Below, one piece after another: positions 1 through 64,000 of a stretch of 64,000 nt of DNA. Position numbers and translations under genes: made by a program. This DNA is from Skeletonema tropicum (taxonomy: Eukaryota; Bacillariophyta; Thalassiosirophyceae; Thalassiosirales; Thalassiosiraceae). The notes beneath the pieces are model-generated. The model did no database searches, had not been told where the DNA came from, and saw nothing but the letters and a program-made list of their open reading frames with translations. The stretch covers positions 4,340,001-4,404,000 of the forward strand of contig CM074130.1 in the NCBI GenBank assembly GCA_037178625.1, in the 5' to 3' direction. The first letter of the stretch is position 1. Each line of letters opens with the position of its first letter.

Positions 1-635
1 ACCTTATCCGCCCTTCTCGTGCGCAAGATCAAACTAGGTGAAAGACCCACCATTCTAGCTGCAGCGGCAGTCGCGCGACAATGATTACTCTGCTCTCCAC
101 CTATAGTGACAACGGAATCACATCCCTTTGCCAGTGCATCTGCAAGCAAGAATTCGAGCTTGCGAAGTTTGTTACCACCCAGTTCGACACCACCAGTGGC
201 ATCATCTCGTTTGACGTAGAGTTTCATGTTCAATTCGTCCAGTCTAGAGAGAATACTGTTAGCATTCTGACTCCTAGTACACCTACTACCACGACGGTTT
301 TTCTTTGGACCACTCACTAATTGAACTGGTGTCGGAAGATTGGCCAATCTCAGCCGTTCTTTGGGCACGTTATTGGTGAATGGTGACGCCCATTCTGGAG
401 AGATGTAGGGATAGGATGTATCTGGTTGCTGAAATGTCATTCGTAGGCGATTCGTTGTGGTGGTAATATGTCGTGAGCTGATTCTAGGTGATGATGATAT
501 TGATGATGAGATGAATGCTCTTGTTGATGTTGATGTGAACAATATCATGAAGGACAGAAGGAATACGATGTTGTTGATTGTGCTGCTGCTGAGATGATGG
601 TGACAATGGGGTGTCAAAGTGATTGCTGTTGTCAT
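1..635 (-). CDS. D-cysteine desulfhydrase / ACC deaminase family, plastid-targeted (3' part outside window)
   Basis: PLP-dependent enzyme expected to split D-cysteine into pyruvate, sulfide and ammonia. The frame is open from an ATG at 633-635 to the window edge (about 211 codons). The core shows the family signatures [37 protein letters not shown] (the Lys of GGNK is the PLP-binding position) and [17 protein letters not shown]. The first ~70 residues are a leader: a hydrophobic stretch ([11 protein letters not shown]) followed by [11 protein letters not shown], which resembles the diatom ASAFAP plastid signal. I chose the upstream ATG because it adds this leader; an internal ATG at 438-440 starts just before the conserved domain. 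The gene is divergent from the oxygenase at 1167. ACC deaminase is the alternative within the same fold; the catalytic C-terminus is not visible. Confidence 0.85.
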
Positions 636-1166
636 ATTTCAACAGATTTCAACCTATTTCAACGAGGGTGCAATGAAAGGAGCCTGTAGCCTGTAGGCTG
701 TAGGTCTGGAGCTGGTGTATAAGTACCATAGGTCGACGCAAAAGATGAAAAAAGCAATTTGTAATTTGTGTACAAGATAGATAGGAATCAATATGAAATC
801 CAGCGGGGTACACGTCGTGTATTGTTAAGCAATAATCTTCATGCACCATCAGTAAAATGTATGAATGAGCCAGACTTCGCTTCATCTTCCGTCCATCTGA
901 TTATTATCGAGAATCGAGAGGTGCTCCCAGTCTATATGGCTTGTATGATCATTGCCTTATCTATATACTTGGATTGAGGCATCTTCACAAACAGTTACTC
1001 AAAAAATCTTGCTTTCATCGCAGCTCGCGCTTAGGTTGAGAGAATCAAATGGCGACCGTATCAAACCCCGAAGTTATCGTAAGAAGCACCAACATGAACC
1101 AATACGAGGTGCCCATACTGACAAACATCACAGACACCACTACCAACAGCACCGCACCACCAAACG
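636..1166. other. Intergenic region between divergent genes
   Basis: This 0.5 kb stretch separates the starts of two divergent genes, so it probably holds both promoters. A TATA-like ctatata lies near 961-967. I see no convincing coding frame; the short open frames here are low complexity. Confidence 0.5.
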
Positions 1167-2336
1167 ATGATGATGACCATAATGAAATCCCATGTCATCG
1201 ATCTATCCAATCCCAACACCGAACAACTCCTCCACCAAATCCTACGTGCCTGTACCACCTGGGGATTCTTCCAACTCACCAACCACGACATTCCGCTACC
1301 ACTCATTCAATCCTATCGTGAAAGCAAGGCAAAGTTCTTCTCCCTACCCTACGACACCAAACTAAAACTAAAGCGAAATGCACAAAATGCACGTGGATAT
1401 TTTGACGATGAGTTGACCAAACGAAGAAAGGATTGGAAGGAGGCATTGGATGTGGGTGTGCCCGGAAGTAGAACGTGGGACACTCCCGATTTTGATGAGA
1501 GTAATGCCTGTTTGGATGGGATGAATCAATTCCCGTCACAGGAAGAGTGTCCTGATTTTCGGGACATTACAGTCCAATACTTTGAAGAATGTGCAAAGTT
1601 ATCCAATCGTCTTGCTAGATTGATGGCGTGTGCGTTGGGGATTCGAGAGGGGAGTGAGGACGCACAAATTTTAGATCGCATGGCGTTGAATCATACGAGT
1701 TACTTGCGAATGAATTACTATCCTCCGTGTGATTTGAATGATGTAGACACTGTGGTGCCGGATGGTCCACCACCTTTGGGTATATCGCCTCATCGCGATG
1801 CTGGCTTTCTAACCATTCTGTTGCAAGATGACGATTGTCATTCTTTGCAGGTGGCTAGATTTGAAGACTCGGATCTTGGTCGTGACAACAGTTGGGTCAC
1901 CGTTCAACCAATTCCAGGTGCTGTAACAATCAACACTGGTGATATGGCAATGATTTGGTCGAATGGTATATTTCGTGCACCGTTGCATCGAGTACTGACA
2001 GACCCTACCAAGAAGAGGTACTCTTCACCATTTTTTTATAATCCGGGTTACAATGAGCTCATTTCTCCATTGGATTGTTGCAGTTGTGGTTGTTCGGAGG
2101 ACAAAGCAACGAACGAGATCAAGAAGAAGTATCGGCCTTGTCTGTGGGGTTACTTTCGTGCGTTGCGGTTTGCAGGTGACTTGACAGATTTGGGTGTTGA
2201 GATTCAAACCTCTCACTTTAAGATGGATACAACGTCTGATCACATTGCGAAGCAGGATGAATTCCAAAAGGTGGTGAATTTTGAGGAGAATTTCAATGTG
2301 GAGAAGTACAGATCTATACTTGAATCTAAAGATTAG
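1167..2336 (+). CDS. 2-oxoglutarate/Fe(II)-dependent dioxygenase (isopenicillin N synthase-like)
   Basis: Intact 389-residue protein of the 2OG-Fe(II) oxygenase superfamily, DIOX_N plus 2OG-FeII_Oxy arrangement. The N-terminal domain has the typical VIDLSNP ... WGFFQLTNHDIP pattern (residues 10-43). The iron triad is visible as H209-x-D211 (SPHRDAGFLTIL) and H274 (APLHRV). The 2OG-binding R-x-S is R284/S286 (KRYSSPFFYNPGY). Family members hydroxylate, desaturate or close rings in small molecules; the substrate cannot be told from sequence. No signal peptide is evident, so it is probably cytosolic. A Cys-rich CCSCGCS stretch (residues 304-310) sits in the C-terminal part and is unusual for the family. 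The start is the first ATG of a run of ATGs; residue M6 is an alternative. Confidence 0.88.
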   Translation: MMMTIMKSHVIDLSNPNTEQLLHQILRACTTWGFFQLTNHDIPLPLIQSYRESKAKFFSLPYDTKLKLKRNAQNARGYFDDELTKRRKDWKEALDVGVPGSRTWDTPDFDESNACLDGMNQFPSQEECPDFRDITVQYFEECAKLSNRLARLMACALGIREGSEDAQILDRMALNHTSYLRMNYYPPCDLNDVDTVVPDGPPPLGISPHRDAGFLTILLQDDDCHSLQVARFEDSDLGRDNSWVTVQPIPGAVTINTGDMAMIWSNGIFRAPLHRVLTDPTKKRYSSPFFYNPGYNELISPLDCCSCGCSEDKATNEIKKKYRPCLWGYFRALRFAGDLTDLGVEIQTSHFKMDTTSDHIAKQDEFQKVVNFEENFNVEKYRSILESKD

Positions 2337-2608
2337 AAGATTAGTTAGATCCTCAACAGACAATAATAAGTTGAATGCTATAAAATGGAACGCCATTTCA
2401 TACGGTAATTGTCATTTCTATCTTAGTGCTTAGCGGTTCTTACTTTTAGTCAGACTTGCAATCACTTTCAGCCTCAATTTTCCCAAGACATTGACCTTAC
2501 AACAGACAGCGTGGTATTATCCAATTCATTTACCTTCAAATATACATTGATCGCAACCAAAATTCCATCCTCAATCAATCTAAAACATTGCTCTTCTGCC
2601 TCCTCCTC

Positions 2609-3293
2609 TTACATTGCATTATCCAACTCATCCATCTGCCGTTCAATCTTCTTCCTCACCTCTTCATACCGTTGCTCATCCGTCTTATTCTCTTCCAAAA
2701 ACCGTTTCAACTCCAATGTATTCCTTGCCTTATCTATAGCCGCTTGCGCAATGGCTTCGGAATCCACCCGCTCTTTGGATTTGTCCACTGCGTTGTTGGT
2801 GTTGTTGCCTCCCAATGAAGAGAATAGTGACCCGCCACCGCCAATAATGGTGTCACCTCCTCCCTCTTGAGAGTTGTTGTCACCAGCTGCACCCTTTTCC
2901 GAAGCTCGTCTCATCGGTCCCAACGCTAGATTTGCCAATGGTGATCCAAGAAGGATATCGATGATAACTGCCACTGATACTACCAATGGGACGTATTGCC
3001 TCCATGATTCGGTGGTTTCCGAGGATAGAAGCATGGAGGAGGAGGAGGAGGATAATTCTGGTACAAGCAGATTTAGTTTTGTATCAAGAGAAGATGATGA
3101 TTGACGGTGAATTAGTTGCTGTTGTTGCTGCTCCATTGTTTTGTGTGTTGAATTTGACTCTATGGAAGGGAGCATGATGCAGAGGATGACGAAGACGAGA
3201 GGGCGTGAAGGATTGGGTCTGCGTGACTAAGCAGCAGCAGACGCAGACGCACAAAAGAAGAAATGGCAGGTGATGAGAGTGTTGTAGCGCCAT
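2609..3293 (-). CDS. Plastid-targeted single-pass membrane protein of unknown function, frame interrupted
   Basis: The leader starting at 3293 (MALQHSHHLPFLLLCVCVC...) is a strong signal peptide followed by TQTQS|FTPSRL, an ASAFAP-like plastid motif. It lies one frame away from the main body, whose frame is open from 3175 to 2609. Removing one base from the GGG at about 3168-3170 joins them into about 227 residues. The body has a Ser-rich stretch, one membrane segment (YVPLVVSVAVIIDILLG), a Gly/Asn-rich linker and a charged helical C-terminus (RYEEVRKKIERQMDEL). I do not recognise the family. A short unseen intron instead of a sequence error is possible, but no good GT-AG pair is apparent. 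Confidence 0.55.
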
Positions 3294-3783
3294 GGTGGTG
3301 GAGTAGTGTGAAGGTAGAGAGCGTTAGTATTGAAAATATCTAGAGCAGTCAACGTCAACACCAGACACCGCAACATCAACATCACAGCTTATAATTGTTA
3401 CTTCATCTTTCATTTTCATTTGCGGGGGGTGATTAGTAATAGATAGTGACTCCTCGAACTTCTTCAAGGAGCTGCAGAACATTAATCACCGAGTTAATAC
3501 CCCTCATTTGAATAATTTAATGGAGAATATGCCCGCCTCCACCCTCCAACGCCTATAACGAACGCATTTCTTATTATTATTTGTGCACCACACAAGAAGT
3601 AGCGGGGGCTGCAATAGTAGAAAGCTGCAAGAGTCAAGAGCTTTGATTTGACCTCTCTCTTCAGTTGAGCGCACATACCACCAATCGATCCCCTCACATT
3701 AAAATATCGATCAAGAAGATATCTCTTGAGGCAACATACCTAACAAAATTCAATATCTATATTTCCATCATCGCATATCCATC
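3294..3783. other. Intergenic region
   Basis: Lies between two divergent starts and presumably carries promoters for both. Short open frames here have no recognisable features. Confidence 0.4.
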
Positions 3784-4035
3784 ATGTCCGAAGAATCCAT
3801 TGACAAAATAAGTTATCAAACCTACCACGGCGGCACCGAAGGCTCGTGGACTCCAGCAATCCTCTTATTCACCATTCTCCTCCTCCGATACCTTCTTCGA
3901 AATTCCATCACATTTCAGCGATCTATTGGCAGTCAAAAGATTTATTGGAGGAGGAGATTGGGTTATAGAGATGAGACCAAGTATCAGATGGGTGCGGGGG
4001 ATGGTGCTAATACGAAGTTGAAGCGACAGGGTTAA
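3784..4035 (+). CDS. Small single-pass membrane protein, hypothetical
   Basis: An 83-residue frame with a clean ATG. It has a polar N-terminus, one hydrophobic segment (WTPAILLFTILLLRYLL, residues ~22-38) and a basic Gly/Arg/Lys-rich tail. The shape resembles small organelle membrane subunits or assembly factors, but I do not recognise a family. Composition and codon use look coding and there is no competing frame. Transcript or conservation data would be needed to confirm it. Confidence 0.45.
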   Translation: MSEESIDKISYQTYHGGTEGSWTPAILLFTILLLRYLLRNSITFQRSIGSQKIYWRRRLGYRDETKYQMGAGDGANTKLKRQG

Positions 4036-4701
4036 AAAGGAAGGACGAGAGAAAAGGAGACAGACTTATTTATGATGTATTGCTTGATTTCTTATTTGTA
4101 TTCAATATTGCTTGAGTTGGTGTGATCCTGCACATGCTGTTTTGAACGAATGTGAGACACATTGACGGGGTTGCATTTGAGTTTTTCTTAGAGAACACGT
4201 CAACCTCAGGAATATATATATATATATATATTAGACAGAGCGAAGATAAAAAAGAGGGAGAGGTGCTATTGCTACGAGTCATGAGCACCTACGTACAATA
4301 TACTGACCTCTCTCCAAGAGGTGACGATGTAAAACGGATGAAAAAAGTATTTTAGGTGGAGTGTGTAAGTTGCTCACATCAGTCCAACAAACATCAAGTC
4401 AACAGAATGAAACGCATAAAATACATCATAGTATATATAAGTAGGATACCAACTACTCCTACCATATATACGAAACTAATTCAAAGTAACTTGAAATCTT
4501 TAACACATTAATATAATCCCCTAACTCTTCTAGATAAAATGGTAAACAATTGAGTAAGATGCATCACCACGGATAGTACACAACTTGACGATGGTGCAAC
4601 GCATTTACAACAACGGGCGAAGAGTTTCTTGTTTCTTACAGTTTCCCCCAAAATGCTAATCTTCCTGGATGGACCTTTCGAGATGTTGGCAAGTGCTCCT
4701 A
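4036..4701. other. Intergenic region with AT microsatellite
   Basis: Non-coding stretch between a plus-strand and a minus-strand gene, so it should hold two 3' ends. It contains a (TA)n run at about 4211-4232 and AT-rich sequence around 4430-4500. No gene is recognised. Confidence 0.5.
4211..4232. repeat. (TA)n microsatellite, about 11 units
   Basis: Uninterrupted alternating A and T, directly visible. Likely length-polymorphic. Confidence 0.9.
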
Positions 4702-7679
4702 CTAAGGCGCAGGCGCAGGCGTCGGAGCCCTAGTTGGATGAAACGAATAAATTTCCGCAGCCCTACAATGCATCTTGTCTGCCGTACCATCATAGCATTC
4801 GCTCAAAATGTTATCTTTGCCGCCACTCGTACAACCAGAGTTCTTGCAGCAAAGCTTGTAAGTAACACTGGAGGCAACTTTGCTGGTGTACACGAAACCG
4901 GAAGGACAAGCAGGCTTACACACACCGGTAGCAAGTGTGTTATCCGCATTACCAAGATACTTTTCACCACTGGGACAGGATGTGCAAAGATCCGCATCAG
5001 CAGCCGCCCAAGGATTGGTAGCACCATTGTCACACACGCACACACTCTTTCCGTTCACAATGTCGCCACTGGCGTGGGCAGCGTTACAACCGATGCACGC
5101 CTTAGGAGCATCGATCGAGTCGAGCCCATAATCAGTGGCGCATTTCTGACAACCTTTGACCGCAGGCGATGGCTTGAAGTAGTCTTCTGGATTGATCGCA
5201 AAACTGCCTGCAGCAATGGCTTCCCCCATTTGGCATTCACCACTATTGTTTACAAGCAAGTTGCCATTCGAAGCAAACACAGGGCCATGAACACTTGGAA
5301 CAAATGTATCATCCACTCCAGAAGCCCCAACGGCTGTACACGTGGTCTTTTCCCAGCCCTGGGAAGATTGATAGGGATTGTAATCGGGAGAATCTTGAAC
5401 GAATGGAGAAAAACCTTCGCAGTAACCTGAGTAGGGCCAAGCACTGCATTTACGTGCATCCTCGCCATACCTGACGAGTTGTCCAGGTTTGTACAACTCC
5501 AATGCTGTGCCTCCAGTAGAAATTGATGAACCACCCTTCTGCCAGGATTCAGCTTGCAAAACAACGTAAGCACCATCATCTGTTGTTTCCAAGTTGTACT
5601 TGAACTGACAAGCGTAAGTGGCCGGAACGGGTGTGGGTGCTACTGTGGGAGACATCGTGCCTTCACAGTACCCCACCTTCTCCCAAGCTTGGCCGCCGTA
5701 TTGAGTCCCAGGAGCATAACCCTCACTTTGACACCAAGGAGCAGTCATTGCATTCTTGCACATCCAGACAACACCATAAGTATTGCCTTCGTTTTTCGGA
5801 ACTGAGACATAGTCACCTGGTTTATAGTTGGGGTTGTTCGCGACGTACTCATCAGGACACCCGCTCTTTTCCCACTTAGCAAGAGAAGTAAACACGGGAG
5901 CTCCAGTAGGTGTGATGGTACCTGTGCAGCCACCGACGTAGGTCCAGGCATTCGGCCAGCACAATTCGCCGTTGCACCCTTTCTCGGTGTTTGCAGGGGA
6001 GTACACTTCATTGTTACAAAACCCACTATTTGGCCAACTCTTGCACTTGTAAATCTTGCCGTATGCCTCTCCTGCAGGAGTAACTGACACCTTGTCGCCT
6101 TCTTCGTAATCAGCACTATCATCGTACTGCTTCGGGACATCCTCCGACGACTGCCGGCAGTAAACGTGGGAGTGGCAGTAGGAGTTAAAGTACCAGTGCA
6201 ACCACCCTACGTAGGTCCAGGCATCCGGCCAGCACACTTCGCCGTTGCACCCTTTCTCGGTGTTTGCAGGGGAGTACGCTTCTTTGACACAATTTCCACT
6301 ATTTGGCCAACTCTTGCACTTGTAAATCTTGCCGTAGGTCCCACCTGCAAGAGTAACTGACACCATGTCGCCTGCTTCGTAATCAGCGCTATCATCGTAT
6401 GCTTCGGGACATCCTCCGACGACACCAGCAAACGTTGGAGTGGCAGTAGGAGTTAAAGTACCAGTGCAACCACCTACGTAGGTCCAGGCATCCGGCCAGC
6501 ACACTTCGCCGTTGCACCCTTTCTCGGTGTTCGCAGGGGAGTACGCTTCTTTGCCACAATGTCCACTATTTGGCCAACTCTTGCACTGGTAAATCTTGCC
6601 AGTATGCCTCTCCTGCAGGAGTAATAGACACCTTGTCGCCTGCTTCGTAGTCAGCGCTATCATCGTATGCTTCGGGACACCCTCCGGGGACGCCATTAAA
6701 CGTGGGAGTGGTAGTAGGAGTAAAAGTTCCAGTGCATGCTCCTACTTTGATCCAAGCTCGCGGCCAGCACTCGCCGCCGTTGCAGAGTTTCTCAGTGTTC
6801 AAGGGAGAGTACGCGTCATCGTTACACCACTGGCTCTCCGGAAAAGCCTTGCACCTGTACAAAATCGAAGTGCCGTCATCACGGGTGATAGCGACACTGT
6901 CATTTGCCTCGTAGGTGGTGCTGGGATCAAATTCCTCGGGGCAGCCATCTTGGGATTGAGGAGAAGTTAGGAGACCCGGTTGGAGCTGCGGTACCCGTGC
7001 AAGAGCCGATTGGGGTCCAATAGGCGGCACCCACACCTCGCAAATCAGGTCCGTATGTGTTACAATACGCTGCAGCCCCAGAGCACTTGTAGACAACTTG
7101 GTTATCTTCCACCGTGTCATCAATCTCGTAGTTGGTGCTCGAATCCCATTGTCCTGGGCAGCCACCGGTTCCTGTGGGTGCATCGTAGGGATTATCACCC
7201 TGTGTAGATTCAAGTTCAAAGAGAGTGCGTGAGAGAGGATGACAAAATTATTGTTTTCGAGACAATGACGTTAAGAATAATCAGGAAAGAATAATCGGGT
7301 GAGTAGCAAAAGGCTCATCGAACTGGAACTTACAGCACTAGTAGAACACTTGACCATGAAGAGACCAAGCGAGAGCTGCAAGTGTACTGCTGCAAGACGG
7401 CTTCGTGCCACTGTATTGGTTGTTCGGCCATCCTACCAAAGAGTACGAGTAACAGTACTTCTTGGTCGTAGTTTCGGGTGGATCGGCCGTGGTGGTCTCA
7501 GAGTCGGTGCAGCAGTAAGAGTACCACACTTGTCCCACACCGGGAGGTTCAAACTCGGAGTTCAAAGAAGTGCAGCCGGTGTTACAGGCGACGTCGCCTT
7601 CCTCACAGGAGTCTGGCAGTGCGGCGAGGGCACCGTGCCCGAAGATGGCGACGAAGAGAGCAATCCCTTTCAGATACAT
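4702..7679 (-). CDS. Secreted Cys-rich modular protein with chitin-binding-like repeats
   Basis: Large extracellular or cell-wall protein, about 940 residues in two exons. Exon 1 starts at 7679 with a signal peptide (MYLKGIALFVAIFGHGALA|ALP). A GTAAGT donor at 7333 and a CTACACAG acceptor ending at 7200 define a 134 nt intron. Exon 2 has about seven ~85-residue modules of the pattern GCPexYDxSxxYeaGDxVS...YkCKsWPxS..C...CWPxAWxxVGxCTGT, linked by Thr/Pro-rich spacers. They resemble carbohydrate-binding type 5/12 (ChtBD3) modules. A Cys-rich domain and a PTRAPTPAPAP tail follow. The frame breaks several times by one extra base: near 7340-7400, near 6950, at 6601 (extra A compared with the sister copy at 6061), and a compensated pair at ~6203 and ~6125-6165. 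Modules 3-5 are nearly identical in DNA. Chitin binding is inferred. Confidence 0.7.
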
Positions 7680-8167
7680 CCTAGAGATTGCAAGCGGGTG
7701 ATGAATAGGAGGAGGAGACCAGGAGGAGGTAGTAGTATCAACTGTTATGTTGTCGATCCAGTTTGTCAACTGTTGTCGATCCAATATACTTTTTATGGCA
7801 TGTTGTGCTGCGGGGTTTCAGACGACGAAAAGTGGATTTTGAGCTCGCGCCATTGGCCCGATCGCTCGCTCTATCTAAAACCCCAAACAGACCAGCCTGG
7901 AGATCTTGTGCGCATGGATGTACTAACTGTGGGTCTGTCAAGCGGAGAAGACGTCTGTTTGTCGCACAATTATTTAATCCTTTTTCTAGATAGACAAAAT
8001 TCAGCCCCTAAGTTAAAAATAACAAGCCCAATGCGTTGGCCAATGTGTTGGGCCTAAAGGGGCTTGCCTTTGAATTTAGCTAGCGCGTTGGGCGTCTTTG
8101 GGGCTGTTGTGTAGGAGCGCGTGAAGAATTTTCGGCGGGCTGTGCTGGTTTGAGTTCGTGAAAGGAG
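7680..8167. other. Promoter side of the secreted gene; start of transposon island
   Basis: Upstream of the secreted-protein start. From about 8020 the sequence turns into short self-complementary GC/AT motifs (aagcccaatgcg...ttgggcct) typical of repeat DNA. No gene is seen. Confidence 0.4.
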
Positions 8168-8199
8168 ATTGACCTTTCCACGGCAGCCCCATTTTATCC

Positions 8200-8284
8200 C
8201 TCATCTACTTTTTCCCCCATTCTGTGGAAATCTGTGGGTGCAACTCAATTTTTTCACCATTTTGTTAGAGATTTCAGTTAGAGA
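8200..8284 (+). repeat. Left arm of ~85 bp inverted repeat
   Basis: Matches the reverse complement of 9738-9822 with a few mismatches, including the shared tcatctactttttccc and ttctgtggaaatctgtgg blocks. Confidence 0.8.
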
Positions 8285-8626
8285 ACAGCTCTCATGGCCA
8301 AAATTCAAAATTAAGTTTCAGGAAGATGATTAGGATGCATTTCCAGTATTACCATCCTTTCGTCGACTATTGTCGACTCTATACATATGTTGGCTGGCCG
8401 AAAATTCCATTTCCCCGCTGAGAAATGCATGTGGGAGTACACTGGCTTTTCGCCATGTAATAAATTTTGGCCATCAGCCATCAAAGCTACCAAGCTAGAG
8501 AGCACCTTCACATGCATATCTCGACGAAAATACGCTTTCAACACCTACCCAGCACAGTATACACTCACATAATAGTCACCTAAAGGATAGTGTCTCGGGG
8601 CTAGCATGTAAACCACTTCCCTGAAA

Positions 8627-8896
8627 CTAAATATTCCTCGCATCCATGATATGACGGAGGTTTTCCTTCCCTCGAAGAAGTGCAACACCAGTTGGATCCT
8701 TCATCCTATTCCTATCCTTCACAAGAATGCTGTTCTTCAGAGGTTTGGCCCTACGCTCACAATCCATCGATCCGACAGTTCCCATAGACATTAGAGGCTT
8801 AGCAACCAATCGATAGAAGTCAGATGATCCTGCATAACATTCAAACCACGTGATGCGACCAGAAATAGCACCAGTTGATTCCACATACTGTACCAC
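8627..8896 (-). pseudogene. hAT-like transposase C-terminal remnant, copy 1
   Basis: 89-residue frame containing TVGSMDCERRAKPLKNSI followed by KDRNRMKDPTGVALLRGKEN. The ER-x(2)-K ... RNR pattern resembles the hAT dimerisation domain. The N-terminal RNase H-like domain is absent. A second, frameshifted copy lies at about 9310-9490. The assignment is by motif resemblance only. Confidence 0.4.
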
Positions 8897-8926
8897 ATTT
8901 TTGATACTAAAAGACTTGTTGTTCTG

Positions 8927-9111
8927 TTGGTGGTTGGTGGAATGAAGGGTCTTAGGTTATTTTTGTGCTACGTGTTGGTTCAGTACCATCCGTTCGCGCC
9001 AGAATTTTTGTGAAATTTCATTGTTGGCCAAAATTGGTGCAACTTTCACCCTGTAAATTTCACGAAAGTTGCAGTAGTGAAATTTCACCCTTTTGAAATT
9101 CCATTACGCTA
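8927..9111 (+). repeat. 185 bp direct repeat, copy 1
   Basis: Appears identical over its full length to 10230-10414. It contains several gaaatttc / gttgca motifs that are themselves locally self-complementary. Confidence 0.9.
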
Positions 9112-9309
9112 TTGAGAGCTGCTCTCTATAGTGTTCTGGAATTTCACCCTTTCTGAGATTTGTGAAAGTTGCAAGGTGAAATTGCAGGAATTTCAATGGA
9201 ATTTCAAAAACAAATTTCACTACGGCTGACGTATTATCCTAAGACCAGCCACACAATTACTCTTGCACGAACAATCACACTCCAACGATCCACCACACTC
9301 TCAATGCGA

Positions 9310-9490
9310 CTCAAAAATCCCCTTCCCATGCACCTTCTTCGCATGCATGATATGATAGAGGTTTTCATATCCTCGAAAAAGAGCAATTCCAGTTCCATCC
9401 CTCATCCTATTCCGGACCTTAGAAGGGTGTGCTTCAAAGGTTTGGCCCGACGTTCACAATCCATAGAGACTGAATTTCAACGAAGGAACA
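9310..9490 (-). pseudogene. hAT-like transposase C-terminal remnant, copy 2
   Basis: Minus-strand translation gives MDCERRAKPLKHTLL and, after a frame change, RNRMRDGTGIALFRGYENLYHIM. This parallels the copy at 8627-8896 with many substitutions, so it is a diverged paralogous fragment. Confidence 0.4.
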
Positions 9491-9737
9491 AATAGTTGCA
9501 TTGTTATTCATAAGCCTTACTGCGGCGATGTGTTCTCTCTGAGTTGGTGGAGTACATCATCATCTTCTCTTGTTTGATGATGGTGGGTGTGGCACGTTTC
9601 TTGTTTTTCAATGTTAGCGATATTGAGCGATATGGAAATTTCACTTTTGGCCAAATTTATCTGCAACTTTCACCCTGCAACTTTCACGCAAGTTGCAGTG
9701 CTGAAATTTCACCCCTTTGAAATTCCAGAACACTAGC

Positions 9738-9822
9738 TCTCTAACTAAAATCTCTAACAATATTGTGAAAAAATCGAGTTGCATCCACAGATTTCCACAG
9801 AATAGGGGAAAAAGTAGATGAG
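9738..9822 (-). repeat. Right arm of ~85 bp inverted repeat
   Basis: Reverse-complement partner of 8200-8284. Confidence 0.8.
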
Positions 9823-10229
9823 ACTGCTTTGCCAACTGGGCGTGCCCACTCACACATCATGCACTGATGATCAGCCGGGTTGTTGAGGGGGGAGTTCTTC
9901 ATGCCACAAAGGGCGTTGGCGGCGCATGTCAAAAGCATTATTGTTGAAGATTATTGAATTGTTGTTGTTATTGCCAGGCAAACTATGACAGCGTGGTAGA
10001 CGGCAGAGTGAACAAAAAGTTGATTTGTGCACATACCCGCACCCAAAATAAGAGCCATCCGCGCCCAAAATCATCTGGTACATGCCAATGCAGGAACACG
10101 CATGTAAGCTGAATTACTACGAAGGAATAAGTAATACTGCATTGTTAGTCGCCAGCATTTTGGTGAAGAGTTACTCTCCGCTGAGTTGACAAACTCATCA
10201 TCTGGATGGTGCGTGGTGTTCTTTGGGGT

Positions 10230-10414
10230 TTGGTGGTTGGTGGAATGAAGGGTCTTAGGTTATTTTTGTGCTACGTGTTGGTTCAGTACCATCCGTTCGC
10301 GCCAGAATTTTTGTGAAATTTCATTGTTGGCCAAAATTGGTGCAACTTTCACCCTGTAAATTTCACGAAAGTTGCAGTAGTGAAATTTCACCCTTTTGAA
10401 ATTCCATTACGCTA
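10230..10414 (+). repeat. 185 bp direct repeat, copy 2
   Basis: Same sequence as 8927-9111. The copies are 1.3 kb apart in the same orientation. Confidence 0.9.
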
Positions 10415-10829
10415 CTGTGGAAAGGTCAATGACCTGTCGGAAATTTTAGTACCGCTTCCACGGTCGGCCCACGTGGGCAAAGTACAAGGGCTACCAGTAA
10501 TTTTTATCATACATAAGCCCCCAAACAAAAGCTTACAAATCCTTCCTTTTTTGCACAAATTTGGGTTTGGAGGCACAAATTCACCATGGTGTTCACTACT
10601 TAGCTTCCGCTTAGCTTGCCAAATGCACAAATATAAAAAAGAATACCAAACTGAGTATCCTAACGTGTTGACGATGCTAATGGGAATAATTTTGGTGAAG
10701 GAAACGTACTAAACGGACATATTGTCGCCAAAATATGCAATTTTAGTTTTTTGCTACTATGGGTAGTACTACAGAATTGTTATCAATTGTCGTTTTTTCC
10801 CAAAATTCAAAAAATAGGCGAAAATTCAA

Positions 10830-10986
10830 CCAGTCACCAAACTTTTGAAACCTCGGTTAAATTTAAACAATGACTTAGATAGAATGTTACTATTTCGTTA
10901 TATCATACGTAGAGTTTCGAGAAGATTCGGTGTTCCACTGTAGAATTTTTTTAAATTTAACCGAGGTTCAAAAGTTTGGTGACTGG
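10830..10986. mobile_element. 157 bp MITE-like element with 37 bp terminal inverted repeats
   Basis: The left end (10830-10867, ccagtcaccaaacttttg...) and right end (10950-10986, ...caaaagtttggtgactgg) are reverse complements apart from a single-base length difference. The interior is about 80 bp and non-coding. No clear target-site duplication is visible. The element can fold into a hairpin. Confidence 0.75.
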
Positions 10987-11040
10987 ATGAAAATATGTAA
11001 GGCCAAAATTTATTTTTCATTTACTTCTCTAAATTCTTAT

Positions 11041-14000
11041 CTCACTCAACTACAGCACATAACACCATGACGTTCCGTCCATAGGACGGCGCTAGCGATA
11101 GCAACCACCTCGGCACTATCATAGGCAGCTATCATGACGAAATCTAGGCGGTAGGGGGCGGGCGATCCGTCCAATAGTAGCAAAAACACGACGAACACGA
11201 CGATAACGTGAACAAATAATAATAAATCGGAGTTGACAGCGGCATACGGGAGCGGGATGATTGTACTTGGACCTGCGCTTGGGGCGGTTTGCTCTGTCGT
11301 GAATGTGTAGTAAAGGGCAAAGATCTTAGGGCTACTCTTGTCGACTGATCTTATCAAGATTGCGGTCCAGAATGTTATGCGAACGCGCTGGATGATCGCA
11401 TGAAAAAGGGAAGATAAAGTTTGACAAAGGCAGGGGGCGTTTTGTTCTAAACATTGCTGTCACTACCAAAGTCTACAATCATTGATGAAGAAAAAGTTGG
11501 ACGATAGTATCCGTCCGTGGATAGTGGTGAAAAGAAAATCAGAATTACCGGCTATTGCTGGAGGTAAACCAAAAAAGATTCTGTAATTGACTTCGAGAAG
11601 TAGAACCAGTACTTATCTAGTGATAGCAGCGACATCGACACTGATGACGATCATTATGCTATTGCGGATGCCAACAATAAATGCTGATGTCAACAATAAT
11701 GGCCTCAGAGTAGCGAGGGCAAGGTCAGCGAAGAAGAATAGAATAGGGGGAAGCACCGAGTAAGAAGGTATGACAGTTGAGATGACTGCTTCATGAGTTC
11801 ATTCCACCCTGGATACCCCACTATTGTGTGCTGGTGGCGCTGGTGGCGCCGGTCACAGCTTGCGCTGACATCAACGGGAGCGGAAGCGATAGCAATAGGG
11901 ATACTCATTCATTTGCAGAGTTATTGACTCTCTGCGGCGAATAATATCGAGACGACTATGGCCGGTGCTGGGGCAGTCTATCATCTAGCAAGAGCACAAA
12001 ACAGATGATCAGAGACACTTCATAGCAGAACTAACAGGGGCCGTCCAAGCGGCACTTTGGATGGAAATATCCATATCAGTCAGCTTCAGAGAGTAGGAGC
12101 TTACCAAAGATATTGCAACAATAGAATGAGTCTAATCTCCACTGCACCAAGAGTCATCGCTGCGCAACAAGTGTCAAAGCGGTAGCACCAACAGGAGGGC
12201 GTTATTGAGACTATCTCCTCCCCCTTGTATGCCAAATCAGATGCCAATAAGTTCATCGATATCGACAATGCCATCATCAACGTCGACCTTTCAGGATAGG
12301 TCGAATGGGGTATCGTCGCTCTGCAATCGGACGCTAACTTGACTACTGTGGCTAAGAAGCGAAGAGCAAGGTCTGCTCGGAAATAGATAGCGGCTCGCGA
12401 CAACATCCTATGAAGATGAGTGCTGCATGTGAGGCTGCTAACAGTAATCCTGAAATTGGCTCCTCACAACCGATCGCATCTCAGCTAATGAACAGTAGCG
12501 ACCTTGATTATGGAGACGATGACAGCGCTCGAAAGAAGAGGAGGAAGAAGAGCCACGGCAAGAAGAGGAAAGATGTCCAGAGAGATATTAGTTCCTAAGT
12601 GTAGTGCATATGTTTCATAGATTCATTTTATCGTCTCACTAAAACCTCACACCCTAGAGTCACGCCTCCTCATACGGACCATACATTCACAGCTTAAACA
12701 GCTCGTGGAACCCACATAGAACTGCCCAATTCTTTCGTACAGCAAACCAACCCATTCAATGCTTCGATAGTCGATACGGTAGGTGGCAAATAACTCTATG
12801 ACCCGCTTCGTAGATGTGTCGTAAATCTCACCCGCTTTGTGTGACGAAAGATTGTCATTGATATCAAAGTCTCTTTGGCTCGTCATCTCAGAATTTTGGA
12901 AACACATCTTCTCCAAGAAGGATTGACAGCCTTCAATTGTTGCTCTGTACCAAATTCGGGCATCTCTTTTGAATCCTTAACATGTGAAGGAAGGGAGGGA
13001 TTGTCGGGCTCAATGAACATGGATCACAACGACCTTCTTCAGACCGTGGTGTGAGTAATTACAGCCTTCCGCATACGAAGACCTTTTACAGCGTGCCAAT
13101 AACTTACCAATGCGTCTCTGCAGTGTTCGTGCAAGCCCTCTAGGCACTTGCTGATAGAAATAAATGACTACACTAAACCCCACATTTGAAGCTCCAGCTA
13201 GCCAACCCGTTCATGCAGTATCCTCAGAGACGTCTGTGATCCCGCTTCAGACGCGTCCTCAGATACAATAGAAGAGGCATCCTCTTCCCTATCCAGATCG
13301 GCATCAAACGGCTGTTCACACCACCACCGGCGGGAGCTGGTACCGCGTAGTCTCTTACCATACTACATAAATTAGGAATTGAGGGCTTCCGGATGTAGGC
13401 CACAATAGTCTTCCTCTTCCGGTCGATATACTCCGTCAGAGTGTACAACCTCTTCTAAAACCTCTTCCTAGCTGGAAAAGCCACTCTCCAGTCTGGCGGT
13501 TCTTAGGTCGATTGTTTCTTGCCATACGGCAAGCATCTCGATAATAGAAGCCTTCCAAACATCTCACGGAAATCGAAGTTCCAGAAGCACAAGTGGAGAT
13601 AGGTATTCTTTGGCGTGATTGCTGATACGCTGTTGTACTCCCCCTCATTTTTGCCCTTGGTTATCTCTGTGTTTGCTAGTACTCGTTGCCACAAAAGTAG
13701 AAGATTTCTCCCGAGATGACTGTGACCAAATCAGTTTGAATAAAGCCAGTAGGAAATGATGTTCCCCCGTCATGAATGTCTTGCATTATTTGTTGCGTGT
13801 CGTTTCAACGGTTCTACCCTTTCCATCCAGCGCACCATGGCCTTATCCACTTCTCTTCCATCTTAGCAAAAGGCCCAATAAAAATTTCCGCCACTCCACA
13901 GGATACCCAGTCGAGCCACCCTTACGGATAAGGAGCACTACCTGCGTTTGGCCGGGGTCCTTCAAGCTCACGGAGCACTATTTAATTCAAATAATCCGGC

Positions 14001-14371
14001 CTCTCTTCCGGAAATATGACCGCATCGATTCCTGCCGACTGCACCTCATCATGACGGGATCCCTTTCATGTACTCTTTCTTTCCTTACATACACATTGTC
14101 TAGACGAATTGGGATCATCAGATTGAAAGAATCGCCGACATCCCGCTTCCGTGCCGCTGTCAACTCTGATTTTTATTATGTTAACTTTTTCGTCGTGTTC
14201 ATCGTGTTTTTGCTAGTATTGGACGACTCACCCGCCCCTTACCGCCTAGATTTCGGCATGATAGCTGCCCATGACAGTGCCGAGGTGGTTGCTGTCGCTA
14301 GCGGTGCAGGGGGAGATGTCTAACGGCCTCCTACTTATGGACGGAACGTCATGGTGTGATTACAGCGTGAG
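11041..14371. mobile_element. 3.3 kb element with ~200 bp imperfect terminal inverted repeats
   Basis: 11041-11244 is matched in reverse complement by 14152-14371. The conserved blocks include ccatgacgttccgtcc, ccacctcggcactatcat, atctaggcggtaggggcggg and agttgacagcggca. The interior is degenerate: a Lys/Arg-rich fragment at 12410-12598, and minus-strand pieces at 12647-12916, 13224-13448 and 13503-13694 that look like remains of a coding region broken by stops and frame changes. No catalytic motif was recognised, so I leave the superfamily open. Confidence 0.5.
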
Positions 14372-15208
14372 ATAGCATAAGCCTATTATAGCATAAGCAT
14401 TTCATGAAGCAACAAAAAAATTGTGGGAAAGGCTCCGCATCCGATCGAGAGAGGCTATATACATACGCTGCATAAGGATTCTGTCTGATCGACTCATCCT
14501 TATTGAGTCTCCATGGCACTCGGGACTCATCCAGTGGTCATCGGTCATTCCTTAGCCGATCGTGACTGGTTGATCAGCCATAAGCTGACCATCATCGTTT
14601 CACGGCCATGATTCGATCGTGCCTCATCATAGACTAAGCCACTACTAGCTCACTCTTTTCTTCGCCCGATCATGTTCATCTTCATGTCGCTTATGTGGTG
14701 CTCCCTGTCACGTTCTTACTCTTCGTCTATCGACCTCATCGTTGTTATCATCATTCGAGACTTCACGTCTTTGCCTTTCGCTCTACCTACTTTCTTCGGC
14801 TTATGCCTCCGCCCCCTTCGTGCTGGTTCAATACTTCACCATCACCATTTTCACCATGAGGGATCCACCCTCCTCTTCAGTTGCCACCTTCTGGCCTCTC
14901 TCTTCGTCTACTACGTTTCGTCTCGCGTAGCTCTTCCTTCCACGCTTTCAGCAGCTCCGAGCCATTTTTCGGCCTCCTTGTGTAGCTGCTCGTCAATTCC
15001 GCTCATTCTGCGGCATCACCATCCATCTTCAGCCTCCCACTGATCTCCTCTACGCCTAATCACACTCTGTGTGACAGCCATCTTCTGCTTCTGGCCTCAA
15101 CCTCAACACTATCTCATCATGCTATCAGCCTCGCGGCCATCGACTTCGCGTCCTCAACACAGCTGCGATTCATCGTGTTCTCAGCAGCACTTGACGCCCT
15201 TGGTTCTA
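14372..15208. other. Repeat-rich intergenic DNA
   Basis: Between two transposons. The plus strand is Ser/His/Leu low-complexity. On the minus strand a fragment with EQLHKEAEKWLGAAESVEG (about 14,930-15,000) looks like decayed coding sequence. No intact gene. Confidence 0.35.
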
Positions 15209-18200
15209 CTGCACACGCGTATTTCACACACACCACTGCACACACCACTCAAATTGTAAGTGGTGACGTGGCACATCTGCCTCACGTCCTTGCTTCCGAC
15301 TTCCTGGCTGGCGCCGGCGCTCCCAACCCAAACCGCCAGTGATTTAATCCAACACATAACAACAAAACCATGATATCTCCTACAGCCATGACGCCATCCA
15401 ACTTCATACGAAAATTATTTCATGCTACTACCATATCATCATTGATCCTATCAGCACACCGTCTCCTTACGAGCAAAAAATCCAGGTAAATATTCAGTGT
15501 TTATTATTTTATCTGCTCTACACAAAAAATGTTGTTACTTACTGAATAATTTCCGAAAAACAACGGCCTAATACTCTTATCCCGATCTCCTCCTTTGGCA
15601 TCAGCGTTTTCTAATGAATTATTATCAGCGTCAATTTATCATTGTGCTGTCAGGCGTCATTGATAACAGGGCAAAAGATGAGGTTCTCTGAAGAAATTAT
15701 TGATATTATTTAAGATTTCCGGGGGCGATGGATAGTGGACAGTATTCAGGAGGAAAGGGTGGCAGTCTTGGGGGCAAGCTATTCCATGGCTTAATCCTGT
15801 TTGACTGCTTTTCATTCTGTAATGAGTGGCTTCCTCTAACTTCGTATCATCTCGGCTGCTCCTCATGCTCATCACATTCTCAAGAATTACTGACCAACGT
15901 TACTGATTGGGAATCAATTACATCGAAGGGGTCGTTGCTGCCCCCTTCGACTTGCTGGAAATCTGGAGAAATTATCTCTTTTCTACACAACAATAGATAG
16001 CCAATGTACAACGGCGATGTTCGTCATGGTCAAGCAATGGACGGGGAAGACGCAGATCGACGTCTAATGATTGACGGAGAGAAGATTTGAATTGAAGCCT
16101 CCCATTGTGATGTCTGGCACTACTTTTCCGATTGGAAGGGGAGAAGCCAAATGAATATGGTCGAAGCAATATTTCTTTTCATTTCTACTCAAAATCAATT
16201 ACTTCTTATTTGGTCTGCGCACTTGCCCTTTTCCTGGGACTTCGCCCAAGGAATGTCTTCGTCGACATATTCAAAGTTACCCTATCCTTTCGCGACGGAT
16301 CCAATCCCCTCCTCTGGCATAGGACGAGGAGAAGGGGCTAAGGCCTTTGACAAGTTGGAGGGAGATTTGATGTGTCTCTTATATTTACATCGTTGGACGG
16401 AGATGCAGAAGCAACAACTGCGGTGGGAGTCTGCCGGCACTATTGATCGATTTCATCTGAAGATGGGAGAGAGGAAGTTTCCCATTCACGAGGACATCGT
16501 GTTTTTCAGTTGCAGAAATAGAAAGTGACATTATAAAAGTGAGTACAAACTTAGTACATAAGTTGATGACATCTCTGAATGCAATCAGTCTCACATCTAA
16601 CTAACTTTTTTACGTTATAAATATCCTTTCACTTCCACAGAATACATTTATGACTCCAATCAATTCTTCACAAAAACGTAGTGACTTGAACTCTTCCCTT
16701 TTCCTGCCCACTCATCAATTACTGCACGAGTAAACCACAACTCACGACAGTCTTTTAGAACCATTCCTCTCATCACAACATTTGCGCAGTAAATACGTTT
16801 TGAAGGGTCGTTAGCTTGAGACCTGAGACCATCATAGACACATCCAACAAGCCGTAAACCTAATGCATCACGAGGCACAGCAGTGTCAAACTGCTGTGGC
16901 AAATTCTTCTTTGGTAATATTTGGACAGTTCCCATCTCAGCTACCCAATTGGATTTTGTTAGTCTGCATCCGATTTCATTTGCTCTTTGACATTTGTTGA
17001 TTTTATGTCCAATGAGTAAGCAGAATTTGCAAGTTGATTTGGTATTTTTCGTCGCTGCTACTTCCGTACCAGATCGAAAACGTTTGGTTGATGTTGAACC
17101 AGCACCACGTTTCGTGAGTGGAGGTAAGATTTCCGGACCATCAGCGTTCACATCATCACTCAAGTTCGAGGAAGAAGACAACTCGATTCCCACGTAGTCT
17201 GCAGAAGCAGTGATTATCTCCTTTTTGGATTTGTTTTGGATGTTACTTCTCAACCACTTCATTACTCCCAGTGCCTTGTATAATAGATCTTCATTATCAC
17301 TCGATACAATGGCAGCAATTAGTTTCCCCTCTTCTACGATCATGTTATACTTCTGCGTGTGATCAAGTTTCTTCTTTCGACGTTTGCTTTGGACAGCACG
17401 AGCACTGCCTTTCACAATACTCTGACTGCCGGTAGGTGCATAGTCAGTCACAAACACTCCAACTCCATCACGAGCACCATTACAAATGTTCTCTTCTCCA
17501 ATGTCAACATTCCCGACGACAGTTTTTTCAACACTACCTTGACTGCTTTGAGTAGGGAACGTCACATCTCCTGGAGAATCGTACACAATTTCTTCACTTG
17601 AGGCTGTGGTATGACCGTGACGCACGATAGGATCTTCCACTACATCATCACGAATACGCCAATGGTTGTCGAACTGCTGCTCCACAAACCCCCCTTGGAG
17701 AGTGCATTGAATATGGTCACAAGGCATGCCCCAATTAAGGTCTTTCTTACAGTCACAGCGCATTACTCCATTGATTTTCACCACAGTTCTTGGACTTGGT
17801 GGGTTGCTCGTATCCGCAATGCTGCGCCTAGTCACTTCAAAGGCTTCAGTAGCACCCTGTTCAGACTGTGACGGAGAAACAGAAATAGGTGTACAGATGT
17901 AGTTTTGGCTATCCTGATTGGTTTGCGCAAAGTATTGCCATTGTTTGGCGGTGGTTTCGACATCTTCACCTTCGCGTGAAACAAAGTAATAAGGCAGGTA
18001 GAGAAAAAAAATGACGAAGGCTTTGATCAAAATTCATAAGTTATGTGCGAAAATGAGAGTTCTGTGACTAGCTTGGTCCTTGGGGCAAGAAAGGGGTCTT
18101 GCCCCAAGAAAAAATCTGCCCTTGCTTTGCCCTCCAAAAACAAAAGCTACATATTGCCACGTCATATATGACGTGGCACCTCCAATTCGAGTGGTGTGTG

Positions 18201-18230
18201 CAGTGATGTGTGTGAAATACGCGTGTGCAG
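15209..18230. mobile_element. MULE-like transposon with ~47 bp inverted ends
   Basis: The ends ctgcacacgcgtatttcac (from 15209) and its complement (to 18230) continue as near-identical inverted repeats for about 47 bp, through tgcacacaccactc. Further inward, gacgtggcac occurs on both sides. The interior carries a minus-strand protein with SWIM and CCHC zinc motifs. I could not find a 9-11 bp target duplication. The left half (15.3-16.6 kb) has no recognisable gene. Confidence 0.55.
16660..18033 (-). CDS. MULE-type transposase C-terminal part (SWIM + zinc knuckle)
   Basis: About 457 codons open from 18033 with no ATG in the first ~90, so this is the C-terminal part of a larger protein or a later exon. 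It has CDCKKDLNWGMPCDH (CxC...CxH SWIM zinc finger, as in Mutator-like transposases), a long Ser/Asp-rich linker, a basic QSKRRKKKL stretch, then CKFCLLIGHKINKC (CCHC zinc knuckle). The C-terminal ~100 residues (ALGLRLVGCVYDGL...ELWFTRAVIDEWAGKGKSSSHYVF) are conserved-looking but unknown to me. The DDE catalytic domain is not in this element. Unusually intact for a remnant: no stop in 1.37 kb. Confidence 0.6.
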   Translation of the reverse strand: MLIKAFVIFFLYLPYYFVSREGEDVETTAKQWQYFAQTNQDSQNYICTPISVSPSQSEQGATEAFEVTRRSIADTSNPPSPRTVVKINGVMRCDCKKDLNWGMPCDHIQCTLQGGFVEQQFDNHWRIRDDVVEDPIVRHGHTTASSEEIVYDSPGDVTFPTQSSQGSVEKTVVGNVDIGEENICNGARDGVGVFVTDYAPTGSQSIVKGSARAVQSKRRKKKLDHTQKYNMIVEEGKLIAAIVSSDNEDLLYKALGVMKWLRSNIQNKSKKEIITASADYVGIELSSSSNLSDDVNADGPEILPPLTKRGAGSTSTKRFRSGTEVAATKNTKSTCKFCLLIGHKINKCQRANEIGCRLTKSNWVAEMGTVQILPKKNLPQQFDTAVPRDALGLRLVGCVYDGLRSQANDPSKRIYCANVVMRGMVLKDCRELWFTRAVIDEWAGKGKSSSHYVFVKN

Positions 18231-18561
18231 CGTAGCCTCTCTCCATCCGATCCGGGCCGGGTTCCGGGTGCAAAAAATCGACCTGCATAAAATAAGTGCC
18301 AAACAATAACCATGTCGCCTAACCCCGCCTACAAGAGTGGTTTTATTTGGTTCGGAACGCTGCACGCTGATCTGTCGTTTGGTGACGTCATGGGTGCCGG
18401 ATCATTGGTTCTGCTTTTTTGCGTTCTGGTGGTTTTATCCGGGCCGGTCGCTGGGGCGATGAGGAGGCGATGGAAAGGCGACAAAAAGGCGATGAAAGCT
18501 GTGGTGTTTGTCATCACTCACATCTCACAACATTTTCACATCACATGACACAAGAGGTACC

Positions 18562-19551
18562 ATGGCCCGACAACGTTTTGTTCGTCGTTCCACAGGTGCA
18601 GCAAGGCGCAGACCACTTCGGGAAGCTGATAAAAATGACAGATGGATGCATCTACACTCTGGGATGGTCTCCTTTCGACGGACACTTCATTTGGTGTGGA
18701 ATCGTCTGCAGGTGTTTTCAATGACATTGCTGCGGGTTCAGATTCTGGGCCAAACACTTCAATATGCAGTAGGCAATCAACCGCAACTAAGGCGGGCTAT
18801 AGGGCATTATCTGAATGCTATTGTACGTGCTATGCAGGTTTATGCCGGACAGATACGTCGTATCTTTTGGATGGATCACCATTTATTTGATATTCCTCAA
18901 CATGAATTGGACGTACCACGTCAACATCGACCGCGAACACATTTGCGAATTGCCACAATAGAAAATGATCGTGAGGCATTGAAGATGACCCACTTCGACA
19001 AAGGGCAACTTCATGATTTGTTTCAAGGGTTCCGCCTCAGCCAGTTCAATGGTGAAATCCGAGTAGGTACAGGACACATCAATCTCCGCACCAACAATGA
19101 GAACTGCTATGTATTTCACCCGGATGATCTTGGCACCATCAACCACAGTGGATTGGATTCATTCCTCGGAATTGTGCAAATAAATACTCCTCCTGCGGAT
19201 CGTTTCTTTGGTTTTGGTGATGGTATATTCCGTGGATTGACCCATATCAGGACATACTATCGTGCAGCTCCCGGTGCGGTCCTAACCATTGCCATGCTAC
19301 TCCTGAACTCCGCTTTTAAGGCGGCCCGTATTACCATTGAGAAGAACTATGGTCTTTCAAGCACAGTCTTCAAGGTGTGTGATAACAAGAATGCCCATAA
19401 GCTTGCCCAAAGACACCCATACGCAGTGGAGCAGCTTCGTGTTGTGTATCTCCTTACCAACTGTTACATCTGTCTCAATGGCACTCACACATTCGATTTG
19501 ACACCTCCTACATTGGAACAATATTTGAGTGGTGAAGCAATTCCTTTGTAA
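18562..19551 (+). CDS. PIF/Harbinger-like transposase
   Basis: 329 residues from the ATG at 18562. The C-terminal half matches the DDE superfamily 4 layout: MTHFDKGQLHDLFQGFRL, then FGFGDGIFRGLTHIRTYY (second acidic region) and ARITIEKNYG (position of the catalytic Glu), ending in LTNCYICLNGTHTF. This last part corresponds to the conserved helix after the catalytic core. The first catalytic Asp is less clear. The frame is open throughout, so the copy may be recent. The N-terminus is Arg-rich and may bind DNA. No accompanying Myb/SANT gene was found in the element. Confidence 0.6.
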   Translation: MARQRFVRRSTGAARRRPLREADKNDRWMHLHSGMVSFRRTLHLVWNRLQVFSMTLLRVQILGQTLQYAVGNQPQLRRAIGHYLNAIVRAMQVYAGQIRRIFWMDHHLFDIPQHELDVPRQHRPRTHLRIATIENDREALKMTHFDKGQLHDLFQGFRLSQFNGEIRVGTGHINLRTNNENCYVFHPDDLGTINHSGLDSFLGIVQINTPPADRFFGFGDGIFRGLTHIRTYYRAAPGAVLTIAMLLLNSAFKAARITIEKNYGLSSTVFKVCDNKNAHKLAQRHPYAVEQLRVVYLLTNCYICLNGTHTFDLTPPTLEQYLSGEAIPL

Positions 19552-19871
19552 GATAATTACATTTTATATATAAATTTATCTTTTGATCATGAATATCGTG
19601 CCTGCAAAATAAATTACAAGTAACCTCTATACAATGAGGGATCCACCAGCGGATCCCCCCCCACCGTTTCCATCAGGGAATCCCCCCCCACCATTTCCAG
19701 CAAGGCGGCCACTGTTGCCGTCCATAGAGGGATCTGAAGACATGATGATATTGTTATTACAATAGTTTACAAGTTTGCCTCTAGTTGATTACTCCTACAA
19801 AAGATCCTCCATGCTCATCTTTCCATAGCTTTCGATCGAAAATCTAATCTGTACCAATTCCTACGTGAAAT

Positions 19872-19929
19872 GTTGGGCACGCAAACGGGCCGCAAACGAG
19901 GTCGTTTGCGGCCCGTTTGCGTGCCCAAC
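19872..19929. repeat. Perfect 58 bp palindrome (28 bp arms, 2 nt spacer)
   Basis: gttgggcacgcaaacgggcc... at 19872-19899 is the exact reverse complement of 19902-19929, separated by GG. A further related gcaaacgggtcgc follows at about 19940. It lies inside the Harbinger-like element, about 105 bp from its right end. Confidence 0.95.
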
Positions 19930-20050
19930 TCGTTCGGAACGCAAACGGGTCGCACGCTAATTTGTCACACCTGACGTCACCACTCGCGCGCAATGCGCAC
20001 AAAAACAGCGTTCCGAACCAAATAAAACCACTCTACAAGGGTGTAAATAA

Positions 20051-20058
20051 TATATAAG
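20051..20058 (+). promoter_or_regulatory. TATA-like box of the PP2A A-subunit gene
   Basis: tatataag lies 54 bases before the ATG at 20112 and only 12 bases after the transposon's target duplication. The spacing suits a short 5' UTR. Confidence 0.5.
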
Positions 20059-20111
20059 CCCGCACTACCTATCATCTAACAGTCAACAATACAGCCAACA
20101 ATACAGCCGCA

Positions 20112-22277
20112 ATGACGGCAGGTAATAGACAAGGTCCTCCGTCAGATATGCCCGACGTGACCGACACGGGCACCGTCATCGGCAACATGAAACTAAAACA
20201 ACCGCCACTTGAACCAGCTGCATCGCCCATGCTCGTGACAGAAGACACGACAAATGACACTGCAATCATGATGCACAACAAAAAATCCGCTGCGGCAGTA
20301 GCTGTCGACCAAGAAGAGGAAGAGGAAGACGCCCTTCACACCATTGAAAAACTCCGTTCCGACGAACTATCACTCCGCATCGAAGCAGCCAAAAAATTAC
20401 CCTCCATCGCTCTAGCCCTCGGACCGGAACGCACCCGCGACGAACTATTGCCCTTTCTATCAGACGGTATTGATGATGAAGATGAGGTACTCGAAGCCAT
20501 TGCCATCTCATTGGGTACACTATTACCTCATGTCGGTGGGGCAGTCCATGCCACATCTCTACTAACCCCACTCGAATTATTATTGGCAGTGGAGGAAACT
20601 GTCGTACGAGAAAAGGCAGCCGCATCCGTCATAGCCATTAGTCACTCCCTAACTGAATCAGATTACACTACCGAATTTGTAGGAATGATTGGTCGATTGG
20701 CCAATAAGGAATGGTTCACGGCACGTATATCGGCATGTGCCTTGATTGCCCATGCCTTCCCCAAAATGGATCCAGAGTTACGTCGTACTCATTTGGAATA
20801 CTTTGCCAATTTATGTAAGGATGATGTACCCATGGTACGACGGATAGCCTCCAAGAATTTGGGGCGGTTATTTTACACAGTGGTGGAGACCTTGGGAGCA
20901 GTGGCATTCTTTGACAAGAGTCATGTGAATTATTATTCCATGACGTTGTTGAATTTGTATGAATTGTTGGCGGGGGGGGATCAACCGGATAGTGTGAGGT
21001 TGCACACTACGGAAAATTGTGTTTGTTTTGGACGTGCCATGGCGTTGATGCGGGAGGAGGTAGAATCATCATCATTGTCACGATTAGAAAAGGAAGAAAC
21101 CATGACATGTATTGATGGACTAGTCAAGCGCATCCTACCATTAATCGCAGCAACCATTGATGATCGCTCCTGGCGTGTCCGATGGACAGCCGCATCCAAA
21201 TTCGCCGCTGTCGTACATGCCTTCAAAACTCTCCATGGGGCAATGGATGCATTGGTCCCCAATTATGAAAAATTGCTTCAAGATCCGGAAGCAGAAGTGC
21301 GTACAGCGGCGACGTATAATTTGTCCGAGGTGGCCAAGACCAAGGCTTTTGTTTATCCGGCTGGGTGGTCGGGTGCTGGGAGTGATTCGGATAATGGAAT
21401 GGATATTGATGATGATGATGCTGGTGGCAATAATCAATCTTCTCATCGTATTCCAGTGGCACAACGATTGGTAACACGTCTGGTAGGATTGACCGAAGAT
21501 GATAGTATCAATGTTCGTGCAGCATTGGCCATGGTTGCAACTGAATTGGCCCCGTTGCTGGGAAAGGATGCCTCCGTGTCGAATTTGTTACCCCCCATGT
21601 TGTTACTATTGCGGGATTCTAGCTCGGAAGTTCGTTTGAATATTATATCGTCCTTGTCGTTACTCAATGATGTGATTGGTACGGATCTATTGCACCAATC
21701 GTTACTACCAGCGATATTGGACTTGGCTGATGATGGGAAATGGAGGATTCGACTTGCCGTTATTGAGAGAATACCTCTTCTCGCGAAACAACTCGGTAGT
21801 GACTTTTTTGATGATCGACTCTTGGGATTATGTGTGGGTTGGTTGGGTGATGATATCTCGAGTATCCGAGAGGCAGCGGCAAAGAATCTACAAGAGTTGA
21901 CTGTTTTGCTTGGTACAGATTGGTCTGTTCAACATTTGCTCCCTCGTGTACGACAGGTGATGGAACATCCATCCTATTTACGGAGGATGAATGCTGTCCA
22001 GGCCACAGCATTGATGGCCACCTCCATGGATGTAAACTCTGCCTTGGTGGAAGTACTCCCCATCTTGCTGGAGATGCATTATGATCCCGTCCCAAATGTT
22101 AGGTTTAATGTTGCGAAAGGGCTGGGAATTGTTGGAACTGTATTTGATCGATCTGTGTATCAGGGACAGATTGTCCCGATTTTAACTTTGATGGAGAATG
22201 ATCCTGACAAAGACGTCAGATATTTTGCATCCAATACGAGAGAGTTGTTGAACATTGCATTTGAGAAGTCTACGTAA
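20112..22277 (+). CDS. PPP2R1: Protein phosphatase 2A scaffold (A/PR65) regulatory subunit
   Basis: Intact 721-residue HEAT-repeat protein. After a ~75-residue acidic N-terminal extension (DQEEEEEDALHTIEKL), the PR65 pattern begins with LRSDELSLRIEAAKKLPSIA. It continues as about 15 tandem HEAT repeats with the family phrases PFLSDGIDDEDEVLEAIA, VREKAAASVIAI and RRIASKNLG, and repeated D-x-VRxxxA turns. The A subunit is the scaffold that joins the catalytic C subunit to variable B subunits in cytosol and nucleus. It is longer than the usual ~590 residues because of the N-terminal tail and an acidic insert (SDSDNGMDIDDDDAGGNNQ). Its 3' end is convergent with the zinc-finger gene, 41 bases apart. 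The promoter abuts a transposon. Confidence 0.92.
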   Translation: MTAGNRQGPPSDMPDVTDTGTVIGNMKLKQPPLEPAASPMLVTEDTTNDTAIMMHNKKSAAAVAVDQEEEEEDALHTIEKLRSDELSLRIEAAKKLPSIALALGPERTRDELLPFLSDGIDDEDEVLEAIAISLGTLLPHVGGAVHATSLLTPLELLLAVEETVVREKAAASVIAISHSLTESDYTTEFVGMIGRLANKEWFTARISACALIAHAFPKMDPELRRTHLEYFANLCKDDVPMVRRIASKNLGRLFYTVVETLGAVAFFDKSHVNYYSMTLLNLYELLAGGDQPDSVRLHTTENCVCFGRAMALMREEVESSSLSRLEKEETMTCIDGLVKRILPLIAATIDDRSWRVRWTAASKFAAVVHAFKTLHGAMDALVPNYEKLLQDPEAEVRTAATYNLSEVAKTKAFVYPAGWSGAGSDSDNGMDIDDDDAGGNNQSSHRIPVAQRLVTRLVGLTEDDSINVRAALAMVATELAPLLGKDASVSNLLPPMLLLLRDSSSEVRLNIISSLSLLNDVIGTDLLHQSLLPAILDLADDGKWRIRLAVIERIPLLAKQLGSDFFDDRLLGLCVGWLGDDISSIREAAAKNLQELTVLLGTDWSVQHLLPRVRQVMEHPSYLRRMNAVQATALMATSMDVNSALVEVLPILLEMHYDPVPNVRFNVAKGLGIVGTVFDRSVYQGQIVPILTLMENDPDKDVRYFASNTRELLNIAFEKST

Positions 22278-22318
22278 TAATTATATGTTGTAATAGTACA
22301 AACCATCTAACTATGATG

Positions 22319-23488
22319 TTAGCACCATTGCTTACCACTTGCATCACGGCCATGATGTCCTCTACTTCGACTTCTTCCTCCACTCTGCTTGCTCTTCACA
22401 AAATCCATCTTTTCCCTGTGAGGCCGACTCTTCAAATGTTCTTCCATCTGCACAATACTAGTCAATTGCTTCCGACATAATTTGCAATAGGTCTTCTTTT
22501 TCTCTTGCTGAACAGCTCCCTTGTGAAATTCACTTTGCTTGTGAGATAAAAAGTCAGACTCCGACGTGGATTGATGTTGACATACACGACAGTAAAAAGG
22601 TTTCTTCAGGTGAGAAGAGGGGACGTAATTTGAGAGTAATTCATTCACTGCATCCTTGAGACCCTCACTAATCGTGTGCTCTTCTTTGGATGTTGTGGAG
22701 GAGGAAGTGCCTTTCTGCTTCTTTGACTTCTTCTTCTTTGGTTCACCATCTCCAGAATCAATATTCTTCAATGTTCGTCGCTTGTTTTGTGGGAGTGCAC
22801 CTTGTGGTAGAGGTACGATGCGTTCGTCAGCCACAGATGATAGGCAGATAATTCCCATCTGATTGTGACGTTACGTTTCGGTCAGTAGAGTGATCATCAT
22901 GACTTGATTCTTCGTCGTCGTAACTACTGTTTTCATCATCATCATCATCACTCTCTGCAAGCTCTGCTTCCAATCGACGAATTTCTTCATCAAGATCAAT
23001 TTTTTGTTTCAAGAAGTTTGAATTATCATCGGATCGTTCCGTTTGTATAGTTCGTCGTAGACGTTCTGCAATTGGTACCAACGGAGTGACCGCTGCTTCT
23101 GCTCCATTCTCGTCGCAATTCACCTTTGTCTTGATGAATATTCGTATCATCATTATCGAAAGATGAACTATTGTGGCTTCTACTGTCACCATCTGAATCG
23201 TTCTCACCAGCAACTGATGACGATGCTGCTGCTACTGCTGATGATGATAGTATGATTTTGTATTTCTTTCCATCTTTTACAATGACACCTTGTTTCACCA
23301 ACCGTTTCAGTGCTTTCTTCACATCCTTCTTGGACACATCATCATCACATGCATTCTTGGACACCAATCCCTTCTGGATTTCTTTCCTCGTCGATGCTTC
23401 ATTACTGCTAATAGTACTTCGTAGGTGAGATAAAATCTTCTCCTCCAAGGATGGATGGTGAGTGTGAGCTACTAGTGGCGCCGTTCAT
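22319..23488 (-). CDS. Winged-helix-like / U1-type zinc-finger nuclear protein, frame interrupted
   Basis: Read from ATG 23488 (MNGATSSSHSPSIL...), one long protein emerges if three single bases are skipped (about 23447, ~23120 and ~22850). The N-terminal segment LEEKILSHLRSTISSNEAST...VKKALKRLVKQGVIVKDGKKYKI looks like a winged-helix (histone H1/DEK-like) fold. The middle is acidic (ELAESDDDDDENSSYDDEESS). The C-terminal part has a Lys-rich signal (KKKKSKKQKG) and two U1-type fingers, FYCRVCQ..H and YCKLC..H (C-x2-C-x12-H-x5-H). Together these suggest a nuclear DNA- or RNA-binding protein, possibly spliceosomal. Alternatively the zinc-finger part (ATG 22858) is its own gene. The Lys- and Asp-rich stretches fit a nuclear protein but do not give a function. 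Confidence 0.6.
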
Positions 23489-23946
23489 GTTCATATGAAT
23501 ATTATGGTCAGGTTATATTGTACAATAGGGCGTCTAATATCATCTGTCGATATCAAGTCGAATAGCGTGGTCCGAGCAGGGCCGGCGCAGGCCGGGAGCT
23601 ACTTACTTATGTATCGCTCCGCGACAGTACAGAGTCTCTCGAACTTTCACCCCCACTTTTGCTTTTGCCCTCACTCAACTTGGTTGAATAGAGAATCGTA
23701 CCCTCCTATCCCAATCCTTAGGTTTTAATTATGTACCTCTATGTATAAACTGTCGACCAATTCGTACCCCCTCGATCCAAGCCTTGGGTTCAAATTCTTA
23801 AACCCCCAGAGGGTTCAACTCGATGATTTTGTTTGGTTTTTTGTTAGAGGGGCGCTCGAGCGACCGCGATGGTGGACCCTTCCTTCCATTCTAACTCGCT
23901 CCGTCGTGCGTGAGAGGCTGCCACTATTGAGGCCTAGAGAGCAAGC
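23489..23946. other. Intergenic region between divergent genes
   Basis: Presumed shared promoter region. It contains two similar phrases (accctcctatcccaatccttaggtt and accccctcgatccaagccttgggtt) about 70 bp apart. No gene recognised. Confidence 0.4.
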
Positions 23947-26900
23947 ATGGTGACAAAGACAATATTACTGCACAACCATCACCTGATGGCAGTACTCACC
24001 GTTATCAACTATATCATCTTCGTGGCCACTTCCGTAGAAGCATTTTCATCATCGTGCTCATCAATACGAAGCTATGCCTCCTCCACCTGTAACAATGTTG
24101 TTGTTGTGAGAACTACAACATCATCTCTTATTCGAATGGCCGTGGCCCCGCCACCAGGAGGCATCGCTCTGGAAGATGAAACTTCACAACAACAAGGAGC
24201 TTCTTCTTCTTCTTCCACTACTACTACTACCACCACTGCAATCCGACAGGAAGTTGTTACCGAACCATCCGTAGCAGCAGCAGCAGCAGTAGTGGAACAA
24301 CCCAAGCGTTTCGGTATCAACAGTCGGGGAGCCAAGATGAATGAAATTGATTTCACATTGGCACCCAGTGATGTTAGTTTGTCGCGATGTTATCAAATGG
24401 CAAGGGACAATACTATTCAATCATCAACTACATCAAATAATAGGGAAGAAGCAGAGGAGGAAGAAGAAGAAGAATCTGCCGCTCAAAGTTTGTCACTGAC
24501 GCGTGCATTGAATACAGCATCGAATCGTGCTGTGAGGAGGATATTACTTGCACGATCTTGGCCTAGTGCCGAGGCATTGAATTTAAGTCTGAGGACTGTA
24601 TTGATGCAGCAGCAACAACAACAACAGCAGAATGCAAACAGTGCTGGTATGGTAAACGAACAACGAAATACCAAAGAAGAAGAAGTGAATGACAAAATGA
24701 AGTGTCCCGTTCCCAGACCCATCCTCAACATTCTTGTCAAGAACCGTCGTACCGAGTCATCAGACGTGAATCCTACCAATAATGATGATGATGAAAAAAG
24801 AACAAGAGATGATAATTCCAACCCCACGTACCTCCCAAGAAAGAGAGGAACAATGGATTGCCAATCAAATTGCCGTCTTTCGTGAATCGTACAGTACTGC
24901 TCCGGGGTATGATCAGGCGGAGGCATACTTGGAGTCGATTCTTGGTTTGGCCACGAGTGGTGTGGAGAGTGATCGTGTGAAGGAGGTGTTGGAGGGAGGT
25001 GTGTATGTTGAACCATATAGGAGAGTGTTATCTGTGATTCAAAGTGTTGGTGCAGTGTTGGAGAAAGATCCTAATAATAATGATGATGATGATGATGATG
25101 ATAACGACAACAACAAGAAACGAATTGCCAAGAAATTGATAGATCGAGATATTTGTCTCTCCATGTTGGACAAGGTAACGTTGGCAAATGAGAAGAAGAA
25201 GCAAATGGAACACAATGCGAACAAGCAAGAGAATCCTTTGGCAATCCCATATGATGCTGCGGCTCGTCTTGCCTATGAGGCTGATGAACGGAACAAATCA
25301 CTTTCATTTGAGGAGTTTAAAGAAAAGTATGAGGCTGAAACTGTAGCCATGGTTGCAGCCAAGAAGAGTTTACTTGTTGGTGGTGAAGTCAACTCGACTT
25401 CAAAGGAGGAAGAAGAAGTCGTAGCAGTAGTAGAAACAGTAGCGCGTGAAGAAGAACCCAAAGGTGCATATGAAAAGGGTCGGAAGCGTCGATTATTCAA
25501 AGAGTTGTTTTTGTCAAAATTGGATAAGACACCAAAGAAAGAAGAAATCACAATTGGCGAGGAGAAAATCGATGATGACATTACTAACACTGTCGACACT
25601 GACAATGATGCCGAAGAATCTCTAGCAACCCCCACAATTGTCATCAAACCCGACGACCTTGGAGGAGTCCTCCTTAGTGCCGAAGAGCCCACGATGACAC
25701 GACAGCTCAATGTCCTCTCCAACATTGTGGAACGTGCTCTAATTTTTGGCGGTGATTCAGAGTTGCTTGTGTTGGCTGAAACTCTGGATGCTGATAAACC
25801 AGCCTTTATTCAGCGTTGGTACAACAACGACCAAGGCGACAATGTCGATGTCGCTTCCGAAACTCGCCCCGGTGTACAATACCTCAATGCTCTCATTCGG
25901 CTTTTGCGAGATTGTTATGCAAAAGGAGTATTGAAGGACATCCGTCCCGTCGTTCCGTTAACAACTGCGTATATGAATGCGTACGAACGTCTGACAACTT
26001 CTCTTGTGGCACTTGGGAGTGATTATATTCGACCAAGCTCATCCAATATGATGCCTCTGACATTGACTACTACTGCCGCGGCCGCCAAATTCATTACATC
26101 GTCTGCTCGACCAAAGTCGGCAAGAGACGAGCTTGATCGATTTGCGAAATGGGAAAGTACTGTGCGCAAGAATTATGACAATGACCAAAATCCGTACCCC
26201 GATGATCTGATTGGAACTTGGAACGTCCAAGATGTTGTTGGGGGGTCGGTAATTGGGTCTACAACGGTGAATCTGAGACCTCAGGGTGAAGTTATTGTAG
26301 AGCCACCAATGCAGGGTTTGAGATGGCGACTTGATCCGGGCCCCACTCATTTGGACACTTGTACATTTCAGGTCCTTAGCGATGATGGGGCGATTTTGCA
26401 GTACAAAGGCTTTGTCGACCGAGGCTCGAGATTGGAAGCCAGAGTGTCCAAGAGGTCAGTGACATTGAGGGGAGGTGTATCCTTTCTGATGAGAGATGCC
26501 GACGGTGTAGGTGGGGATGATATGCTGCCAATGAATTACAAAAGTGGCTTGACGAAATTTGTCATGAGTCGTGATGCCAATGGAGGCGATGCATCCTCAT
26601 CCGAATCATATAGTACTGAAGTAAGCCTCACTTGTCCCGCAGTCGCTGAAGGAGAACGCGAGATAATTGATGGACCGAACGGACCAATTCTTGTGACCAA
26701 GGTGGCCGGTACATACTATGCCGTAGATGCCAAATGCCCACATCTGAATCTTCCAATGAAGAAGGGCAAGATCTCAAATGAAGGCGGGGTGCCCACTCTT
26801 ACTTGCAACTTCCACAACTCGTGTTTCGAAATGAAGAGTGGCAAGTGCACAAAATGGGTCACAGGGGCTTTAGGAAATCAGAATGAATTAATCGGTGGAA

Positions 26901-26995
26901 TCATGAGTAGTGTTGGTAGCGAACAGAAAGATATTGTGGCCTATTCAGTATCTGAAGCAGGAGACGGAACACTGGTTGTGGCCTCCCAAAAATAA
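23947..26995 (+). CDS. Plastid-targeted protein with C-terminal Rieske [2Fe-2S] domain
   Basis: The leader MVTKTILLHNHHLMAVLTVI...VATSVEA|FSSSCSS is a signal peptide plus ASAFAP-like motif, giving plastid import. The gene needs one base removed from an A6 run (24794-24799) to join the first ~285 residues to the rest, about 1015 residues in all. The body is acidic and low-complexity, then a helical region (ARDELDRFAKWESTVRKNY), then a beta-rich segment (DLIGTWNVQDVVGGSVIGSTT...FVDRGSRLEARV). It ends with a Rieske domain: CPHLNLPMKKG and CNFHNSCFEMKSGKC give the C-x-H ... C-x2-H ligand pattern. The domain order, with Rieske last and no non-heme iron oxygenase domain, suggests an electron-transfer or ferredoxin-like role in the plastid. 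The beta segment recalls fibrillin/lipocalin-type domains, a weak resemblance. Confidence 0.75.
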
Positions 26996-27878
26996 TATAG
27001 AGACTTTGCACAAATCCTTGGCCGTCTCATTGCCAGCTTTAGCTTTAGCAACTATGTATGATTTATGATCCGAAAGATTCGCTTTCAGAACCCCTTAGCA
27101 TTTTCTCCATACTCAGAGGCCCAACTCATGCGTCATAGTTGAGCTCTTTTCTATTCGACCTGTCTACCTCTAGAGAGGTACAGTAGGTACTGCTTACCTC
27201 GTCACTATCACCAACATCTCACACTCCTCCTCCAATTGTTATTATGTGCTAACAATACACCACCACAAGATTAGACCGTCCAAAACACAGTTGATATCCT
27301 TGTTGTCATCAGAGTTGCACAGAATTGCTTTTATCTTCCATATCTCCAATCGCTTTTACGATGTATGTAGGTGAGGTGTAGATGTAGATAGATGTAGACG
27401 TGAGAGAATCTTCAGCTTCTCAGCTCAAAAAGGATTCAAGAGAAGACACGGACAAGGCCACTCCTATATCTTCCTTCAGAGAATGGCTCACATGATGGCC
27501 CACAATCCTAATCACCCAACACAAGTTGCAAAGAAGAAAGCCCACTCAATGTTCCATACAGATGATACACTTTCATCCGCCTAACGGTTCCGATGGCCTA
27601 ACATTTTCCTTATTGATAGCCCTACCACGTGACCCACCGCACCCCAACATACGTGACACTGTACTTCCACGTCTTCACCCTCACCTTCAACCTTCAACAG
27701 AATGAATCAATCAATGGAATCAGTGTGAAGCAAAGCAATCAATATCAAGCGAGCCGAGATTCGTTCCTCCGTCAGCGAACACGTGCTTGAATCAATTGGA
27801 GTGCGTCAAAGTAAATGATAATGATGTGGTAGTGTTGTGAAGGAAGTAAATCAAACGAAGAACATCCACAATAGCTAC
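26996..27878. other. Intergenic region
   Basis: About 0.9 kb between two plus-strand genes. The only structure noted is a 16 bp perfect palindrome tacctctagagaggta at 27165-27180, followed by ggtact/tacctc echoes. No gene recognised. Confidence 0.45.
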
Positions 27879-29265
27879 ATGATAACGGCCTCGTTTGCAT
27901 CGCTTCTCTGTACCCGCATCGTCAGCAACAAATCAACATCCAACAACAACATGTCCCTGGCTGCGTCATCATCTCTGGCATCTCTAACATCCAACGCCTC
28001 ATCAGCATCTGCGTCGTCTTTGTCCGGTGTCGCCGCAGGAGGTGGAGCCGCTGCACCGGTATTTTCAACATGGGTGTCAGCGTTTGGAAACAATAGCCAT
28101 TTAGTTGGTCCTGCATGGATTATATCATCTGCTATCTTGACGACCTATTCGACAACCAGATTTCTAAAGTATCAAGGAGACGAGTCGATGGCGGTGACTG
28201 TCTCGTCAAGTAATAAGAGTTCCATATTTAGGATGGGGAGTAGTAACAAGGAAAACATGCAACTTCAACAAAATGGAGATCCATCGCAACGTATTCTACA
28301 CGGCAAGAAATCAAAATCAATACCAATGTCAAAGCTATCACGTGCATCATTGTTAACTCTATATCGATTCAGTGGGTCACTCCTGTTGGGTCTTTTTATG
28401 CATGCTCAACTTCTATCAGCTATCAATGCTTCCTCCACGCTTCATTCAAACATTGGAGGCTGCTAAATTATTCTTGCTACCATCGCTATTTCTGTTCATT
28501 GCAAATTATTGCAATAGTATTGCTTTGGATCGAATAGGGATATCATTGACGTATACAAGTAAATGTGGTATACCGCTGATTACAGTCCTCTTCACGCTAC
28601 TATTGGATGGTGTCTCTGCCCTCCCTTCGAAAGCAACACTGCTTTCGCTACTACCAATTGCAATTGGGATTGGTGCCGCTTCGTGGAATTCACCTACGTT
28701 TGAAGTGTTTGGATTTGTGGCGGCAATGATATCAACGACAAGTCAGGCGGCGTTGAATGTTGTTAGCAAACGTGTCATGAGAAAGACTGGTATTAAGGGA
28801 GCTGAGGCGCAACGAGCGATGGTCTTTGTGGCGTTGGGGATTGGGCTAGCTATGGCAAGTGCAAATAGTATCGGAGAGAGGTTTCGTGAATGGAGAGAAT
28901 ACGGTGCAAGCAGCATTCGAGGGAGTGCCGAAGAAGAAGGGGGTGACGACGCGTCCGTTTTAGTGCAACCTTCATCGCCCAGTCATCCACCGTTTTGGTT
29001 GACTGCTCTTGCAGTGTTTGCGTATCATATGGAATACGTGTTATCCTTCTGTTTTGTTGGGTTGGTAGAACCAATCACCTATGGAACATGTGATGCTCTT
29101 CGGCGGTTACTGATCATCATCGCAGGACGTCAAATATTCGGAGGGGATAAGTTTTCAAAGACGAACATGGGTGGCATAGGATTAGCGTTGTGTGGTGCTC
29201 TGATGTATTCCATTACAAGCGCACGAGGGGGAACTTTGGCACCACCATCAATGGGGAAGAAATGA
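27879..29265 (+). CDS. Drug/metabolite-type transporter (TPT/EamA-like), frame interrupted
   Basis: Multi-pass membrane protein. From ATG 27879 the first ~195 residues include a Ser/Ala-rich N-terminus and an early membrane segment (SGSLLLGLFMHAQLL). One extra base between about 28400 and 28465 then moves the frame to the remainder. That part has about eight membrane segments: AAKLFLLPSLFLFIANYCNSIAL, YTSKCGIPLITVLFTLLLDG, LLSLLPIAIGIGAASW, FGFVAAMISTTSQAALNVVSKR, ending GGIGLALCGALMYSI. The SLTYTSKCGIPLITVLFT and AAMISTTSQAALNVVSKR segments fit the triose-phosphate/nucleotide-sugar transporter group (SLC35-like). Substrate cannot be assigned. The C-terminus (MGKK) might be an ER retention-type KKxx-like tail, but this is weak. 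Confidence 0.7.
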
Positions 29266-29324
29266 AATATTACAAAATCTATCTTTAACCTAGAGATATT
29301 TCTTTTCTCTCTGTCTAAACCATT

Positions 29325-30614
29325 TCATGCTTGAACATTGTTTCCCGTTTCCAAGTCGAACCTGCTGCATACTGCCACGCCAATTCCTGTACCTGAACTT
29401 GAATAATAATAGCCTCCTTCATTCACAAACATTAACAAAACTTCGTCTCCATAACTACCATCGTATGGGATGATTCTTCCGTCCAAACCAACAAACAGAG
29501 GATCCCCAGTGCGTAGCGGCTGGTAGTCACGGTCTTGAACTGACTTATGAATCATTACGGCAGGAAAATTGGGGTTGTCTTCTAGTGTAGGCCACTGTAT
29601 CTTTCCGTGAAGCTCTTTCGCACCGACGGCTGGAGCCGATTGATAGCACGGTACACCGTTTGGGAATACATTTCGAAGGCCTTCTAGAACAGTGGCACCT
29701 GATACTTTGTTTTCTTCCTCCTCATTTGATAGATGCAAGAATTCCAATACAGAATGTAGAGCAGCTTCTGTTTGCTCAACTATGTCATGCTGCAATACGT
29801 GAGAGCGTACAGAATAATATATTATTAGCACAAATGAGTAGTAAACATGCAAGATGAAATTATGGCATGAATACGTACTCGAACAACACCTTGAGGCGTA
29901 GGCCCAACCTCGATTGTAAAATCATGTTTTCCAATAGAAGGCAAGTGCGTCCTATCCTTCTTCTCCGTCTTTGGCAGAAGCAGAATGTGAACGTTCTCAT
30001 ATTTGTACTCTGTCTTGCATTTGTGCAACGCATAAGCAGCTGCAGCCGACATCAAAGCATCACCCTCGGTGAAGATGAGCGTGATTCCCATGTTGGCAGT
30101 TAGTCGTGTGTAGATCAATCACAATGTCCGAGTTGGCATCATCACCACCTGTTTTGGGTGCACCAAACATAGATTCAATTTCCTTGGCCCTAATGGATTC
30201 ATATGGCAGCGATGTTTGTGACTTGCAGGATGTATCATCCTCTTCGGAACATGTCTCTGTTGTAGAATGCTGCAACTTTTTTATGCTAAATTCTCTATTC
30301 ATATCAGTGTCAATAAAGCGGCGATTGGCCATGTAGGCCTTGGGATTTGCCAAGAGCGTTTTTATACTCAAGCTAGGATAATCTTTGAACACGTTGATTA
30401 CTGATGCATTTGGTGCTTCAGCTTTGGCGTTGAACATCTCACGTTGCTTTTCGATAGCCTTGATGCACCAAATGCCTGTGTATTCATTGCCATGTGTTCC
30501 ACCAGATATTGTCACTGTTTTCACGGGCGTGTTATTGAATAGGGAAGAAGCCACACATGCATTCAAAAGTGATGCCAGAAAAACGACCCTGCGAAAGATC
30601 ATCATCATCATCAT
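29325..30614 (-). CDS. Aspartoacylase/aminoacylase-2 family zinc hydrolase
   Basis: Two exons: 30614-29879 and 29789-29325, with an 89 nt GTACGT...TTGCAG intron that joins in phase (PQGVVR|HDIVEQTEAAL). Family signatures are GGTHGNE (H41 and E44, zinc ligands), DTDMNREF (variant of DLNR), VIDLHTT, HDFTIEVGPTPQGV and a C-terminal DGRIIPYDGSYGDE. The enzyme family deacylates N-acyl amino acids such as N-acetylaspartate. One extra base in the TT at 30100-30101 breaks the frame exactly inside the DLHTTTANMG motif. Skipping it restores the canonical motif and a protein of about 399 residues. The N-terminus (MMMMMIFRRVVFLASLLNACVASSLF) is a probable signal peptide, so the enzyme may be secreted or organellar, which is unusual for the family. 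Confidence 0.82.
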
Positions 30615-31091
30615 TGCGTCTTATTTACAAAATTAATGAGGCGCTACACCGATAAGAATTGATTTCAATTTGGTTCCGAGTACAATACAAGCTATTACAA
30701 CCAAGACCGAGACTCAAGCAATGTCAATCTGTGTCTCCTTTTATGCCGACGCCGACTGCCAATTAGAGAAGTATTATTTACGTTGTCCGGCTTCGTTCTG
30801 TGATGGACGACGGACGCCGGTGTGCAGAAGAGAGATAAGAGCTACCTCATTGTGAATAATATGAAGGAGCTACCAAATAAAAGCAAGAACTCTTTTGTGC
30901 GTCACCATCGAGTAATAGACTACTTATGCCTCTTGATCTTTCCATATGGCGTGGCTGGTAGTTGGTAGCAGTTAGTAGCAGTTAGTTGCGCTAGTCGTAG
31001 TCAGCTATAGAAGACCTCCACTGCAACCGCATTATCAAGCAATTGTCACTGATGTCACGGACAGCTGTTAGAATTGCGATGACTACAACAT
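30615..31091. other. Intergenic region between divergent genes
   Basis: Likely bidirectional promoter between the aspartoacylase-like gene and the phosphatase gene. It contains a short repeat of gtagcagttagt near 30960-30985. No gene recognised. Confidence 0.4.
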
Positions 31092-32974
31092 GAAAAGTAC
31101 ATTTAATGCTATCAAGCTGCTATTGTTTTTCAGTCTAACACAAGAGTGTTGTGCCTTCAACTCAATATTATTGGGCCAGCGCAACCATCCTTCGCAACAT
31201 CGTCTTACGCTGCAGGACACACGTTGAAAGCAACATGCCAGAAGATGATGATAAATTCCGCATAGGTTACGTGGCCGATGTCGAAGGTCATTGGGACTAC
31301 TTTCTTGAATACGTCCAAAGAAGCAACGTCTTGTTTTGGGAGGAGCATGAAGATCACAATAACCATCTTTCTTCTTCTACAACAAACAGCTTAAATGTCA
31401 CTTTTCAGACATTAAAATTGCGGCCGAATACGCACTTCATATACGGCGGAGATGCGGTAGACAAGGGCCCCGGTGACATTCGATTATGCCGTGCTCTTGT
31501 CGATTTAAAGAAGAAATACCCGGATCGTGTTCACCTGTTGGTTGGAAATCGAGATCTCAATAAGTTAAGGTTCTCAAGTGAACTATCGGACAAGGATATG
31601 GAAAGGCCTATTGAAGATATTAAGAGACCTTTTTGGGACCCCAAGGCGAAAAGTTATAAAGAACACTTGGAGGAACAAACCCAAGCAACTTCAGCTACAG
31701 AAGATGGTGATTACACTTTGGATGATCTGAATACAAAAGCTGAAAGGTTACGGTGGATGTTGAAGCATACTTTGGGGTGTCCAGATACTTTCGAATTTCG
31801 TAGGGAAGAAATCGCATACCTCGAGAAAACTTACGGGAGATATCCACCAACTTCTGATACTCATGAATCATCGCCTGTTCCTGCTGTTTTATCTCGTGCC
31901 GATGATATCGACGTCGATGCAACAAAGGTGACAGATGAAGACGTAGTGAACAGTTTTGAGTATGAGATCAACCATCCCGAAGGAAGCCTCCGACAATACC
32001 TTCATCATGCGTCAATAGCTGCCATTGTAGGGAACACAATTTTTGTTCATGGCGCAATAGACCGGTTGACAATGCGTTTTGTTCCATCAAAACATTCAAT
32101 GTTTCACCTGCCGACATCACCTCCGCCATCATTTTCAGAACCATCTATAGATATCGCAGATGGGTTGATGATAGATGATGCACATGAATGGGTCCGATCT
32201 CTCAATGAATACCTGCGTGACGGTCTCAAAGACTTTGAAAGTCGGCCCCATTGGAATGAGGAAAGAACTTCTCGCGGAGGCGAAGCTTTGCTTGCGATTC
32301 AAAATCGCCCAAGCATGTGGGGAAGATCGGTCGTGTGCAATAGCTATGCTGACGGGGGCGTTGTTGCCACAGATGATGCGGAAAAGCAGAGAAAAGAAGC
32401 CCTTCGAGTGGCAGAAGAAGAGTTGAATCCACTTGCATTTGAAGGTATTGCAAGCAACGTATTTGATCAGGTGCCTGCTGACTGGCTCCTAGCGCATGGA
32501 ATAAAACGAATAGTTGTTGGTCACAAGCCTACTGGCGATTGTCCTGCTGTATTATCATCAGCGTATACTGGCGTTGAGGTATGCTCCGTCGATACCTCTT
32601 TTGCGCGACGAAGAGATATTAGTACGTCTAATAGATTCGGCGTAAATCGTGGCGATGCAATTGCACTAGTAGAGATAGCGGGAAGTGGTTATAACAGTAA
32701 TCGCTTAGAAATCTCCGGTACCTTAGCTGATGGCACCGAGTACTTGAGCACTTACCCCCACATTGACATTGATGGCAAGGAACAAACAATAACTGATGAC
32801 TCAATGCTTGGCAAGAAAACTGTGGATGGATGGTGGGTGAAAGCGGTTGTTTCTGATAATTATCATTTGTGTAGGGGCAAAGGCAGAACTGTTGAATATG
32901 ATACTCGCAGCGAAAAGGACGTGGTTGTATGTCGCCAACTCTTGAATGCGACAGCCTCAGAAAATCGGTTGTGA
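31092..32974 (+). CDS. Plastid-targeted calcineurin-like metallophosphoesterase
   Basis: The leader from ATG 31092, MKSTFNAIKLLLFFSLTQECCA|FNS, is a signal peptide with an ASAFAP-like site. It lies in a different frame from the body, and one missing base between about 31180 and 31230 would connect them (about 627 residues). The body has the metallophosphoesterase motifs in order: YVADVEGHWDYF (first block, with Glu between Asp and Gly-His), YGGDAVDKGPGD, VGNRDLN, FVHG and VVGHKPTGD. The first block differs from the usual GDxHG. About 150 residues of charged insert lie between the GNRD and HG blocks. Substrate is unknown; members dephosphorylate proteins, nucleotides or phospholipids. Without the leader the first start would be a GTG, which supports the upstream ATG. 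Confidence 0.78.
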
Positions 32975-33371
32975 AGCAGTCTGCATGGTGTAAATCTAAG
33001 CTTGTTCCATAGAACATAGAATTCGAGACCAACAACCTCCGTGTGTGTCGGCAGCGGTTTCAGGGCACACATACTGTAGTATGTAAGGCTGCGATCGGGA
33101 CGGATAGCACGGGACGGATAGCACCAACCAGACATATGGCGATACGCTACGGGAGGCGCTAAAATTGATACTAATTCCTTTGGTGGCCATTGACAGCAAA
33201 GAGACAGTTTGCCTCCTGCTTTTCGTATGTAAAATGTTAGTGCAGCAGTGAGCAGTTGCCCAGCTCCGAGTTGGTGGTGGAGGGTGGTGTAGCCGCTGCA
33301 AACTCAATGCATTTCTGTCTCAGAAGGCAGTTCTACAAATTCATTATATCTATTCAAACGAAACAGTGCTG
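32975..33371. other. Intergenic region
   Basis: Between two plus-strand genes. Contains a duplicated short phrase (gggacggatagcac, twice near 33097-33124). No gene recognised. Confidence 0.4.
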
Positions 33372-33758
33372 ATGAGTACCAATATGAGCTCCACTATGAG
33401 CTCCTTCACCGTCCCGACGAAAGGCGGGCCGTCGGCTCAGAAGAAGATAGTTGACACCCGGAACCTGACTGAAGACGACCTCAAAAGGCTCAAGAAGCAG
33501 GACCCTTTCCTCTACTTCTCGATACCAGCAGCTCGCACCGCAACCCTTCTCAATAGAGATGTGGAAATGTCGTCTCTGAGGAAAGGACCTTCAAGACAAA
33601 CCGAGTCTAATGCAACTACCAAGGTCGAGAGGCGGAGCTGTATTTCCTTCGAATGTCACACAGACTTGATATTTGAAGATTTTTTTTATGATATGGTAGA
33701 TGATGAGTTTGATTCAATGTTTCGCCAGCTGCAGCTGAATCATCGAGAAAGGCAGTAG
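33372..33758 (+). CDS. Small soluble protein of unknown function
   Basis: 128 residues from ATG 33372. Distinct segments are LTEDDLKRLKKQDPFLYFSIPAARTATLLNRDV and a C-terminal RRSCISFECHTDLIFEDFFYDM. The DPFLYFSIP and ISFECH phrases look like conserved blocks, which favours a real gene, but I cannot name the family. No signal peptide or membrane segment. The Asp/Phe-rich C-terminus could be a docking peptide; this is speculation. Confidence 0.55.
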   Translation: MSTNMSSTMSSFTVPTKGGPSAQKKIVDTRNLTEDDLKRLKKQDPFLYFSIPAARTATLLNRDVEMSSLRKGPSRQTESNATTKVERRSCISFECHTDLIFEDFFYDMVDDEFDSMFRQLQLNHRERQ

Positions 33759-34765
33759 CACATGAGTCTGTAGAAGAAGAAACTATCTGTGTTATGATAT
33801 TAGATGGATAGATACTTAGATTATTGTAGTTGCTACTCTCTAGACACTAGTGTCAGTAGAGAAAGGAGAACTTAAACCTGGAGGGACTCGGGCTGGTCCC
33901 GAAGACGCCTGTGGGGCCTGCTGGGTACGAATTGGTGTGGAAAGCCATAGTGATTAGGAGTAGCCATAAACGTAAAAAAATGAATGAATTCTACATCTTA
34001 CTTACACCCACATTGAAGGATATGAACTAAAAGACAAGGTCATTGTATCGTTCATGATGCTCTCCTTCCTGTCAATGACTCGAGCTGATGAGTAGATGCA
34101 GTGATCTTTCAATAGAGAAGAGCAGGATACAGAATGGGCGACACTTTGTCGGATAGCATCGAGATTAAAAGATAGACAATGCTCGTTTACACAACATGTT
34201 ACGTCATGTCACATGCAACTACAATACATTTTCTCGGAATCAAACGACGCTCATTGAGTCATTATGATCATCATTATTCTTCGATACCTCTTGATGGGCG
34301 TTGCAGTTGCAGCGTTGACACCGCTAGGAATTGAATCAACTGGCTGCAATCTTGTCGTTGTTGTGATGACAGAGCGTAAGTTTAACTTGCATACCTTTGC
34401 TTGTTACAGATTGTAGCAGCTTCACGCTTCACTGTCTCCTGGCTGGTGCTAGCTGGTGCTCCTCCACCGATACAAGAACCGTCGTCCAATACACCGGTGT
34501 CGCAGCGTGAATGGGATCCCGCACTAACTTGTGCCCAAGAAACCCAGCCCAAACTGCAGCGCAGCAAGCTAAAAAAAAAAAAAAAGCTCGGGCAGAATAA
34601 GTACCTACTTACCTAGGTAGGTAGATGAATAGAAGTGAATAGAGCACCCTATATACCTATATACCATATATACTCATGCAACTCTGGGTTGATCGACCTT
34701 GCTTCATTCTGATAATGCTGCCTATGATATACTATAGCGCCAATGTCTAGCTTCACGTCATCATA
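33759..34765. other. Intergenic region, 1 kb
   Basis: Mostly featureless. A possible small secreted Cys-containing peptide gene starts at 34265 (MIIIILRYLLMGVAVAALTPLG...) with a GTAAGT at about 34377, but its intron would be only ~38 nt, so I do not annotate it. A poly(A) run of 15 lies at about 34571-34585, followed by a tacttacctaggtaggtag palindromic stretch near 34600-34623. Confidence 0.35.
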
Positions 34766-36082
34766 ATGCTGTCAACCGCCGCCGCCATAATAGAAACGTG
34801 CTGGGCCACAATAGAAACATTTACCGATCTCGAATCGACCATCTCCCTCTCTTCCACATGTCTTTCCCTCCACTCTCTCATCATTGATAAAGCAACGCAC
34901 AAAGTGAAGGTGGCTCATTTTCAAGTTTACAATCTGCCTCATCCTGATAATGTTGATCGCAGTATAAGCATACCTCGAAACTACACAACAGCCCACATTC
35001 GAATACCGCACTACACATCTCACGCTCTCAGCCACATTCATTTTCCATCGCTTACTAAACTCCATATCGATTTTCCACTTACCAGAAAACGACAAGTCGC
35101 GACAGGGGACGCCCATTCCGATTTAATCGAAGATGTGCAATCAATCTTTCCAATATTGGCAACTCAACTGGGTGCGCATGCCTGCAATAAGTTGCAGCAT
35201 TTATATCTGAATTGCAACAGATTAATGCAGTATGAAAAGGGAGGATATTTAGCATCCACGTATGAAATTTTTGGACAAAATTTGAGTAGATGCTGTAACG
35301 AATTGAAAGAAGTGACTATAGTCAATACGGGAACAGTGCGGGGTGTGAATACTCCAATGTACAGTGTTGGACTGACCAATGCTTTAGTTTCAATGTTGAA
35401 GAGAAGAAAGGATACGATACAAAAGTTTGATTATGAAGTTCGTGGACTTCCTATCTTGCATCATCACTACACAGTGACAGGTGGGGCTAATGTCTCCAGT
35501 GATACAAACTGCGATTTGTTTGATGCAGTATTACAATTGACCAAATTGGAGCGATTGTGTATAAAGTGTTCTTTTGGTCACTTCTTTGATTTTGTCAAGG
35601 CGACTGCAAGGGAGAAGACTGGTGTTAAGACAATTCGCGATTTGGCAATAGTGTGCCAAGACATTGAAGAGTATGAACGCAATCATGACAGTTTTCAAAT
35701 TGTTCCCATGCTGGATCACTTTACAGAGTATCGCTCCATTCAGAGATTGTATTTGAAGATACCGAGCCCATGTTGGCGTGAAGCACAAACTCTTGAAGCA
35801 TTGGCAAACTTGCTCTTAAACCAACCAGAATTGATATCGGTTAGGCTATGGTTTCCTGGATTTGACGATAAAGAAGGGAAGATAATCAAATGTATGTCGG
35901 ACATTTTACCAAAACTCGCTTTGAACAGCTGCAATGATATTCGATTATCGGGTCTCTCGAATGTTGATTACACACAGCTCTTCAAGTTAAAAGATTGCAT
36001 GGAAAAACTGAGATTTGCATGTCTGTTTGAGCGCTCGCTTCCTGTGATTGGATTTATAAGAGTCCAGTCCAAAAGGAGATAG
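34766..36082 (+). CDS. F-box/LRR-like protein
   Basis: Intact 438-residue protein. The N-terminus (IIETCWATIETFTDLESTISLSSTCLSLHSLI) has the spacing of an F-box-like helix bundle. It is followed by irregular leucine-rich segments such as LQHLYLNCNRL, LERLCIKCSFGHFF, IQRLYLKIPSPC and LISVRLWFPGF. Such proteins usually act as substrate adaptors of SCF ubiquitin ligases, but the F-box match is weak and the repeats are diverged. No signal peptide. It stands alone, with 450 bases of non-coding DNA before the STRAP gene. Confidence 0.6.
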   Translation: MLSTAAAIIETCWATIETFTDLESTISLSSTCLSLHSLIIDKATHKVKVAHFQVYNLPHPDNVDRSISIPRNYTTAHIRIPHYTSHALSHIHFPSLTKLHIDFPLTRKRQVATGDAHSDLIEDVQSIFPILATQLGAHACNKLQHLYLNCNRLMQYEKGGYLASTYEIFGQNLSRCCNELKEVTIVNTGTVRGVNTPMYSVGLTNALVSMLKRRKDTIQKFDYEVRGLPILHHHYTVTGGANVSSDTNCDLFDAVLQLTKLERLCIKCSFGHFFDFVKATAREKTGVKTIRDLAIVCQDIEEYERNHDSFQIVPMLDHFTEYRSIQRLYLKIPSPCWREAQTLEALANLLLNQPELISVRLWFPGFDDKEGKIIKCMSDILPKLALNSCNDIRLSGLSNVDYTQLFKLKDCMEKLRFACLFERSLPVIGFIRVQSKRR

Positions 36083-36535
36083 CCACTACTCCTTCTTACT
36101 TCCTAATGACATAACTAAGAGATCCTGAGAGAAGCATTACCGATTAATAACTAAGATATCCCGAGAGTAGCATCACTGATTAAAACAATCGTTGATTCAT
36201 TGAAAAGATCTCTCCTTGCGATAAGTACTTCGTCCTCTCTTGAGAGGCAGGCTGTTCAGCTAGGGGCTTGCTCTAGAGCCAGCTGGGCGGGGCGTGGCGA
36301 GGGGGGAAATGAAATTTCGTCGGAGGGCTAACAACATCACTGCACACTGCATATCATCTGTTTTATTTGCCCATGGTATGCCCCGCCCCCTCTCTCTTTG
36401 CTCGCCACATTCCACTCAAGCAAACTCAAAGATTTGGAAAGCGACAACAACCAAGCACCAAGCCAACGACCATGAAATAAAGGAATAGAAGTGTGAAAAG
36501 TCATTAACACTTAGGCCAATTACATTCATACAAAT
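36083..36535. other. Intergenic region
   Basis: Contains a partly repeated phrase (actaagagatcctgagagaagcattaccgattaa, then a diverged copy about 45 bp on). Otherwise this is the promoter side of the STRAP gene. Confidence 0.4.
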
Positions 36536-37583
36536 ATGGCAGCCGTAGCACCAGCCTCCGAGCCAACCCCCACACCCACCACCACAACCGGACGTCAAAT
36601 TCCCATCGTATGTCCCGGCCACACACGTCCTTTGGCCGAACTCCAATTCTGCTCCATCTCCGAAAACGATAACGAACAACGCACCTTCCTCGTCTCGGCC
36701 TGTCACGATAAAATGCCCATGCTACGCGATGGTGCCACAGGCGATTGGATCGGAACCTTCGCGGGGCACAAGGGTGCCGTTTGGAGTTGCCGTTTGGACC
36801 CCGCCGCACTCCTAGCGGGGACTGCGAGTGGTGATTTTAGTGTTCAAGTTTGGGATGCGATAACTGGACAGAGTTTGCACAGTTTCCCTCATAAGCATGT
36901 GGTCAAGACTGTGGATTGGAGTTTGGATTCGAAACGGTTGGCGACGGGTGGTCATGAGGGGGTTTTGCGGATATTTGATATGAGCCAGCCGAAGAAGGAG
37001 CCATTGATGTTTGATCAGTCTAGCAAAGAGAAAGTTTCCATTTCAAAATGTAATTGGTTGGATAATAGTACTGTCCTTGCGGCAGGGGAGGATGGGAATA
37101 TCCGTTTCTGGAATGTAGACGAGACTGATGCCTCGAAGCAACTTACCAAAACACTTTCAGTTGGCGATGGAATACGTGATATGGAGCTCTTGACTTTATC
37201 ATCGGGAAAACGAATCCTGACAGTTGCGGCAGGTGAAAAAGTTACTTTCTTTGACATTGTCACGGGTCAGCAAATCAAATCTCACAAAATGCCGATCCAT
37301 TTCAAGGTTGAGGGAGGCGCATCATTACATCCCAGTGGAAAGAAATTTATTGCTGGGGGGGGAAGACGCGGATGGATCGATGGCTCTTGGGGCAGGGAAG
37401 GAGGGGGGAGAATTGGGAAGTGATTTATTAGTCTATGTGTTTGACTTTGAAAGTGGTAAAATGTTGGAATGTCACAAGGGTCATCATGGTCCTGTCCGAT
37501 GCCTGAGGTACCATCCTGATGGGAAGAGTTATGCTACAGGAAGCGAGGATGGAACCATTCGACTTTGGAAGACGGATCCATAA
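36536..37583 (+). CDS. STRAP: STRAP/UNRIP-like WD40 repeat protein
   Basis: Seven-bladed WD40 protein, about 348 residues, the family's usual length. The opening [13 protein letters not shown] ... [22 protein letters not shown] is close to animal STRAP. Later blades include [38 protein letters not shown] and, at the end, [34 protein letters not shown] helps SMN-complex assembly of spliceosomal snRNPs and mRNA regulation. The frame breaks in a G8 run (37355-37362). Removing one G joins the two parts ([17 protein letters not shown]) and restores the last blade, so I treat the gene as intact with a probable assembly error. Confidence 0.85.
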
Positions 37584-38267
37584 GAGGAGGAGTCCGTTTT
37601 ATATTATAGATGCACGCAGATCGGTCACACCAAAACAACGAAACTATGAAACGAAAGCGACCAGCTAATCTCCAACAAACGACTCATAAGTTAGGATTGA
37701 TTCACAATTTGCATTATCATTGTTCGTCTCCCACTATTCAATGCCACTCAAATATTGTAGTTCTGCTTTCATTCTCTTTTAATGCTCTACTAATGCCTCT
37801 AGAGGAGTAACATCTTTCAAGAGTGGCTTCCTTATGCTGTTCGGTTACTTCTTTCAGCTTCTTTATTTGGCGGGTCGTCAACCTTGATGGCCACCTGTAT
37901 TATGTCATCCTTCATCGTAGGTACCCCCGCCCTCCCATCTTCAGTAGAAAATAAGTTCCTCCCCGGGGAGCCCCGGGCTAAGAATGATACCTCCCCTTTT
38001 CTCTTTTTCCTTTTGAAATAAAGTATCCTTTCTTTCTCCGTAACTTTCTGATTGAGCGTTAAATTTCTTTGATCCGGTAATCCAGCGATCCAACGCCTCA
38101 TGTATTTGATGCGTTAGGATGGGAAGCGTGTACGCTTGATGCCGTTGATCTCCGTTGATGAACAGCATGGCCGGCTTGGTCCCAACGTGAATCTACTTAG
38201 TTAGAAACAGCATCAAAGAACAAATAAAATATGTACACAGTAGGAAAAGACAGCAACTGATTGTATC
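37584..38267. other. Intergenic region
   Basis: 3' region of STRAP and promoter of the SulP gene. Includes a ggggagccccggg palindromic spot near 37963-37976. No gene recognised. Confidence 0.4.
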
Positions 38268-40319
38268 ATGTCAAATTCTTACCATTCAAATCACAGCTCC
38301 TACGCGGGCTCTGTTAAAGATGAGAATGGAGTAATCTCCACAGGTGGCTCCCACTGAGGATGAAGAATATGGATACGCGTCATCCGCGAAAAAGATGGAT
38401 GCGCCTGCTGACACCACAACATATGCTGAGCAAGAAGAGGAGCAAACAAACAAAGTTAATAGTCTATGCGCTGATTTCAACTACTTCATGTGTTGTTGCG
38501 TGCCTACTAGAGTCACAAAGCCAGGAGAAGTGGCTGAGAGATTTGGTAGATGGTTTTTGGGCCAGTCAGATCAGTTTATAAGCAGTATTATTGGTAAGTA
38601 GACTTTTGAATTGAATAAACGCATGTGGTGATATGCATGTATCATGAATGCCTCACGCTGCAATCCCTTTGTTCTACTTTCTTCGTAAACAGTTTCAATA
38701 TCAATGATTCCAGAGGCAATCTCTTATGCCCTCATTGCTGGGCTTCCTCCATCGTTTGCGCTGCAATCCTGTTGGATTTCGTGCATAATGACAGCTATTA
38801 TTGGTGGACGTCCTGGCATGATTACTAGTGCTTCTGGTCTATCTGCATTGTTGCTGTATCGATTGGTTAATACAGACACTGTTGGAGCAAACAGTATCAT
38901 GTTCGTGCCATTCGTAGTTTCATTCGCTGGTATCTTGGAGACACTTTCTTCCTTTTTTGGCTTTGGAAACCTGGCGACAAACTTCCCTGCTCCAATGATT
39001 GTTGGTATGGTGAACGGATTGGCTATATTGGCGTTTGCATTGCAGTGTCGTTATGCAAAAGTATTCCCTCTTAGTGAGACAGATATGAGTGTTGCGGCGG
39101 CTGCTGCAGGAGATGGCAAGGCTGTGGAAGTTGAGCTGACTATTGCGCTATTCTCTTACTTTGGAAAAGGGTTGGATTGGATTCAGCCCTGGTTGAATTT
39201 TGGCATGTACTTTGCCGAGGTGTTCGTAGCTTTCATCGTCACCATGTTTGTGCCTAAGTTGACAACATTCTTTCCTGCCACAATGATGGCCATGTTGGTG
39301 GTTGTTGCTATCGAATATGGTTTGGCGAGGCAGTTTGGTGCAGACACTCCTTTGCTTGGAGATTATGGTGGAGTGGAGGTAAGGTTTACATTTAATTCTT
39401 GAAGCATTTATTGCTATTTGCACATGCGTATACACATCACTCATCATTTCCTCTCTTTTCCAAGGTACAATATCCTTGGACCACTGTGTTAGACCCAGAC
39501 TATACTCTACCATCTCTTGCATCATGGGAGACTTGGAAGATTGTCACTGGATATGGATCTGCTCTTTTTGCCACTCAATTCATCGAAACTGCGATTGCGC
39601 TCAACGTTGTCAATCGATTAGACGAGTCTGATGGACCTGGATTCTTGGTACTGTTCGGTCAAGGTGTTTCCAATATCCTCATTGGGTTTATGGGTGGCAT
39701 GGGAGCCAGCGGTCTTGTCAGTATGTCTGTATTAGCGGATAGAACATTTGGAACAACATGTCTCAGTACTTTCATGACAGGTCTAATGCTCTTCATCTTC
39801 ATGGCTTGGGGTTATCCAATCATCAATTACATTCCATTAAGTGCTATCTCAGGTATCAGCATTGCGATGGCTTGCAGTTTCATCCAGTGGAGATCTCTTG
39901 TGGCAGTGTTTACCGCGTTTCTCCCTAATGGACAGCGCCTTCTACTTCCACCACAGTTCAATGTCGATCGATTAGACGTTTGCATTATGCTTGTCGTTAC
40001 TGTAGCTAGCTTGGTTGTTGATGTATCAGCGTTAGCACTATTTTGTATTGGTATTATTGTGAGTGCAATCATAGTCTGTCGAGACCATAGGACTATAGAA
40101 AGTGATGATCAAGATGTTGAGATCAAAGATGCCGAGAATGACGAGGAGTTGGTTGAGGCTGTACAAAACGATGAAATCGTCCCTACAGCTTCTAATGAAA
40201 GCCGAGACAACCAATCGTGCCTTGGTGGCGGATGCTCTATCAATGCTCTAGATTTTGTGTGTGATGCAGCAGAGGATGCAATTTTCCCTGTGAAATCACG
40301 AGACGGAGACCAAGCTTGA
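38268..40319 (+). CDS. SulP-family anion transporter (sulfate/bicarbonate permease type)
   Basis: Three exons: 38268-38593, 38693-39378 and 39465-40319, with introns of 99 and 86 nt (GTAAGT...AACAG and GTAAGG...CCAAG). The junctions are in phase (IIVSISMIPEAISYAL; YGGVEVQYPWTTV). The SulP signature SMIPEAISYALIAGLPP is followed by GMITSASGLSALLL, many membrane segments, and VNRLDESDGPGFLVLFGQGVSNILIGFMGGMGASGLVSMS. There is no clear STAS domain. The C-terminal tail is acidic and carries FVCDAAEDAIFPV, a motif found again in the next gene. Exon 1 needs one C removed from CCC (38350-38352) to join MSNSYHSNHSSYAGS to TEDEEYGYASS. About 621 residues; plasma or plastid membrane location is unresolved. 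Confidence 0.82.
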
Positions 40320-40749
40320 GCTATTCCTCTTCATGTTTAATACTGATGCTTCAGCCAAGTTGTGCTGCATTTTTAATATCGTTTACTAAGAGTGTATATA
40401 TGTTGACATTAGGTATTAACTGCCGTCGAAATTGAGTTGGCTGCTACTCGAAATGGCGACTTCTTACTTCTGATAACGGTGCAGGCTATTCTCGGGAAGT
40501 CGGAAGAGCAAAAAGAGAGAAGTATCTCTTATGAGAAATGCGTGTGGTATCCTGAATTTGGAATTCAATACAATCTTGTACGATCTATTTTCAATTTTCT
40601 TTGCAAGAACTTTTGCTTTATTGGCAGCTCTCAAAGAGAATGCGATTACTTAACAGCGTGCACCTCACCCTCTCTAGATATAATAACTCTAGAGTCAGTG
40701 TCAACACCACAATCACTCCTTGCAATAGTAGACATAGCTTTCATCAATA
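40320..40749. other. Intergenic region
   Basis: Separates the SulP gene from the co-directional J-like gene. An open frame crosses it but has no recognisable features. Confidence 0.4.
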
Positions 40750-43567
40750 ATGGCAAGTGTAGGAACAGAATATCTACAGGCGCGGCCGGCGAAATCTGGT
40801 AAATCCCTAAGCAGGCTCTCGCATAGCAGTAACCAGACGCCCCAATCTGCTCTCAGAAGCGGCAAATATGACACGTCCAACAGCCAACTGAATGAGCTTA
40901 AATTCGACCTTAGCGTGATTTTTGATATATACGGCTATGATGCTACCTTGTATGAAGTGCTCTCCATCAAACGAAATGCAAGTGCACGTGAAATCAAAGC
41001 TGCCTACTTGAACAAGGGTAGGGAGATATTGTTGGTTGGTCGCAACTCATCTGAACCGAGCTCAGATATTGCTGAGAGAAGCCGAAAAGAATTCCAAGCG
41101 ATCAGTCTAGCATATGAGATCTTGTCCAAGGAAGATTTGCGAGCGTTGTACGATGGTAGATGCAGTGTAGCACGAAGAAACAGTGTCCAATGGAGCAATG
41201 TCGTTCAGGAGAAGGTCATCAAGGACGCGGATCCAAATGAACATTCTCATAGGGCGAGGTCAAGACGTGCACCACAAGTGTCATCACCGGCGTCACCATC
41301 GGTGTCATCACCAGCGGTATCAACACCAGCGGTGTCATCACCAGCGGTGTCATCACCAGTGTATGATGATGGCTGCAGACAGTTGGACGATGAAATTGAT
41401 GAATTAATGTACTATTGTAATGACGATGGTGGCGTAAACTTCGTCGACTTCGATGAACTACAAGGATTAGTTCATATCTTGAACACATCGATTAATGAGA
41501 AGAAAATGCATCTGCTTGAATCATTTGATTCAAATGATGAAAATGAGAAACAGAGTTCAGAGGAGGCGGCTACGAGGGAAGGAGAGGATCTAAAGCAAAG
41601 GGAGGGAGAGGAGCAAAGGCAACCGTCACCTTCAGAAGTGGTTCAAGCGCACAATGGAGACACATATAATTTTGTATGTGAAGCTGCAGAGGAGGCCATT
41701 TTCCCTGTTGATGGCAATGTAAATGAGGAGGTAGGTGGAAGAGAGATTGATAAGTCAACATTGGCTATCGCTGCTGCTGCAACTACTGTTGCTGCCGCCT
41801 TAGTCAAGGCTGAAGCACAAACCGCGGATCCTCCCAATGCTGGACATTTCGCTTGTGGTAAGTTTGGGGTACTTGCCAATGGTGTTGATGACAATGACTT
41901 GATTGAGTCCGGATCAAACCAAGAGGCGCCTGATACTGATGATCCAGCGAATGAGACAAGAAACTGTGAGCCTCAAGAGAACGCAACAAACAGTAAGTCA
42001 AAGCAGACAATGAAGCTACGCAAGGTGACAAGTCGTAGCAAATCCAAGTCACTTCTGGATGTCAATGTAGTTGAGAAACCATCGGTTGACGCTGTCTCGG
42101 ACGAAGTTGCCGCTGTAGGGAGTACTGGAGCTGTGGAGAAAGGTTCAAATGACAAGATCAAGCCTTCAATGAAGCTACGCAAGGCAATCAGCAGTCGTAG
42201 GAAGCTCAAGTCACGTATTGATACTGGAGATCAGGAACAACCTGCCGAGGTTGCCGTCAACGCCGAGACTGTCGTCGACGACGCCGCTGGTGAAAGTACT
42301 AGTTGGTTCACTTGCTGCGGTGTCTCAGAAGCAATGGCAAATGATAATATTGGTGATGAAACAACCGCGAACAATATCAATATGGTGGAGAATAGGGAGA
42401 AGAGTCTGGGGGATGGGGTGGAGGAGAAAAGTGTAGCAGAGGGAGACTTGGTCGTCGCTGAAGAGAAGTCTACCAAACAGAAGACTAAGCCCTCGGCGAA
42501 GTTGCGCAAGGCAATGGTAAGTCGTATGAAGTCTAAATCACTTCTGGAGACTGAAGATCAGGAACCATCTGCCCAGAAGTCTGAAGATCAGGTACCATCT
42601 GCCGAGGTCGCAGATGGTACGAATGCTGGTTGGCTTACTTGCTGTGGTGGTGCCCCCGAAGCATTGGCAAATGATAATGATGATGAAATGCCAGCGAGTA
42701 ACATCAGCAAGATGGAGGCTGCAAATGTAGAATTGGTGGGAAAGAATGTAGCAGAAGAAGATGCTGGTGGAGAGAATGAAGAGAAGGCTACGAAGAACAA
42801 GACGAAGACTTCGATGAAATTACGCAAGGCAATGGGAAGGTCGTAGGAAGACCAAGTCACTCCAACAACATCCAACTACTGAGGTTGTTACTAACGCCGC
42901 TGGTGCAAGTGCAAGTGCAAGTGCTGGTTGGTTCTTTTGTTGTGGGGCCTCAGAAACATTGGCAAATAGATGATATCAGCGAAATGTCCTTTGACCACAT
43001 GACGGACAATATGGAGGCTACTTCTACAGCCTTGTCGAAGGAGCAAAAAATACCCGATGAAGACTTGGGAGGTGAAGCTGAAATAAAAACAGCTGGCACT
43101 AAGTCAAATCCCTCGAAGAAACTACTCAAGACGGTATCCATTCGTCCCAAGACAAAACACAGTGAGAAGAAGCAGTCGGAAAACGCAAATACAGAAGAGA
43201 AAGAGAAAGAGGCAGAGGAAGAAGAAGAGTTGACAATGTTCAGCTTTTTTTTCTTGCTGTGGCGCATCAGAAGCAGGACCAGGAACAGGAACAGAAGCAG
43301 GAGCAGAATGCGATCTCAGTCAAAAAAGAGGACAGAAACAGTGCCAAAGTGGAAGTAAAAACTCAAAATAGGGTGACTAACTCAGCAAGGAAGCTGCGCA
43401 ATCAATTGACCATTCGAAAGAAGACGATTCGACCATTGCTGGATATGGATGAAAATGATGCAAATGTTATAGATAATGACCAGATCACTACAAATGCAGA
43501 CACGAAGCCAGGTAAAAACCTGAAGATGACGATGAAAAAAATGAGGAAGAGCTTTAACAAATCGTGA
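40750..43567 (+). CDS. J-domain-like protein with repeated CCG modules, unknown function
   Basis: Long, hydrophilic protein (about 935 residues if four extra bases near 42840, 42970, 43245-43252 and 43322-43327 are skipped). Residues ~55-140 resemble a DnaJ domain (YGYDATLYEVLSIKRNASAREIKAAYLNKG...AYEILSKEDLRALYDGR) but lack the HPD tripeptide, so Hsp70 activation is doubtful. A Ser/Pro/Val repeat and an acidic region follow, then FVCEAAEEAIFPV, shared with the SulP tail. The rest alternates basic blocks of the type KPSMKLRKAxxSRxKxKSLL with blocks GWFTCCGVSEAMANDN / GWLTCCGGAPEALANDN / GWFFCCGASETLAN / FSCCGASEA. I do not know this architecture. Paired Cys next to hydrophobics and basic patches might allow lipidation and membrane attachment (inference). 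Confidence 0.65.
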
Positions 43568-43911
43568 AACACAGGGTAAGATATACTCACCATACCCGTC
43601 AACAATTAGTGTACAGAGTATTACACCAACATCATGTTGAACATGTCAAATATATTAAATGAAAAAGAAGACTAAAACAAATAAATGTGCCCGCAAGCCG
43701 TAATTAGACCTAACCATGTCACCTGCAAGATCACAACATCGATGGGACATGCGCAAGTTGTCTGAGTAAAGTAAATGAACTTTCTTACAATCATACTTCA
43801 AATCCAAGCTGCTCACTGCAGCATTCTAACAACCGATAAAATGATAAAAACAGAAGTAATATTTGCGACAATACTAGATCTCAGTCAGACAAAGATATGG
43901 TGCTACAAGCC
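43568..43911. other. 3' flank of the J-like gene, leading into satellite DNA
   Basis: AT-rich, non-coding as far as I can see. Likely includes the gene's 3' UTR. Confidence 0.4.
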
Positions 43912-46300
43912 AGCTCACACTGGACCTCACAGAACAGCTATGAGACTGCAGCATCGCTTCTACGCATGCCAGCCGTCTGAACAGTGCTGAAGTGCTTGTT
44001 TAGTATCACCGCCGACTATAATGGGCCACTAGAAGCAGCTCATGCGCGTATTGACGACGATAGATACGATTTGGTTGAATGAAGCACTGCTGCCCAGCTC
44101 ACACTGGACCTCTCAGATCAGCTACGAGACTGCAGCATCGCTTCTACGAATGTCAGCCGTCTGAGCAGTGCTAATATTCTTGCATTAGTATTACCGTCGA
44201 CTATAATGGGCCACTAGAAGCAGCTCATGCGCGTATCGACGACGATAGATACGATTTGGTTGAATGAAGCACTGCTGGCCAGCTCACACTGGACCTCTCC
44301 AGATCAGCTACGAGACTGTAGCATCGCTTCTACGCATGCCAGCCGTCTGAGCAGTGCTAATGTGCTTGTTTGGTATCACCGCCAACTATAATGGGCCACT
44401 AGAAGCGGCTCATGCGCGTATTGACGACGATAGATACGATTTGGTTGAATGAAGCACTGCCGGCCAGCCCACTTCAAATCAGCTACGAGACTGTAGCATC
44501 GCTTCTACGCATGCCAGCCGTCTGAGCAGTGCTGATGTGCTTGCATAGTATCACCGCCGACTGTAATGGGCCACTAGAAGCAGCTCATGCGCGTATTGAC
44601 GCCGATAGGTATGATATGGTTGGATATGGTGCTACCGGCCAGCCCGCACTGGACCTCTCCGATCAGGTACAACACTGAAGCATCGCTTCTACGCATGCCA
44701 GCCGTCTGAGCAGTGCTAATGTGCTTGTATGGTATCACCGCCGACTGTAATGGGCCACTAGAAGCGGCTCATGCGCGTATTGACAACGGTAGATACGATT
44801 TGGTTGAATGAAGCACTGCTGGCCAGTCCACACTGTACCTCTCAGATCACCTATGAGACTGTATCATCGCTTCTACGCATGCCAGCCGTCTGAGCAGTGC
44901 TGATGTGCTTGATTGGTATCACCGCCAGCTATAATGGGCCACTAGAAGCGGCTCACGCACGAAAATAGATATGATTTGGTTGAATGAAGCACTGCTGGCC
45001 AGTCCATGTCCACGTCCACGTCCACACTGTACATCTTTGATTAGGTACAACACCGAAGCATCGCTTAACCGAATGCCAGCGTCTGAGCAGTGCTAATGTG
45101 CTTGTTTAGTATCACCGCCGACTATAACGGGCCACCAGAAGCAGCTCATGCGCGTATTGACAACGCTAGATACGATTTGGTTGAACGAAGCACTGCTGGC
45201 GAGTCCACGTCCACACTGGACCTCTCAGTTCAGCTATGAGACTGTAGCATCGCTTCTATGAATGCCAGCCGTCTGAGCAGTGCGAATGTGCTTGTTTGGT
45301 ATCACCGCCGACAATAATGGGCCACTAGAAGCTGCTCATGCGCGTATTGACGACGATAGATACGATTTGGTTGAATGAAGCACTGCTGGCCAGGCCCCAC
45401 TGGACCTCCCAGATCAGCTATGAGACTGTAGCATCGCTTCTACGCATGCCAGCCGTCTGAGCAGTGCTAATGTGCTTGTTTAGTATCACCGCCGACTTTA
45501 ATGGGCCACCAGAAGCTGCTCATGCGCGTATTGATGACGAAATATGTGATATGGCCAATTGCAGTGCTACTGGCCAGTCCACGATGGACCTCTCAGATCA
45601 GCTACGAGACTGCACTATCGCTTCTACGCATGCCAGCTGTCTGAGCAGTGCTAATGTGCTTGTTTAGTATCACCGCCGACTATGTTGGGCCACCAGAAGC
45701 GGCTCATGCGCGTATTGATGACGATAGGTATGATTTGGTTTGATGTGGTTCTGCTGTCCAGCCCACACTGTACCTCTCAGATCAGGTACAATACTGAAAC
45801 ATCGCTTCTACGCATGCCAGCCGTCTGAGCAGTGCGAATGAGCTTGCTTAGTGTCTCCGCCAACTATAATGATCCACTAGAAGCAGCTCATTCGCGTATT
45901 GATGACGATAGATACGATTTGGTTGAATGAAGCACTGCTGGCCAGTCCACAATGGACCTCTCAGATCAGCTACGAGACTGTAGCATCGCTTCTACGCATG
46001 CCAGCCGTCTGAGCAGTGCTAATGTGCTTGATTGGTATCACCGCCGACAATAATGGGGCACTAGAAGCAGCTCATGCGCGTATCGACGACGAAAGATGTG
46101 ATATGGCCAATTGCAGTGCTACCGGCCAGTCCACAATGGACCTCTCAGATCAGCTACGAGACTGTAACATCGCTTCTACGCATGCCAGCCGTCTGAGCAG
46201 TGCTAATGTGCTTGTAAAGTATCACCGCCGATTATAATGATCCACTAGAAGCTGCTCATGCGCGTATTGATGACGATAGGTATGATTTGGTTGGATATTG
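43912..46300. repeat. Tandem satellite, about 13 copies of a ~184 bp unit
   Basis: The landmark gccgtctgagcagtgct recurs at about 43972, 44157, 44343, 44518, 44702, 44886, 45080, 45270, 45452, 45637, 45820, 46006 and 46190 (spacing 176-194). Other constant phrases are atgggccactagaagcagc, catgcgcgtattgacgacga and gatcagctacgagactg. Copies differ by substitutions and short indels. Pieces stay open for ~70 codons (e.g. 46016-46237) but the unit is not a multiple of three, so it does not code as an array. Confidence 0.95.
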
Positions 46301-46342
46301 TGTTTCAGTTCAATTCAAATTTGTTTACTCTTATCATCTAGG

Positions 46343-46813
46343 AGGTTGCAGGTTCAGCATCTCTCCTATTCATGCAGTTCGTTGTGGCAGGTTTACTGTG
46401 CTTGTATCATTTTGAAATTCTTTGCTATCTTTTAAGTTGGACTTGTAAGCAGAGAAATTCTCTGATAAACTTAAGATGTTGCACTTTGTCCTGATCTAAT
46501 TTTATAGATGTGGAATGTCGCAGTTTACCTATTTCTAATTTTATGAGACTATCACTTCATAATTTTCATCATGTCATGTACTTCTTGTTTGCAACTCTTC
46601 GAATGTCTTATATAGGGTTTCTAAGAAAAGATTGTACCGATTTCTACTGTATACCTTTAGACCTTATGCTGTTGGTAGAAGTAGCAAGTAGCAACACCAG
46701 AGTTGGTGCTCATCAGGACATGAATGTTTAAGTTAAATGGGATCATTGATTACTGGGACACAATGCCACGTCACGCTTTTGCTTCGCGCCATTTGGCTTG
46801 ATTCCATTCCACC
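46343..46813 (+). repeat. Duplicated block A, copy 1
   Basis: About 470 bp nearly identical to 47156-47632, from aggttgca through ttgattccattccacc. Only a handful of differences are visible. Confidence 0.9.
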
Positions 46814-46861
46814 ACGGGAACCATTCCACCGGCGGTTCCAACAAGCCCAGGCAGCAGGCAG

Positions 46862-47158
46862 CATAGCAGGTTTGTGTGTTGTGGTATGGAATTGTGCTCG
46901 TTCATGAAGCAGGAACAGATGAAATAAGCAACTGCACGACTTCCGTAATAATCTCCATCGTCCTCGAAAGTAGGAATTGTGGCCCATGATGTTACCAAGG
47001 ACTCTTACTCTAGTCATCTTTTGACACAATTGTTTCATTTCATCGGCTTTCGTCCCCTTCAACCGTGTTGGAAAAACCAGCTCTCGATTGCCTCAAACAT
47101 GGATGATATATGCCCAGAAATTTTCAAACGTCACCTATCAATCCTTTCATCAACGAGG
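46862..47158 (+). pseudogene. Truncated duplicate of the msrA promoter and first exon
   Basis: Matches 47944-48232, the promoter and 5' coding part of msrA. The copy has ATG at 46989 and reads toward the plastid leader, but indels break it (tttttgac becomes ttttgac, attccaac becomes attttcaaac). It stops at gagg before the catalytic codon, where block A resumes. It cannot encode MsrA. Confidence 0.8.
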
Positions 47159-47632
47159 TTGCATATTCAGCATCTCTCCTATTCATGCAGTTCGTCGTGG
47201 CAGGTTCACTGTGCTTTGTATCATGTTGAAATTCTTTGCTATCTTTTAAGTTGGACTTGTAAGCAGAGAAATTCTCTGATAAACTTAAGATGTTGCATTT
47301 TGTCCTGATCTAATTTTATAGATGTGGAATGTCGCAGTTTACCTATTTCTAATTTTATGAGACTATCACTTCATAATTTTCATCATGTCATGTACTTCTT
47401 GTTTGCAACTCTTCGAATGTCTTATATAGGGTTTCTAAGAAAAGATTGTACCGATTTCTACTGTATACCTTTAGACCTTATGCTGTTGGTAGAAGTAGCA
47501 AGTAGCAACACCAGAGTTGGTGCTCATCAGGACCGGACATGAATGTTTAAGTTAAATGGGATCATTGATTACTGGGACACAATGCCACGTCACGCTTTTG
47601 CTTCGCGCCATTTGGCTTGATTCCATTCCACC
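47156..47632 (+). repeat. Duplicated block A, copy 2
   Basis: Second copy of 46343-46813. Blocks run A, B (truncated msrA 5' end), A', MITE, B' (real msrA), showing tandem duplication before or after MITE insertion. Confidence 0.9.
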
Positions 47633-47678
47633 GTGCGGTTCCAACAACTGAATCCAGCCAGCCCAGGCAGCATAAATA

Positions 47679-47938
47679 GTCGTCGTACACATAGATTGAC
47701 ACCCAGTGCGCTGACACAGCCTGTCAATCTATGTGTACTGTCAATTTAAAGGTATTACAGCTATGTAGGGCACTTACGTACGTAATCTAAGATACCACCA
47801 ATTTAGTTAGTCTTTCTTCTAGTCGTCTCTCAGGAGAAACGGGGAAACCAGCTATACGAGAAGGTAGTGTCCAGCTCTGCTGGGTCAATGTATGTGTACT
47901 GTCAATTTATAAGTGTGTCAATGCATGTGTACGACGAC
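47679..47938. mobile_element. 260 bp MITE with 24 bp terminal inverted repeats
   Basis: gtcgtcgtacacatagattg... at 47679-47702 and its complement at 47915-47938 differ at one position. Subterminal copies of tatgtgtactgtcaattta occur at both sides. It is absent from the sister duplicated block, where the flanking gcagcata...agcaggtttg sequences are nearly adjacent, which supports a discrete insertion. Confidence 0.8.
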
Positions 47939-48065
47939 TGTACAATAGCAGGTTTGTGTGTTGTGGTATGGAATTGTGTCGTTCATGAAGCAGGAACAGA
48001 TGAAATAAGCAACTGCACGACTTCCGTAATAATCTCCATCGTCCTCGAAAGTAGGAATTGCGGCC

Positions 48066-48738
48066 ATGCTACCAAGGACTCTTACTCTAGTCATCTTTTT
48101 GACACAATTGTTCATTTCATCGGCTTTCGTCCCCTTCAACCGTGTGGGAAAAACCAGCTCTCGATTTGCCTCAAACATGGATGATATATGCCCAGACATT
48201 CCAACGTCACCTACCAATCCTTCCAATGAGGTAGCAATTCTAGCAAGTGGATGATTTTGGCACCCCCAACGTGACTTTCGGAGCACGGTAAGTAGTAGAA
48301 CATGAAACACGTTCAAATTTTGAAGGAGAAGATGTGGCCAAACTAACTTTTTGTTTCTACTACCCATAGGCGGGGGTTGTTGACGTTATTGTCGGCTATA
48401 CTGGAGGGAAGAAGAAGAATCCAACCTACCAAAATATCTTGGATGCCACAGAAGCTTATCTAATTGAATTCGACCCGACTGTGATTACATACGAAGAAAT
48501 TCTCGACCATTGGTCGGATATGCACGCTCCTTTTTATCCTTCTAAATGTCAGTATCGTTCAGCAATATTTTATAGCACTGAAGAACAGCGTGATGCTGCA
48601 AAAGCAAAGGTTGAAGAGCTTGGGAAAGGAGGCCGGTTGAAAGTGTATGTCGATATCGAACCAGTTTCTGCATTTTACCGTGCAGAGGAATACCATCAAG
48701 ATTTCCTTGCAAAACAAATGAGTTCCTCAGCAATTTAG
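48066..48738 (+). CDS. msrA: Plastid peptide-methionine (S)-S-oxide reductase with probable selenocysteine
   Basis: Exons 48066-48287 and 48370-48738 with an 82 nt intron (GTAAGT...CCATAG), phase 0, 196 residues. MsrA reduces methionine-S-sulfoxide in proteins. The leader MLPRTLTLVIFLTQLFISSA|FVPF is a signal peptide plus ASAFAP motif, so plastid. The catalytic motif GCFW reads ASG-TGA-FWHPQ: an in-frame TGA at 48252-48254 (residue 63) stands at the active-site Cys. Exon 2 continues the family sequence (VVDVIVGYTGG, EILDHWSDMHAPF, KCQYRSAIFY, AEEYHQDF). No other defect is present, so selenocysteine is the best reading, as in the known Chlamydomonas Sec-MsrA. A Cys-to-stop mutation or error is the alternative. 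No C-terminal resolving Cys. Confidence 0.85.
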
Positions 48739-48811
48739 CGCGGAGAAAAAGAAAGTGACGATGCAGATCACTAACTTACAATAGTATAAGTGGCAGTGCA
48801 ATACAAGCATG

Positions 48812-48890
48812 AAGATCAACCGGAATGACGGAATTTTCTCACCTCTCTTGCAGAGCGAGGACAATCCTGAGATACATTATGTAGGTCATC
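48812..48890 (+). promoter_or_regulatory. SECIS-like stem-loop in the msrA 3' UTR (candidate)
   Basis: About 75 bases after the stop. AATGAC (TGA at 48826-48828) and CCTGAG (TGA at 48868-48870) could form the non-Watson-Crick quartet. Between them ggaattttctc pairs with gaggacaatcc in 9 of 11 positions. The apical loop starts ACC, so it would be a CC-type rather than AA-type element. The lower stem agatcaacc/ggtcatct is weak and the 3' internal loop is large. Hand-folded only. Confidence 0.35.
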
Positions 48891-49142
48891 TCCGTGTTTT
48901 ATGTACTGCAACCATTTAATTTCATTAATTACTGTCAAATAAACCCAATCACATGAGAGAATTCGACAGCACTACATGTACTAGACTTTGTTGGATTCTT
49001 GAGTGTTCGTACGATTATTCAATCATTTGTTAGAGCAGCAGTTATTGTAAGTAATACCTCGTAGTGAAGGAAAGGAATTAAGTATTCTTTGTTATTCGCA
49101 TCATTCACGATTACTGGGTGCATAATAATTCACACCAGCCAA

Positions 49143-50417
49143 CTATGCGCTGGGCTCCAAAATAAAGCTGGGAGTTGACCTAGCGATTTCAAGCTCCTCC
49201 TCATTCATATCAGCATCAATCGAAGCAAAGAGCGGGGTACTCAAATAACGCTCTCCAGTATCAGGAAGCATGGCAACAATCACAGATCCCTCAGGAGCCT
49301 TCTTTGCTGTCTCAATTGCCGCCCACATGGTAGCTCCACCTGAAATACCCGTCAAAATACCTTCATTGCGAGCAAGTGCTTGAGATGTTTGAACCCCAGC
49401 CCCGTCGGGAATCTCCACCATGTCATCTTGTAGGCCCAATCCCTTCTCTAACACAAGAGGGATGAAATCAGGAGTCCATCCTTGGATAGGATGGGCAGCA
49501 AAGGCAGGATGACTACCGGCAGGACTTCCATCCTCATTTCGATCGGTCTTGATTCCAGATCCAATCAAGTTGGCGGCACCTGGTTCCGCAAGGATAATCT
49601 TAGTATCAGGACTATTCTCCTTAATGTACTTACTAGCTCCATGGAAAGTTCCTCCTGTACCATATCCAGTCACATAATAATCCAAACCCGACCCAATACT
49701 CTTCAAATCATTGCAAATCTCCGGCCCAGTCGTATCATAATGAAACTTCCAATTGGCATCCGTCTCAAATTGATGACAGAGGAACCACCCATGCTTCTCG
49801 GCAAGTTCCTTGGCCTTTTCGACCATACCGGTACCCTTGCCTGCCTTGGGTGTGACGATTACCTTGGCACCCAGCATGCGCATGAGCTTGCGACGTTCTA
49901 CGGAGAATGGTTCGGCCATTGTGATGACGCAGGGATACCCACGTTGGGCACACATCATGGCAACTGCGATACCAGTGTTACCCGAGGTAGCCTCGATGAC
50001 AGTCTGACCAGGTTTGAGGGTACCATCCTTCTCGGCAGCCTCAATGATCGCCAGTGCCAAACGATCCTTCACCGAAGATAGAGGATTGAAGTATTCACAT
50101 TTGGCATAGATGGTCCGACCCTCGGGACAAAGCTTGTCAGAGATCTTGACCATGGGTGTGTTACCGACTGCCTCGCTGATGTTGCTGAGGGGTGGTCCGT
50201 ATCCCTCACCGCGTGCTTTGGCACTCATCTTGGTGGGGCTGCTGCTACTGCTGCTAGTTGATGCGCCTACGCCAGAGACAATGTCGCGAAGAGAAGCGCG
50301 AAGAAGTTGTGGTGGTTGAGAGGAGGCGCTGGAGGAGGAAGTTGTTGTTGGCGCGAGGAAGGCCGATGCGGTGGCTGCTGATGCACCGAGGAGGAATAGT
50401 TGGGCTGCGAACTTCAT
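49143..50417 (-). CDS. cysK: Plastid cysteine synthase (O-acetylserine (thiol)lyase)
   Basis: Intact 424 residues. MKFAAQLFLLGASAATASA|FLAPTT is a textbook diatom plastid leader. The enzyme joins sulfide to O-acetylserine, PLP-dependent, the last step of cysteine synthesis. Motifs: EAVGNTPMVKI, NPLSSVKDR with PLP lysine K117, TSGNTG (144-149), GTGGTFHG (253-260), ISGGATMWAA and PDTGERYLSTPLF. The mature domain begins near residue 75. No frame problems. Neighbour msrA is convergent, with about 400 bases between. Confidence 0.95.
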   Translation of the reverse strand: MKFAAQLFLLGASAATASAFLAPTTTSSSSASSQPPQLLRASLRDIVSGVGASTSSSSSSPTKMSAKARGEGYGPPLSNISEAVGNTPMVKISDKLCPEGRTIYAKCEYFNPLSSVKDRLALAIIEAAEKDGTLKPGQTVIEATSGNTGIAVAMMCAQRGYPCVITMAEPFSVERRKLMRMLGAKVIVTPKAGKGTGMVEKAKELAEKHGWFLCHQFETDANWKFHYDTTGPEICNDLKSIGSGLDYYVTGYGTGGTFHGASKYIKENSPDTKIILAEPGAANLIGSGIKTDRNEDGSPAGSHPAFAAHPIQGWTPDFIPLVLEKGLGLQDDMVEIPDGAGVQTSQALARNEGILTGISGGATMWAAIETAKKAPEGSVIVAMLPDTGERYLSTPLFASIDADMNEEELEIARSTPSFILEPSA

Positions 50418-52363
50418 TATTTATGAGGCGATGAAATCTTGTCATCTATATCTATGACTATGAGAGAGTGATGTTTGGCTGGGAGTAAAAGATTTTCATA
50501 GCCACGGGTTCTAAGGCCTACGTAGGAATTCAAATCATCGTAGAACGTACATACTACCTATAAGTCCCACCTAATGCTGCACTTTTTGACATCAACCATG
50601 AAGCTGCCGCTCCTACCGACGACCACAACCATGCACACGCTTCAAATATAACCAATATATGCACCTATATCGCTCCCAATTACTATTGGGTATATTATGG
50701 AGGCGTTCCTTTGTCGAGGTAGATGCCGTCGTTGAGATATTCGAGTCGCCATCAACGATATAATAATTGGTCATTTTCGTCCACCTGTGGTATGATCCTT
50801 TTGGCAATGATACGCTGCACTAAAAGGTCCCCTACTTTACATATCTCATCTGCAATATAATATTGACTTCCGTGGTCGTGCCCCACGTATGAGAGTGCTC
50901 CCTCTATTGATTATTACCTAGGAGCACATGTGATCGGACATGTGATGTTTCACATAATTAATATGCAACAATCAACCATATAAACAGTCCATAACAACAA
51001 TGCAAACACAAATCTTCAACTCTCAACATAACAGAGGATGTCTGGGGGGTATACACGCTTCAGCAGCCGCAAAATAGGTGGTGGATGTCATATTATTTAT
51101 CATGGTGTAGAGGCTTACATTTTGTAATTTATTGTACCAAATAATATTTAATATTATCCGATTGAAAACACTACTCCAAACAATAACAATGTATATTATT
51201 ACCGCAATGATGTGTTAGTTCTGTTTTGGATGTGTTTTGGACATTATTGGTGGCTGTATACAACAATTGATGGTGGATATTGTGCCCATTTGAGACGAGT
51301 TTTTTGTAATTATTGACTCGTCGCTTCAAGGAGTTAACAAGACTCTTTTTATCAGGTTTATGCCCCCCAATCATCGCTCTACATCATATTATGACTGGGG
51401 CATAAGTTTTGGGGCTTCGTTCCTTCTATGATGCATCCTTTGGTGGCAGTGTTGGTCGCGACAAGGCGACAGGTGGCTGTTGATGATGGTGTGGCTAGAT
51501 CACTTATATTCTTGGTGATTACGGTGATTACTGTGGCGATAAGCATAACCTACGAATAAGATATGTTTGGTTGTCAATTGGAAGGGGCAGGGCGGATTGA
51601 TGGCACACCCTACTGCCTCTCTTTTGGATATATACGGCAGCGGCAGACTGTGTCGTCGAGGTTTAATTTCTAGCGATAAAATATGTCGACGAAAATTAAT
51701 TCGACGTTATTGTATACTGGTGAACTTTTTTAATAATGAACTACAATATGGGTGTAGAGTTCATTGCCAAAAAAGTTCACCAGTATATCAAGATGGGACA
51801 TTATATCACCATAGGACGCAAACACACCATGGTGCCGGTGCTCCTCTTCTTGGTGATGTTGAGTGGAGATGAAAAAGTGTTTGGCGATAGTTAGCCCGTC
51901 AAGAAAATATATTGATTTTTGCCTGTTTTGGGCTGCAAGGGTTAACAAATGTCATAGCGATAGTCATATCACACGGTATGTACTATTCCTACGTTGATAC
52001 TCCTACTTTTGAACTTAGACCGGGAGGCTTAGAAGCCGTATAGCCAAGATAGATCCAAGATCCAAGATTTGAGATTTGGATCTTGCTCATGGCGTGCATG
52101 CACGCATGCAGCAAAGAGGGTAAATAAGCAAGGTGAGCAAATTCGATTGTTATATCTATTAACCTCTTCGTCAACCCTGCTTTTTTAAGTATCGAGGCTT
52201 CGCTTCCATACTTTTTAAGAACTTGAACTTGCAGTAGGAGAAACGAAAACGGCAGAGGGCAGTGGAGAGCTATTCTCCATTCTCCTCACTCAATAAAGAG
52301 TCTAAGATTTTTTTTGCGACGATGACGCCATCAAACCGACCCACTACATAGCTGGACCACAAG
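50418..52363. other. Long intergenic region, 1.9 kb
   Basis: Promoters of cysK and of the gene at 52364, with AT-rich DNA between. Holds the hairpin at 51713-51787 and short palindromes (tgcatgcacgcatgca near 52096-52111). Open frames here have no recognisable features. Confidence 0.45.
51713..51787. repeat. 75 bp near-perfect hairpin
   Basis: Outer arms tatactggtgaactttttt and its exact complement end the structure. A second inner pairing (aatgaact / agttcatt) continues the stem with small bulges. It is non-coding and could be a MITE, a foldback element or a small-RNA precursor. Confidence 0.8.
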
Positions 52364-54047
52364 ATGAACATGAGCATGAGCGCCCCAATAATGCGGCCAA
52401 AGACACCAAAACTGCAATATGTTGCCCTCATAGCATGCATACTATCCAGCAGCCGTAATAGTGGCGTAACATCGTTCAATGCATCTCCCAGATCATCGGT
52501 GACGTCACAGCTAGTACAAAACCCCAATAATAATAGTGGCCGTCGTCGGTGGATACCCTCCTCATCATCAGGCGGATCACAACTTGCATCCAATTTTTAT
52601 GATGACTTTGAAGACTTTGAAGATTTTGGAGAGATAGGCGACTCTTCGTCCAACAGTAATAGTGACGATAAAACGAAGCAAGAAGCGTCATCATCGGCAC
52701 TCACGAATAGCGGCGATACTACTACTAATTTTGGCAACGATAATGGTGATGATGATGCCGCCGTGATGAAAAGTCTTCGTGATCGAATGAGTGAAATGTC
52801 ATCTGCAGATGATTTTGCCGACTTTGAAGAAGACGATGATGATGAAGAAGATGATGACGAGTATGAAGAGGGGAGCAGTGGATCCGCCCTCCCCGATCTA
52901 GAGGGCAACACACTTTCCAGCATTGACGACCTTATCGGATTTGCTCAAGCCAAGGCACGTCAAAAGGCAGCAGATGATATCAAAAGGGGAAAGAAAAAGA
53001 AGGCATTTGCTGCCACGGGGACGTGGGAGGATGAAAATTGGGCCAATCCCATCCCACATTTGGATGAAATAACGGGAGAAGTTATTGGATTTGGAGGAAA
53101 TTTTGGAGAGGGGGGTGGTATTGTTGGCGAAATCCTGCAAAGTTCTGTTCGGATTTGGCAGAGAGTGACGATGATGATGATGATGATGACAAATCATCCT
53201 CCAAAAGTAGTAGTAGTAAGGGCAATTCATTTATTGGTGGTACTCTTTGATGATCCATTTCCAACATTTGGAGATTCGGAATCATCATCGTCATCATCAT
53301 CATCAGCATCGTCCATCAGTCCGGCATTATTGGCTAAATTTGGCATCACATTACCACCCTCGCCTGATCTTGGACCCGATCGACGTGCAGATTTGTTGCC
53401 AGTGGTAATATTGATTGATAGAGATCCATCTAGGGGATCTCAGGCAATGTTGTTGAATCGAAGAACTGGGAATTTGATGGGTGACTTGCCACCTACGTTA
53501 TTTGAATCGGCTGGAGGCAATGATGCATCTTCTGACGATGATGGTTTCACTCCTCATCCGCTCGCGGCGTTCATGATCCAACCACTTTGGTGGGCTGGGT
53601 CATCTCCCTCCATCTCAAAAGATAGTGACGATGACGATGATGACCCTACAATATCTAGAGGAGGAGGTGTAAAGGCTATAGACATGTTACACGCCTGTCC
53701 CTACGTAAAGGGCTGCACACCGCTACCAAAAGCATGATGGCCTATACTGGGGTGGTGACCCCGTCCAAGCACAAAAAGCCATGAAAGATGAACGACTAGA
53801 GAAACCAATGAGTGGCTTTGACTTTAAATTCTTCATCCAAACTACGAGATGGTTACCCACACAGCTAGAGCAGGAAATCAAGGATGGGACGTGGTATGTT
53901 GCAACTGTGTCGAAAGAAGTATTGTTCCGAAGTCGTGATCGTCTGGGAGCGAAACGTGCCAAACCTCTTTGGACTGAAATTATAGAACTTTTAGGTGATG
54001 ATTACAAACATATACGCGATCAGTTGTATGGGGATGAAGATGATTGA
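52364..54047 (+). CDS. UPF0301/AlgH-like protein, plastid-targeted, frame interrupted
   Basis: The N-terminus has LQYVALIACILSSSRNSGVTS|FNASPR, a probable plastid leader. A ~200-residue acidic low-complexity region follows (DDFEDFEDFGE; EEDDDDEEDDDEYEEG). The C-terminal part is AlgH/YqgE-like: VVILIDRDPSRGSQAMLLNRRTGNLMGDLPPTLFE, PLWWAG, then HDGLYWGGDPVQ and TTRWLPTQLEQEIKDGTWYVATV. Three frame changes are needed: a missing T at about 53151, an extra T near 53247, and an extra A in AAAA at about 53727-53731. With these, about 561 residues result. The molecular role of UPF0301 proteins is poorly known. The long acidic front is not typical of bacterial members. Confidence 0.68.
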
Positions 54048-54435
54048 GAGGAAAGTAGTTTAGCATGTAAATAATTTCCTCAGCAGCTGGTCTACACTTC
54101 TATCTACTACTTGCCAAATATAAATAACGAAAAGCAAACTACTGTTCGTTGCCAGTACTTATTGTAATCTATCTCTCCATGATACGATACTTCTGTTGTA
54201 GAAGGTTCCAGTAGTAGGTTCCCGCAAAATTTCTACGTGGAGCCTGCGTAGGAATGAATCTGTTGCGTCTGCCAGCCACGAACTTTTTCTCTCGTTCATT
54301 TTCACTTCATAGCCGCCGATTGCCAGCAGAAAATAACAGTCAGTTGCAGTTGTTGCAATACGAACAATCAAGCGCCAGATCAATCTCTTTCATGCTTGTG
54401 GCATTACTTACGGTAAATAAATAGGTCATCGAAAG
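54048..54435. other. Intergenic region
   Basis: Between two plus-strand genes; promoter of the poly(A) polymerase-like gene. No gene recognised. Confidence 0.4.
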
Positions 54436-57388
54436 ATGAGAAGTGAAAAGGGAAGTGGCAAGGGGAATTACGGCAAAGTCAAAGCCGCCGCCCCACAAAC
54501 CAAAAAGAAAGCAGCAAACAAAGTGCCGAAACCTTCCAAGCATCATGATGTCAAACCAAAGAAGAAAAAGAAGGCATTTACATCTATCAAAGAGCGGATG
54601 CAATTAGTCCATCGCAACTCAAAATCATCATCACGTGCACAGCAGCACACGCACAAGGGCTTCAAAACCGGCTACAGCTTTTCAAAAGCCAATAATAACG
54701 CAGCAGCAGCAGAGAACAAGAAGTCATCTGCGCAGAAGAAAAAGAAAAAGAAGAAGGGTGCCAAGAAGCGTGCCTTTCAAATGAATATATCACAATCCAA
54801 TGAGATCTTTTTGAAACGAGTGGATGTTCCTTGGTATAATAGTTCAAAAGGCAATGCTAAGGCTGGAACAACTTTCCATGATAATAGCAGACTGAACAAT
54901 GTAGACAATCAAGATTCCGATGATGATGGCATCAATGATACCGACAATCACATGGCACAATTGCAGCTACCACCGGAAACCACTCTATCAAGTATCGATT
55001 CAGACATTGCATCATTCTGCGACTATATCAAACTCGGCCCAGTGGAATTGAAAGCGAGGCAAGCGTTTTTAGACGAGATTACTGGAATTGCCCTTACTCA
55101 ATTTGGTAAGGGCAGCCGTCATGATCGAAACAATAGCCGAGCAAATAATAATAATGGCGGAGGAGGAGGAGATGAAGAAATCAGTGTAGTCCCTTTTGGG
55201 TCATTTGCTACCCAATCGGTATGTACGTTTGCTTCGGATGTAGACATGTGCCTATGGGGTGTCGTCAAGGGAGAAAAAGAACCGGAACACATTACATTTA
55301 TTGACGACGATGCCGAAGCTAATATACTGGAAAAAGTCCAGCACCAGCGTGAAGACTGTCCTCTATTGACAGAATCATCATTGCTACGGACGATGGAAGC
55401 TATTCAAAATTCACCACCCAAAGGTGCGAATCAGGATGAACAAACGAAGGATGCTTCTAATAGCGAAAAGGCAGAGGAGGCGCAAAGTCCTCCAGAAAAC
55501 GACAACAACAATGATTTGTTCTTTATTGATCGTGTTGGCGAACGGATGGATGATGGAGAAAAGCAAGGTAATGACCTCCTCGGCGATGAAAGTTCCACAC
55601 CTGGAAGAAGTGGAAGCAAACCCGCCCCAAAGAAGAAAGGCTTTCAATTTGAAATAGATTTGGCAGGCGTGAAGGAGCTTGGGGGAGATGTCTGTGATTT
55701 GAATGGATGCAAAGAATGTAATGACACGAAAGGTGAAATCAAAGAACAAGAGGGCGAAGAAGTACACCAAAATCCTTCAGTGCTGACGAAGACAGAGCAA
55801 CCGCAACCAAGTGATGAGGTTGGTAACAATAAGGACAAGTCAGAAAAGGCTCAGGCCCTTCCAGCTGCAGGTGAGACAAAAGAAACTGCAATTGAAATTG
55901 ATGACAGTAATGACGACGATGATGATGAGAGCAAGAGTGATGTAATCGTAATTGACAGCGATGATGACGATGACGCTGATAAGATGGCAACTTTCTATTC
56001 ACGACAGAGTAGTAGCTCTGCTGCAACCAACCATCTGGATAGGAATAGTAGCAACACATCACCAATCAATTTACTGCACTCGGATGGTGGCTCATCTTGC
56101 GAATCTGCTCGACTTGTTGATGTTGATGGCAGTAGTGATGATGACAACGACTCACGTCAGCTACAACAAGAGCAGGAGAATGAAGTGATGGAGCTGTCCC
56201 TCACATCAGGCAGAGCGTCATCTCAACAGCCGGTGACAAAGCCGGTCATTGGGCCGACAGGCAAAACGCGCAATAAAGTTGTTTCGGTGCTCCTCAGTCT
56301 TACAAACCAATTACGAAGGAGCTCATTCACTCACACGATCGAATGTCGCTCACGAGCTCGAGTTCCGATTATCAATTGTAGTACGAGAACTGGATTTGAA
56401 GGTGACATTGCGATTGGAGGTCATAATGGTGTCGACACGAGTACTTATGCACGATCTCAGGTGAATCGTTTCAAGAGGTGAGTCATATATACTGCTACAA
56501 CAGTCAAATACTTTTCTACAAACACAAGAAACCATGCTCACAAACAGCCACATTTTTTTGTTCTATAGTTTTGCACCTATCGTTCTAATAATGAAGGCAT
56601 TAATGAATCAGCAGGGGTTGGACAAACCTTTCACCGGAGGATTGGGATCCTACAAACTCTACGTACTAGTCGCATACCACATCGAAACCCACATTGCCAA
56701 CGGGGGCAATGATCGTCCCTCGGAAATCCTGATAAGCTTGCTCTTTCGCTTCGGGTGTGTTGGTTCACACGGCGATAGGCTGACGACTGACCTTGTCCAT
56801 CTCAGCAATTCCGGTCAAATGGTATCTTGTGACGGAGGAATATGTGAGTTGACTCCAATATTCAGGCTTCCAGATTGTGTGGAGATGTTCCGGGAGTGTC
56901 ATGAGCGTTTTACCGATAGGTGTCTACTTATTGATGATTGCAGTGGTGCAAATCAATGTTCCTATCTGAGCAGCATTATCGATTGCCATTCTTTGAGAGA
57001 AGCTAGAGAGGCAAGTAAGCGGCGTGCGACGCTGTATGATAACATTATCACTCGCCCAACACCCCTCAATCATCCTGGAAAAGTTTCGGCTGGCAGGCGC
57101 ATCTCACATGTCTTCACTAGGAATGGTTCTAGCGTTGCTTCTAAACCAGACAATAACAAACGAAAAAACACCAATGAATCTGGAGGATACAAGAAATCGA
57201 AATCAGACACTTCGAAACGAGGGCCAAGGGGTGGTCTCATTCCTAAAAACAGACCTGACATATCTGCAAGGAATTCTCTTGGTGCGGAAGCAGCAGTGAT
57301 TCAACGCGGAATGAAGCAACGAAAGAACAAGAAAAAGCAAGCAAGGGACAAGGAGCTAACTCGATTCGCGTCAAGGCACTCATTTTGA
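54436..57388 (+). CDS. Non-canonical poly(A) polymerase (TRF4/PAPD5-like) with split catalytic domain
   Basis: Two exons, 54436-56477 and 56569-57388. The 91 nt intron (GTGAGT...CTATAG) joins in phase as RFKSFAPIVLIMKAL; 953 residues. A Lys-rich N-terminus (nuclear/nucleolar type) precedes the nucleotidyltransferase motif FGSFATQ (254-260) with catalytic D268-x-D270. The third Asp appears only at ~D657 (ARVPIINC...GFEGDIAI), because ~350 acidic, low-complexity residues (DDDDDESKSDVIVIDSDDDD) interrupt the palm. Exon 2 holds the PAP-associated domain (NQQGLDKPFTGGLGSYKLYVLVAYHI) and a basic tail (RKNKKKQARD). Family members add short A or U tails to nuclear or non-coding RNAs for exosome decay. 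Terminal uridylyltransferase is an alternative. Confidence 0.82.
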
Positions 57389-57499
57389 GCTGTAATTATA
57401 AGCACTGTTGTAGTAGTTGTATCAGTAAGTATACTCCTCTAGAGATAGATCTCAAGCTAAATAAGAATACACTTTCATTGTTATCACATAAGCACATGA

Positions 57500-58180
57500 T
57501 TACTTCTTGTTTGCTGCAGCCATCCGCTCCTTCAACTCGGCAGTATTTTTCACTACACAACGAGCCATCTGCTGTTGTATACCACGACAAGATGCATCCG
57601 AACCGCTGTCGCCATCTTTAAATGTAAGTTCTCCCTTATTCTGCACAGAAGATGAAGCGTCCGACCAACATCTACGAAGATCACTTAGATGATTTCCGCA
57701 CCCTAATGCAAGTGCACGACACGCCCACATTTCATGTGTTTCTTGAATGCATCCCTTGCTATAATGTGATGAATTGTTGTTGTTCAATCTTTGAGGTTGA
57801 TTGATAGTATCACTATTGCCACTATTATTACCACCACCGTCTAGGATCGAATCAGTTGCATCTTGGAGTACACTGCTTTTATCATCATTATTGCCTTGCT
57901 GCTGGGTCCCATTCCATTTAAAGAATCGTTTAATTCTCGCCTCACTTCTAGATTTATTTCCCACCGATTCAACAGCAGGAGCTGCTGCTGCACTATCACC
58001 ATTGGCATTATTGGCCGCATTGGCTCTTTGGCAGGCCATCAAAATATCTTCGAGACCTTTGCATTGTTCTAACCGCTCTGAGCGTTGTTTGTCGGCAAAT
58101 GCAGTGAAGGGACTGCCTGGCGAAGCAAATAGTGATTTGGCTAGGCGATCGATAGGGCCGTCTTTGTTGTCGTTTGACAT
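57500..58180 (-). CDS. Four-fold CX9C protein, probably mitochondrial intermembrane space
   Basis: 226 residues. Cysteines lie at 40/50, 144/154, 161/171 and 198/208, all exactly nine residues apart. The central pair (CIQETHEMWAC and CGNHLSDLRRC) forms a classic twin-CX9C hairpin (CHCH fold). The outer two could form a second hairpin, but 93 residues of Asn/Ser/Ala-rich filler separate C50 from C144. Twin-CX9C proteins are oxidised by Mia40/Erv1 or equivalents and act in respiratory-complex assembly or as complex I subunits. There is no presequence, as usual for this class. The gene overlaps nothing, but its stop lies 111 bases from the poly(A) polymerase stop (convergent). Confidence 0.72.
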   Translation of the reverse strand: MSNDNKDGPIDRLAKSLFASPGSPFTAFADKQRSERLEQCKGLEDILMACQRANAANNANGDSAAAAPAVESVGNKSRSEARIKRFFKWNGTQQQGNNDDKSSVLQDATDSILDGGGNNSGNSDTINQPQRLNNNNSSHYSKGCIQETHEMWACRALALGCGNHLSDLRRCWSDASSSVQNKGELTFKDGDSGSDASCRGIQQQMARCVVKNTAELKERMAAANKK

Positions 58181-58415
58181 GGTTGGTTGTGTAGAAGCCT
58201 ATAGCTGGCTATTCAAATAATACTTCTAACTTGTGTTCATGGTGGCGGCGGGCGGCGGCGGATGTGTTTTTAACCCATGGGGGAAGAAGCAAGTTTGTCC
58301 TCCCGCGGGAGAATTAACCATTGCTGACAACTTGAAGCTTCAACTGCTTCAAACGCTCTTTCAAACGTCATCGACCATGATACTTACTTATGGCTTGCTA
58401 CTGCAGTAAACAAAG

Positions 58416-59258
58416 ATGAGATTAACCGTACTATTCAGCTTGTTCGCCGCCGCCACTGCCTGGGCACCCCAGCCAAGGAAAACAGTGGTCAAATCTCCTT
58501 CATCTATCAACAATTTTGCTCCACAGTCGTTTGATCCTCTCAACTTGAGCGATGTTGATGTTGAAAAAACTACTTCATCACTTGTCCGTCCCGAGGCAGT
58601 CTTCCTTGCAAGTGCTCTACCATTAATAGCTAATCCCTCAGTCGCATCGGCAGCTACAGCAGGCGCACCTAACAGCATTGGGTCAGCCTTTGCAGCCTAT
58701 GGTCATTACATCTCCTTGATTGGGATCCTGGCGTGCATCATGGCGGAGCGCTTGACCATCAAGCCAAATATGACGGAAGAGGAAGAGGATTTCATTGCCG
58801 CTGCTGATATAGGACTTGGTGTGTGGGGGGTCGGTATTGCCTACTCGGGGTATTTACGTGCTGTTGAGTATGAAAAGGGCTTTGATTTTTATGCTCATGA
58901 ACCGCTGTTCTGGCTAAAGATTGCATTTGTGGGAGTATTCGGTGCAAGCAGTTTCTTCAACACTGTAGTTATCATTCAACGTGCTGTTGCCAAGCGTAAT
59001 GGGAACTTTACACCAATGGGAGAGAAGTTAAGTAATAGGATGATCCGAATATGCAATGCGGAGCTCACGGCTATTGCTATAATCCCATTGACTGCAACGT
59101 TCATGGCGAGAGGTGTGGGATACTCGCAAGATATCCCGTGGCAAGCCGAGGCTGCCTTGGCGGCTCTCGTATTCGGAGGATTATCCTTTAAATATATCAA
59201 GGAGGCTCTTACTTTTGAAGACAATCCAGTCTCTCTAACGACATCGGCAGAAGATTAA
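58416..59258 (+). CDS. DUF2214-type membrane protein, plastid-targeted
   Basis: 280 residues, intact. MRLTVLFSLFAAATA|WAPQPRK is a plastid leader with Trp at +1. A second hydrophobic stretch ending in ASA (FLASALPLIANPSVASAATAG, residues 63-83) may be a thylakoid signal. The mature part has four membrane spans: YGHYISLIGILACIMAERL, AADIGLGVWGVGIAYSGYLR, FWLKIAFVGVFGASSFFNTVVI and AEAALAALVFGGL. YGHY, E..., D and the GYLR...K pattern resemble the cyanobacterial DUF2214 family. The function of that family is unknown. Conserved His and charged residues within spans could bind a cofactor (inference). Confidence 0.72.
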   Translation: MRLTVLFSLFAAATAWAPQPRKTVVKSPSSINNFAPQSFDPLNLSDVDVEKTTSSLVRPEAVFLASALPLIANPSVASAATAGAPNSIGSAFAAYGHYISLIGILACIMAERLTIKPNMTEEEEDFIAAADIGLGVWGVGIAYSGYLRAVEYEKGFDFYAHEPLFWLKIAFVGVFGASSFFNTVVIIQRAVAKRNGNFTPMGEKLSNRMIRICNAELTAIAIIPLTATFMARGVGYSQDIPWQAEAALAALVFGGLSFKYIKEALTFEDNPVSLTTSAED

Positions 59259-59353
59259 GGTCGCAAATAAACGATTACATACAAATCGTGATGCTAAAAG
59301 CACTTATATAACAACAAGCGAGCTACTGAAGTACTGTTAAAAATAAAATAGAA

Positions 59354-62300
59354 CTAGTAGGCAACAACAACAATACCCATCTTGAAAGCAATGTCTGCAG
59401 CTTCTTCTAATGACATCTCCCTCACAGAAGGCTTTTCCGTCAACAGAAACGCCTGTTGCCGATCGGCAGACCAACGAATGCTCTGACCTACACGATGATC
59501 ATTTTCATAACGACTCAAATCACACTCTCCGTCCTGGTAATGATAAACGCCCACGCCATTCTTGAGGTTACCCTGGAACTGGCCTTCGAACGCATCTCCG
59601 TTACCGACCTTTACTACACCGAGTCCCTCACGTTTGTTATTGATCCATTCTCCTCTATACTCGTTCCCATTCCTTGATGTGTATATGCCGTATCCATGCC
59701 GTTGACCGTCTTGATTATACTCTCCCCTGTACTTCTTGTTCTTCTTGATATGACTGTTTTTTGAGCTTACATTAACAGTTGCATTCAGTTGCTCTTCAAG
59801 AATAGCGTCCACCCTTTTCTTACGCATTGAGACGGTAAAGAATGAGACAAAGGTGTGTTCACGCGTAGATGGAAAGCTGACATGCCGAGATGAACGACAT
59901 ACGACTGTGATTGTGATCGCCTTGTGCTCCTTGGTAGAGTCACTGCTGAAAGAAGGGAAAGTTGGAGCAGAACCAGTGGAATCTGATGCTGAAATCGATG
60001 CGCTGGTGCTAATAATGCGAGTCCTCGCAGACTTGTCGAACAGCATAGGATCTAACTTGCTGTTGATTGCATTCGCGATCTCTTCCTCTTGCGCCGTATT
60101 ATCCGAATTGCTGTCATCATCATCGCCTTCATCCTGGTGAGGTCCTTTTGGACTCAGACTTTTCATGGAGGAGGAACGACGTCTAGGAACAATCTGTCCT
60201 CTGTCTCTGCGCGAGGAGCGTGGCCTTGAAGCTGACCTTGATCTGGATGGAGATGTTGCTATTGTAGATGTAGACGCAGATCTTTCCCGTGAAGCAGACG
60301 ACGATCTGGACCTAGATCGATCTCCATGGAAAAAATAATAAGCTGACTCGATGCTGCCAAACGAAGGAGACCCGTCTCCAGAAGAGAATGCGCTGTCCTG
60401 TTCCTGCTTGTGGTCAGACTTACCACCATATTCAGTTTCATGATGCTGGACTACAGATGAAGAGGCACTTCCTTGTGAGTCAATGGAATAGTACTCATAA
60501 ATCACCTCAAGTGATTCAGAAGAAGAAGAATCATCCCCGTCATAATTGGTATTGGGAATGAAAGCAGGAGACTTTTTATCTAGCATGCTGTCTTCCGAGA
60601 CGTCATATTCTTGCGGAGCTTCAGAATTATCATCTGATGATTCGTTAGTACTATCACTACACTTGGAGCTACAGCTGAATTCATCATCATCTGCACCACT
60701 AATGTAATCAACGTCGTCACATTGCAGTTGGGAAGATTTTTCATCACAATCTCCTTCACAATCACTTTGTTGACCGGCTTCGCTGCATCTATCGTCGCTT
60801 GCGTCCTGCTCCTGTTCGCCGTCCTCCTGTACAGCTGGTAGACCCGATTCGTGCAATGTCTTGCAATGATGCTGTTGAGTCATGATTTTGGATACCAGAG
60901 ACATGATATCATCTTCAGCCTCTGTTGGAGCATCCTCATTTTCATGTGTTGCAGATGACATTTTAATCTTCTTCAAGAGCACTGCAATTTTTTCCAAGTC
61001 ACTGTGTTGGCACTCGGCCTCCTTTTCATCTGTCAACATGTAGTGAGAAATGGGGCAGTCAGGCTTTGTAGTAATGCTTGCGCCACTACTTGCATGATCT
61101 TGTTGTTGTTGCTGCACCTCCTTGAGCTCCTTAGACAACGTTACGACGTTGTGAAAGAGACGCTCATTTTCACACAAAAGATCTTCAATGCATTCTTCAT
61201 ACGATTTTATGTCTCCCTCTCTTTTCGCAAGAAGTTCTTTGTCCTGCGCGTCTTGATGATTCTCAATGACTTCCTTGAACTTTTCAAGGGCTTCAAGCTT
61301 CAATTTGTCTATCTTCAGTAGACAAAGAGAGACTCGAGAGTCATCAGTTTGAACACTCGAATCGTCTCCGCAGGCCTTTTCGTTCCCGTCCGCAATAGCT
61401 TGCATTTGCTTCAACATACCTTCAAACTCTCTGCGCAGGTCATTGATATTTCCACGTAGTGACTCGTTCTCATCCAACAGGATGACAAGCTCTTTAGTTA
61501 ACTTCATGATTTGATGGTCATTTACGTTTGCTTGATCGTCTTGAGAAGCATCACTGTCACTGAACCCTGGAGACTCTTTGTTCTTGTAGGGATCTTGGCT
61601 GAATGTCAGTGACGATAATCTCTCTGTATGAGATCCAAACCCTGATCCCAGCTCGTGACTCCTCTCGGATGCATCATCATACATGTCAACCTCCTCAATC
61701 TCAACATTATTTAACTCATCCTCATCTGATTCTGTTGAGCTCTCATCCGATGAAAATGACAACAATGCTTTACTATCTGCAGATTCGTTACATGTTACAG
61801 TCACTGAACCAGCTTTATCTCGATCTTGTTCGTAACCGATAGAGCCGCCATCAGTTTGAAATCTCGACTGCAAGAAGTAGCTGTACCTCTTGCATGCATT
61901 GCCAGAGATGAAGATAGCGGGCTTGCATGGCATCTTATCTTTGAAAAATGATTTGGCAGATCTGACGAATTTGGCTCCTCGTTTATCATTCTTGATACTA
62001 GCAGGCTTCATCACACCATCGATCTTGCTATTTTGGTCAGACTTTTCTTCAAAGAAGTCGAATCCAGACATCTGTCTATGAAACTCTTCCTGCTTCTGTT
62101 GATACAGTTGACGAGGGCGCTCATCCAAAGATCTCGACCTGACAAGTCCCGGCCTTCGGTCTAAATGTGCAGGGACGGGCGCTTTCCTTTCTGTTTCAGT
62201 ATTCTTTTGAGTACTAGGCCTGCGGCGAAGTGGCGATACGGAAGAGCTCTTCCTCACTGATGTAGGAGTGGGCGATTTAGATCGGCTCGTTTGTTTGTAT

Positions 62301-62467
62301 TTGCGTCGTACCCGTGCATCGATGCGAGACGATGCGTTCTGTTGTTCACTCTTTAGCTTTTGCACACGCCCTCTGGTATTGCCACCACGTTGAGCCTTTA
62401 TGCCTCCCAGCTTGACGCGTCGGTGACGACTGCGGCCGTAAGTGGCGTAGTGCATTTGTTCTGTCAT
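59354..62467 (-). CDS. MORN-repeat protein with coiled coil and Ser/Arg-rich region
   Basis: 1037 residues from ATG 62467 (frame open further to a GTG at 62518). In order: basic N-terminus with RSRSLDERPRQLYQQKQEEFHRQMSGFDFFE; acidic Ser-rich part; a coiled coil (~300-450; LTKELVILLDENESLRGNINDLRREFEGMLKQM...LLAKREGDIKSYEECIEDLLCENERL); a long acidic region; an RS-rich block (RSRSRSSSASRERSAS); and three MORN repeats at the C-terminus (YRGEYNQDGQRHGYGIY, YRGEWINNKREGLGVV, FEGQFQGNLKNGVGVY). MORN repeats often link membranes to cytoskeleton. Expect a structural or scaffold role. Intact over 3.1 kb, in contrast to many neighbours. Confidence 0.78.
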   Translation of the reverse strand: MTEQMHYATYGRSRHRRVKLGGIKAQRGGNTRGRVQKLKSEQQNASSRIDARVRRKYKQTSRSKSPTPTSVRKSSSVSPLRRRPSTQKNTETERKAPVPAHLDRRPGLVRSRSLDERPRQLYQQKQEEFHRQMSGFDFFEEKSDQNSKIDGVMKPASIKNDKRGAKFVRSAKSFFKDKMPCKPAIFISGNACKRYSYFLQSRFQTDGGSIGYEQDRDKAGSVTVTCNESADSKALLSFSSDESSTESDEDELNNVEIEEVDMYDDASERSHELGSGFGSHTERLSSLTFSQDPYKNKESPGFSDSDASQDDQANVNDHQIMKLTKELVILLDENESLRGNINDLRREFEGMLKQMQAIADGNEKACGDDSSVQTDDSRVSLCLLKIDKLKLEALEKFKEVIENHQDAQDKELLAKREGDIKSYEECIEDLLCENERLFHNVVTLSKELKEVQQQQQDHASSGASITTKPDCPISHYMLTDEKEAECQHSDLEKIAVLLKKIKMSSATHENEDAPTEAEDDIMSLVSKIMTQQHHCKTLHESGLPAVQEDGEQEQDASDDRCSEAGQQSDCEGDCDEKSSQLQCDDVDYISGADDDEFSCSSKCSDSTNESSDDNSEAPQEYDVSEDSMLDKKSPAFIPNTNYDGDDSSSSESLEVIYEYYSIDSQGSASSSVVQHHETEYGGKSDHKQEQDSAFSSGDGSPSFGSIESAYYFFHGDRSRSRSSSASRERSASTSTIATSPSRSRSASRPRSSRRDRGQIVPRRRSSSMKSLSPKGPHQDEGDDDDSNSDNTAQEEEIANAINSKLDPMLFDKSARTRIISTSASISASDSTGSAPTFPSFSSDSTKEHKAITITVVCRSSRHVSFPSTREHTFVSFFTVSMRKKRVDAILEEQLNATVNVSSKNSHIKKNKKYRGEYNQDGQRHGYGIYTSRNGNEYRGEWINNKREGLGVVKVGNGDAFEGQFQGNLKNGVGVYHYQDGECDLSRYENDHRVGQSIRWSADRQQAFLLTEKPSVREMSLEEAADIAFKMGIVVVAY

Positions 62468-63829
62468 CCAGATTCCAGATCCCGAAGTCGAATCGACAAC
62501 TATCAGTTTTTCAGCCACTTACTATTCAAACCTAGCGCTTCACCGGCTCGGCGTGTATACTCATCGCAACTCATCACAGGCATCTGCACTCGAAACAATG
62601 ATTAGCCGAGGCGCCTTCGCGATCGTGTAACCCAGAGAATAGAGAGTTATGGAAGTGTCGATCGAGGAGGGCAGGTCAAAAAAGAGTTCAAAAAATGATG
62701 AGCGTCCATATGGTACTCATTTGTCTGATGCGACAGAAAGAAGATCTGAGCGTTAAGGCGACATAACCTACGGATATCTACACGCGTGCTACTAGAAGGC
62801 ACGACATGGAGAGGACAACAGAAGGAGAAGAAGACAAGTGAGCTAGCTTACAGGAGACCAGATCCTGGTAAAGGAAGAGAAGCATCATGACGATGATGTC
62901 GTAGCACTATGCCATGATTCTGTCGACAGCTTCAGGGGGTAGATCACTAAGACGAAGATTAGAAATTGGCCAGGGAGGCAATGCAGCAATTCCATTGCTA
63001 ACAGTCGAGAAAAGGGTATTGCTGTCCATCTCTTGGTGTGTCGGCACCTACCTGAAAATCACCCGTAAAAAACTCTGGCAACACATTGTGCATGGAGTAT
63101 CTCCTCGCTAAATGACCCAATGGCGGAGTGAAGAAGTGGTTGAAGGAAGTCTTCAGAATGATGCAAGTTGAAGAGATCTTTATTGAACACTTGACACACA
63201 TCAGGGTATCATACAAAAGAGGGAGCATCTCCAATTCAAGCCTGTTCGATGCGTCGTGGGATGGAATCGTAAAATATCTGCTGGAATGTGATCCCAATGA
63301 GAGATGCTTCAGAAGTGGAATGGAAAACCTCTGCTTTGTTTTGTTTGTTCGTCGATGAGTTATAATGATTCAAATGTAAAGGCTGGATGGCTGCTTGCCC
63401 GATTGCAATGAATCCATTTCTGCCTATTGCTACTGCACTGTTGATAGGACAAAGGAATGGGCCTGGCTGGGGCAAGGATTTAGTTACCCTTGGCCTGGGG
63501 CGGCGGGCGGGCGAGCTGAGAGGGTCTGAGTCCATTTTTGTCTCACCGCGTTTCCATTTGAATTCCTACCGTAGCCACATACGATGAGCTTTTCGGGTTC
63601 TCTGCTCAGCGAAGATACCATACTTTTGCTTTGACTTCTTTCAGCGGCACTTTTCGGTATCGCAAACTAATCATAAGTATAAAAGTCTATTACCTTTGCA
63701 CTGCTTATGTTTTAATGAAAGGTTCAACGAAGCAGCCGTAGTAGAAATCGCTGTGCTACTCATTGAGAAGACCCTGAAGCAGTCCGACAAAAAGACGATG
63801 AATGCTTTCTTCCAATTCACATTGCGAGT
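62468..63829. other. Intergenic region, 1.4 kb
   Basis: Promoter of the MORN gene on one side and of the ankyrin gene on the other. A phrase SLFDASWDGIVKYLLECDP (plus frame, about 63235-63290) recalls an ankyrin-type segment, but no complete gene can be built. A TATA-like tataaaag at about 63679 precedes the next gene. Confidence 0.35.
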
Positions 63830-64000
63830 ATGTTGAGATCACTAGAGTTTTGTCAAGTGTTAATCAAAGTGTATCCTGAATCTGTGCGAATAATCAGTTC
63901 CTTCGGTCACCTACCTCTCCATGCTGCATGCGCACACAACACTGTTGCCACAGTTCAATACTTGTACAAACTTTACCCCGATGCCATCAATCAACAACAA
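63830..64000 (+). CDS. Ankyrin-repeat protein, 5' part (continues past window)
   Basis: 57 codons open to the window end: SLEFCQVLIKVYPESVRIIS, then GHLPLHAACAHNTVATVQYLYKLYPDAI, an ankyrin repeat (PLHAACA... ) of the type seen in large diatom ankyrin families. The ATG at 63830 is a working start. The preceding frame (EAAVVEIAVLLIEKTLKQSDKKTMNAFFQF, from about 63725) is helical and likely belongs to the same protein through an intron or a one-base error. Confidence 0.65.
   Translation, partial: MLRSLEFCQVLIKVYPESVRIISSFGHLPLHAACAHNTVATVQYLYKLYPDAINQQQ

Follow-up and report, generated by a model that had tools for sequence, protein, structure and literature searches.

A probable selenocysteine-containing MsrA with a plastid-type leader in the diatom Skeletonema tropicum

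A gene for an MsrA in Skeletonema tropicum carries an in-frame TGA at its catalytic position, and we regard it as very likely that codon 63, a UGA, stands for selenocysteine (Sec) and that the gene encodes a nuclear diatom selenoprotein. The gene lies in a window of 64,000 nucleotides, the whole stretch of DNA analysed here, from a genome of 78.4 Mb in 125 contigs. An earlier note on this DNA had taken the TGA at the catalytic Cys as the sign of a selenoprotein, and this reading is supported by tRNA-Sec, SepSecS, SPS2 and six Sec genes in the same genome, by a GAATGAC element behind the gene and by the relatives of the protein.

Diatom Sec-MsrA is already in print and the window gene is a further example. 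MsrA is among the 16 selenoproteins of Thalassiosira pseudonana given in Table 2 of Lobanov et al. 2007 (PMC2375036), and the T. pseudonana Sec-MsrA is repeated in PMC7238072; the list agrees with the earlier statement that diatoms encode selenoproteins. Chlamydomonas, cited in the earlier note as an established case, has its Sec-MsrA named as MsrA1 in both sources. Likened by description only, the T. pseudonana protein resembles ours in enzyme family, Sec and diatom host, and Chlamydomonas MsrA1 is likewise an algal Sec-MsrA but of the green lineage. GPx, TR, SPS2 and SelU selenoproteins are also listed for T. pseudonana in PMC2375036, and the same kinds were found here. An algal survey gives 20–44 selenoprotein genes for diatoms, and in it MSRA and SELENOU are the commonest families in selenoprotein gene clusters (PMC7539508), some green algae of the Mamiellophyceae are described as having a second, bacterium-like MsrA_b (PMC6627142), and in a T. 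pseudonana proteome an MsrA, which one being unspecified, was up 2.2-fold under high light (PMC5139114). Among the titles listed by searches of open-licence PMC, none dealt with a plastid location or a resolving Cys of a diatom Sec-MsrA.

The catalytic motif G-C-F-W is written GGA TGA TTT TGG at 48249–48260, as read directly from the sequence, and both its coordinates and its reading in the earlier note are exact. This TGA is the sole in-frame stop ahead of the TAG that ends the 196 codons, the gene is free of frameshifts with consensus splice sites, and the proposed in-phase intron of 82 nt is borne out (Table 1). Because the catalytic TGA sits in an otherwise intact gene, the Sec reading is strengthened; a random nonsense mutation would land on the catalytic codon about once in 200.

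Table 1. Features of the MsrA locus in the window.
Feature	Position	Strand	Basis or remark
MsrA gene, two exons, 196 residues	48066–48738	+	reading frames of the sequence
MsrA exon 1 with a leader of signal/plastid type (SSAFVP), the CPxIP segment and the putative G-Sec-F-W active site	48066–48287	+	74 codons; leader judged by its motif
Cys42 codon (TGC) in ICPDIP, candidate resolving residue	48189–48191	+	position hand-computed; alignment A3
In-frame TGA at the catalytic position, codon 63, putative Sec63	48252–48254	+	sequence, relatives
MsrA intron, 82 nt, GT...AG, phase 0	48288–48369	+	sequence, frames of both exons
MsrA exon 2: Tyr94, Glu102, Gln135-Tyr136, His183; TAG stop 48736–48738	48370–48738	+	profile match, alignment
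SECIS candidate A: GAATGAC 48823–48829 ... TGA 48868–48870, 9/11 colinear pairs, CC 13 nt after ATGA	48823–48870	+	motif and stem test
SECIS candidate B: ATGA 48953–48956, 11–13 bp stem, TGA 49000–49002, without GAATGAC	48953–49002	+	stem scan
Broken tandem duplicate of the leader exon; its frame is disrupted and an MsrA domain does not follow	46989–47172	+	left copy of the duplication
MITE-like insertion, 262 nt, 25-nt inverted ends 47678–47702 / 47915–47939	47678–47939		right copy only

Around the gene, the leader exon and the region upstream of it have recently been duplicated in tandem (46402–48250), with blocks that are 89–100% identical, the longest two 99–100%; the scan for it began at 46400 and its left limit may lie further left. 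The spacing is 814–1082 in the long blocks, the likeness stops near the Sec codon and the frame of the left copy is broken. An insertion (47673–47944) is found in the right copy only, about 120–130 bp upstream of the MsrA start. On the other side a cysteine-synthase-like gene (family assigned by eye) runs convergent to MsrA on the minus strand (49143–50417) and has the plastid-type leader ATASAFLAP.

The MsrA domain downstream of the TGA is intact, as had been stated, since the PMSR profile (PF01625) scores 98.7 bits on exon 2 with a cut-off of 23.7. The NCBIfam MsrA models also match exon 2 (P0002) with low E-values, yet under their curated cut-offs, and the cut-off of the MsrA equivalog TIGR00401 (108.1 bits) is missed by the relatives P0003 (100.0), P0032 (97.3) and P0111 (106.5) as well as by exon 2 alone (88.3). 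The predicted fold of P0003, which has Trp at the site, is that of an MsrA (mean pLDDT of the model 87.5), and a Foldseek search with this model placed E. coli MsrA at rank 1 and the MsrA of Clostridium oremlandii (CoMsrA) fifth, with CoMsrA structures at ranks 5, 7, 9 and 10. CoMsrA was also the best PDB sequence match of the family profile (alignment A2). It has Sec at the same residue (PDB 4lwj, 4w8c, 4u66), and its pocket residues are named in PMC4333827. Aligned with CoMsrA, the window protein presents the MsrA pocket pattern G-C/U-F-W, Tyr, Glu, Gln-Tyr, His, and by hand counting on the alignment the equivalents Tyr94, Glu102, Gln135, Tyr136 and His183 are kept; the only pocket residue not kept is Tyr140 of CoMsrA, at whose position Phe186 is found. 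A loss of the catalytic Glu through an E to Q exchange after GUFW was considered and rejected: the catalytic Glu is E102, which aligns with Glu55 of CoMsrA (residues hand-counted).

Exon 1 opens with a signal-peptide-like start followed by S-S-A-F-V-P, and by eye an AF.P motif was also seen in the relatives P0003, P0036 and P0007. SSAFVP resembles the ASAFAP-like motif of diatom plastid import, in which a signal peptide is followed by a transit peptide and F stands at the cleavage point. The plastid leader of the earlier note is a candidate one, marked by its signal-like start and SSAFVP, and by this motif rule a plastid location of the MsrA is likely.

Among 5890 relatives at E<=0.001 the best 120 were inspected by script for the catalytic motif. 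It is shown by 17 of these 120, as G-W-F-W in 15 and as G-C-F-W in two (P0111 and P0118, with 45 and 49% identity), and is not shown in 100, many of which start just behind the codon; P0074, P0076 and P0080 turned out to be false regex matches and were discarded. Several transcriptome ORFs are called complete yet start just after the codon (e.g. P0013, P0014, P0015 and P0019), the NCBI entry P0017 from Conticribra starts exactly at F-W-H-P-Q, the NCBI gene model P0007 from Cyclotella omits about 10 residues at the motif and the model P0119 is motif-less too. The loss of the protein after 62 residues that had been foreseen for a gene finder has its counterpart in deposited diatom models, with P0007, P0119, P0008 and P0017 being cut or skipping the motif. 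P0004 shows 85% identity across 69% of the query, with all of the match behind the TGA, and the named close relatives among those listed are diatoms such as Cyclotella, Thalassiosira, Conticribra and Chaetoceros. The G-W-F-W of the 15 relatives would be best explained as TGA translated to Trp with code 4. The earlier note had suggested to look in related diatoms for TGA or TGC/TGT at this codon; in the protein entries of the relatives the site appears as a Trp or as a broken or skipped motif, and two relatives have Cys.

From prokaryotes 80 loci were kept of 579 found in a search of genome contigs; 73 of the 80 have Cys at the site, seven were unrecognised by the motif script and none has TGA. 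Viral contigs scanned for DNA of relatives gave 71 pattern matches and no relative. In a phylogenetic tree that took in 28 of the 80 prokaryotic loci, the window protein groups with 11 of the 15 GWFW rows in a single clade (12 rows, 100/95), separate from three Cys-MsrAs of the same genome (L001, L002 and L004), and the Cys row P0111 adjoins this clade with a long branch. The other MsrA genes of the genome with a PMSR domain are L001–L005, L007 and L008, and Cys was read at the catalytic site in five of these seven (L001, L002, L003, L004 and L007). These paralogues share the PMSR domain with the window protein, and differ from it by the Cys of the five that were read and, for the three in the tree, by their place outside the Sec clade. 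In L002 and L003 a Cys-type MsrA domain lies behind an FKBP-like N-terminal part (by eye); the two are near-identical and 128 kb apart on contig C13, and further PMSR pairs are present on C2 and C20.

The search of the genome for selenoprotein machinery that had been proposed earlier found tRNA-Sec, SepSecS and a Sec-codon SPS2, most of what Sec decoding requires. Five genes, identical over the tRNA, encode tRNA-Sec with the anticodon TCA (L009–L013; contigs C9 and C10). Three of the five stand in tandem about 245 bp apart; in many eukaryotes the tRNA-Sec gene is single. SPS2 is itself a Sec gene with a TGA in LKG*ACKVPQ, and in six further genes a TGA occupies a classic Sec position: two GPx (VASK*GLTK and VACE*GLTH), a thioredoxin reductase (TR) whose C-terminal end is GCUG-stop, and three SelU (L036, L037 and L040) with TGA within the G-U-x-L-C motif. 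The earlier note had named a genome without such machinery and without a SECIS, in which a second, intact Cys-MsrA is the expressed copy, as speaking against Sec; Cys-MsrA genes do exist here, and tRNA-Sec, SepSecS and SPS2 are present.

Bacterial SECIS elements sit elsewhere than those of eukaryotes, which lie in the 3' UTR. In six of the Sec genes (two GPx, TR and three SelU) we found stems flanked by GAATGAC and TGA, from which the motif GAATGAC was derived. It is located 45 to about 129 nt past the stop in all eight Sec genes including MsrA, where it follows the stop by 87 nt; for TR the count started 2 nt ahead of the true stop. Because the other six genes defined the motif, SPS2 and MsrA are its fair test, with the motif in both. 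A stem that closes on TGA is found in seven of the eight genes including MsrA, and SPS2 fails this test. The stems of the three SelU genes start 45–56 nt past the stop, and in the 3' UTR of TR a second GAATGAC, 122 nt beyond the first, has a weak stem that closes on TGA (L031 2895–2938). The control came from 21 protein loci of this genome that are not Sec genes, of which 17 were used (L017, L018, L033 and L039 were left out, and several near-identical pairs are included). With the stop taken as the earliest one in frame behind the start of the match, none of the 17 has GAATGAC within 250 nt of it. The same holds for all seven MsrA paralogues L001–L005, L007 and L008 within 250 nt of their stops. 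GAATGAC occurs six times in the window (128 kb on both strands) and 27 times in 206 kb of other loci with overlaps counted twice, a background of about one in 10 kb, at which some 0.013 would be expected in 130 nt. Among the six in the window only the one in the MsrA 3' UTR starts a stem closing on TGA.

In stability this candidate A does not clearly surpass shuffled sequence (z 0.33 over 87 nt, -1.28 over 57 nt), its free minimum-energy fold differs from the proposed stem, and 6 of 500 shuffles pair as well as its 9/11. The SECIS core of SPS2 is similarly weak (z -0.16), but a strong lower stem is predicted there and none such in candidate A. That the MsrA is a selenoprotein whose working SECIS is candidate B and not A is a real though clearly lesser possibility: the perfect 11-bp stem of B is reached by none of 500 shuffles and its core has a z of -3.06 compared with -0.91 for A, but B has ATGAG in place of the GAATGAC of all seven other Sec genes, lies further from the stop (+217, about 130 nt beyond A) than the elements of the other genes, and is one of a class of stems with 12 others on the two strands of the window. 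Candidate A is probably the better choice, and either of them would serve the main conclusion of a selenoprotein.

Infernal, suggested earlier as a check for the SECIS, gave no match of the Rfam model SECIS_1 in the window, the MsrA 3' UTR or the whole genome; because the UTRs of TR and GPxB, which are clear Sec genes, are equally unmatched, this null result is uninformative here. Lobanov et al. relied on SECISearch (PMC2375036), whose AA/CC pattern is not passed by the MsrA 3' UTR in our own version of the scan, with nothing found there under strict or loose limits. The same scan of four control UTRs gave one match with strict limits (TR) and three with loose ones (GPxA and GPxB among them), with none for SPS and that of GPxB elsewhere in the UTR. 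This pattern, with 17 and 23 strict matches on the two window strands, was dropped, and so was a TACAT loop common to B, GPxA and GPxB, which neither the SelU elements nor the first element of TR contain. A MAFFT alignment of seven SECIS candidates was poor in its 3' half.

The disturbed locus could also be read as a decaying MsrA pseudogene with the TGA as a nonsense mutation, as a broken duplicate of the leader exon and the MITE-like insertion lie upstream and Cys-type MsrA genes are present elsewhere in the genome. We consider this very improbable, since the single stop is a TGA and falls precisely on the catalytic codon, in an unbroken frame with consensus splice sites, P0004 is so similar behind the TGA, the relatives are broken at the same codon and the GAATGAC element follows the gene. 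An error of sequencing or assembly hiding a TGC or TGT for Cys would fit with only one copy being seen, but the same place is interrupted in relatives, transcriptome entries and NCBI gene models among them, which makes such an error the least credible of all readings. The models P0007 and P0119 without the motif and the GWFW of the databases might suggest that the codon is spliced out or that UGA is decoded as Cys or Trp. This is again highly improbable: splicing would delete the catalytic residue, the genome encodes tRNA-Sec(UCA) and a Sec-codon SPS2, and by script reading TGA terminates the frames of L003, L007 and L026 in the same genome.

With Sec at codon 63 as the preferred reading, its recycling partner deserves attention. 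Cys42 (C-P-x-I-P), 21 residues before Sec, is invariant in the 13 chosen rows of alignment A3, and is lacking in P0118 and the gene model P0119. In the P0003 model the block 41–50, which matches the Cys42 stretch, is well ordered (mean pLDDT 96). As a guess, Cys42 may resolve Sec63. CoMsrA differs here, as it is described as Cys-free, as needing a helical domain at its C terminus and as being reduced by glutaredoxin (PMC4333827), whereas the window protein contains Cys42 and stops shortly behind the catalytic domain. One might go further and propose a plastid MsrA clade that keeps Sec in the sampled GWFW rows, is resolved by the Cys 21 residues upstream through a selenenylsulfide and is decoded here via a GAATGAC core often without AA/CC, but taken together this proposal is rather unlikely. 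If true, it would mean a layout of Sec-MsrA recycling unlike that of the cysteine-free CoMsrA.

For Sec insertion, splicing and catalysis we infer the following course. The MsrA mRNA would be spliced at the 82-nt intron, a SECIS in the 3' UTR would recruit the Sec machinery and tRNA-Sec(UCA) would decode the UGA, and the leader would probably direct the enzyme into the plastid. Sec63 would attack methionine-S-sulfoxide there, with Tyr94, Glu102 and Tyr136 as the oxygen-side pocket, and methionine would be released; either Cys42 or an external thiol or glutaredoxin would then recycle Sec63.

Automatic annotation drops this protein, either by cutting it at 62 residues or by splicing away its active site as in the models of related diatoms. 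The GAATGAC...TGA element, missed by the Rfam SECIS model genome-wide, might serve as a handle for listing the other selenoproteins of the genome, and the recovered MsrA would add a plastid-type repair enzyme to the selenium demand of a diatom.
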